32,417 nt of DNA, taken from a virus. Positions 1 through 32,417 of this stretch are shown here, in pieces. Below the pieces are notes generated by a model. The model was not told where the DNA came from, searched no databases, and saw nothing but the letters and a program-made list of their open reading frames with translations. Position 1 is the stretch's first letter, and each line of letters starts with the position of its first letter. The stretch is taken from the IMG/VR virus record IMGVR_UViG_3300047551_002585, positions 1-32,417 of that record. One strand, written 5' to 3'. Position numbers and translations under genes: made by a program.

Positions 1-99
1 AATGCACTGCACGGCGTTCGTCTGTCTGTGGAGGATGCCCGTTCGTATTGGGATACCTTCGTCAAGTCGGGCTACAAGCCCTGCCAGTCCAATCTCTGA
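1..99 (+). CDS. C-terminal end of a small phage protein (5' truncated by window edge)
   Basis: Frame 1 is open from the window edge to a TGA at 97-99 and gives 32 residues ending in GYKPCQSNL. The piece LSVEDARSYWDTFVKSGY resembles the C-terminal part of the gene at 326-571 (LDTESARGYWAYIVRN): both have an acidic residue, Ala-Arg, Tyr-Trp and a basic stretch. The two may therefore be paralogues. The next gene starts 17 bases after the stop, preceded by a good ribosome site, which supports this as the true end of a gene. No function is recognised. Confidence 0.55.
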   Translation, partial: NALHGVRLSVEDARSYWDTFVKSGYKPCQSNL

Positions 100-116
100 A
101 ACACAAAGGAAAACAA

Positions 117-296
117 ATGAAGACCAAAACCAACAAGAATCTCACCACACACGCGACTGTCCTCGCTCTCCGAAAGGAAGTGAAGGAACTTCGGAAGGAA
201 GTGCAGGAACTTCGGAATCAGATGAACGCCGATAGTGCGTATGCTTCTCAGACGGCGGATGCTGCTCTGTATGTCGCAGGGTTGAGCCGCCGCTGA
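117..296 (+). CDS. Small coiled-coil protein
   Basis: This is a 59-aa protein. The ATG at 117 is chosen because AAAGGA lies just upstream; the longer in-frame ORF starting at 48 would overlap the preceding gene. The middle contains a heptad-like repeat (LRKEVKELRKEVQELRNQM), so a short parallel coiled coil is likely, followed by an Ala/Ser-rich tail. No family is recognised. It is part of a run of small same-strand genes typical of the accessory regions of T4-like phages. Confidence 0.7.
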   Translation: MKTKTNKNLTTHATVLALRKEVKELRKEVQELRNQMNADSAYASQTADAALYVAGLSRR

Positions 297-325
297 AAGA
301 AAAAACAAATGAGCAACATCTAGCA

Positions 326-571
326 ATGACTCACATCCGCACACGAAGAAAGTGGCAACTAGCCGCACAAGGCCCAAAGGAATGCGACATCTATCAGTTT
401 GAAACCGATAGTCTTGAACCAAGACTTGTGGTTTTCAAGGTTTGGACTGGAGGAGGAAAAAAGAGTCCAAGAGTCTACAAACTAGACACCGAATCTGCCC
501 GTGGATATTGGGCTTACATCGTTCGTAATCACGGAGCAATTATTACTTTACAAGAGGAAACCAATGACTGA
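326..571 (+). CDS. Small hypothetical protein
   Basis: This 81-aa protein starts MTHIRTRRKWQL. It has a central hydrophobic strand pattern (PRLVVFKVW), a Gly/Lys loop, and the C-terminal TESARGYWAYIVRN segment that resembles the truncated protein at the window start. It overlaps the next gene by 8 bases, so translation is probably coupled. No clear ribosome site precedes the ATG. A five-codon ORF (309-323) lies directly upstream, and re-initiation is possible. No function is recognised. Confidence 0.65.
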   Translation: MTHIRTRRKWQLAAQGPKECDIYQFETDSLEPRLVVFKVWTGGGKKSPRVYKLDTESARGYWAYIVRNHGAIITLQEETND

Positions 572-875
572 CACAACTGAACCATCGTTTACTTGGAACT
601 ACCGCGTTGTTCACACCGACACCGACTCCCGCTACCAGTGGTACTCCATCCACGAAGTCCACTACAAGGGCGACCGCATCATCGGCTACACCGAAGACCC
701 TGTGGGGGTTGTGGGCGACACGCCCGACGAACTGTTTGGTGAACTGAACCGCATGAAGGATGCTCTTTCGCATCCGCCCATCAGGCTCACCGAACTGCTG
801 ACCAGCATTGAGGAATACAACAATTCCGTCCACAAGCCTGAAATCAGCGAAACTCTGAATCCGCCCACCTCCTAA
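564..875 (+). CDS. Hypothetical protein, 103 aa
   Basis: The ATG at 564 is preceded by GAGGAAA at 554-560, which decides this start over the longer in-frame ORF from 501. The protein (MTDTTEPSFTWNYRVVHTDT...) has an N-terminal beta-rich half with a WNYRVVH...WYSIHEVHY pattern and a helical C-terminal half containing LTELLTSIEEYNN. Similar small proteins of the form 'W.Y.....Y.IHEV.Y' are familiar from T4-like marine phages, from memory only. The function is unknown. The stop codon TAA is part of the late-promoter-like CTAAATA at 872-878. Confidence 0.75.
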   Translation: MTDTTEPSFTWNYRVVHTDTDSRYQWYSIHEVHYKGDRIIGYTEDPVGVVGDTPDELFGELNRMKDALSHPPIRLTELLTSIEEYNNSVHKPEISETLNPPTS

Positions 876-878
876 ATA
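872..878 (+). promoter_or_regulatory. Late-promoter-like CTAAATA inside a small inverted repeat
   Basis: CTAAATA sits 16 bases before the ATG of the next gene. The flanks CCTCCT (868-873) and AGGAGG (882-887) are inverted repeats, so the transcript spanning them could fold the ribosome site AGGAGG into a hairpin, whereas a transcript starting after CTAAATA would leave it free. T4 late promoters have only a -10 element (TATAAATA). The same CTAAATA precedes several other genes in this window. Confidence 0.5.
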
Positions 879-893
879 ATCAGGAGGCTCGGC

Positions 894-1232
894 ATGAGTG
901 AAAAGCCCATCCCAATCGTCGGCATTGATTTGTTGAGCAACGACGACGGGGGTGGGCTTTATGGTTTATGTGAGTCTCACGACGGCGGCGACACTTGGCG
1001 GATTGTTCACAAGGGACGGAGCATTGACGGACTTTTAGAATTAGCAAAACTAACTTATTCTGATTCTGTGCAGATGATTCTGCCACATCAGATACGAGAA
1101 TTACTCAAGTACGAATTTTTGGAGACACGAGAACTCAAAAAATTAGGTTATTTGAAAGCGAAGGAAGAGCCGCTAATGCCGCCCTTCCTGTCGTGGTGGG
1201 AAAGGCTGCTAAAACGAATCCTATGGAGGTAA
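894..1232 (+). CDS. Hypothetical protein, 112 aa
   Basis: The start ATG follows an excellent AGGAGG site. The protein begins MSEKPIPIVGIDLLSNDDGG, with alternating beta-like sequence in the first 45 residues (GLYGLCESHDGGDTWRIVHKG). A helical region contains a repeated LLEL/ELLKYEF pattern, and the basic, tryptophan-containing end (SWWERLLKRILWR) could be an amphipathic membrane-binding helix. It has no recognised family. It is probably expressed late, given the CTAAATA motif upstream, and sits in an operon with the 59-aa gene that follows. Confidence 0.7.
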   Translation: MSEKPIPIVGIDLLSNDDGGGLYGLCESHDGGDTWRIVHKGRSIDGLLELAKLTYSDSVQMILPHQIRELLKYEFLETRELKKLGYLKAKEEPLMPPFLSWWERLLKRILWR

Positions 1233-1235
1233 TCC

Positions 1236-1415
1236 ATGCCACGCCACGACAAAGACAAAACCCCCACAGACGAACTCCTAGACGCTGCACGAGCGGCTGT
1301 CAAGGACTACGAGGCGTACCTGTTGGACAACATGGGTTGGCGTGAACTAGCACAAACAATGGAAGTGCTACGCGACAAAATCCTCGCCTACGAATCAAAA
1401 ATACAATCTCGCTAA
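1236..1415 (+). CDS. Small acidic/helical protein, 59 aa
   Basis: This short ORF starts at the ATG at 1236, six bases after a GGAGGT ribosome site (1225-1230), and ends TAA at 1413-1415. The product begins MPRHDKDKTPTDELLDAARA and is predicted to be almost wholly helical (a DELLDAARAAVKDYEAYLLD helix, then WRELAQTMEVLRDKILAYE). The spacing of 3 bases from the preceding gene indicates an operon. The function is unknown. Confidence 0.65.
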   Translation: MPRHDKDKTPTDELLDAARAAVKDYEAYLLDNMGWRELAQTMEVLRDKILAYESKIQSR

Positions 1416-1483
1416 AGTATTCTTTTTTATATTCACCCCAATTTTTCACTCGTATAAGTAACAGTGTCTGGGTTGAAGGATGA

Positions 1484-1499
1484 TAGTATTCAAATACTA
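1484..1499 (+). promoter_or_regulatory. 16-bp palindrome upstream of a promoter (possible operator)
   Basis: TAGTATT-CA-AATACTA is a perfect inverted repeat with a 2-base centre. It lies 35 bases upstream of the -35 box of the promoter at 1535-1562 in a 150-base intergenic stretch. A second small palindrome, GAATATTC, follows at 1511-1518. Dimeric repressors often bind sites like this, but no regulator is identified, and AT-rich palindromes also arise by chance. Confidence 0.3.
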
Positions 1500-1534
1500 C
1501 TGGATATAGAATATTCAGAATACAGTAGGACGGC

Positions 1535-1562
1535 TTGACTCCTCCCCATTTGATGGTATACT
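1535..1562 (+). promoter_or_regulatory. Sigma-70-type early promoter, predicted leaderless start
   Basis: TTGACT (1535-1540) and TATACT (1557-1562) are separated by 16 bases. The predicted transcription start, seven bases after the -10 box, is position 1569, exactly the A of the next gene's ATG. There is no room for a ribosome site. An identical arrangement is seen at 5586-5613. Confidence 0.8.
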
Positions 1563-1568
1563 TTAGGC

Positions 1569-1928
1569 ATGAGACAGTACCCAACTTCCTACACTTTCAC
1601 TTCCCGATACGGACAGATTCGTTCGGTCACACAGGTTGCCCCCAAGCGATTTGTTGTGGAAGGTGAAACCCTCTACTTGAGATACGGTAGAGATGAGAAT
1701 ACTCGTTTCACAATGGTGGACTTTGAGGGAGGTCCGTGTCTGACGAGTGGAGATATCTTGGAAAGGGAAATTGGGCACTTTCCCATCACCCACCGATTCA
1801 TGCAGGTCAAGAGCGTTACCTGCCTTTCACCTAAAGACGCAGCAGACCTGATGGGGTACACCGACTCGGCTATCGTCAAGACTTTCAACAAGCCTGATTA
1901 CTCCTATGTGCTGGTGGAGGTGGAGTGA
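1569..1928 (+). CDS. Hypothetical protein translated from a probable leaderless mRNA
   Basis: This is a 119-aa protein, MRQYPTSYTFTSRYGQIRSV..., mostly beta-rich, with FVVEGETLYLRYG and RFTMVDFEGG strands and a C-terminal helical KDAADLMGYTDSAIVKTF segment. The ATG coincides with the predicted +1 of the promoter just upstream. No Shine-Dalgarno can exist in a transcript starting there. The next plausible start is far inside the protein. It overlaps the following gene by one base (TGATG), so it heads an operon reaching at least 3312. No family is recognised. Its position behind a strong host-type promoter suggests early expression. Confidence 0.7.
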   Translation: MRQYPTSYTFTSRYGQIRSVTQVAPKRFVVEGETLYLRYGRDENTRFTMVDFEGGPCLTSGDILEREIGHFPITHRFMQVKSVTCLSPKDAADLMGYTDSAIVKTFNKPDYSYVLVEVE

Positions 1929-2221
1929 TGTCTTTTAACAATAGCAACAAGACATCTTGTCCGTCAGTTTTTTTCGGAGACAATGTTCAAGCAAAGTGCT
2001 GTGAGGATGTTTTGGGAAATAGGTGGATGACTATTAAGCATCCTCATAAAAACGACCACAATCACAAAATTGCTGCCATGTATTCTGAACATAGAATCGT
2101 ACAACTAACTGTGTGGTTGATGCAAGCGGCTAGATGGGTTTCTGAAGGTAATCAAATCAAGAAATCCAATAAAAAGAAGAAGTCTAGAAAAAACAAAAAG
2201 GAACAAAATGCACAGCCCTGA
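1928..2221 (+). CDS. Small Lys-rich protein with Cys residues
   Basis: The ATG at 1928 overlaps the preceding TGA and has GGAGGTGGAG upstream; a GTG one codon earlier (1925) is the less likely start. The product is 97 aa, begins MSFNNSNKTSCPSVFFGDN and ends in a strongly basic tail (KKSNKKKKSRKNKKEQ) that could bind nucleic acid. A middle hydrophobic helix (IVQLTVWLMQAARWV) is amphipathic. No family is recognised. Confidence 0.65.
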   Translation: MSFNNSNKTSCPSVFFGDNVQAKCCEDVLGNRWMTIKHPHKNDHNHKIAAMYSEHRIVQLTVWLMQAARWVSEGNQIKKSNKKKKSRKNKKEQNAQP

Positions 2222-2468
2222 TCCTCGTGAATTCTTTCCTGACGGTTCGGAACACATCGAAAACCCCGACACCGCCCGTGACGATTTTGATCGCAACGGG
2301 ATGAGCAAAGAGCGGTACAACGAACTGATGGACAATCCTCAACTTCCCCTGACTGAAGGAGAAATTCGTGTGGGATGGTATTGGAGTCCGTCATGGGACG
2401 GATTGCTGATTCACAAGACTTGGCACGAAGCCCGATTTGATTATCCCGCAGAAGGAGAAATGCCGTGA
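2208..2468 (+). CDS. Hypothetical protein, 86 aa
   Basis: The start has AAGGA about five bases upstream and overlaps the end of the preceding gene by 14 bases. The protein begins MHSPDPREFFPDGSEHIENP, is acidic in its first half, and has an aromatic cluster VGWYWSPSWDGLLIHKTWHEA in the second half. No domain is recognised. The stop overlaps a GTG start of the next gene. Confidence 0.65.
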   Translation: MHSPDPREFFPDGSEHIENPDTARDDFDRNGMSKERYNELMDNPQLPLTEGEIRVGWYWSPSWDGLLIHKTWHEARFDYPAEGEMP

Positions 2469-2704
2469 GTGGATACGCTTATCAAATGAATGCAGCGTTG
2501 GACAAGATCAAGGAACTGATGCGAGCCAACGCAGAACTCCAAAAGAAGCACGACGATTTGGTTGCAGAAAACACTTCACTTAAGTTTGCCGTTGAGGACA
2601 TGGCAAAACTGCGTGAAGAAAATATGAAACTCAAGGGACAGTTGAGTGAATTTCTTGATCGTAGAAATGAAAAAGACTTTTACAACTCTGACATATGGAG
2701 ATAA
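2465..2704 (+). CDS. Coiled-coil protein with GTG start
   Basis: A GTG at 2465 overlaps the upstream TGA and is preceded by AGAAGGAGAA, making it a good start. The 79-aa product is a long coiled coil over most of its length (ALDKIKELMRANAELQKKHD, then LREENMKLKGQLSEFLDRR). Such proteins often dimerise, but nothing specific identifies its partner. A membrane micropeptide gene follows five bases later. Confidence 0.7.
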   Translation: MSGYAYQMNAALDKIKELMRANAELQKKHDDLVAENTSLKFAVEDMAKLREENMKLKGQLSEFLDRRNEKDFYNSDIWR

Positions 2705-2709
2705 CTGAA

Positions 2710-2808
2710 ATGCTTTGGACCGTGTGGCAGATTTTTATGTCTGCTGTAGTGGCAGTTTTGTGTGGATGGATTAGTTACAAACTTCTTTTCAAGGACTTGC
2801 GTAAGTAA
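2710..2808 (+). CDS. Single-pass membrane micropeptide, 32 aa
   Basis: ATG at 2710 to TAA at 2806-2808 encodes MLWTVWQIFMSAVVAVLCGW followed by ISYKLLFKDLRK. Residues 5-25 form one hydrophobic helix, followed by a basic cytoplasmic-type end, so the N terminus probably faces out. The stop overlaps the next ATG by one base, which supports a real coupled gene. Small membrane peptides like this can be lysis modulators or superinfection-exclusion factors, but nothing here discriminates. Confidence 0.55.
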   Translation: MLWTVWQIFMSAVVAVLCGWISYKLLFKDLRK

Positions 2809-3062
2809 TGTTTCGTTTGCATATCGACATTCCCTTGCCTCTTGACGAAAGCGGTGCAGCAGCCTTGACTGCGGAAGTGGTTGCTGATATGCTGCGTGTG
2901 TGTGAGGAGCGTTTGCGCGGTGCAGGCGTTCCTGAATTTAACTGGAGACTTGGACACGACGAAGACAGGCAGAAGAGTAACTACCTGCTCAAGACCTCCT
3001 CGGGTCATGTCGTGAACAAGAAGTCTCGTGTCTCGTTTACAAAGGAAACTGAAAATGGGTGA
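2808..3062 (+). CDS. Hypothetical protein, 84 aa
   Basis: The ATG overlaps the stop of the micropeptide gene. The sequence begins MFRLHIDIPLPLDESGAAAL, a beta strand and a helix, followed by a VADMLRVCEERLRGAGV helix and NWRLGHDEDRQKSNYL. This looks like a small alpha/beta protein; similar short phage proteins starting 'M.R.HI..PL' exist, from memory only. Its last 8 bases overlap the next gene. Confidence 0.65.
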   Translation: MFRLHIDIPLPLDESGAAALTAEVVADMLRVCEERLRGAGVPEFNWRLGHDEDRQKSNYLLKTSSGHVVNKKSRVSFTKETENG

Positions 3063-3312
3063 ACTTGGATTTTTTGTGCTGGGAGTTGGAATGGGTGGTG
3101 CACTGGTGTTGAGTGTTTGGAATTGGATTGCTGGTCGAGAGCAGAGCAAGTTGCCTGCTGATGTATACACCGACTACCACAAGGAATATTACACTCCTGT
3201 GGTGCAGAAGGAAACCGTAGAAGACGCGGTGGTGACTCGTGCCACCAAGACTCGCAGCAAGCGAATCAAGGCTCGTAAGAAGCCGGTGAGCAAGACTCGT
3301 CGGCAGAAGTAA
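3055..3312 (+). CDS. Membrane-anchored protein with basic C-terminal tail
   Basis: The ATG at 3055 is chosen over the earlier in-frame start at 3028 because AAAGGA lies nine bases upstream and the protein then begins directly with a membrane segment. Residues 5-25 (GFFVLGVGMGGALVLSVWNW) form one transmembrane helix. The C-terminal third is extremely basic (TRSKRIKARKKPVSKTRRQK), which suggests contact with nucleic acid or the acidic membrane surface. It is the last gene of the operon starting at 1569. The function is unknown. Confidence 0.65.
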   Translation: MGELGFFVLGVGMGGALVLSVWNWIAGREQSKLPADVYTDYHKEYYTPVVQKETVEDAVVTRATKTRSKRIKARKKPVSKTRRQK

Positions 3313-3387
3313 TCCCTTAAAAGAAATCCCTCAAATCAGGGGGTTGCAAATTCTTCTGTAAAATATAGAAAAATCTGCACTTGCCCA

Positions 3388-3416
3388 TAGACAGACCGTA
3401 TAAATGCGTCTATACT
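3388..3416 (+). promoter_or_regulatory. Sigma-70-type promoter in front of a tRNA-like element
   Basis: TAGACA (3388-3393), 17 bases, TATACT (3411-3416) is a good promoter in the roughly 200-base gap after 3312. The predicted start is near 3423, six bases before the cloverleaf-like element at 3429-3499. TTGCCC at 3381 is too far from the -10 box. Confidence 0.6.
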
Positions 3417-3428
3417 AGGGCAACCACT

Positions 3429-3499
3429 GGGCGGTGGGCGGACGGCTTCGCAGACCTGCTTATACCAGGTTCATTCAGGATCGACACCTGAACCGCCTA
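3429..3499 (+). tRNA. Putative tRNA-Ile (anticodon UAU) or tRNA-like leader RNA
   Basis: A cloverleaf can be drawn by eye. The acceptor stem is 3429-3435/3492-3498 (six Watson-Crick pairs and one G-T) and the D stem is GCG/CGC, with GG in the loop. The anticodon stem ACCTG/CAGGT carries a canonical 7-base loop CTTATAC, so the anticodon is TAT; the T stem is TCAGG/CCTGA. Odd points are G at position 8 instead of U, A at position 54 of the T loop (ATCGACA), and two bases between the D and anticodon stems. It could be a real tRNA for AUA codons, which are common in the right-hand baseplate genes, or a structured 5' leader of the gene at 3516. CCA is not encoded. Confidence 0.5.
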
Positions 3500-3515
3500 T
3501 TCACGAAAGGAAACC

Positions 3516-3797
3516 ATGTACCAAGACTCTTACAACGACACCGAAAAGAAACACGCAATTATTGATTACAGTTCAGATGGCGAGTGGGCACTCTGCCTTG
3601 CCACCCGTGAAGATGCCATTGCAGCACAAGAGGGAAATCTTGACGGCATCGTGGAACTTGATCGGGACACCAACCTAAATAGTCTTATCCTCCGTGCCGT
3701 AAAGGAATGGGGATGCAACCCGCACGAGTTGTGGGTGAGTGAGTGTGCTCGTGAACTGGTTTCCCGAAGTCTTGATGGACGAGAGATTGGAGATTAA
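3516..3797 (+). CDS. Hypothetical protein, 93 aa
   Basis: The start ATG has GAAAGGAAA upstream. The protein begins MYQDSYNDTEKKHAIIDYSS and contains an alpha/beta pattern (GEWALCLATREDAIAAQEGN) and a C-terminal helical segment with CNPHELWVSECARELV. No family is recognised. It follows the tRNA-like element and probably shares its promoter. A CTAAATA at 3676-3682 inside this gene is not placed before any start and is probably chance. Confidence 0.65.
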   Translation: MYQDSYNDTEKKHAIIDYSSDGEWALCLATREDAIAAQEGNLDGIVELDRDTNLNSLILRAVKEWGCNPHELWVSECARELVSRSLDGREIGD

Positions 3798-3798
3798 A

Positions 3799-4002
3799 AT
3801 GGCTACACCAAAGAAGACAACCACAATTTCACTAGACATGCAGGTAGGCGATGCCACCTTTCTGAAGATTGCCAAGTTGGCTCATGCCAACGACTGCACC
3901 TTCAACCAAATGGTGAACGACCTGCTTGTGGATGCGGTTGAGACTCGTTTCACCCAATCGTCTACGCCGACTCCTGTTTCGGCTAGCCCAACGGTTCGCT
4001 GA
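3799..4002 (+). CDS. Small ribbon-helix-helix-like protein
   Basis: The ATG at 3799 with GGAG upstream is preferred over an in-frame start at 3739 inside the preceding gene. The 67-aa product (MATPKKTTTISLDMQVGDAT...) has a basic strand followed by two helices, FLKIAKLAHANDCTFNQMV and NDLLVDAVETR. This resembles the strand-helix-helix layout of Arc/MetJ-type DNA-binding proteins, followed by a Ser/Thr/Pro tail. The assignment rests on pattern only. If correct, it could repress phage or host promoters. Confidence 0.55.
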   Translation: MATPKKTTTISLDMQVGDATFLKIAKLAHANDCTFNQMVNDLLVDAVETRFTQSSTPTPVSASPTVR

Positions 4003-4160
4003 TGGGCGGCAAGCATTCGGCAGGCAAAGGTGACAGGTATCGTCCCGTTGATTACAACACTTGGTCAAAGAATTGGGAGGCTATTTTTGGCAAAGGTAAA
4101 AAGCAAAAAGCCAAGCGAAGTCGAAGTCGCAAAACACGCACTACTCCGCGTGATGCGTGA
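4002..4160 (+). CDS. Small basic phage protein with GKGDRYRPVD motif
   Basis: The ORF runs from ATG 4002 (overlapping the upstream TGA) to TGA 4158-4160 and encodes 52 aa, beginning MGGKHSAGKGDRYRPVDYNT. The GKGDRYRPV...W..NW..IFGK pattern recurs in small proteins of many tailed phages (family knowledge, unnamed function), which supports this reading frame over the longer overlapping frame starting with GTG at 4030. The C terminus is Arg/Lys/Ser rich (KKQKAKRSRSRKTRTT). The role is unknown. Confidence 0.75.
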   Translation: MGGKHSAGKGDRYRPVDYNTWSKNWEAIFGKGKKQKAKRSRSRKTRTTPRDA

Positions 4161-4428
4161 CTGGAGCGAAGACGCTTATCAGGCAGGATGGCAAGACGGA
4201 CTTGAAGTAACCATTTGGGGCATGATTCTCAAGTGGGAGAGTGGCGATGCAGGAGTTCACGCTCTTGACGCAGCCATGTTCCGTTACCTTTCAGACAAAG
4301 CCAAGGGGTGGTGGGTGTGGGATGAAGAGGCAGGGCATCCCGCATTCGTTCCTCTCAAGACATGGAAATCCATGTATGCGGAACTACTCAAGGCTTTAAA
4401 GGAAGCACAGAATGACACTACCGCATGA
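4153..4428 (+). CDS. Hypothetical protein, 91 aa
   Basis: The ATG at 4153 overlaps the stop of the preceding gene, so translation is probably coupled; no Shine-Dalgarno is visible. An upstream GTG (4030) would run through the whole of the preceding gene and is rejected. The product begins MRDWSEDAYQAGWQDGLEVT, is helical and Trp-rich (KGWWVWDEEAGHPAF), and ends in a helix LLKALKEAQ. The function is unknown. Confidence 0.65.
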   Translation: MRDWSEDAYQAGWQDGLEVTIWGMILKWESGDAGVHALDAAMFRYLSDKAKGWWVWDEEAGHPAFVPLKTWKSMYAELLKALKEAQNDTTA

Positions 4429-4603
4429 AGAAGTAAACAGTCTGAACGGAGTTCGGCAATTTCTTTACGATCTGCTTGACCCCAAGAAAACTCCCCGTGT
4501 GCCACGAGAGGTTCGTCTCCGTGCACACAGGCTAGCCAAGCACTTTCCCATGCCTCATCGGATTGATGCCAAGTGGGAACGGGAGTTGGCTAAATATCAG
4601 TAA
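4412..4603 (+). CDS. BPSL0761-like small phage protein
   Basis: The 63-aa protein begins MTLPHEEVNSLNGVRQFLYD. The core FLYDLLDPKKTPRVPREVR followed by LRAHRLAKHFPMP resembles the small conserved family named after BPSL0761 (fLraLLdP..tprvP..vR..A..lLrHyP), whose function is unknown. It overlaps the preceding gene by 17 bases. Its own stop codon lies inside the 5' strand of the tmRNA helix P2 (AATGC, 4602-4606), so the gene and the tmRNA overlap slightly. Confidence 0.7.
   Translation: MTLPHEEVNSLNGVRQFLYDLLDPKKTPRVPREVRLRAHRLAKHFPMPHRIDAKWERELAKYQ
4590..4596 (+). promoter_or_regulatory. Late-promoter-like CTAAATA just before the tmRNA
   Basis: CTAAATA lies in the last codons of the 4412-4603 gene, a few bases upstream of the predicted start of the tmRNA acceptor piece. 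It matches the variant late motif seen at 872, 10560, 11448, 16347 and 16642, so the tmRNA may be made late in infection. No sigma-70 promoter is seen close upstream. Confidence 0.4.
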
Positions 4604-4662
4604 TGCTGTTGACGGCGGATAGAAACACGAACAGGACAGGGGTTCGATTCCCCTCGGCTCCA

Positions 4663-4785
4663 CTTCAAAACAGTTAGCGGCGTGGTTGAACACGCGGAGT
4701 TGACAAGACTCGCATCGGCGTAAAACGGTCTACTGAATTGACCGACGCAGCCGAACAGAAGGTGCAAATCCTTCCTAACTTTCTT
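4663..4785 (+). other. Structured intervening segment of the permuted tmRNA (tRNA-like)
   Basis: This segment joins the acceptor piece to the coding piece and would be removed on maturation. It is closed by AGTTAG (4672-4677)/CTAACT (4775-4780). It contains hairpins GCGTG/CACGC (4680-4695), GAGT/ACTC (4697-4711, 7-base loop) and GGCGT...ACGC with inner CGGTC/GACCG (4726-4744). There is also a T-arm look-alike: GAAGG, loop TGCAAAT, CCTTC (4758-4774), stacked directly on the closing stem as in a tRNA. The anticodon-like loop lacks U33 and the extra arm is 46 bases, so it does not look like a functional tRNA. Confidence 0.6.
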
Positions 4786-4882
4786 GGGGCTGTACAGGCA
4801 CTCGACTGGCGTGGAGTACAGAAGCAAGAGGCATTCGGGGTAGGCAACTCACCTCGTTAAAAACCAGTTGTAAACCATAATT

Positions 4883-4909
4883 GCCAACAGACTGGCAATG
4901 GCGGCTTGA
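4883..4909 (+). other. tmRNA tag reading frame (ANRLAMAA)
   Basis: From GCC at 4883 the frame reads Ala-Asn-Arg-Leu-Ala-Met-Ala-Ala and stops at TGA 4907-4909. Tags typically begin Ala-Asn and end with two small residues recognised by ClpXP-type proteases; this one has both features but is short (8 codons). The two other frames give a stop just before the region or a long peptide without the usual ending. Confidence 0.8.
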
Positions 4910-4949
4910 AGCCGTGGGGTCAGCCCACCCGCATCTGAACGGGCAGGAC

Positions 4950-4982
4950 GGGACGGCAGAAATGCCGTCCCCTCTTTGTTTA
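4950..4982 (+). terminator. Rho-independent terminator after the tmRNA
   Basis: GGGACGGCA (4950-4958), GAAA loop and TGCCGTCCC (4963-4971) form a perfect 9-bp stem, followed by CTCTTTGTTTAT. It closes the tmRNA transcription unit. Confidence 0.92.
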
Positions 4983-4988
4983 TAAATA
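4981..4988 (+). promoter_or_regulatory. Consensus T4-type late promoter TATAAATA
   Basis: An exact match to the T4 late -10 element (TATAAATA) stands 19 bases before the ATG of the gene at 5008 and directly after the tmRNA terminator. It would start a new late unit for the two small virion-like proteins. gp33, encoded in this window, is the co-activator used at such promoters. Confidence 0.75.
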
Positions 4989-5007
4989 AAGGACAAGGAG
5001 AACCTCT

Positions 5008-5265
5008 ATGGACATTTACAGCCAAGCGTCATTGATCTCTAACTCTACATCTTTTACGAATGTTTCTACCAAAAAGGTGAAGGGTATTCTTGTGACCAAT
5101 TCAAGCACCGCTTCTACTGCAACTATTCATATGTGGGCTGCTACTGGTGGAGTCACATTTCAAACAGTATTAGGTGTTCCTGCAACATCATCTTTTATTC
5201 TTCCTATAAAAGTTTCTGGTGCTTCTACTGCTGGTAGTTCTGTTTCTGTGATAGGATTGTATTGA
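5008..5265 (+). CDS. Small beta-rich protein, probable virion decoration or structural protein
   Basis: This is an 85-aa Ser/Thr/Val-rich protein (MDIYSQASLISNSTSFTNVS...), predicted to be all beta strands, with a pattern GILVTNSSTASTATIHMWAA then FILPIKVSG. Its shape and the downstream gene (VILLNTSATMVIFNL ... FYLPMKLYS) are similar, so the two look like tandem paralogues. A consensus late promoter and the ribosome site AAGGAG precede it. Expression late and Ser/Thr-rich beta composition suggest a virion surface protein. The function is not proven. Confidence 0.7.
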   Translation: MDIYSQASLISNSTSFTNVSTKKVKGILVTNSSTASTATIHMWAATGGVTFQTVLGVPATSSFILPIKVSGASTAGSSVSVIGLY

Positions 5266-5266
5266 A

Positions 5267-5560
5267 ATGTTTGATTTGCCCTATGATTATAGTGAAGCAG
5301 TTCTTATAGATTTGGGTTCTGCTTTTTTTGAATATTATTTTCCAAAAGATATGAAGGGTGTTATACTTTTAAATACTTCTGCAACTATGGTTATTTTTAA
5401 TTTGGCTGCTTACAAACCGTCTTCTACAAAAAATACAGTTGTAGAACAAAGTTTAAATATTCCAGTGCCCGCAGGCGGTAGATTTTATTTGCCAATGAAA
5501 TTGTATTCTGCTAATGGCCCTCTAGGGACTGTTGGTGCACGAGTTCTAGAACTCCATTAA
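5267..5560 (+). CDS. Second small beta-rich protein, paralogue of the preceding gene
   Basis: This 97-aa protein starts one base after the preceding stop. It shares the strand order KGVILLNTSAT ... FYLPMKLYSANG with the upstream protein (KGILVTNSSTAST ... FILPIKVSGAS), which indicates duplication and divergence. It has an N-terminal extension MFDLPYDYSEAVLIDLGSAF. Codons are notably richer in A/T third positions than in the neighbouring accessory genes, as in the structural genes. The end of the gene contains the palindrome GAGTTCTAGAACTC. Confidence 0.65.
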   Translation: MFDLPYDYSEAVLIDLGSAFFEYYFPKDMKGVILLNTSATMVIFNLAAYKPSSTKNTVVEQSLNIPVPAGGRFYLPMKLYSANGPLGTVGARVLELH

Positions 5561-5585
5561 AATATTTCTATATTAGTTTGGCGAC

Positions 5586-5613
5586 TTGACACCCGCTCGT
5601 TACAGGGTATACT
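5586..5613 (+). promoter_or_regulatory. Sigma-70-type early promoter, predicted leaderless start
   Basis: TTGACA (5586-5591), 16 bases, TATACT (5608-5613). The base seven positions after the -10 box is 5620, the A of the next ATG, exactly as at 1535-1569. Confidence 0.85.
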
Positions 5614-5619
5614 ACCTGT

Positions 5620-5820
5620 ATGCCCAAGCGAGTGATTGACCGTTTTGACCTTGAAGCCGAACGCGAAGGAGCAGCAGTCTCCCGCTCGCGTCAGCAAGTG
5701 TGCAAGCCGTTCGGATGGAACAAGGCTATTCTCAAGCAGCGACGAATGCACAAGGACGGCGAGGCTCGTGTGGAATGCCGCACCGTGAAGCAAAAGTTTG
5801 AAAGGTATGCCCATGCGTAA
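5620..5820 (+). CDS. Small basic protein from a probable leaderless mRNA
   Basis: This 66-aa protein begins MPKRVIDRFDLEAEREGAAV and is rich in Arg/Lys (SRSRQQVCKPFGWNKAILKQ then RRMHKDGEARVECRTVKQKF). It is predicted helical and nucleic-acid-binding in character. The ATG lies at the predicted +1 of a near-consensus promoter, so no ribosome site is present. It overlaps the zinc-finger gene that follows by 8 bases, so both probably act early in infection. No family is recognised. Confidence 0.7.
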   Translation: MPKRVIDRFDLEAEREGAAVSRSRQQVCKPFGWNKAILKQRRMHKDGEARVECRTVKQKFERYAHA

Positions 5821-6025
5821 TTGTGATACTTGTGGATGTCAAATTCCGCCACTACGGTTGGAAGCACTTCCCCACACTACTACCTGTGTGGCGTGTTCCC
5901 GTGAGGTGGGTTTTGTAGGATTTATGGATTGGTCGCACAAGACTGCACCTGAATTTGTTGCAGTTCGTGCGGACGACCGCGAGAACCTTCGGAGGGCAGT
6001 TCGGGTCAGTTCCCGAGCGAGATAA
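5813..6025 (+). CDS. Mini DksA/TraR-type C4 zinc-finger protein
   Basis: The start ATG 5813 is chosen because AAAGG (5801-5805) lies seven bases upstream. The 70-aa product has Cys4, Cys7, Cys25 and Cys28 around IPPLRLEALPHTTTCVAC, the signature of the DksA/TraR zinc finger (CxxC...RL.A.P....C..C). The C-terminal part GFMDWSHKTAPEFV is typical of a small phage and bacterial subgroup. The long N-terminal coiled coil of DksA, which carries the acidic tip entering the RNA polymerase secondary channel, is absent. By family it may modulate host RNA polymerase, but without the tip the mechanism is open. Confidence 0.8.
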   Translation: MRNCDTCGCQIPPLRLEALPHTTTCVACSREVGFVGFMDWSHKTAPEFVAVRADDRENLRRAVRVSSRAR

Positions 6026-6031
6026 GTAGTT

Positions 6032-6103
6032 GCGGGTTTCGTATAGTGGCTATTACGCGGGTTTTCCAAACCCGTCACGGGAGTTCGATCCTCCCAACCC
6101 GCA
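6032..6103 (+). tRNA. tRNA-Gly (anticodon TCC)
   Basis: Acceptor GCGGGTT/AACCCGC is perfect. The anticodon arm is CGGGT-TTTCCAA-ACCCG with anticodon TCC, and the T arm is GGGAG-TTCGATC-CTCCC. The discriminator is A; CCA is not encoded. It would read GGA and GGG codons. It lies just before guaC. Confidence 0.95.
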
Positions 6104-6121
6104 TTGTGAAAGGAGTACACC

Positions 6122-7183
6122 ATGAAGATTGAAGACGATGTAAAGTTGGATTTCGCTGATGTGCTGATTCGCCCCAAGCGTAGCACCTTGGAGAGTCGCA
6201 GCAAGGTGAATCTGAATCGCACCTTTAAGTTCAAGACCCACAGCGGTGAAGCCGTTTGGACAGGTGTGCCTGTCATGGCTTCCAACATGGACACCATCGG
6301 AACATTCCGCATGGCATCTGCTCTACAGCAGCACGGTGCACTCTGTGCTGTTCACAAGTATTACAGCAAGGACGAGTGGGACACCGAAATGTTTGGGTGG
6401 CTCCGGAACAATTCAGGGCAATGTGGAGTGGTATACACAATGGGTATGGGTGATGCCAACTCCAACATGAATGAAATTCAAAAGGCACAAGATATTCTTG
6501 ACACACACCGCCATATCCAATTTATTTGCATTGATGTGGCTAACGGATACACCGAGAAGTTTGTGCGATATGTGGAGTTTGTTCGCAAGACTTTCCCACG
6601 ACATGTCCTGATTGCAGGAAATGTGGTGACACGAGAAATGACCGAAGCCCTGATTTTGGCAGGTGCAAATATTGTCAAGATCGGGATCGGTCCAGGATCA
6701 GTCTGCACGACGAGAAAGGTTGCAGGTGTTGGCTACCCGCAACTGTCGTGCATCATGGAGTGTGCTGATGCCGCACACGGACTAGGTGGCTATGTGCTGT
6801 CGGACGGTGGATGCACCTGTCCCGGCGATGTAGCCAAGGCATTTGGAGCGGGTGCGGACTTTGTGATGATTGGTGGTATGTTTGCAGGCACAGACGAAGC
6901 CGCAGGCGAAAGCACCGAAGACGGCAAGGTGTTCTACGGAATGAGTTCCGCAGAAGCCATGAACAAGCATTCAGGAGGTGTGGCTACCTATCGTGCAGCC
7001 GAAGGCAAGCGGGTTGTGGTTCCCCATATCGGTTCGGTGGACGGCGTGATGCAGCAGATTCTTGGTGGTGTGCGTTCTGCTTGCACCTATGTGGGTGCGT
7101 CTCGTCTCAAGGACTTGAGCAAGTGCACAACTTTCATTCGGGTGAATCGTCAACTAAACACCGTGTGGGGTAACGAAGGCTGA
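6122..7183 (+). CDS. guaC: GMP reductase
   Basis: The 353-aa protein matches the E. coli GuaC pattern almost throughout: [19 protein letters not shown] at the N terminus, [24 protein letters not shown], the catalytic loop [20 protein letters not shown] with Cys195, then [20 protein letters not shown] and [15 protein letters not shown]. GuaC reduces GMP to IMP and ammonia with NADPH. IMP dehydrogenases of the same fold usually carry a CBS insert and are longer; the length and the C-terminal TTFIRVNRQ favour GMP reductase. The ribosome site GAAAGGAG is strong. With purA downstream it would turn GMP toward AMP. Auxiliary purine genes occur in marine T4-like phages, but guaC is unusual as far as I recall. 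Confidence 0.95.
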
Positions 7184-7437
7184 TGTGCCTGTGTGACCGC
7201 GAGTTTCAGGAGCGGTTGCTGCAACGGCAGGAAGAACTGCTGCGGCAGGTTCGTATCCTGTCTGACGAGTGCCATGTGTGGCGTGATGTAAGCGGACGGT
7301 ATCCTCCTGCAAGCATTCTAAAGTATATGCGGGAGACTGATGGAAGTGGATGGCAGGACAGTCTGAAGCGTGGAGTTATGCCTTTTCCCCAATACGAAAA
7401 TCTTTGGAGCAGACTAAAGTATCTGTTTAAGCGATGA
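7183..7437 (+). CDS. Hypothetical helical protein, 84 aa
   Basis: The ATG overlaps the guaC stop (TGATG), with GAAGG upstream. The N-terminal half is a Gln/Glu/Arg/Leu-rich helix (EFQERLLQRQEELLRQVRIL), and the rest has YPPASILKYMRETDGSGW and a Trp/Arg-rich end. It shows no known domain. Coupling to guaC suggests expression in the same early unit. Confidence 0.65.
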   Translation: MCLCDREFQERLLQRQEELLRQVRILSDECHVWRDVSGRYPPASILKYMRETDGSGWQDSLKRGVMPFPQYENLWSRLKYLFKR

Positions 7438-7685
7438 AGAAGCCTGTGCGAAAGAAAACTCGGAACAAGCCCCTGTGGTTTTATAATCACAATGGTGAGC
7501 GTTATCCCGTGACTGCCCAAGCAACTTTGGATTTGTTTGATATTCTTCACGATGAGGTCTTGATTTCGGGTGACGAACACATTACAATGTTCCTCATGGA
7601 CATGATGCAGGCTTTCCGTGAAGGCAAGCCCATCAGAAAAGAATTTGGATTGGTTGCTAGACACAAGTGGCTAATGGAGAATTAA
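7434..7685 (+). CDS. Hypothetical protein, 83 aa
   Basis: It overlaps the preceding gene by 4 bases (ATGA). The protein begins MKKPVRKKTRNKPLWFYNHN, a basic N terminus followed by a helical body TAQATLDLFDILHDEVL and MFLMDMMQAFREGK. No family is recognised. It belongs to the guaC-led operon by spacing. Confidence 0.65.
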   Translation: MKKPVRKKTRNKPLWFYNHNGERYPVTAQATLDLFDILHDEVLISGDEHITMFLMDMMQAFREGKPIRKEFGLVARHKWLMEN

Positions 7686-7901
7686 ATGAACAACCCACAT
7701 TTCAGAACACAAATCGTTCGCAATCCCCACAAGGGCAACACCCCGTGCATGGCAGTTTTCGGTGTGGACACCATTGAGATGGTAGAGAGTTACACAGCGG
7801 TAGAACTTGAAAATTTGATTATTCGTCTCACCGATGCGTTGGACGATTTGCGTGTCCGCATTCGTGTAGAGAACGATTCACAGCAGCCTAGCCTGTTCTA
7901 A
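7686..7901 (+). CDS. Hypothetical protein, 71 aa
   Basis: It starts directly after the preceding stop; the ribosome site would be ATGGAGAA inside the upstream gene. The product begins MNNPHFRTQIVRNPHKGNTP, has a CMAVFGVDTIEMVESYTAVE beta-alpha segment and a helix LENLIIRLTDALDDLRVR. No domain is recognised. A tRNA-Lys follows ten bases later. Confidence 0.6.
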   Translation: MNNPHFRTQIVRNPHKGNTPCMAVFGVDTIEMVESYTAVELENLIIRLTDALDDLRVRIRVENDSQQPSLF

Positions 7902-7910
7902 AGAAATTCA

Positions 7911-7983
7911 GCCTCCGTAACTCAATTGGTAGAGTAGCCGACTTTTAATCGGTAGGTTACAGGTTCAAGTCCTGTCGGGGGCA
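7911..7983 (+). tRNA. tRNA-Lys (anticodon TTT)
   Basis: Acceptor GCCTCCG/CGGGGGC pairs with one T-G. The D arm contains AATTGGTAGAG. The anticodon arm is CCGA-CTTTTAA-TCGG, giving anticodon TTT. The T arm is ACAGG-TTCAAGT-CCTGT. The discriminator is A and CCA is not encoded. It would read AAA and AAG. Confidence 0.95.
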
Positions 7984-7999
7984 CTAAACGGAGATTACT

Positions 8000-8254
8000 A
8001 TGAAGTATGATGTAGCCATGCACTTGCGAGAGCAGAGCAAACGAACAGACTTGCCCACCGATGTGATTCGCACATTCTCTGATGCGTATGCAGAGATTGT
8101 TCGTCTTGAAGATCGCATCAAGTCCTTTGAAGAAGGTTTTGAGGGCGGTTGCCATGTGTGCGAAAAGGTAGCAGACAAAAACGACGAACTTCGCAAAAGA
8201 TTGGAAGCACTTGACCGCCTCGCACAACTAGACGAAGAATTGGGGCTACAATGA
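8000..8254 (+). CDS. Coiled-coil protein with a CxxC pair
   Basis: This 84-aa protein begins MKYDVAMHLREQSKRTDLPT with ribosome site GGAG. Residues 35-84 are strongly helical (YAEIVRLEDRIKSFEEGFEG then DKNDELRKRLEALDRLAQLD), with a CHVC motif between them that might bind zinc in a dimer. Its last four bases overlap the purA start. The function is unknown. Confidence 0.65.
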   Translation: MKYDVAMHLREQSKRTDLPTDVIRTFSDAYAEIVRLEDRIKSFEEGFEGGCHVCEKVADKNDELRKRLEALDRLAQLDEELGLQ

Positions 8255-9243
8255 TTAACGGCGTTGATGTGGTGTACGGTTTGGCATGGGGTGACGAAGG
8301 CAAGGGCAAGGTGTCTGCTGCAATGGCTCCCAAGTACGATTGGGTGTGCCGTTGGAACGGAGGCCCAAACGCAGGGCACACCGTGTGGGTGAACGGCAAG
8401 AAGCACAAGACCCATATAATCCCTTCAGGCATTTTCGCAGGCAAGCGGTGCTTGATTGGGCCAGGCTGCGTGATTAACACCGACAAGTTTTTTGAAGAAA
8501 TTCGGTATCTTCGGAGTGAAGGTTTTGATACCAGTCTTGTCAAGATTTCACCTGCCGCTCATATCATTACTGCTGCACATATTGATTACGACACCAAGAA
8601 CCTGTCCCATCTAGGAACAACCAAGCAAGGTATTGCTCCGTGCTACGCAGACAAGATGCTGCGTTGCGGACGACGAGCAGCAGAGTACTTTATTTCTGAT
8701 TGGTTGTGGGACGGAGAGATGGACGGGCACATCCTGTGCGAAGGAGCACAGAGTGTTTGGCTAGACATAGATCACGGAGATTACCCGTATGTTACTAGCA
8801 GTTCTACTATGCCTTATGGGGCTTGTTCTATTGGCTTTTCCCCGAGAAAACTGAACAGGCTGATTGGTGTTGCCAAAGCCTACGACACCAAGAGCGGAAC
8901 CGATCCGCTATTCCCTGAAACCCTTTGGGAAGACCCGCAGATTGACGCACTTATCCGTGAGGGTGGCGAATACGGCACAACCACAGGGCGAAAGCGGCTT
9001 GCGAACTGGCTGAATCTAGACAAGTTGATTTCAGCAATTAAGTTGTCGGGTTGTTCTGAACTAATCATCAACAAGTGTGATGTGCTGTCTCGGGTTGGTG
9101 TGTTTAAACTAATTCACAACGGTGAAATAGTTGAGTTCAAGGATTTGGGTGGATTCAAAATGTATTTGGCTAAAGAATTGTCATACGGTAATATTCCTGA
9201 ACTTCACGATATTCGTTTCTCACACAACCCCGAGACTATTTGA
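8251..9243 (+). CDS. purA: Adenylosuccinate synthetase, short (archaeal/PurZ-like length)
   Basis: The 330-aa protein has the hallmarks of the family: WGDEGKGK at residues 13-20 with catalytic Asp15, NAGHT with His43, IPSGI, the GTTKQGIAP loop, EGAQSVWLDIDHGDYPYVTS, the substrate loop GEYGTTTGRKR and the guanine-binding NKCD. The enzyme couples IMP, aspartate and GTP to make adenylosuccinate. E. coli PurA has about 430 residues; this one lacks about 100, like archaeal PurA and phage PurZ. PurZ uses dGMP for 2-aminoadenine genomes, and as I recall replaces the catalytic Asp by Ser, which is not the case here. With guaC upstream, a GMP to IMP to AMP route is the simpler reading. The start overlaps the preceding stop (ATGA). 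Confidence 0.92.
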   Translation: MINGVDVVYGLAWGDEGKGKVSAAMAPKYDWVCRWNGGPNAGHTVWVNGKKHKTHIIPSGIFAGKRCLIGPGCVINTDKFFEEIRYLRSEGFDTSLVKISPAAHIITAAHIDYDTKNLSHLGTTKQGIAPCYADKMLRCGRRAAEYFISDWLWDGEMDGHILCEGAQSVWLDIDHGDYPYVTSSSTMPYGACSIGFSPRKLNRLIGVAKAYDTKSGTDPLFPETLWEDPQIDALIREGGEYGTTTGRKRLANWLNLDKLISAIKLSGCSELIINKCDVLSRVGVFKLIHNGEIVEFKDLGGFKMYLAKELSYGNIPELHDIRFSHNPETI

Positions 9244-9285
9244 TTCAAGTATTCAAAACAAATATAGAAAACTCTCCCAAGGGTA

Positions 9286-9313
9286 TTGACATTGCCGCGA
9301 ATGATGTTATACT
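9286..9313 (+). promoter_or_regulatory. Sigma-70-type early promoter
   Basis: TTGACA (9286-9291), 16 bases, TATACT (9308-9313). The predicted start is about 9320, 76 bases before the ATG of the next gene. It lies in the gap after purA. Confidence 0.8.
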
Positions 9314-9395
9314 ATGGGAGTACAAGTCAGCCAACGGTGCTAACGGGCAGCACCTACGGCTAATTCAACTCAAGCCCGATTTGGAGATACTCGTA

Positions 9396-9647
9396 ATGAA
9401 GACTCGCAACTACACCGTTTCTGTGAATGTTGACCTCTACGCTGGCAGCAACGAGGGCAAGTTTGATGCCTTCGCTGATCGCATCAGCGGCACGAACATC
9501 AACCTGATTCGCACCCGCAACACCGATGAGGGTCGTGCGTACACCTTCCGTTGCAGCGAGCAGGGCGTGGCGATTCTGCTGAACCGTTGGACGAAGCGTC
9601 TCGGTTCGGGCATGACCGATGCCACCGTCAAGGTGTTCGTCGGCTAA
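9396..9647 (+). CDS. Hypothetical beta-rich protein, 83 aa
   Basis: The start ATG 9396 has GGAGATACTCGTA upstream; the longer ORF from 9240 would read through the promoter and is rejected. The protein begins MKTRNYTVSVNVDLYAGSNE and contains NINLIRTRNTDEGRAYTFRC and TDATVKVFVG, an alternating beta pattern with one central helix. It is well expressed by codon choice and has its own promoter and terminator. No family is recognised. Confidence 0.75.
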   Translation: MKTRNYTVSVNVDLYAGSNEGKFDAFADRISGTNINLIRTRNTDEGRAYTFRCSEQGVAILLNRWTKRLGSGMTDATVKVFVG

Positions 9648-9671
9648 TTCAAAGCCTTTCCAACATCTTTG

Positions 9672-9726
9672 GGGTGGGCGTGTGACTGCTAAATTCTTCA
9701 CACGCCCACCCTGTGGGTGTTTTCTC
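9672..9726 (+). terminator. Terminator with two competing hairpins
   Basis: A perfect 14-bp stem, GGGTGGGCGTGTGA (9672-9685)/TCACACGCCCACCC (9698-9711), overlaps a second hairpin, CACCC (9707-9711)-TGT-GGGTG (9715-9719), followed by TTTTCTC. The short hairpin with the T run is a terminator. The long stem would sequester its left arm, so the two are mutually exclusive. Confidence 0.75.
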
Positions 9727-9751
9727 ACTACACACTTTCAAGGAGAAACTC

Positions 9752-10126
9752 ATGCGTATCAAGATTTCTGTGTTCAGCACTTACGCTCTGTTGAGCCTTA
9801 TTGGCTTTGGTGGTTTTTGGTGGATGACTGCCAAGGGTGGTGACTCTCTGTCGGCTACCAACGCATTCCTCGCGTTCTACGGTTTCCTGTCCACCACGGT
9901 GGTGTTCTATGTGCTTGCTAGTCAGAAGCAGAGCATGGACATCATCAACGAGGTGATCGCTAGCGAGACGAATGACCGCAATCGTGATATTGAGGCTGCG
10001 TATCGCTACATTGACAGCGAGAACGAGAAGATCGCTCGTCGCCTTGACGATAGCGAGACTGCAATGTATCGTGAGTTTGAGCGGGCAAGTTTCAGCAAGA
10101 CTGAAGACTGCTGCAAGGCTCTCTGA
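9752..10126 (+). CDS. Two-pass inner-membrane protein with C-terminal helix
   Basis: The ATG at 9752 follows AAGGAGAAACTC, so it is chosen over the longer frame. The 124-aa product has two membrane helices, at about 8-27 (FSTYALLSLIGFGGFWWM) and 37-56 (NAFLAFYGFLSTTVVFYVLA). A charged coiled coil of about 65 residues (SETNDRNRDIEAAYRYIDSE...) follows. A hairpin in the membrane with a cytoplasmic coiled coil is likely. Possible roles are lysis timing or host-membrane modification; the sequence alone does not decide. It is followed by a terminator. Confidence 0.7.
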   Translation: MRIKISVFSTYALLSLIGFGGFWWMTAKGGDSLSATNAFLAFYGFLSTTVVFYVLASQKQSMDIINEVIASETNDRNRDIEAAYRYIDSENEKIARRLDDSETAMYREFERASFSKTEDCCKAL

Positions 10127-10140
10127 TACCCCCACTTTTG

Positions 10141-10176
10141 GACGGCAGAGGGTTAATTCTCTCTGTCGTCTTTTCC
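10141..10176 (+). terminator. Rho-independent terminator
   Basis: GACGGCAGAG (10141-10150) pairs with CTCTGTCGTC (10161-10170), 10 bp with one G-T, followed by TTTTCC. It separates the membrane-protein gene from the deaminase gene. Confidence 0.75.
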
Positions 10177-10178
10177 TT

Positions 10179-10622
10179 ATGAACGCAAAGCGAATTCAAA
10201 GACTGTTGGAATACGCTTATCCTCTGTGCTTGAACATCAAGCGGCAGAAAAAGCACCTTTCCCTGATACTTCGGCGTGACCGAATTGTTGCGATTGGTCG
10301 CAATCGCTTCAAAACTCACCCTGTTGCGAAGGAAAAGGGCTACATGTTTGAAGAAATGCACTCGGAATTGGACGCATTTTTGAAATTGGACTCTCCTGAA
10401 CGGGATTTGGTGCTTTTCAATGTGCGTTTTAACAGTTTGGGGCAGATGCGGATGGCTAGACCGTGCGAACGGTGTATGCCGTGGTGCTACGGAGCGTTTT
10501 CGGAGATATGGTACACCACAAATGAGGGTGTAATGCTCCACGGGAACACCCTTTTTCCGCTAAATATAGTGAAACCCCGACAGGAGAACGATGAAAATGA
10601 AGAAATTCTCACAGTTTCTTGA
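10179..10622 (+). CDS. Zinc-dependent deaminase-like protein (cytidine/dCMP deaminase superfamily)
   Basis: The ATG at 10179 is the first start after the terminator; the longer frame from 9972 is a read-through of other genes. The 147-aa protein has His61-x-Glu63 in MHSELDAFLKL and Pro95-Cys96-x-x-Cys99 in RPCERCMPWC, the HxE and PCxxC zinc and catalytic signature of the superfamily, with strands LSLILRRDRIVAIGRN before and LVLFNVRFN between. Ser replaces the usual Ala in HAE. The substrate (dCMP, a base in nucleic acid, or another amine) cannot be assigned. No ribosome site is visible; its 3' end overlaps the next gene by 32 bases. Confidence 0.75.
   Translation: MNAKRIQRLLEYAYPLCLNIKRQKKHLSLILRRDRIVAIGRNRFKTHPVAKEKGYMFEEMHSELDAFLKLDSPERDLVLFNVRFNSLGQMRMARPCERCMPWCYGAFSEIWYTTNEGVMLHGNTLFPLNIVKPRQENDENEEILTVS
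10560..10566 (+). promoter_or_regulatory. Late-promoter-like CTAAATA
   Basis: CTAAATA lies inside the end of the deaminase gene, 24 bases before the ATG at 10591, whose ribosome site is CAGGAGA. It matches the variant late motif found at several other starts. Confidence 0.55.
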
Positions 10623-11451
10623 CCAAAACGGACTAAACGAGTGGCTTGATCGCAAAGACGCGACCGAAACGCCACTGGTTGAAGCCAAATTGTCCCGCGT
10701 CTTCCAATATGTGGAGGACGACACCAAAGATTTTGGTATTGTGAGTGCTTTCCGTGGCGAAAACTCACGCGAAAACAACAAAAAACTCCACGATGACCTC
10801 AAGAAGCGTGTTCGTGACATGGGTTACGGCTATATTGAGATGAAGGGCGGCTACCAAGAAGAAGGTGGCGTTGTTGAGGAGTTGAGTCTGCTCATCCCCA
10901 ACATCAAAAAAGAAGAAATTGTCAAGTTGGGTCGCCACTACAAGCAACACTCGGTGATGTACAAGAACGATCAGGACTTTTACTATATCGGCACAAACGA
11001 AAGTGCTGGAATTGGTAAAGTTCTCATGCGTTTCAAGAAGGGCGAAGGACAAAACAACCTTGAACTCGCCAAGCACAAGGTGGTGCAGTTCTTCTCACAA
11101 CTCCGCAAAGGCCCACACAGCGGCAAGAAGTTTGTGTTCAATGTGAAAGACGAACCACAGCAAGGCGGCGAGCAAGAAAAGAGTGGTGAAAGTGCTGCCG
11201 CTGCACAGAAGCACCGTCCCGGTGATGTGTGGAAGACCTCTAGCGGTCTGTGGGGTGCTATGGATGATGAAGGCAACTACGAGTATTACGAAGATCAAGA
11301 GGCTGCTCGTAAATACGCTAAAAAGCACAAGAGCGGATACCGCATTCAAGAGCGTGAGGAATGGGGATTTGCGAAGGCTGCGTATCTGCGTCGTGGTGAA
11401 GACCCCAAGTGGATCACGATTTTTGAGGAATTGGAAGCAGAAAACTCCTAA
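10591..11451 (+). CDS. DUF3293-like phage protein, 286 aa
   Basis: The start is set by CAGGAGAACG upstream. The N terminus MKMKKFSQFLDQNGLNEW resembles the leaders of late T4-like proteins. Residues 45-165 carry FGIVSAFRGENSRENNKK, GYIEMKGGYQEEGGVVEE and QHSVMYKN...FYYIGT, which resemble the small alpha/beta family DUF3293 (from memory, moderate). A Gly/Ser/Ala/Gln-rich linker (QQGGEQEKSGESAAAAQK) leads to a C-terminal helical domain with GNYEYYEDQEAARKYAKKH. A late-type motif precedes it. It might be a virion or packaged protein; the function is unknown. Confidence 0.7.
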   Translation: MKMKKFSQFLDQNGLNEWLDRKDATETPLVEAKLSRVFQYVEDDTKDFGIVSAFRGENSRENNKKLHDDLKKRVRDMGYGYIEMKGGYQEEGGVVEELSLLIPNIKKEEIVKLGRHYKQHSVMYKNDQDFYYIGTNESAGIGKVLMRFKKGEGQNNLELAKHKVVQFFSQLRKGPHSGKKFVFNVKDEPQQGGEQEKSGESAAAAQKHRPGDVWKTSSGLWGAMDDEGNYEYYEDQEAARKYAKKHKSGYRIQEREEWGFAKAAYLRRGEDPKWITIFEELEAENS

Positions 11452-11463
11452 ATAGTTTAGGAG
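11445..11463 (+). promoter_or_regulatory. Late-promoter-like CTAAATA within a hairpin covering the next ribosome site
   Basis: CTCCTAAA (11445-11452), TAG, TTTAGGAG (11456-11463) is a perfect 8-bp inverted repeat. CTAAATA (11448-11454) is the late-type motif, TAA is the stop of the preceding gene, and AGGAG is the ribosome site of the gene at 11468. Read-through mRNA would hide the ribosome site, while mRNA starting at the late promoter would not. Confidence 0.55.
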
Positions 11464-11467
11464 CAAA

Positions 11468-11596
11468 ATGCAGAATCCCAAGAATTCTAGGGACAAATTA
11501 AAGAGTCTACTCTTAAAAAATGCTGTCCGAAAGATACGGAACGGCGATAGATGTGGTTGTCAAAAGCCAAAATCAAATAAACAGAATCCTCGTTGA
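11468..11596 (+). CDS. Small basic peptide, 42 aa
   Basis: A short ORF from ATG 11468 with AGGAG five bases upstream, ending TGA 11594-11596. It encodes MQNPKNSRDKLKSLLLKNAV followed by RKIRNGDRCGCQKPKSNKQN and PR. The central helix is amphipathic and basic, with a Cys-Gly-Cys pair. It could be a virion or nucleic-acid-binding peptide. It is supported mainly by its ribosome site and late-type motif. Confidence 0.55.
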   Translation: MQNPKNSRDKLKSLLLKNAVRKIRNGDRCGCQKPKSNKQNPR

Positions 11597-11600
11597 CGGC

Positions 11601-11628
11601 TTGACAAGCATCACAATCTTGATAACAT
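11601..11628 (+). promoter_or_regulatory. Sigma-70-type promoter
   Basis: TTGACA (11601-11606), 16 bases, TAACAT (11623-11628). The predicted start is about 11635; the ATG at 11649 has GAAAGGA upstream, which would be included in the mRNA. Confidence 0.65.
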
Positions 11629-11648
11629 ATGGTGAAAGGAACTAAACC

Positions 11649-12029
11649 ATGAATCTAAAGTCTCTCATCGTTTCTGCCGTTCTATCGCTCTCAACCTCTG
11701 CCTACGCCCAATGGTACGGCGGTGGATGTGTTGGAGTTGGTTTCGGTGGAGGTTACAGCAGTACTGTTGTTTCAAGTAATTACGGCAGTGCAAGCGTTGT
11801 CACCACCAATTTTGGTGGAGGCGTTGGTTACTACGGTGGTTATTACGGTGGCGGTTATTACGGTGGATGTGTTACTCCACGAGTTTTGCCGTATTATGGA
11901 TACACCCCTGCGTATGTGCCGTATCAATCGTATAATTACTGCTATCCCACACCTTACTACCGACCTGTGGTTGTTGCTCCTGTTGTTTATGGTGGTTACG
12001 GTGGTTGTGGGCAATATTGGGTGCGTTGA
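11649..12029 (+). CDS. Secreted Gly/Tyr-rich low-complexity protein
   Basis: The 126-aa product starts with a clear signal peptide, MNLKSLIVSAVLSLSTSAYA, cleaved before QWYGGG. The mature part is dominated by Gly, Tyr and Val (GGVGYYGGYYGGGYYGG), with spaced Cys residues and a Pro/Tyr-rich C-terminal half (PYYGYTPAYVPYQSYNYC). Such sequences occur in bacterial surface or periplasmic low-complexity proteins. It has its own host-type promoter and is not part of an obvious phage operon, so it may come from a host. Possible roles are envelope modification or aggregation; none is demonstrated. Confidence 0.75.
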   Translation: MNLKSLIVSAVLSLSTSAYAQWYGGGCVGVGFGGGYSSTVVSSNYGSASVVTTNFGGGVGYYGGYYGGGYYGGCVTPRVLPYYGYTPAYVPYQSYNYCYPTPYYRPVVVAPVVYGGYGGCGQYWVR

Positions 12030-12042
12030 CCAATCAGGTTTT

Positions 12043-12088
12043 GCTAGTTTTGTCCAAGGAACCGCCGCATTCGGTTGAAAAAACTAGC
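12043..12088 (+). other. Two-tier hairpin upstream of tRNA-Glu
   Basis: GCTAGTTTT (12043-12051) pairs perfectly with AAAACTAGC (12080-12088), enclosing a second hairpin AACCG (12060-12064)/CGGTT (12072-12076). It is not followed by a T run, so it is not a typical terminator. It may serve as an RNA processing or stability element between the Gly/Tyr-rich gene and the tRNA. Confidence 0.5.
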
Positions 12089-12092
12089 GTCT

Positions 12093-12165
12093 GGGCCTAT
12101 CGTCTAGTGGTCTAGGATAGGAGGCTTTCATCCTCTTGACCGGAGTTCGAATCTCCGTAGGCTCA
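12093..12165 (+). tRNA. tRNA-Glu (anticodon TTC)
   Basis: Acceptor GGGCCTA/TAGGCTC (one G-T pair), D arm GTCTAGTGGTCTAGGA, anticodon arm GGAGG-CTTTCAT-CCTCT and T arm CGGAG-TTCGAAT-CTCCG closely follow bacterial tRNA-Glu. The discriminator is A; CCA is not encoded. Confidence 0.95.
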
Positions 12166-12187
12166 CTTTGTAAAGGAGAACACTAAA

Positions 12188-12352
12188 ATGGTGAACAAGT
12201 ATCGTGAGTTGAATCGTCGTCGCAAGCGTAAGTATGAGTCTCGTAAGAAGGCTCGCCAAACAGAATTACTGAATGCCAAGAAGGAAACCCTTCGCAAGTT
12301 GGAAGCACAAGATCGTCTTCCGTCTTGGGTAAAGGCTGAAAAGGGCATCTGA
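12188..12352 (+). CDS. Small highly basic helical protein, 54 aa
   Basis: ATG 12188 has an excellent AAAGGAGAA site upstream, and TGA is at 12350-12352. The product, MVNKYRELNRRRKRKYESRK and onward, is a single Arg/Lys-rich helix with a C-terminal LPSWVKAEKGI. It probably binds nucleic acid. It sits between tRNA-Glu and tRNA-Ser and is probably cotranscribed with them. Confidence 0.65.
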   Translation: MVNKYRELNRRRKRKYESRKKARQTELLNAKKETLRKLEAQDRLPSWVKAEKGI

Positions 12353-12357
12353 TTTCA

Positions 12358-12444
12358 GGGCAGGTGTCCGAGCGGTTGAAGGAGCAGCATTGGAAATGCT
12401 GTATACGAGTAATCGTATCGTGGGTTCGAATCCCACCTTGCCCG
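12358..12444 (+). tRNA. tRNA-Ser (anticodon GGA)
   Basis: Acceptor GGGCAGG/CTTGCCC with one G-T, anticodon arm CAGCA-TTGGAAA-TGCTG (anticodon GGA), long variable arm ATACGAG..ATCGTAT and T arm GTGGG-TTCGAAT-CCCAC. At 87 bases it has the size expected for a class II tRNA. The discriminator is G, as usual for serine. Confidence 0.95.
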
Positions 12445-12449
12445 CTGTT

Positions 12450-12521
12450 TGGCTCGTAGCACAACGGTAGTGCAATCCGCTGTTAACGGATCGGTTGCTG
12501 GTTCGAATCCAGCCGAGCCAG
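12450..12521 (+). tRNA. tRNA-Asn (anticodon GTT)
   Basis: Acceptor TGGCTCG/CGAGCCA, D arm with ACAACGGTAGTGC, anticodon arm ATCCG-CTGTTAA-CGGAT (anticodon GTT), T arm GCTGG-TTCGAAT-CCAGC, discriminator G. It starts five bases after tRNA-Ser. Confidence 0.95.
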
Positions 12522-12522
12522 T

Positions 12523-12593
12523 TCCTTTGTGGTGTAACGGTAGCACAGGAGATTTTGGTCCTCCTTGTCTTGGTTCGAATCCAAGCGAAGGAA
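12523..12593 (+). tRNA. tRNA-Gln (anticodon TTG)
   Basis: Acceptor TCCTTTG/CGAAGGA (one T-G), anticodon arm GGAGA-TTTTGGT-CCTCC (anticodon TTG, with an A-C mismatch next to the loop), T arm CTTGG-TTCGAAT-CCAAG, discriminator A. It is one base from tRNA-Asn, so the three tRNAs are one unit. Confidence 0.9.
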
Positions 12594-12645
12594 TTTTTGT
12601 TTGTGAAGAAACAGTTCAACCCTGTCGCTAAACCAATATACCAGT

Positions 12646-12852
12646 ATGGAAGACCTACAGACTATATTTTTAATCGTTTCAGGCGTGTCCGCATTCGTTG
12701 CTGTCCAAATGAAGTTTTATCGGTGGTCGTATTCACAGGGATACTCTCACGGACACCATTCGGGATTTAGTCACGGATTGTGGAAGGCTCACGAGCGAGC
12801 AGAGAAAAAGCGTGGTTACGCTTTAACCGAGCAGCAAATCCATAGTCAATGA
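12646..12852 (+). CDS. Small membrane protein with His/Gly/Ser repeats
   Basis: The 68-aa product begins MEDLQTIFLIVSGVSAFVAV, one membrane helix at about 5-24, followed by a repeated motif YSQGYSHGHHSGFSHG and a charged helix (LWKAHERAEKKRGYALTEQQ). The His-rich repeat could bind metal. No ribosome site is obvious. Its last 30 bases overlap tail-to-tail with the fibre gene on the other strand. Confidence 0.6.
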   Translation: MEDLQTIFLIVSGVSAFVAVQMKFYRWSYSQGYSHGHHSGFSHGLWKAHERAEKKRGYALTEQQIHSQ

Positions 12853-14238
12853 CGGCTTGGTTTGGATCACGCTGATTCGTGTGTTCAACCCGTTTCTGTT
12901 TTCTGAAACGGGAGTCTCGTTCAAGTAGATTCGTGCACGGCTTTGTTTTAGTGTTTCATCTGCCACGAATTTAACTGTAAACGAACGAGAGTTGTTGGTT
13001 GCTGACCCTGCACGGTAGTCCACATAAATGTTTTGGTTCACAGCCAATCCGTTGATGTCGGAAAGAGTTTGTGTCGTTGGATTAGATATTTCAATAATAC
13101 CTGTTCCTGATGGCAGAACCGAAACACTAGACAATTCTACGGTTGTGTAGTATGCAGTTATTCCACCTAGAGAAATTCCTGTGACCACAAGAGGCGAACC
13201 TGTATTGTCTGATGCCTTATCATTCAATGTGCAATTCACGCTTCCCAACACCAATCCTTGTTCGGTATCAGGTGAGAAGAATGTGAATGTGCTGCCTGTG
13301 GTTATGGACGCACCAAAAGAATTCCACTGCTGAATTGCTGTGTTTCTTTCGTCTGCAATGGATACTGTTGCCGTGACTCCTGCGGCGGTTGATCCTGAAG
13401 TTTGAACAAGTACACGAATGCCTTCGGTGGATGTGCTGTTGCTGTCTCCACCAGCCAAGAATCGACAGTTTAACAAATTGCCACCACCAATAGCAGAACT
13501 CTGTGATTCCCAAGAGTGGAATTGTAGTATTCCTCCACCCTGTTGTTGAGCCTTTATAGTAATTGCTAATTTTTGTTTTCCGCTGGTGTTCCAAATATTT
13601 AAAAATGGGGTGATATCAAATGAAATATTTGAGCCGCTCCACACGCCCGTGGAGACGATTTCAGCCGCCGCAGGCTCGGTGTCTCCTCCCCCATTAGACC
13701 ATGTGGTTCCTGCCCCTTCTGACGGCTTATACCACGATACAGAAGCGTCCACGGTGACTCCTAGAGGCAGCAGGACGGCTTCTAGGGCGGTTCCTGTGGC
13801 TCCTGATTGCAGGGATAGGGTCAAGGTGGCGTTGCCCACGCTGTAGGCGGCTCCTGTCGTGTAGCCGCTCACGGTGGACAGAGCAGAGGCGATAGCCGTG
13901 GTTGGTTCTAAAATAATCACCGCCCGATAATTTTCTAAAGTATTGCCACCAACTCTCAAATATTCACGAGATCGGTAGAGCAGATTACCTCCCGCTCCAC
14001 CTGAATAATTTGCTGTGGGGTTTTCGTCGGTTACTGCAATTTCTTGAGATTCGTCTGGAATATCAATAAACTTTGATCCCACAATTTCATAAACGGAGAC
14101 AGATTTGATCGCTTCTCTGTTGGTGATGTATGTGTCGCTGTTTCCGTCTGCTCCGTAAATTGTAGCCCTGACACTGGGTGTCACATCACGATTCAGTAGC
14201 GAATGTGCTTCGCGTTGTCTGTGTTGTGTCCGAAGCAT
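12823..14238 (-). CDS. Fibre-like virion protein with a DNRLRE-like domain
   Basis: The 471-aa protein is Gly/Ser/Thr rich and predicted almost entirely beta. Residues of the centre, TTWSNGGGDTEPAAAEIVS then NISFDITPFLNIWNTSG and ILQFHSWES, fit the DNRLRE family of beta-sandwich domains (tWxxGGd...fDvTp..qxW..g). These occur in bacterial surface and phage adhesins and may bind carbohydrate. The start is the ATG at 14238, 10 bases after the upstream gene; no ribosome site is obvious. It is the second gene of a two-gene - strand unit and is most likely a tail-fibre or appendage component. Assignment to a named T4 gene is not possible. Confidence 0.7.
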   Translation of the reverse strand: MLRTQHRQREAHSLLNRDVTPSVRATIYGADGNSDTYITNREAIKSVSVYEIVGSKFIDIPDESQEIAVTDENPTANYSGGAGGNLLYRSREYLRVGGNTLENYRAVIILEPTTAIASALSTVSGYTTGAAYSVGNATLTLSLQSGATGTALEAVLLPLGVTVDASVSWYKPSEGAGTTWSNGGGDTEPAAAEIVSTGVWSGSNISFDITPFLNIWNTSGKQKLAITIKAQQQGGGILQFHSWESQSSAIGGGNLLNCRFLAGGDSNSTSTEGIRVLVQTSGSTAAGVTATVSIADERNTAIQQWNSFGASITTGSTFTFFSPDTEQGLVLGSVNCTLNDKASDNTGSPLVVTGISLGGITAYYTTVELSSVSVLPSGTGIIEISNPTTQTLSDINGLAVNQNIYVDYRAGSATNNSRSFTVKFVADETLKQSRARIYLNETPVSENRNGLNTRISVIQTKPSLTMDLLLG

Positions 14239-14247
14239 AGATTGGTT

Positions 14248-16311
14248 TTACGAAGCGTAGAACGAGAAAGTAATTCCGCTTCCTGTGTTGTGTGGGGCAA
14301 GACTTGCAGAATACGGTGGATAGAACACTTTAATCTTATTGATGTTGTCCACTTCAAAGAACATTTCGTCGCCGTGATACATGGTGTAAGAAGCGGTTCC
14401 TGCGGTAGCACCATAAACTGCTGCATCTGCTTCAGAAATAACACACATAATTTCATTTTGCGAAGCGTTTGTTCCTGTTGCTACTCGTGAAACCTTGATG
14501 CGAATACCATTGGCACAGGTGAATCCTGCGTTTCCGTTATATTCAGTCAGGTTCTTTGCTGTGTTGCTCACATAATTTGTGCGAGCCATGAAAGACGGCT
14601 GTAGAGTGTATGCCTCTACTGCCACTCCGATGGTTCCGCTGCTAGCGTTTACAGTATTGGCTAGGGTTTGCAGTTGAGTGTTTACTGCATTTTTTATTAG
14701 TGTGTAGATAGACAGAGAATCGTTGAAATCCAAAGCACCAACACTAACAGATGAGTCGTATAGAGCCTTCTTGGTTGCAATCAAGAAATCGCTGTTGGTC
14801 TTGAGTTGAGCAATCTTGGTATCAAAATTGCTTTGGGTTACAAGCGTGGAAGACTGTAGATCAACAGGCAACAGTCCACCAGAATAACCTTTGACAAGAA
14901 CTGGACCGTTTGCAGTATCTCCTGCCACCCATATTCCTGTAGCGGCATAGGTAGAACCAGCAACCTGAATGGGGTTGTTGTATTCTTGAGAGATGCCAAC
15001 GGCAGCACCAAGAGTTACTTGTGCAGTAAACGAGAATCCGCTGTTTACCAAATATGTGTTGATGGCAGCGTAACTCCATCCCGCACCAGTTATACCACCA
15101 ACTCTATACAGGCTTCCGTTTGCTGCTCTTGCTGTCAGATATGTTGGTACTGTTGATAGTGCCGCATCATCCGCAGCACCTTGTCCAACAACTTCAACCG
15201 AATCGGAAGTGTAATCTAGATTTCTTATGTCCAAATCTGTTGCAGATACAGTAATTCCGCCAACAGTAGATGAAAAATCTAGTGTTCCAGAAACAGCCTT
15301 GATGTTTACATTAAGAGCGTTGTTTTCTGTGTATATTGGGCTTGCTGTTGCTCCAGTAAATCCGAACAATCCAACCGAAACTGTAGATGCTGTTCCACCA
15401 CCGTAAACCGTAATGGTATCGGATGCAGATGTTAGTCCACGAATATTTACGGTTCCAAATGTAACATCCACAGTTCCAACAGTAATGCCTACTGTATTTC
15501 CAATAACAACATTACCGAAAGTTACACCTACTGTGTTTCCAATCACAACATTACCAAATGTGACACCCACTGTGCTGCCGACAGTTCCAATATTTACTGT
15601 TCCAAATGTTACACCGATATCAAGAGTGTTTCCAATCAACACTCCAACAGTATTTCCTATAATAACATCACTAAATGTCACCCCTACGGTTCCGCCAACA
15701 GTTCCAACATTTACGGTTCCCAGTGTTACTCCAAGAGTGCTGCCAACAGTTCCAACATTTACTGTGCCAGTCACACCAACTGTGTTGCTTATTTGAACCG
15801 CTGTAAATGTCACACCAACAAGATTTGCAAATATATCATCAAATGTAACAGTTACGGGTGCAAAAATTGAACCTATTTGAGTAATGTAGTCTATTGTGGT
15901 TCCGCTTACCTTACCAAACACAACTCCAACGGTATTTCCAACCACAACACTTCCAAATGTAACACCTACCGTGCCGCTCACGGTTCCTACATCAACTGAA
16001 CCTGTAACCCCAACAGTATTTCCAATGTTTATGCTACCAACAGTTATTCCAAAAACTGCGGAAGAAGTCACGCCTATAACATTGACATCCACCGTTCCGA
16101 ATGTTACACTTGCCGTACCGAAGGTTACACCAACGGTATTACCAACCACAACATCACTAAAGGTAACGCCGACAGTATTTCCTACAGAAAGGGTTCCACC
16201 GTATACTTGTGTGTACTGAATATGACCTGTAAGACCAGCAGAATAAATACTGGCAATCTCATAGGTCACTCCGTCTGTAGAAATCAGATAGTTGTCGCTA
16301 GTTGCTCCCAT
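14248..16311 (-). CDS. Repetitive beta-solenoid-like virion fibre protein
   Basis: The 687-aa protein has about 300 residues of degenerate repeats of the type GNTVGVTFGxVxVGNT (about 10-14 residues each), a strand-turn pattern expected for a beta-solenoid or trimeric fibre shaft. The start MGATSDNYLISTDGVTYEIA follows a GGAGC ribosome site. After the repeats come a Tyr/Ser-rich domain, a helical segment (FDTKIAQLKTNSDFLIATKK) and a C-terminal beta domain ending in GSGITFSFYAS. By analogy with T4-like phages, such a protein may be a long fibre, whisker or adhesin. The low-complexity shaft could vary in length by recombination. Confidence 0.7.
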   Translation of the reverse strand: MGATSDNYLISTDGVTYEIASIYSAGLTGHIQYTQVYGGTLSVGNTVGVTFSDVVVGNTVGVTFGTASVTFGTVDVNVIGVTSSAVFGITVGSINIGNTVGVTGSVDVGTVSGTVGVTFGSVVVGNTVGVVFGKVSGTTIDYITQIGSIFAPVTVTFDDIFANLVGVTFTAVQISNTVGVTGTVNVGTVGSTLGVTLGTVNVGTVGGTVGVTFSDVIIGNTVGVLIGNTLDIGVTFGTVNIGTVGSTVGVTFGNVVIGNTVGVTFGNVVIGNTVGITVGTVDVTFGTVNIRGLTSASDTITVYGGGTASTVSVGLFGFTGATASPIYTENNALNVNIKAVSGTLDFSSTVGGITVSATDLDIRNLDYTSDSVEVVGQGAADDAALSTVPTYLTARAANGSLYRVGGITGAGWSYAAINTYLVNSGFSFTAQVTLGAAVGISQEYNNPIQVAGSTYAATGIWVAGDTANGPVLVKGYSGGLLPVDLQSSTLVTQSNFDTKIAQLKTNSDFLIATKKALYDSSVSVGALDFNDSLSIYTLIKNAVNTQLQTLANTVNASSGTIGVAVEAYTLQPSFMARTNYVSNTAKNLTEYNGNAGFTCANGIRIKVSRVATGTNASQNEIMCVISEADAAVYGATAGTASYTMYHGDEMFFEVDNINKIKVFYPPYSASLAPHNTGSGITFSFYAS
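15440..16190 (-). repeat. Degenerate short tandem repeats encoding the fibre shaft
   Basis: In the coding strand, units of about 30-42 bases built around GGAAATACTGTTGGTGT-like sequence recur about 20 times with point differences, giving the VGVTFG peptide repeats. On the other strand the same repeats create two long open frames (15413-15796 and 15896-16219), which are shadows. Confidence 0.75.
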
Positions 16312-16346
16312 TGGATATTTTGCTCCGTCTTGGGGGTATCGGGTTC

Positions 16347-16353
16347 CTAAATA
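16347..16353 (+). promoter_or_regulatory. Late-promoter-like CTAAATA before gp33
   Basis: CTAAATA in TTCCTAAATACTG lies in the divergent gap between the fibre gene (- strand, start 16311) and gp33. A transcript starting about 8 bases later would carry a leader of about 30 bases to the ATG at 16391. Confidence 0.5.
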
Positions 16354-16390
16354 CTGCTAACTTATGTATAAAATTGAAAGTAGGTCTGAA

Positions 16391-16606
16391 ATGGAAGTCA
16401 ATAACGCACGGTTCCCCAAAGAAGTAGAAACGCACGCTCAAAAATACGGAGTTTCGTATATTGACTCGGTGATTGCGGTGTGTGAGCGTTACGGAATTGA
16501 ACCACAAGTGGCTGCTAAATTTTTGAACAAGCCTATAATTGAAAAAATACGGGCTGAAGGGCAGAATCTAAATCTGCTCCCCAAAAAAGCAAAACTTCCT
16601 ATTTGA
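16391..16606 (+). CDS. gp33: Late-transcription co-activator gp33
   Basis: The protein of 71 aa (80 if the upstream ATG at 16364 is used) carries the gp33-type core: KYGVSYIDSVIAVCERYGIE then PQVAAKFLNKPIIEKIRAEG and LN.LP. T4 gp33 binds the RNA polymerase beta flap and the sliding clamp gp45 and, with gp55, activates late promoters. Its position beside gp32 is the same as in T4 (genes 32, 59, 33). The ATG at 16391 has AGTAGG upstream and is preferred; 16364 would be almost leaderless relative to the late-type motif. It supports the reading of TATAAATA/CTAAATA motifs here as late promoters. Confidence 0.8.
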   Translation: MEVNNARFPKEVETHAQKYGVSYIDSVIAVCERYGIEPQVAAKFLNKPIIEKIRAEGQNLNLLPKKAKLPI

Positions 16607-16609
16607 AAC

Positions 16610-16638
16610 TTGACAAGCCGCAGGGATTGGGGTATAGT
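16610..16638 (+). promoter_or_regulatory. Sigma-70-type promoter for gp32
   Basis: TTGACA (16610-16615), 17 bases, TATAGT (16633-16638). The predicted start is about 16645, leaving a leader of nearly 70 bases before gp32. Confidence 0.75.
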
Positions 16639-16641
16639 TAC

Positions 16642-16648
16642 CTAAATA
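16642..16648 (+). promoter_or_regulatory. Overlapping late-promoter-like CTAAATA for gp32
   Basis: CTAAATA directly follows the sigma-70 -10 box and covers its predicted start, so gp32 could be driven both early and late. The leader after it (about 16665-16700) is A/C-rich with almost no G and little structure, the kind of sequence on which gp32 could bind its own mRNA. Confidence 0.5.
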
Positions 16649-16712
16649 CCTGTGTCTGAATTGTTCGTCAACATACAAACACACACAGTACAACAAGTAC
16701 AAGGAGATACGC

Positions 16713-17657
16713 ATGAGTTTCAAGGATATGAAGAATCGTTCCAAGTCGCCCACCTCTTATCAGTCCCTCGCGGCTGAAATGGAGAAACTGAACAAGCGTT
16801 CAGAGTCCTACAAAGACGACCGATTTTGGAAGCCCACACTAGACAAGACTTCTAACGGATTTGCAGTGATCCGTTTCCTCCCTGCGGTTGAAGGCGAAGA
16901 CCTGCCGTGGGCACGGGTGTGGAATCACGGTTTCCGTGGTCCAGGTGGATGGTATATTGAGAATTCTCTCACTACCATTGGTCTGAAAGACCCTGTTTCG
17001 GAACTGAACTCGCAGTTGTGGAACAGCGGCAGCGACGACGACAAGAAGTTGGCTCGTGATCGCAAGCGTCGCCTATCGTATGTCAGCAACATTCTCGTGG
17101 TCAGCGACCCCAAGAATCCTGAAAACGAGGGCAAGGTGTTCCTGTATCGCTACGGCAAGAAGATTTTTGAGAAGATTCAGAGTGCCATGAATCCTGAATA
17201 TCAGGACGAGAAGCCCATGAATCCCTTTGACTTTTGGGGCGGTGCAGACTTCAAGTTGAAGATTCGTCAGGTGGACGGTTATGTGAACTACGAGCGTAGT
17301 GAGTTTGCAGAAGCGGCTCCCCTGATGGGTGGTGATGACAAGGCTCTAGAGGAGTTGTGGAAGAAGCAGTATCCTCTAAAGGAGTTCACCGACCCCAAGA
17401 ATTTCAAGTCTTACGACGAGTTGAAGACACGGCTCCACGAGGTTCTCGGTGGCGATATCCGTGCGTCTGTCAACGAGTCCGCTGCAAAGGGCGGTGCGGA
17501 ATCTGCCTCTTTTGATGATGAAGATGAGACACCGCGTCCCCAAACGCGGAAGCCTGCTGCTCCTGCTCCCAAGAAGGAGATCAAGCGGGTTGTTGAGTCT
17601 GATGACGAGGTGGAAGACTCGCTATCCTACTTTGAGAAGTTGGCTGGCGACGAGTAA
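16713..17657 (+). CDS. gp32: Single-stranded DNA-binding protein gp32
   Basis: The 314-aa protein has the gp32 layout: basic N terminus MSFKDMKNRSKSPTSYQSLA for cooperative binding, an OB core with WKPTLDKTSNGFAVIRFLP, GWYIENSLTT, VSNILVVSDP and GKVFLYRYGKKIFEKI, and an acidic tail after about 260 (ESDDEVEDSLSYFEKLAGDE) that recruits replication proteins. The zinc ligands of T4 gp32 are missing and the protein has no cysteine at all; the cyanophage gp32s I recall share this. It coats ssDNA in replication, recombination and repair. The ribosome site is AAGGAGA. A terminator follows at once. Confidence 0.95.
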   Translation: MSFKDMKNRSKSPTSYQSLAAEMEKLNKRSESYKDDRFWKPTLDKTSNGFAVIRFLPAVEGEDLPWARVWNHGFRGPGGWYIENSLTTIGLKDPVSELNSQLWNSGSDDDKKLARDRKRRLSYVSNILVVSDPKNPENEGKVFLYRYGKKIFEKIQSAMNPEYQDEKPMNPFDFWGGADFKLKIRQVDGYVNYERSEFAEAAPLMGGDDKALEELWKKQYPLKEFTDPKNFKSYDELKTRLHEVLGGDIRASVNESAAKGGAESASFDDEDETPRPQTRKPAAPAPKKEIKRVVESDDEVEDSLSYFEKLAGDE

Positions 17658-17677
17658 GCCAACCGCCTAGCAGCACG

Positions 17678-17710
17678 AAAGGGGCACACTTCGGTGTGCC
17701 CCTTTTTCTT
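17678..17710 (+). terminator. Strong rho-independent terminator after gp32
   Basis: AAAGGGGCACAC, TTCG loop, GTGTGCCCCTTT makes a 12-bp stem (17678-17705), with the T run TTTTTCTTT overlapping its end. The - strand tape-measure gene ends just beyond it. Confidence 0.93.
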
Positions 17711-20346
17711 TATAAAATAGATTGTTCCATTCTCTTTAGCGATGGCTCGTTGTTTCTTATTCTTATATCGTCGTTGTAGTTATTTACTGTGGTGTTTGTT
17801 TGATTGCTTATATTAGAAGACATTCTAGCCCCACCAGCAACTCCACCAGAATACATTTTCATTTGTTGTGTTTGTGCTGCTTGGGCTTTTGCTGTTTCTG
17901 CACCGCTTCTTTCGCTTTCCAAAGCACGAACTTGTTGACCGACTGTGGTGTTGGGTGTAGCGGGTTGTGAAGGTTTTATTTTTTGATCTGCTGTTTGATC
18001 TGTTATAACACCTTTTGTTCCTGCTTTAGATGAGTCTGTTGTCTTTTTGTCTTCAGGAATAGAAATAAGACTGCTGATTCCTGGAACAGAAGCAGCGATA
18101 TCGTAAATTTCCTTTCCTCCGAGGGACTCTCCTAGTGCTCCTAAAAGAGTTTTTCCCACCCATTCTCCACCTAATGCTCCAATTAAACTACCAAGCCATC
18201 CTCCTGCCGCAGTTCCCAATACAGGAACAACACTACCAAGTGCAGCACCACCTGCACCACCTAGCCAAGTTCCAAGTGCAGCACCACCTGCTGCACCCAA
18301 TAATTTCATAATACCGACTCCAACTTTTTCTTTCTTTTCTTCTACAGGTAGATTTGGGTCATCAATTACAGATTTGATTTCAGCACCCTGCATTATGGCT
18401 GCAATAATTCCTCCAAGAACTGGAGCACTCATTACAACCTTTGCTATTCCTCTAGCCGCACCACCAACTACTTTTGTTATTTGTTTTGCTGGACTTAGTG
18501 CTTTTATGGATTCTATTGCACCACTAGCCAAATTTTTAGTGCCTTGCCAAGCACTGCTAGCCAAATTTTTAGCACCGCCAACCATTTTTCCAAACCAACT
18601 TGTTCCAGATTTTGCTGCTGTTGAAGCAGTATTTGCTACTGTGCTAGACGCACCTTCTGCAACAGCAGTCGTGGCTGTGGATGCACCGCCTCCACCAAAA
18701 CCAAGCATTGATTTTGCTCCTTGCCAAGCACCTCCAGCCAAGTTTTTTGTACCTTGCCACGCACCTCCAACCAAGTTTTTGGCTCCCTTCCACCCTCTAG
18801 ACATCATATTTTTAGCACCAGATACTATACCTCTGCCTGCTCTGCTTTTTCCGACTCTGCTTATGCCCTCATCAATAATCATATCAGTAGCCATATCACC
18901 AATACCATATCCTTGTGATGGAGCCGTTCCTTGTGGTTGACCACCAAAACCAAACATTTTGCCTATAGAGTCTATGAGATTTCCAAATGGGCCCTTTTTG
19001 GTATCAGCCAGTGCTTTTTTATCGTCTTCTCTTTTTCTTTTTTCTGCTAGTTGATTTTCTATTTCTTTTTCTGTTTCAGTAAGAGAATCTGTTCCCTTCT
19101 CAAACTTTGAGATTAGGATTTCTTTTATCTTTTCTATGTCTGCTGATATTTTTCCAAGGGTTGGGGATTCTTTAATCACTCCCCCCAAACCCTCTGTTCG
19201 GAACATGTCTCCTGCTCTTGTTTCGGGTAGAGCACCTGTCATTAAATCAGAAACAGGTGTCGCTCCTGCAAATGGAGGAGTCGCTTCTGGTGGAAATTTC
19301 CCACCTATTGCATTTGGACGAATAGCACCTCTTCTACCAGTCAAGATTCCATATAGACTATCTCTTTTCTTTCCTGCTCTAGAAATTTGTTCTATACGCT
19401 CACCGGCATATTGTTCAACATCTTCTTTTTGCTCTCGTTTTTCGGAAAGGAAATCACCGAGCATACCACCTATTAGCGGTATCTCTCTTACAATTGTTTC
19501 TGGTAGTGCTTTTAGTTTTGTTTTTATTCGTTCTTTAGCAAATTCACCAAATCCAGTTTTCTTTTTTAGTATATCTTCTACTGGTTTTACTATTTTTGCT
19601 ATGGTTTTTGCAATGTCGGATTTGTCACCAGTTGTTTTTTCTGCTGCTTCTCTTATGAACTTTAAACGGTTATAAATTCTTATTTGTTGTTTTCTGTCTT
19701 TGCTACTAACAGCGGCTTCAGATAAAGCAAGGGCTTCTTCTATTACTTCAAAATTTGCAGCATTATTTGGGTCTTCTAGATCACCAATTCGCTCTCTGTT
19801 TTGTTTAACGAGTTCTTCTATTTGAATGCGAATTCCTTTTTTATCGCCTTCACCCAGAACTGCTCGTGACAATTCGGTGTCTTCTCCACCTATTTTCTTT
19901 TGTTGTTCTAGAAGAGACTCTAGTATTCCTATACGCTTTTCTGTGTTTGGGTCTAGAGTTCTATTTGTGGCTGATGGTTTTTCTTCTGCTGGTTTAGAAA
20001 TTTCTTCTAGGTTTTTTTCTACTTCAACAGGAGCAACACCCGTAAGCAGTTTTGCTTTTGATTCTATCGGCTTAGATGTTTTGATCTTTGCCTTTACTTC
20101 TTTTTGCTTTTTCTTATTTTCTCTGTCTAGTTCTTTGATGCGTTTGGCAGTCTTTTTTTCATTGTGTTCTGCCAAATATTCGCTAACCACTTCTGGAGCA
20201 GAGGTTAGTCCTAGCCCTACTCGTTTTTCAATTTCACGGGTAGCAGATATGATTTCTTTATCTGATAACCCCTGATTTTTTAAAAATACAGCAAGTTGTC
20301 TCTTTAAACCTGGATTTAGAGCAAACTTCTTTTTTCGTGGGGGCAT
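17710..20346 (-). CDS. Tail tape measure protein (gp29 counterpart)
   Basis: The 878-aa protein has a Lys/Glu-rich helical N-terminal half (KRIKELDRENKKKQKEVKAK; LLEQQKKIGGED). A middle part follows with near-repeats GAKNLVGGAWQGTKNLAGGA and GAWQGAKSMLG. Then come very hydrophobic Ala/Gly helices (IAKVVMSAPVLGGIIAAIMQ; GAAGGAALGTWLGGAGGAAL) and a Gln/Asn-rich end. This is typical of tape measures, which set tail length and may insert in the host membrane during ejection. The ATG follows the gp51 stop with no gap. T4 gp29 has 590 residues; at about 0.15 nm per residue, 878 residues predict a tail of roughly 130 nm. It is identified by composition and position rather than close homology. Confidence 0.8.
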   Translation of the reverse strand: MPPRKKKFALNPGLKRQLAVFLKNQGLSDKEIISATREIEKRVGLGLTSAPEVVSEYLAEHNEKKTAKRIKELDRENKKKQKEVKAKIKTSKPIESKAKLLTGVAPVEVEKNLEEISKPAEEKPSATNRTLDPNTEKRIGILESLLEQQKKIGGEDTELSRAVLGEGDKKGIRIQIEELVKQNRERIGDLEDPNNAANFEVIEEALALSEAAVSSKDRKQQIRIYNRLKFIREAAEKTTGDKSDIAKTIAKIVKPVEDILKKKTGFGEFAKERIKTKLKALPETIVREIPLIGGMLGDFLSEKREQKEDVEQYAGERIEQISRAGKKRDSLYGILTGRRGAIRPNAIGGKFPPEATPPFAGATPVSDLMTGALPETRAGDMFRTEGLGGVIKESPTLGKISADIEKIKEILISKFEKGTDSLTETEKEIENQLAEKRKREDDKKALADTKKGPFGNLIDSIGKMFGFGGQPQGTAPSQGYGIGDMATDMIIDEGISRVGKSRAGRGIVSGAKNMMSRGWKGAKNLVGGAWQGTKNLAGGAWQGAKSMLGFGGGGASTATTAVAEGASSTVANTASTAAKSGTSWFGKMVGGAKNLASSAWQGTKNLASGAIESIKALSPAKQITKVVGGAARGIAKVVMSAPVLGGIIAAIMQGAEIKSVIDDPNLPVEEKKEKVGVGIMKLLGAAGGAALGTWLGGAGGAALGSVVPVLGTAAGGWLGSLIGALGGEWVGKTLLGALGESLGGKEIYDIAASVPGISSLISIPEDKKTTDSSKAGTKGVITDQTADQKIKPSQPATPNTTVGQQVRALESERSGAETAKAQAAQTQQMKMYSGGVAGGARMSSNISNQTNTTVNNYNDDIRIRNNEPSLKRMEQSIL

Positions 20347-20535
20347 TTATTCTGTACCTTGACGCTTAGATTTTTCTTTTTCCTCTTTCAAGTATTGTAT
20401 CAACAAATTTATGTATACCTCTCTTTCCCAAGGCAACAAATCCTCTACATCGGAAAGAGAGTACTTATGGTGCTGCATCAAGGCAAAATTTGTCTTGTAG
20501 TACGCTGCCAAGTCGTTATGGCAGAGTGCTATTGA
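20347..20535 (-). CDS. gp51: gp51-like extension, probably made only as a gp26-gp51 frameshift fusion
   Basis: The -1 frame continues from the slippery T run in gp26 and adds 62 residues: SIALCHNDLAAYYKTNFALM, then QHHKYSLSDVEDLLPWEREV and a helix INLLIQYLKEEKEKSKRQ. The LPWEREVYINLL pattern resembles gp51, the T4 baseplate hub assembly factor. There is no good independent start: the only internal ATG (20478) lacks a ribosome site and would give 43 residues, and an ATG at 20592 would lie deep inside gp26. The position between gp26 and the tape measure equals that of lambda T. Confidence 0.7.
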   Translation of the reverse strand, partial: SIALCHNDLAAYYKTNFALMQHHKYSLSDVEDLLPWEREVYINLLIQYLKEEKEKSKRQGTE

Positions 20536-20541
20536 AAAAAA
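20505..20541 (-). promoter_or_regulatory. Programmed -1 frameshift signal (T TTT TTT plus hairpin)
   Basis: On the - strand gp26 ends GAT TTT TTT CAA TAG. The heptamer T-TTT-TTT (20541-20535) fits the X-XXY-YYZ slippery rule. After a 10-base spacer, CTGCCA (20524-20519) pairs with TGGCAG (20510-20505) around an 8-base loop. Slipping back one base gives TTT TTT TCA ATA GCA and enters the open gp51 frame. Confidence 0.75.
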
Positions 20542-21239
20542 TCTGATATGCTGTTTAGTTCCACTCTTGCCCTTTCTCCACACTTCGGGCAACTATATTT
20601 GAATTCGTATCGTAGTTCAGGCGTAGACTTGACAAACTCCATAATTTTTTCAAACTGTTCTGGAAGCAGATTGTCCATGAAGTCTGATAGTTCTTGTGGA
20701 TCTATGTCGTCTTTGTTGTATACTTCGTCTTTGAAAATTACAGTTTCTATAGAGTCTTTTGCTACACCAAATATTGCATCTATCTCAGATTTGCTGTAGT
20801 CCACATCGTGCATTGATGGGTATTTCAGAATAAGGCTAAGATCGTCATTTATTTTAATTGTAGAGTCTACTGTTTCTTTGGTTGCCTTGCTTATGCCAAC
20901 CTCTTGAAGATTGATTCGTATAGACGCTTTTTGTTTACATTTTGGACATTCTACTTGAGGTTTTACCTCTTCTCCAACAGACTTCATTCGTATTTGAAGA
21001 AAAGCGTATTCTGAATCCGCTGTGCATATTTTTTTAGTGTCTAAAACACCATCAGTGCAGGCTAGAACAATATTTCTCATAGCGTCTACTATCTGGTTCA
21101 TCTCTTTGGACTGAACTGCTATCAGAAGTATTTTTTCTTCTCGCACAACAAAAGGTCTGTATTTTATAGTCATACCAGAAACAGGAAGACTCATGGTGTA
21201 TTGTGGTAATGTAGCAGAGTTTAGTTTCAGTTTGTTCAT
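20529..21239 (-). CDS. gp26: gp26-type baseplate hub assembly protein (tail assembly chaperone candidate)
   Basis: The 236-aa protein matches the T4 gp26 family: MNKLKLNSATLPQYTMSLPV then TIKYRPFVVREEKILLIAVQ, and two CPKC half-sites (VECPKCKQKASI; YSCPKCGERARVE) that could together bind zinc. The C terminus has IDPQELSDFMDNLLPEQFEK. In T4, gp26 acts in hub assembly next to gene 51. Here it precedes the tape measure, and its last codons carry a -1 frameshift signal, suggesting it is the equivalent of lambda gpG. A consensus late promoter lies upstream on the same strand (21274-21267). Confidence 0.85.
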   Translation of the reverse strand: MNKLKLNSATLPQYTMSLPVSGMTIKYRPFVVREEKILLIAVQSKEMNQIVDAMRNIVLACTDGVLDTKKICTADSEYAFLQIRMKSVGEEVKPQVECPKCKQKASIRINLQEVGISKATKETVDSTIKINDDLSLILKYPSMHDVDYSKSEIDAIFGVAKDSIETVIFKDEVYNKDDIDPQELSDFMDNLLPEQFEKIMEFVKSTPELRYEFKYSCPKCGERARVELNSISDFFQ

Positions 21240-21266
21240 ACTGTCTCCATTAAAAAGTGGTTCAGT

Positions 21267-21274
21267 TATTTATA
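21267..21274 (-). promoter_or_regulatory. Consensus T4-type late promoter TATAAATA
   Basis: An exact TATAAATA on the - strand (read as TATTTATA on the + strand), 27 bases upstream of the gp26 ATG in the 49-base gap after the gp19-like gene. It would drive gp26, gp26-gp51 and the tape measure late. Confidence 0.75.
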
Positions 21275-21288
21275 ATGATTTCTAAACT

Positions 21289-22029
21289 TTAAAGTATACC
21301 GTTTTGCGATCCGTCTCTTCCTATTCTTGTCATTTTTCCGTTTCTCATTTCAAACCATTGTCGTGGCATTCCATCTCTTGAATTTGGGAGCAAACCAAAC
21401 GGTATTGAACGAGGATCGGTTTGGGTTGGATTTTGTTGAGTGTTTACAGCACCAGAGCCGTTTTGTATTTGTGATTGTGCTGGAGAGTTTATTGTAACGC
21501 TTCTTGGTGTATATTTTCTGAAAGCAAATGTAACATCTTGTATCATGTACTCGTTTTCTTTATCGTATCCCATTCCAATTTCTCCAATCTGCTTGGGATA
21601 TGCTTCTTCTATTTCTGCGGAATACACAACCGAATCGGTTTTGTCTAAAACATTAAGCGTTAGTGTGGTGATGTATTCGTCGTAGTATGAGAATTTATAG
21701 TTGTTTTTGTTGCAAATAATATCTAACCAGTTTTCGAAGAAAACTCGTTCTCGCATGTCACCAGAGAGTATGTAAGAAACTCCTAGTTCACCCGTATACA
21801 GCGGTTCGTATGGCATTTGTCTTTGTGGGCCATAGAATCTGTAATTTGTGGTTGATAAAGATCTACCAGGAACTGAAACAGAATTGCATCGGAGGGTCAT
21901 TGTTCTTGATACAAATGCCCCCATTTTTTTCGGTGCGTTTACTATTAGTTCGTATCTGTTTGTAAACAGTAGACTGTCTTGGTATATGTTTTGCAACATA
22001 CCATTTATGTTCGACGGCAAAAATGTCAT
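21289..22029 (-). CDS. gp19-like tail-tube-fold protein (probable tube initiator gp54)
   Basis: The 246-aa protein carries the T4 tube-protein pattern: NRYELIVNAPKK at the start, LRCNSVSVPGRSLSTTNYRF, YGPQRQMPYEPLYTGELGVS, DMRERVFFENWLDIIC and IQDVTFAFRKYTPRSV. A Gln/Asn-rich linker and a short C-terminal tail follow. Proteins of this fold form the tube (gp19) or the baseplate cap and initiator (gp48, gp54). Placement in the baseplate/tape region and the C-terminal extension favour a gp54-type initiator, but a second tube protein is possible. The ATG overlaps the preceding stop. Confidence 0.75.
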   Translation of the reverse strand: MTFLPSNINGMLQNIYQDSLLFTNRYELIVNAPKKMGAFVSRTMTLRCNSVSVPGRSLSTTNYRFYGPQRQMPYEPLYTGELGVSYILSGDMRERVFFENWLDIICNKNNYKFSYYDEYITTLTLNVLDKTDSVVYSAEIEEAYPKQIGEIGMGYDKENEYMIQDVTFAFRKYTPRSVTINSPAQSQIQNGSGAVNTQQNPTQTDPRSIPFGLLPNSRDGMPRQWFEMRNGKMTRIGRDGSQNGIL

Positions 22030-22625
22030 GGCTTTTTGTTTCCTGAAATTATAGACTGGTTGTAAGACATACGGCGAACATTCATCTTTCTTCCCTTGAC
22101 AAACAGCGATAGGTCTACATCAACCAAGACATCCCAAAATTCAGATGGAATCTGTATGGGTCTTCTTCTGAATCCCTCTATTACATATCGTTTGTAACAA
22201 GGCTTAAAAAAAGCAAATCGTCGGGGTGTGCTCAACCTGTTATAAGATACTCCAAGTCTAGAGAGAGACTCGTCACCGCTTTTCTTTATTGGTAGGGTGT
22301 CTTCCATAGCATCAAACAGCAATCGTCTCCATTTTTGTGAAATGTAGTGTAGATTTATTCCTTCAAATCCGTTTTCGTGAACCTTTGTTATGACCACTAG
22401 AGGGTACACATCATACGCTTTTTGCGATCTCAAGAATCGGTCGTCTTGCGGTTTATATTTAAAAAATACCATCTGACCAGCCATGAATCGTGGTGGAATT
22501 CTTAGTTCTTTTATGGTTGATAGATATTTTAACAGGTTTACATACGACATATCCGTTCCGCCCAATCCGGTTACGGTTTCTTCTAGAAGTTTCTTTAGTT
22601 CTTTTTCGTTGTCTTTGGTAATCAT
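22026..22625 (-). CDS. Conserved T4-like phage protein of unassigned role
   Basis: The 199-aa protein has MAGQMVFFKYKPQDDRFLRS then YDVYPLVVITKVHENGFEGI and NLHYISQKWRRLLFDAM. The combination 'G.M.FF.Y.P...YP.V......GF.G.NLHY......LLDA' is one I associate with conserved proteins of T4-like environmental phages, without a firm function. The C terminus is rich in Arg and aromatic residues (GFRRRPIQIPSEFWDVLVDV). It overlaps gp4 and the gp19-like gene by 4 bases each, so it is coupled to virion genes and is probably structural or DNA-end related. Confidence 0.7.
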   Translation of the reverse strand: MITKDNEKELKKLLEETVTGLGGTDMSYVNLLKYLSTIKELRIPPRFMAGQMVFFKYKPQDDRFLRSQKAYDVYPLVVITKVHENGFEGINLHYISQKWRRLLFDAMEDTLPIKKSGDESLSRLGVSYNRLSTPRRFAFFKPCYKRYVIEGFRRRPIQIPSEFWDVLVDVDLSLFVKGRKMNVRRMSYNQSIISGNKKP

Positions 22626-23065
22626 TTCGATTTTCTGAAAAGATCGTCTTCTGTTAAAACCCTAAATTCCCATCCACGAGACTCTGCTGCCGTTTTTGCT
22701 GCTTCCCATTTAGCCTTGTTTGTTATCCATGTTCGTGCTTCGTAAATGTAATTTCTAGATTGTTGTTTTGGTTTTTTTGGTTCTCGTGTTTGTTTTTTGG
22801 GTTTGACCTCTATCAACATGGTTTTTATCCCACCAACGGCTGTTTTCATTTCTACGATAAAATCCACATAATATCTGTGGGGCTTTCTGTCGAGCGGGTT
22901 AATATACGGAATAACGACCTCTTCAGACCCCCACCTGACTACAGTTTCGCTTATATCACAAAATTTCATAAATCGTCTTTCCCACATAGAGCGGTATACT
23001 ATTTGAGTTGGGTTTCCCATGTATTTTGATGGATTTGTTGGCTTAAAGAATCCTTTGTAGGGCAT
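22622..23065 (-). CDS. gp4: Head completion nuclease-fold protein gp4
   Basis: The start ATG at 23065 (MPYKGFFKPTNPSKYMGNPT) is chosen over an upstream ATG at 23122, whose extension is a poor hydrophobic leader and would overlap the divergent gene. The 147-aa protein has VYRSMWERRFMKFCD, EEVVIPYINPLDRKPHRYYV with the motif YYVDF, and MLIEVKPKKQ. Glu, Asp and ExK fit a PD-(D/E)xK/TnsA-like nuclease core. T4 gp4 (gp50/65) is needed to complete heads after packaging, and its active site probably trims DNA ends. Confidence 0.88.
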   Translation of the reverse strand: MPYKGFFKPTNPSKYMGNPTQIVYRSMWERRFMKFCDISETVVRWGSEEVVIPYINPLDRKPHRYYVDFIVEMKTAVGGIKTMLIEVKPKKQTREPKKPKQQSRNYIYEARTWITNKAKWEAAKTAAESRGWEFRVLTEDDLFRKSK

Positions 23066-23072
23066 ATAGATA
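23065..23072 (+). promoter_or_regulatory. Weak late-promoter candidate TATAGATA in the divergent gap
   Basis: The gap between gp4 (- strand) and the gp48-like gene (+ strand) is only 36 bases. CATATAGATATG is nearly palindromic and includes TATAGATA on the + strand, one base from the late consensus, 29 bases before the ATG at 23102. It is the only candidate for starting the large baseplate operon. Confidence 0.35.
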
Positions 23073-23101
23073 TGTAGAAGCCCACAAGGAAAAAATAGAA
23101 A

Positions 23102-24658
23102 ATGGCTGAATCCACACCTCAAAACCAGTCATCATTGCCATCAGTAGCATCCAATAGACCATCTGGTTATAACCAACTCAGAGACTCCTCTATGAGTGGC
23201 CCAGATGATGTTATTTCTAGACTTGAGGGAACTCCCCAAGTAAGAAGAGGATCTAGAAAACAACCGTCTATTATAAAATATCCAATCGACATAGGGTCTG
23301 CTCAAGTTCCTCATGTTATGCAATTCAAGATATTTTGGAGATGGGAGCGACCAGACTTAAAAAATGCAAGAGAGAACATGAAGTCAGAGAGTCAGAAAAA
23401 TGTGGAGTACATGAACAAATTGTCTTCTTATGGTGTTGACCAAAACGGAAATTTCTCTGTGGAAGAGTTGTTAAAGTCTCCGTTTACGAGTGACGAACAC
23501 AAATATATGGATCAAATTTTGCGTGACAAACGGCTAGGCGCAGTTTTAGACCCAAGTGGCAATTCTGATCTTCTTGGACTTCTAAAAACCAATCCTGCTA
23601 GAGCAAAGTCAATGATTGAACAGGTAGTTAAATCTGAGCAAAATCGTGTTGCTACTATTGACGAAAATGCTGATGATCTATCTGGAAAAGTAGGGCTTGA
23701 CGAAAGCGAACGATTGGCGGCAAGATCTGGTCTTACAGAACAGATCCTAAACACAAAACCACTTGATGTGGGAATTAACACTACAATTTCAACTTTTGGT
23801 GCAGTTTTGGCATCTAGAACTGGATCAATAATACAAGATTTTAGAAAAGGTGGTAGGGGTGCTGGATTTAGAAGTTTAGGTAAAAATGCTTTGGGTGCAC
23901 TTGGAATTGGAGTTGCCGCAGGTGCGGCTGGAACTGCACTAACAGCAGCAGCCAAATATGTTCAAAACGCACCACAATACGACCAGATGGTTTCTATCTA
24001 TCTTCCCACTTGCACCAAGATAAATCAAACAGATGTGTTCCAATACAAAGACGCAAATATGGCAATCGCTGGAGGTGCTGTTGATGTTTTGGGCGGACCA
24101 ATATCTCAAAGTTTGTCACAAGGTGCTATGGCATTAGGAACGCACATGGCAGACAAAGCAGGTTTGGGAGACGCTGTTGCGTCAATGAGTGGAATGGTGG
24201 TCAATCCTAGACTAGAAAAAATATTTCAAAGCAAAGGCATACGAGAATTTACTTTTTCTTGGGATTTCTATCCTAGAAACCAACAAGAAGTGGGGCAAAT
24301 CAAAGATATCATAGAAACATTCAGATACCATTCGCATCCCGCCACATCCGCTATTTCTGATTCTTCTTCAACCAACAAAGAAGAGGCAATGGCATCAACC
24401 AAGATAATGCTTAGAGTTCCTGCTGAATTTGAGATTAGATTTTTGTCGTCCAGCAACAATCCAGGTTCTGTTGGTTATGAAGAGAATCCGTACATACCGA
24501 AAGTTGGAAGATGTGTTATCACCAATATTCAAGTTGACTACAGCCCAAATGGCGTATTCTCTACATTTGAAAACAACGCACCAACAGCCATGACACTAAC
24601 ACTAACAATGTCAGAGGTCATGCAACTCACAAGAGAAACTGTGGAGAAAGGCTACTGA
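23102..24658 (+). CDS. gp48: Baseplate tube-cap protein, gp48-like
   Basis: The 518-aa protein is longer than T4 gp48 (364 aa). The C-terminal 150 residues match the tube-cap pattern: IREFTFSWDFYPRNQQEVGQ then IKDIIETFRYHSHPA, LRVPAEFEIRFLSS, GRCVITNIQVDYSPNGVFST and FENNAPTAMTLTLTMSEVM. A hydrophobic Ala/Gly segment (GIGVAAGAAGTALTAAAKY) lies mid-protein and a Ser/Pro/Gln-rich N terminus precedes it. gp48 sits on the hub and starts tube polymerisation. The ribosome site is AAGGAAAA. Its stop overlaps the gp53 start (TGATG). Confidence 0.75.
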   Translation: MAESTPQNQSSLPSVASNRPSGYNQLRDSSMSGPDDVISRLEGTPQVRRGSRKQPSIIKYPIDIGSAQVPHVMQFKIFWRWERPDLKNARENMKSESQKNVEYMNKLSSYGVDQNGNFSVEELLKSPFTSDEHKYMDQILRDKRLGAVLDPSGNSDLLGLLKTNPARAKSMIEQVVKSEQNRVATIDENADDLSGKVGLDESERLAARSGLTEQILNTKPLDVGINTTISTFGAVLASRTGSIIQDFRKGGRGAGFRSLGKNALGALGIGVAAGAAGTALTAAAKYVQNAPQYDQMVSIYLPTCTKINQTDVFQYKDANMAIAGGAVDVLGGPISQSLSQGAMALGTHMADKAGLGDAVASMSGMVVNPRLEKIFQSKGIREFTFSWDFYPRNQQEVGQIKDIIETFRYHSHPATSAISDSSSTNKEEAMASTKIMLRVPAEFEIRFLSSSNNPGSVGYEENPYIPKVGRCVITNIQVDYSPNGVFSTFENNAPTAMTLTLTMSEVMQLTRETVEKGY

Positions 24659-25557
24659 TGTACTTTTCAAAGTTTCCAATTTTATCTTATCCATCAAATA
24701 TTGGTGATGAGAAAAAATATGTTTTGGCTAGAAACATAATTAGGCGTGTTTCATTTTCTGAAGATGTAAAGAATTCTGTTGGCGCATTCATTGAGTATCA
24801 CATCAAAGATGGAGAGCGTCCAGAGCACATATCAGATAGAGTTTACGGCAATCCAGAAGAACATTGGATTATATTGTTGGCAAACGATATAATTGATCCG
24901 TATCACGATTGGTATAAATCTGACACGGTTCTTCAAGATTACATTTCAAAGAAATACAACACATACTCTATATTTTTTACCGATCAAACAAATTCATATT
25001 TGTACAACACCAATCTTTATGCTGGTTGTACATTATCTCAAAATGATGTGTCTTCTTCGATATTAGAGTATCACCCAACTCTCTCTAAAATTGTCACATA
25101 TTCTCCGTTTTATGTTGGTGGGGCTACACTTGGGTTATCGGGTGGAACAAATGTATCGGTTAATATAAAAAGAGTTTTGTCTTCTAACACCGCCGTTCAT
25201 CACTTTGAACAACAGTCTCCTTCAACAGATACTATAGCACAAGATTTTATAACTGTAGATCCGTTCAGCAAACAAACAAATCAATACAATTCCTATACAA
25301 ACCTTCATGTGTTTGGAAAAAAACCACCAGAAACAGGTATACGACAGAGTACAACTCTTAGCGGATCAGAACTTGGTTTTTGGGAAACTTATATTGGGAA
25401 ATACATGGGTATATCAGGAGATGCGGTTGACACATATGCAGTAAGCAATTTTATCTACGAGCAGAGACTTAACGAATCAAGAAGAAAAATAAAGGTTTTG
25501 CATCCAAGATATCTTGATACAGTTAAACGAGAACTAGAGGGACTTTTGAGAGTTTAA
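24658..25557 (+). CDS. gp53: Baseplate wedge protein gp53
   Basis: The 299-aa protein begins MYFSKFPILSYPSNIGDEKK and has the diagnostic segment GERPEHISDRVYGNPEEHWI then ILLANDIIDPYHDWYKSDTV, corresponding to T4 gp53 (RPEELANAIYGNP..YWVLLMCNDNYDPYYGW). The C-terminal helix FIYEQRLNESRRKIKVLHPR also fits. A beta-rich insert of about 120 residues between them makes it longer than T4 gp53 (196 aa). gp53 binds wedges around the hub. Confidence 0.9.
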   Translation: MYFSKFPILSYPSNIGDEKKYVLARNIIRRVSFSEDVKNSVGAFIEYHIKDGERPEHISDRVYGNPEEHWIILLANDIIDPYHDWYKSDTVLQDYISKKYNTYSIFFTDQTNSYLYNTNLYAGCTLSQNDVSSSILEYHPTLSKIVTYSPFYVGGATLGLSGGTNVSVNIKRVLSSNTAVHHFEQQSPSTDTIAQDFITVDPFSKQTNQYNSYTNLHVFGKKPPETGIRQSTTLSGSELGFWETYIGKYMGISGDAVDTYAVSNFIYEQRLNESRRKIKVLHPRYLDTVKRELEGLLRV

Positions 25558-25560
25558 TCC

Positions 25561-26889
25561 ATGTCTTCTCAAGGAATAGGAGAAAATTTATTAAAGGCTG
25601 GAGACTATAAACTCTCCAAGTTGATATTGCGTTCGAATGTCAACAAAAAAGAAATGAACATAATGAATCTGTATTCCAATATAGAACTTTTTGAAGATAT
25701 TTTTTCTCCGTACATGACTGGAACTATAAAGATGAATGAGTCTTTGAACATTCCAGAAGTTCTTCCCATAAGCGGTCAAGAAACCATAGAGATAGAATTT
25801 AAAAGTAATGTAGAGAATGCTGAACCAATAACCAAGATGTTCAGAGTTTACAAACTTGACAGACATTTGACAGACAAACAAGGAAAGGGGCAAGAGTATA
25901 CTTTGCACCTTATGAGTGATGGTGGAATCATAAACTACTCCCAAAGATGTGGATATTATGTCACTGGTAGTGTTTCTGAAATGGTTAAAACAGTAGTATC
26001 TAAACATTTTCCTAGCGATGTGTGGGAAAATCGTTTTGATGTAGAAAAAACAAACGACAACTATTCGTTCGTTTTGCCCAAATCGTATACTCCATTTAAA
26101 TCTATTGCTTGGTTGGCTGGTAAGGCTATTAGTTCTTCTGCTGGAGATTATAGTCCATTTTTATTCTATGAGACTTTCGACGGTTATGTTTTTAAGAGCC
26201 TAACCGCAATCATAAAAGAGGGTTCATCGGTAGTTCACGATTACTATTATACCAAAGAAAATGCAGCAGATGCAGACGGCTCTCCAACCAGTCTTGCAGT
26301 TGATGGGCCTTTGAGTGCTGTATTTCATAAGGTTCAAACTCTTGAAGAGTTGAGTAGATTTAATATGGCAGAAAATGTTATGGAAGGAACAATATCTTCT
26401 AAGTTGGCTGTTCACGATCTGTCTAAAAAAGAATACAGAGAGATGTTGTTCAGAGAACCAGATGTTTTTGATGCCACAACAAATCTTGGAGATATGCCAT
26501 ATTATAAGCCGTGTGAAAAGGACGATCCAATTTATTTTAACAACCCGTGTGCATATTACTATCTGCCTGTTACATCTTTTACGGTTTACGATGATATCAA
26601 GCAGATAAAGGATAACATGAAATTTGAAGACTACTTTTTGAAAAGAAAGTATATCATAAATTCTATGTTGACTCAAAAAATAGTCATAAGTGTTTACGGA
26701 GACAGCACCAAACGAGTTGGACAAGTTATAAATCTATATGTTCCAAAAGTGTCAGCAGATCAAGCAGTTCAGGAAGAAAAGAAAGATAAAAATTTGAGTG
26801 GAAAATACCTGATTACTTCTATAAGACACACCTTTGGAAAATCTTACAGTTGCAAGATGGAACTTTCTAGAAATGGAATGGGAGTATGA
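25561..26889 (+). CDS. gp27: Baseplate hub protein, gp27-like
   Basis: The 442-aa protein, MSSQGIGENLLKAGDYKLSK, shows a barrel-type pattern: IMNLYSNIELFEDIFSPYMT then GTIKMNESLNIPEVLPISGQ and ETIEIEFKS. Further on are FRVYKLDRHLTDKQGKGQEY and, near the end, KYLITSIRHTFGKSYSCKME. These are hallmarks of hub proteins that bridge tube and spike (T4 gp27, phage Mu gp44 fold). It lies directly before the spike gene, as expected for a complex partner of gp5, and overlaps it by 4 bases (ATGA). The assignment rests on pattern and context. Confidence 0.7.
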   Translation: MSSQGIGENLLKAGDYKLSKLILRSNVNKKEMNIMNLYSNIELFEDIFSPYMTGTIKMNESLNIPEVLPISGQETIEIEFKSNVENAEPITKMFRVYKLDRHLTDKQGKGQEYTLHLMSDGGIINYSQRCGYYVTGSVSEMVKTVVSKHFPSDVWENRFDVEKTNDNYSFVLPKSYTPFKSIAWLAGKAISSSAGDYSPFLFYETFDGYVFKSLTAIIKEGSSVVHDYYYTKENAADADGSPTSLAVDGPLSAVFHKVQTLEELSRFNMAENVMEGTISSKLAVHDLSKKEYREMLFREPDVFDATTNLGDMPYYKPCEKDDPIYFNNPCAYYYLPVTSFTVYDDIKQIKDNMKFEDYFLKRKYIINSMLTQKIVISVYGDSTKRVGQVINLYVPKVSADQAVQEEKKDKNLSGKYLITSIRHTFGKSYSCKMELSRNGMGV

Positions 26890-27983
26890 GAGGATTTTCT
26901 GGACGAGAAGGATTTGTTTGGTGGCATGGTGTTGTAGAAGACAACAATGATCCATTGTATCTCGGTAGGTGCAAAGTTCGTGTGTTTGGTTTTCATAGTG
27001 ATAACAAACAAGAACTTCCAACAGATGGTTTGCCTTGGGCATATCCAATGCAACCTTTAACAAGTGCTGCCCTGTCTGGTATAGGTCAATCGCCAACTGG
27101 TTTGTTGATAGGTTCTCATGTTTTTGGTTTTTTTAGAGATGGAGAACACGCACAAGATCCGGTTATGATTGGTTCTTTCGGTGGAATCCCCGTAAAAGAA
27201 GCAGACCCAGAAAAAGGGTTTGCAGATCCAAGTGGAAAATATCCAGCAACACTTGAGGGAGTTCAAAATCAACAGTTTCCAATAGGAGTGTCTGTTGTTG
27301 AAGAACCAGACACCAACCGACTAGCAAGAAATGAAAGCGTTGAAGTCATAGAGGCAACAATTGTTGGTAAAAAGGTTTCAGAAGCAAAAGTAGACATACA
27401 GAGTACACCAGATATAAAAGAAGGAAAAAGCCAGTGGAGCGAACCAACAACTCCTTATGATGCTGTATATCCACACAATCATGTCATGTTTACCGAAAGC
27501 GGACACATAAAAGAATATGACGACACTCCAGGTGCAGAAAGAATACACGAATATCACGCATCTGGAACATTTACTGAAATAGCAAATGGATGGAAAAATA
27601 ATCCTGATGGAACCCGAGTTCAAAGAATTGTTGGAGATGATTATGAAATCTGCTTGGGCAATAAAAAGGTATACATCGGCGGTAAAGAAGGGTTGAATCT
27701 TGTGGTAGATGGCCCAATAAATCTAACAATAATTGGAAATGGTAGCAACATACAGATAGACGGTAACATAAACATTTTTGCAAAGTCTGATGTTAACTTG
27801 CAATGCGACGGAAAGTTCCGTGCATCTGGCGAGCAGATGGAATTCTATTCTAGAGGGAATATGGCATTTTCTGGTTCTACCATTTCTTTAATATCCGATG
27901 GATCAGTTGGTGTCATTGGAGACAGAATAGAGTTGAATTCTGGTGATGCAGTTCTACGACCTAAAGAAGTGAAATTGCAATGA
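26886..27983 (+). CDS. gp5: Central spike protein gp5-like, without a lysozyme domain
   Basis: Residues 1-110 carry the gp5 OB-fold signature: WHGVVEDNNDPLYLGRCKVR then VFGFHSDNKQELPTDGLPWA, SPTGLLIGSHVFGFFRDGEH and QDPVMIGSFGG. Instead of the T4 lysozyme domain there is a linker of about 80 residues (EADPEKGFADPSGKYPATLE...). A C-terminal part follows with VxGx beta-helix repeats (DGPINLTIIGNGSNIQIDGN; SDVNLQCDGKFRASG) that would trimerise as the needle. At 365 aa it is much shorter than T4 gp5 (575). The peptidoglycan-cutting activity must lie elsewhere or is not needed. Confidence 0.88.
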   Translation: MRGFSGREGFVWWHGVVEDNNDPLYLGRCKVRVFGFHSDNKQELPTDGLPWAYPMQPLTSAALSGIGQSPTGLLIGSHVFGFFRDGEHAQDPVMIGSFGGIPVKEADPEKGFADPSGKYPATLEGVQNQQFPIGVSVVEEPDTNRLARNESVEVIEATIVGKKVSEAKVDIQSTPDIKEGKSQWSEPTTPYDAVYPHNHVMFTESGHIKEYDDTPGAERIHEYHASGTFTEIANGWKNNPDGTRVQRIVGDDYEICLGNKKVYIGGKEGLNLVVDGPINLTIIGNGSNIQIDGNINIFAKSDVNLQCDGKFRASGEQMEFYSRGNMAFSGSTISLISDGSVGVIGDRIELNSGDAVLRPKEVKLQ

Positions 27984-28201
27984 ATTACCGAGGCGACCAT
28001 CGCAAATACGAACCAAACACTTCGGTGTACCGTGTTTACAATTACGGAGATGTTGTAAAACGGGACGGGTACTATTGGATTTGTGGGATTACTCAATCCT
28101 ACGGTTATTTGCCAACTGAAAGCAATTCTGGATTTACTTTAATGTCTATAACGATTGACCCGTCGCCAAACCCAACAGTAATTGATGGAGGGCTTGTCTA
28201 A
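27980..28201 (+). CDS. Small aromatic protein between spike and PAAR genes
   Basis: This 73-aa protein, MNYRGDHRKYEPNTSVYRVY then NYGDVVKRDGYYWICGITQS, has the 'Y..GDVV..DG.YW.C' pattern of small carbohydrate-binding (CBM5/12-like) modules. It overlaps gp5 by 4 bases and the PAAR gene by 1 base. It is a probable virion protein at the spike or a small assembly factor. The carbohydrate-binding idea is inference. Confidence 0.6.
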   Translation: MNYRGDHRKYEPNTSVYRVYNYGDVVKRDGYYWICGITQSYGYLPTESNSGFTLMSITIDPSPNPTVIDGGLV

Positions 28202-28461
28202 TGCCAGGAGTTTGTAGAGCATTCATAGATACTGCTGGAGGTACTATTTTAGTTGGAAATTCTTCCGTTGTTGTTGAAGGAAATCCTGTTGTTGTTGAAG
28301 GAAATCCTGTAGAAGACCACGGAAACAATGAACACGATGCTGCAACTATGATTAACGGAAATCCACGAGTCGTTGTTGGTGGGATACCAGTTTGCACAGA
28401 GTCTAGTCAAGCATCCTGTGGTCACACTCCAACAGGATCTTCAAAGGTAATGGTGGGGTAA
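28201..28461 (+). CDS. PAAR-repeat spike tip protein (gp5.4 counterpart)
   Basis: The 86-aa protein begins MPGVCRAFIDTAGGTILVGN and ends GIPVCTESSQASCGHTPTGS-SKVMVG. The start MP.VCR, repeated 'V.VEGNP' strands and a His/Cys-containing second half match PAAR proteins, which cap the spike as a metal-binding cone (T4 gp5.4 and type VI secretion tips). Asp, His and Cys residues (EDHGNNEHDA; CGHTPTG) could bind metal. Its place right after the spike gene agrees. A 21-bp tandem duplication adds one strand (VVVEGNP twice). Confidence 0.88.
   Translation: MPGVCRAFIDTAGGTILVGNSSVVVEGNPVVVEGNPVEDHGNNEHDAATMINGNPRVVVGGIPVCTESSQASCGHTPTGSSKVMVG
28267..28308 (+). repeat. 21-bp perfect tandem duplication in the PAAR gene
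   Basis: Two identical adjacent copies of a 21-base unit (28267-28287 and 28288-28308) beginning GTTGTTGTTGAAGG encode VVVEGNP twice. Perfect identity indicates a recent, in-frame event. Confidence 0.95.
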
Positions 28462-28463
28462 AC

Positions 28464-29312
28464 ATGTCTTGTCCTTGTAAGCAAAAATTAACAGAAGAAC
28501 AAAAGTCTCTAATAAATGGGATGATGGGCAAATCATTTATTAGCAACCCTAACGGAGACGCTGCTGGATCACAACGGTCAGAGTTGTTGACTTCTTATAA
28601 CACTCTGTCTAGGCTAAAAGACGCACTCACTCCAGTTGTGGTGGGTGGGCAAGGTGGGCAGGGTGGTGTTTCAACTTTGTCAAATTTGGGTCAGGCTTTG
28701 TCTTCAGCAGGGATTGGTGCTGGCAAATTAGACGAAATGATGGGCAAAGTTTCAAATTTAAGAGACAACTTACAGACATTCAAAGACCAAGCAGACAGAT
28801 TGAGCAATCCTCAAACACTGATGAGCACCATAGGAAGCATGAATTTTTCTGCGAGTCTTGGTTGTGCACTTGGTATAGAGGGTCTTGATGTAAATCTTTC
28901 TGTTGGAATCCTAACAGGAAACGGTGGAAATGCAATTTCTATTTCTGGTGGAGTGAATGCAGATTTGACAAGAATACTATCACAGTTTTCTGATAGCGCA
29001 CCATTAAGCACTTTAGAAGATGCTGCTAGAACTTTTAATTCTCAAATAGAAAACATAAATTCAAAAATATCGGAAGCGGCTGGTGCTGTTTCTGATGTTG
29101 CTAGTGCAAGTATCAACACTATAGCGAAAGGTGCTGCACTAATATCAGATTACAGTAAAATAAATTTTTTCAGTACTCTGTTGGGAGAATCAAACGATCC
29201 ATGTAACAAATTGAGTGCCGAAATAGGATCTTCTGATATAATAACCCCTCAGTTTAAACAACTTGCTAGTGCTGCAAATTCTTCTGTTAGTGGTGGAGGA
29301 ACCAGCAGATGA
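28464..29312 (+). CDS. Unassigned baseplate-operon protein, 282 aa
   Basis: It begins MSCPCKQKLTEEQKSLINGM. The first 130 residues are helical with a Gly-rich loop (GGQGGQGGVSTLSNLGQALS), then comes a beta segment (FSASLGCALGIEGLDVNLSV, GGNAISISGGVNADL) and a helical end (AARTFNSQIENINSKISEAA). It is rich in Ser/Gly/Ala/Asn. It lies between the PAAR tip and the membrane GAF-like gene and is coupled to the latter by ATGA. It is probably a virion or assembly protein; no family is recognised. Confidence 0.65.
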   Translation: MSCPCKQKLTEEQKSLINGMMGKSFISNPNGDAAGSQRSELLTSYNTLSRLKDALTPVVVGGQGGQGGVSTLSNLGQALSSAGIGAGKLDEMMGKVSNLRDNLQTFKDQADRLSNPQTLMSTIGSMNFSASLGCALGIEGLDVNLSVGILTGNGGNAISISGGVNADLTRILSQFSDSAPLSTLEDAARTFNSQIENINSKISEAAGAVSDVASASINTIAKGAALISDYSKINFFSTLLGESNDPCNKLSAEIGSSDIITPQFKQLASAANSSVSGGGTSR

Positions 29313-29971
29313 TAGAACACAACACAGAATTGTCTTCTTATTCGCATATCGTCTACTCCATAGGAGAAATCATTGGAGTTTTTGGTGTTGGTTTGTTTGT
29401 TGGTTTATGGACAATGATTAAGAAGAAAAAAATAAATATTTTGGCAGAAACAAAACGAGAAAAGAAGACGGCATATGCCCACAGTCATGTCCACGAAACC
29501 CTGACAGAACTTCGAATTTTGGTGCGAGCGTCTAGATCTTTGGTTTTTCAGTTCCATAATGGTGGAAGATTTGCAGACGGCAGTTCCATAAAAAGATTTT
29601 CTGTTACCCACGAATCGTGTGGTTCTGGAGTTCAGAGTATGCTTTTAGAGTCTCAAGATGTGCTACTGAACAGATATAAAGAATTGGTGGATATTTTAGA
29701 TGAGAGACATAATGAAATAATACGGGTTTCTGACCTACCACAATGCTCTTTTCGGTACGGACTTGAAATAAATAATGTGTTGTTCTTTGCTGTTAGCCCC
29801 CTCAAATGTGAAGACGGGCTTACTCCTATGGGATTTGTGTGTTGTCACTGGTGTGATATTTCAGAATTGGATGGATTACATGCAGACGGAATAGCAGACT
29901 CTTCTCTATCGGATGTCATATCGACATCTACAAAAACAATAAATTCACATCTAACACTAGGTAAACGCTGA
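29309..29971 (+). CDS. Membrane-anchored GAF-like sensor-type protein
   Basis: The 220-aa protein has one membrane helix at about 13-36 (SIGEIIGVFGVGLFVGLWTM), a basic stop-transfer KKKK and a helical linker. A domain follows whose pattern (RSLVFQFHNGGRFADGSSIK; VTHESCGSGVQSM; LFFAVSPLKCEDGLTPMGFV; CCHWCD) looks like a GAF-type fold. Similar 'FHNGG....SI...S.THE' proteins occur in several environmental phages, from memory. It lies inside the baseplate operon and overlaps both neighbours. It is possibly a host-membrane regulator or lysis-timing factor, or it may only hitch-hike. No catalytic residues are seen. Confidence 0.6.
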   Translation: MIEHNTELSSYSHIVYSIGEIIGVFGVGLFVGLWTMIKKKKINILAETKREKKTAYAHSHVHETLTELRILVRASRSLVFQFHNGGRFADGSSIKRFSVTHESCGSGVQSMLLESQDVLLNRYKELVDILDERHNEIIRVSDLPQCSFRYGLEINNVLFFAVSPLKCEDGLTPMGFVCCHWCDISELDGLHADGIADSSLSDVISTSTKTINSHLTLGKR

Positions 29972-30375
29972 TGCCATCCCAAATACCAACCCCGCCTTTC
30001 ACATATACAGATATTGATCCTAATTTTATAAAAAATCCAAAAACCAGTGATTTGATGCTTACCAAGGACAGCAAAGCCATAAAGGTGGCTCTACAAAATT
30101 TATTGGCTACTGCCTTCGGTGAGCGATTGTTTCAGCCACAAATTGGTGCGTCTTTGCGACCTTTGCTATTTGAACCAATTGACACCATTACCACTTTTGA
30201 AATGCGTGACAGAATTCTTCAAACTATAAGAAAACACGAGCCAAGAGTTAGCAATATAATAGTGGATGTTGTTGCAAATCCAGACACAAACAGTTACGAG
30301 GTATCGGTGGAATACTCTATACAATCAATAGGGGCGGTTGACAGAATAACCACATTCCTTGAGAGGATACGCTAA
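29971..30375 (+). CDS. gp25: Baseplate wedge protein gp25
   Basis: The 134-aa protein matches the gpW/gp25 family: TYTDIDPNFIKNPKTSDLML then KDSKAIKVALQNLLATAFGE, RLFQPQIGASLRPLLFEP and the EPR of HEPRVSNIIVDVV. gp25 nucleates sheath polymerisation at the wedge. Its length is near that of T4 gp25 (132). The start overlaps the preceding stop (TGATG), and its own stop overlaps gp6 (TAATG). Confidence 0.95.
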   Translation: MPSQIPTPPFTYTDIDPNFIKNPKTSDLMLTKDSKAIKVALQNLLATAFGERLFQPQIGASLRPLLFEPIDTITTFEMRDRILQTIRKHEPRVSNIIVDVVANPDTNSYEVSVEYSIQSIGAVDRITTFLERIR

Positions 30376-32234
30376 TGGCACAAAGCGCAGACAGTTTTAA
30401 TGTGGTTGGTCTTGATTTTAGTGAAGCAAAGGCTTCGTTGAAATCTTTTTTGGAATCACAAACCACTCTCAAGGATTATAATTTTGACGGTTCTGTGTTG
30501 AGCACAGTTTTGGATGTATTGGCATACAATACCCACTATCAGGGGTTTTATGCTAATATGGTTGCAAATGAGATGTTTTTGGACAGTGCTGTTCTTAGAC
30601 CCTCTATTGCATCTCACGCAAAGCAACTAGGATATACCCCACGATCAACCAGAGCAGCAAAGGCGGTATTGACAGTTCCTATCACTGGTGGAAGCATCAC
30701 CACGAACACCTATTTGTCTCGTGGTTCAGAATTCATAGGGGTTGATCCTGAAGGATCACAATATAAGTTTGTTCTGCTAGACAACGCATACGCTAACACC
30801 AATTCTAATGATTTTAAAAATATAACAGTTTACGAAGGCAGTATACGACGAGTTAGTTATGTTTATGACAGAAACAGAAAAGAGTCTTCTGTTCTTCTAA
30901 TTCCTAATGACAAAATAGACACTACCACCATAAGAGTTCGTGTTCAAAGTTCAGTTACAGACGCTACTGGAGCAGATGGTGTGTGGTCTGAGGTTTCTTC
31001 TTACATAAATCTTACACCAACATCCAAAGTTTATTTTTTGCAAGAAAAAGAATCTGGAATGTACGAGTTGTATTTTGGTGATGGATTTTTAGGACAACAG
31101 CCACAAACAGGTAATGTTGTTTCTATTGAGTATGTTGAAACGAATGGTGCAGTTGCAAATGAAATATCTACTTTTACTCACAACATAGTAAATTTGGGAA
31201 CTCCTACTGTTGTTACTGCATCTAATGGTGGAGGCGATACAGAATCATCAGAGCAGATCAAGTTTTTAGCACCAAAATTTTATAAATCTCAAAATCGTGC
31301 GGTAACAGAAAACGATTATATCTCTGCTGTCTATAAAAATTATGCTGATGCCGGATCTGTATATGTTTATGGTGGAGAAACAGTTGTTCCACCACAATAC
31401 GGAAAGGTTTTCATAGCAATAAAACCAAAGAGTGGTTCTGCTTTAACAGATAGTCAAAAGGCTAGTTTAGTTAAGACTTTACGAGATAACGCATCAGTTA
31501 TGACCATCATACCTGAAATAGTGGACACCGATTACATCGACTTGGTAATTGACTCTAAAATAACATACGATCCTGCGAAGATAAACATATCACCTGGAAC
31601 TCTAAAAGCAGTTGCCGTTGCTTACGCATTTTCTTATTCCAATACTCAAATGGGATCGTTTGGTAATAATTTTTACTATTCTCAATTCACTCAAGGTTTA
31701 AACAAAATTCATTCTTCTGTTTTGAGCAATCAAACAAAAATCAAGATGCGTAAAACTGTGGATGTTGGAAGAATAACCGCGTCTAAAGGATTTTATATTG
31801 ATTTTGGTAACTCTGTTTATCATCCGCATCAAGGACACCAATCAGAATTTAAAATGGGTGCTGATTCTGTTATTACATCTAACTCTTTCCCACACAAAAA
31901 CTCTTTTGGAGAATTGATTTACGGTTGCAATTTGGTTGACGATGGCAGCGGAAACATCCATGTAATAAAATATAGAAGTGATGGAACTGCATACAATGTT
32001 TATGAAAATATTGGAACCGTGGACTACGCAAAGGGTCTTGTGACTCTTAGTGCCAAGTTTTATCCAGAGGTAGCAGAGGGTATTGTGTACGGTATAACTA
32101 TTACTGCTATTCCAGAGAACCAAGACTTGTTTGTGAAAGAAAACAGAATCATAAGAATCAACAGGGGATATACTGATTCAGTATCCATATCTCTAGTGAC
32201 ACAGACCGAAGCAAAGCAAACCTCAATAATGTAA
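30375..32234 (+). CDS. gp6: Baseplate wedge protein gp6
   Basis: The 619-aa protein fits T4 gp6 (660 aa). The N terminus has VVGLDFSEAKASLKSFLESQ and the core helix LDVLAYNTHYQGFYANMVAN with SIASHAKQLGYTPRSTRAAK. Beta domains follow (YELYFGDGFLGQQPQTGNVV), then KFLAPKFYKSQNRAVTENDY and SVYVYGGETVVPPQYGKVFI. The C-terminal dimerisation part includes IRINRGYTDSVSISLVTQTE. gp6 dimers form the inner ring of the wedge with gp25 and gp53. Confidence 0.95.
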   Translation: MAQSADSFNVVGLDFSEAKASLKSFLESQTTLKDYNFDGSVLSTVLDVLAYNTHYQGFYANMVANEMFLDSAVLRPSIASHAKQLGYTPRSTRAAKAVLTVPITGGSITTNTYLSRGSEFIGVDPEGSQYKFVLLDNAYANTNSNDFKNITVYEGSIRRVSYVYDRNRKESSVLLIPNDKIDTTTIRVRVQSSVTDATGADGVWSEVSSYINLTPTSKVYFLQEKESGMYELYFGDGFLGQQPQTGNVVSIEYVETNGAVANEISTFTHNIVNLGTPTVVTASNGGGDTESSEQIKFLAPKFYKSQNRAVTENDYISAVYKNYADAGSVYVYGGETVVPPQYGKVFIAIKPKSGSALTDSQKASLVKTLRDNASVMTIIPEIVDTDYIDLVIDSKITYDPAKINISPGTLKAVAVAYAFSYSNTQMGSFGNNFYYSQFTQGLNKIHSSVLSNQTKIKMRKTVDVGRITASKGFYIDFGNSVYHPHQGHQSEFKMGADSVITSNSFPHKNSFGELIYGCNLVDDGSGNIHVIKYRSDGTAYNVYENIGTVDYAKGLVTLSAKFYPEVAEGIVYGITITAIPENQDLFVKENRIIRINRGYTDSVSISLVTQTEAKQTSIM

Positions 32235-32235
32235 C

Positions 32236-32417
32236 ATGGTAAATTTAAAGAACATAGTTTTAAACACTCGCACAGAAGAGTTGGAAAAACTGATATCTCC
32301 TATGATAGAGGAGCAGTTTCCTAATTTTGTACGCAGTGATTATCGAAAACTTGTTTTGTTTATAAAATCATATTATGAGTGGTTGGAGAAAAAAGGAAAT
32401 CCAGGATATGTGATATC
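32236..32417 (+). CDS. Start of a baseplate or fibre-attachment structural protein (3' truncated)
   Basis: ATG 32236 follows the gp6 stop after one base; the frame stays open to the window edge (60 codons). The N terminus MVNLKNIVLNTRTEELEKLI then SPMIEEQFPNFVRSDYRKLV and LFIKSYYEWLEKKGNPGYVI has the 'E.FP.FVR.DY..LV.FI..YY.WLE..G.P' motif that opens many large structural proteins of marine T4-like phages. The position after gp6 suggests the gp7 or another wedge slot. It is incomplete. Confidence 0.75.
   Translation, partial: MVNLKNIVLNTRTEELEKLISPMIEEQFPNFVRSDYRKLVLFIKSYYEWLEKKGNPGYVI

What the first reader, a model, noticed from the sequence alone, without database searches (positions are those of the whole stretch)
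4600..4949. Phage-encoded circularly permuted tmRNA with a readable 8-codon tag
The acceptor half (T arm, CGGCTCC) precedes the coding half (GGGGCTG start). The two halves form a complete 7-bp acceptor stem and a P2 helix (GCATT/AATGC) across 123 bases. A standard pseudoknot ends 12 bases before a GCC resume codon, the tag is ANRLAMAA with the stop in a hairpin loop, and a terminator follows. Permuted two-piece tmRNAs are established in alpha- and betaproteobacteria and some cyanobacteria. I know of one-piece tmRNAs in a few large phages, but a permuted one in a T4-like phage is, to my knowledge, little or not described. It could replace or retag the host system during infection.
Basis: partly seen in the sequence, partly recalled or inferred. 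Interest (0 to 1): 0.95.

Follow-up and report, generated by a model that had tools for sequence, protein, structure and literature searches.

The report
Phage two-piece tmRNA with tRNA-like insert
A T4-like virus of bacteria carries a gene for a two-piece ribosome-rescue RNA (a kind already known from a few marine phages), and the spacer between its two halves, normally discarded, holds a second, tRNA-shaped RNA that seems to have been passed between related phages.

Summary
Window 4602-4909 (+) scores 72.8 bits against Rfam tmRNA_permuted (cut-off 47). Every anatomical claim holds, and ten homologues from related viral contigs show strong covariation (20 of 51 pairs changed on both sides; P2 5 of 5; G3-U70 invariant; tag ANRLAMAA, ANELAMAA or ANRMAMAA).

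The novelty claim does not hold. The T4-like phages Melnitz, Mosig and HTVC008M carry permuted tmRNAs over the same cut-off. The Melnitz paper reports them and counts 53 predicted two-piece tmRNAs in phage genomes.

It is a separate conserved RNA of about 109 nt with the arm order of a class-II tRNA. A covariance model built only from it finds tRNA-Ser genes as its best other hits. It occurs in two phage clades but is missing from close relatives, whose spacer is 6-12 nt. It is 92% identical between clades whose tmRNA bodies are 72% identical, so it has probably moved horizontally. One carrier has also swapped the tRNA-like domain for an alphaproteobacterial type and has an HNH-type endonuclease next door.

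Verdict: new variant of a known kind. Function and processing are untested.

The parts
4602..4662 (+). tmRNA acceptor half: P2 5' strand (4602-4606), T arm (4638-4654), acceptor 3' strand CGGCTCC (4655-4661), discriminator A (4662). CCA is not encoded.
4663..4785 (+). Intervening sequence (123 nt) between the two tmRNA halves
4672..4780 (+). Conserved tRNA-like RNA inside the intervening sequence: closing stem 4672-4677/4775-4780, D-like hairpin 4680-4695, hairpin 4697-4711, long variable-arm-like hairpin 4715-4754, T-like arm 4758-4774
4786..4882 (+). tmRNA coding half, 5' part: acceptor 5' strand GGGGCTG (4786-4792), D-like region, P2 3' strand (4831-4835), pseudoknot PK1 (4836-4870)
4883..4909 (+). 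Tag coding sequence GCC...TGA, peptide ANRLAMAA, overlapping hairpin 4881-4898; stop codon in the loop of hairpin 4903-4913
4914..4944 (+). 3' pseudoknot (GTGGG/CCCGC 4914-4918/4928-4932; GCCC/GGGC 4923-4926/4941-4944) with invariant CCCGCATCTGAAC
4950..4971 (+). Intrinsic-terminator-like hairpin followed by a T-rich tail

Best explanation
4602-4949 is a circularly permuted tmRNA gene of a T4-like phage. Shown: the gene order, the helices and pseudoknots with covariation, the alanine-identity G3-U70 pair, the resume codon, the tag and the terminator. Inferred from what is established for permuted tmRNAs: one precursor is transcribed; host RNase P and 3' processing enzymes remove the spacer; CCA is added; and two pieces of about 61-64 and about 165-185 nt pair through acceptor and P2. 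These would be charged with alanine, bind host SmpB, rescue stalled ribosomes during infection and add ANRLAMAA for proteolysis. The spacer is not filler. It carries a separate conserved RNA of about 109 nt (4672-4780) with class-II tRNA topology, which tmRNA maturation would release. It is absent from close relatives and has been exchanged between phage clades, so the spacer works as a tolerated insertion site for a cargo RNA. The cargo has a shortened anticodon-like loop and no encoded CCA, so it is probably not a decoding tRNA. The most likely roles are a processing aid or a tRNA-like decoy or selfish element. This last step is inference.
For: tmRNA: RF04321 72.8 bits; homologues over the cut-off in related phage contigs; 51 pairs, 98.8% of cells paired, 20 pairs with two-sided changes, 0/500 shuffles; tags ANRLAMAA, ANELAMAA and ANRMAMAA, with synonymous changes in the tag hairpin. 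Spacer RNA: same six-helix minimum-energy fold in 4/4 copies, z about -3.0 to -3.4; 124/124 cells paired and 4 pairs with two-sided changes. A model built only from the four copies (R1) finds tRNA-Ser genes as best other hits in 1.1 Mb (29.0 bits, E 4.5e-5; another at 20.8 bits), aligned arm for arm; a sequence-only model finds none. Exchange: win-L245 insert 91.8% against body 72.4%, while win-L250 insert is 92.7% against body 96.9%. Relatives without the insert have spacers of 6-12 nt.
Against: No transcript, processing or charging data exist. Only four insert copies are known, and three of its six helices never vary, so they have no covariation support. Neither ARAGORN nor the Rfam tRNA model scores the insert. 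Sequence-only alignment to tRNA-Ser does not exceed shuffles (best 127; null mean 106, sd 8, maximum 138), so descent from tRNA-Ser is unproven. E-values of R1 are rough.
Confidence: 0.78

Rival explanations
1. An ordinary permuted phage tmRNA whose spacer is only a vertically inherited, structured linker. The insert was lost several times and has no function of its own beyond helping processing.
For: Spacer lengths of viral permuted tmRNAs vary widely (5-197 nt, median 77, 29 cases). The short spacers of L248/L249 (CTAAATCTTTCT in L249) look like a remnant of the insert's 3' end (CTAATCTTTCT in L275), which suggests loss.
Against: The insert is 92% identical between clades whose bodies are 72% identical, and within clade A it evolves faster than the body (92.7% against 96.9%). 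Slow evolution alone therefore does not explain the pattern. Its fold is tRNA-like, not a simple hairpin.
Confidence: 0.3
2. The tRNA-like domain plus spacer is a target and cargo of homing-endonuclease-driven gene conversion. An HNH enzyme cuts tmRNA genes and co-converts the flanks, which spreads the insert and replaces tRNA-like domains.
For: L275 has an endonuclease-like ORF (PHROG endonuclease E 3.2e-17; endonuclease VII; HNH) directly between tmRNA and tRNA-Gly. Its tRNA-like domain is swapped to the alpha type (55% identity to clade B) while its mRNA-like domain is 92-95% identical to clade B.
Against: No such ORF was seen next to the insert in the window or in L154. Pfam does not recognise the L275 ORF. 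Cleavage is untested.
Confidence: 0.2
3. Decaying tmRNA captured from a host, no longer functional.
For: Phages can pick up host ssrA fragments (discussed in PMC9004378). The window copy scores lower than many other viral copies and is missed by ARAGORN.
Against: Covariation, tag conservation with synonymous changes and an invariant G3-U70 across ten phage copies show selection on the RNA.
Confidence: 0.06

Closest known systems
Permuted two-piece tmRNA of the T4-like phages Melnitz, Mosig and HTVC008M (PMC9004378; checked)
   Same: T4-like phage, permuted gene order, RF04321 over the cut-off
   Different: Those match the alpha model (RF01849). The window copy has a beta-like tRNA domain (TTCGATT T loop), an 8-codon tag and a tRNA-like RNA in the spacer. 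The Melnitz spacer holds a possible ORF instead, and the Mosig and HTVC008M spacers are 47 and 52 nt.
Betaproteobacterial permuted tmRNA (Rfam RF01850)
   Same: Overall architecture; the Rfam consensus tag region (ANDEHFAMAA) resembles AN..LAMAA
   Different: 38.9 bits, below the cut-off of 84; tag two codons shorter; 3' region diverged
Class-II tRNA, tRNA-Ser (Rfam RF00005)
   Same: Spacer RNA has the same arm order, a long variable arm and a T arm close to that of phage tRNA-Ser
   Different: 5-nt anticodon-like loop, different D hairpin, no encoded CCA, longer variable arm, not detected as a tRNA
tmRNA with a group I intron in the T-loop region
   Same: tmRNA gene interrupted by extra RNA (form listed in PMC11915505)
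   Different: Here the extra RNA lies in the permuted spacer, is too short for a group I intron and has no Rfam intron match

Membership tests
Permuted tmRNA (RF04321) | Covariance score over the curated cut-off | tested here: met
   72.8 bits against 47
Permuted tmRNA (RF04321) | Acceptor 3' half precedes the 5' half, separated by a spacer | tested here: met
   4602-4662, spacer 4663-4785, then 4786 onward
Permuted tmRNA (RF04321) | 7-bp acceptor with G3-U70 alanine identity | tested here: met
   G-U at pair 3 in 10/10 homologues
Permuted tmRNA (RF04321) | P2 and pseudoknot supported by compensatory change | tested here: met
   P2 5/5 pairs changed on both sides; PK1 S1 1/5; 3' pseudoknot second stem 3/4
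Permuted tmRNA (RF04321) | Alanine resume codon, short ORF, stop, hydrophobic AA end | tested here: met
   GCC...TGA, ANRLAMAA; relatives ANELAMAA and ANRMAMAA
Permuted tmRNA (RF04321) | Mature RNA in two pieces; alanylated; SmpB-dependent trans-translation | not testable with these tools
   needs RNA from infected cells
beta_tmRNA (RF01850) | Score over the family cut-off | tested here: not met
   38.9 against 84; L245 55.6
tRNA (for the spacer RNA 4672-4780) | Recognised by the tRNA model or ARAGORN; 7-nt anticodon loop with U33 | tested here: not met
   no hit; anticodon-like loop is GACAA
tRNA-like RNA, class-II topology (for the spacer RNA) | Acceptor, D, anticodon, long variable and T arms in tRNA order | tested here: met
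   same fold in 4/4 copies; R1 aligns to tRNA-Ser arm for arm; sequence-only control negative

The most novel reading that the evidence does not exclude
The spacer of permuted phage tmRNA genes is a docking site for mobile cargo RNAs. Here it carries a phage-specific tRNA-like RNA (Ser-type, with a defunct anticodon) that is excised and released by tmRNA maturation and acts on its own, for example as a decoy for tRNA-directed host defences or as a processing device. It spreads between phages by co-conversion, helped in at least one lineage by an adjacent HNH-type endonuclease.
Probability: 0.3. Interest if true: 0.78.

Novelty: new variant of a known kind. Interest (0 to 1): 0.55.

Why it matters
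Permuted tmRNA spacers are treated as waste. A conserved, horizontally exchanged tRNA-like RNA inside one, and a tmRNA whose tRNA-like domain was swapped from beta-like to alpha type while tag and spacer cargo stayed, show that phages reshuffle tmRNA modules. It gives a testable case for why phages carry tmRNAs (host matching of the tRNA domain, cargo delivery, escape from nucleases) and a new tRNA-like RNA to assay.

Tried and rejected
Insert as a known Rfam RNA: no match at E up to 5 other than tmRNA and two weak off-target hits. Insert in bacteria, isolate phages or plasmids: exact 21-mer core absent from 84,980 genomes; blastn hits in phages and plasmids only at E about 4, chance level. 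L339 matched a relaxed insert pattern but appears to lie in coding sequence and is taken as chance. Weak R1 hits in L191, L204 and others are a different tRNA-like RNA. Direct sequence descent from tRNA-Ser: suggestive only, not beyond shuffles. Host by bacterial tmRNA tag pattern: no genome matched. The L251 spacer was folded; z -1.1, no clear structure. Outer pairing of the spacer with GGGG in the single-sequence fold conflicts with the acceptor and was dropped. One R1 search over 52 other permuted-tmRNA viral loci found no second family member. The glutamine riboswitch reported with the Melnitz tmRNA lies downstream of its tag, not in the spacer.

Full report
1. The window. It is a 32.4-kb virus record from a T4-like phage: gp6-like baseplate wedge (best isolate match Melnitz, 37% identity), gp25-like wedge, hub, tail-tube cap, head closure and ssDNA-binding proteins. 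No isolate phage shares the tmRNA region by blastn. Seven tRNAs are annotated around it.

2. The observation. Rfam tmRNA_permuted covers 4602-4909 (+) end to end at 72.8 bits, cut-off 47. The acceptor has two G-U pairs, one of them G3-U70. CCA is not encoded (A then CTTC).

3. Homologues. Pattern and protein searches of viral contigs followed by RF04321 searches gave a family of permuted tmRNAs in related phages. Ten distinct bodies were aligned: 51 pairs, 98.8% of cells paired, 20 pairs changed on both sides, none of 500 shuffles as good, and sliding the partners gives 39-48% pairing. P2 varies at all five pairs and always compensates. The tag is AN(R/E)(L/M)AMAA in all.

4. What is already known. 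Melnitz, Mosig and HTVC008M carry permuted tmRNAs (113.4, 93.6 and 90.6 bits). PMC9004378 describes the Melnitz one and reports 53 predicted two-piece tmRNAs among 133 unique phage tmRNAs. The RF04321 model itself is described in PMC11915505, which lists 79 bacteriophage tmRNA sequences of all forms. In IMG/VR, 53 of 100 records, nearly all picked by a T-arm motif, have a permuted tmRNA over the cut-off; some may be host DNA. So the kind is known; this is a new, beta-like lineage of it.

5. The spacer. Relatives have spacers of 6 nt (L246, L243, L244, L273), 12 nt (L248, L249), 96 nt of unrelated sequence (L251), or 122-134 nt homologous to the window's (L250, L245, L275). The homologous part, about 109 nt, folds identically in all four copies: a 6-bp closing stem, 2 nt, a 5-bp hairpin, 1 nt, a 5-bp hairpin, a long two-part hairpin, a 5-bp arm with 6-7-nt loop (TGCAAAT in three copies), and 0 nt back to the closing stem. 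That is the order and spacing of a class-II tRNA. All 124 cells pair and four pairs change on both sides; the sample is small and three helices are invariant. A covariance model from these four copies was run over 1.1 Mb of phage loci. After the insert's own copies, the best hit was tRNA-Ser(UGA) of L189 (29.0 bits, E 4.5e-5). In a smaller search other tRNA-Ser genes scored 20.8 and 15.4 bits, all aligned arm for arm. The same alignment used without structure finds none of them, so the resemblance is structural; sequence-only comparison is suggestive but within the shuffle range. The insert is not recognised as a tRNA; its anticodon-like loop is 5 nt (GACAA).

6. History of the insert. In clade A (window and L250) insert and body are 92.7% and 96.9% identical. 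Between clades A and B (window and L245) the insert is 91.8% and the body 72.4% identical. The insert's history is thus decoupled from the gene that carries it, which points to horizontal exchange. L246, 97-98% identical to L245 in the tmRNA body, lacks the insert. L249's short spacer resembles the insert's 3' end, which suggests loss in clade A.

7. A swapped tRNA-like domain. L275 belongs to clade B by its mRNA-like domain (92-95% identity) and by its tRNA order, and carries the insert. Its tRNA-like domain is alphaproteobacterial in type (T loop GGCAGUA, AUAGGAUCGA; RF01849 58.5 bits, cut-off 50) and only 55% identical to clade B. An endonuclease-like ORF in the opposite direction lies between this tmRNA and tRNA-Gly; L245 and L246 have only a few bases there. 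Homing by such an enzyme would explain both the swap and the spread of the insert, but this is inference.

8. Mechanism. Shown: a complete, selected tmRNA gene and a conserved tRNA-like RNA in its spacer. Inferred: cleavage into two pieces, CCA addition, alanylation, SmpB-dependent tagging, and release of the spacer RNA. Its role (processing aid, decoy or selfish cargo) is open.

9. Score. The named finding is a new member of a known kind. The spacer RNA and the module swap raise it to a new variant, with moderate interest (0.55).

Noticed in passing
L275:827-1717: Chimeric tmRNA: alpha-type tRNA-like domain with a beta-like phage tag domain and the shared spacer insert; endonuclease-like ORF (1187-1717 +, PHROG endonuclease E 3e-17) directly adjacent.
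   Followed up: partly
L345 from position 1584 (Melnitz MZ577095.1, tmRNA at 44761-45093): The 145-nt spacer of the Melnitz tmRNA contains the start and most of a possible 54-aa ORF preceded by GGAG (MFKWLSKTRLVV...), another hint that spacers carry cargo.
   Followed up: no
L191:3564-3655, L204:3514-3605 and nine further loci (L197, L196, L199, L205, L206, L211, L202, L203, L193): A different, highly conserved 92-nt tRNA-like RNA with the same TGCAAAT T loop and a large invariant anticodon-like loop (ATTTACCCCAAGC), about 4.4 kb upstream of the GuaB-like gene in several of the phages; ARAGORN calls no tRNA there in the four loci checked.
   Followed up: partly
L251:1501-1781: A clade A tmRNA with a quite different 96-nt spacer of unknown nature.
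   Followed up: partly
window 6122-7183 and 8251-9243: IMPDH/GMP reductase and adenylosuccinate synthetase (PurA motif WGDEGKGK; the PHROG description suggests the 2-aminoadenine PurZ group). Possible purine or DNA-modification module.
   Followed up: no
window 10591-11451: N-terminal part matches S-adenosylmethionine lyase (PF23780, E 5.5e-11), possible anti-restriction function.
   Followed up: no
L246, L243, L244, L273: Permuted tmRNA genes with a spacer of only 6 nt, so the acceptor stem is closed by a tiny loop in the precursor.
   Followed up: no
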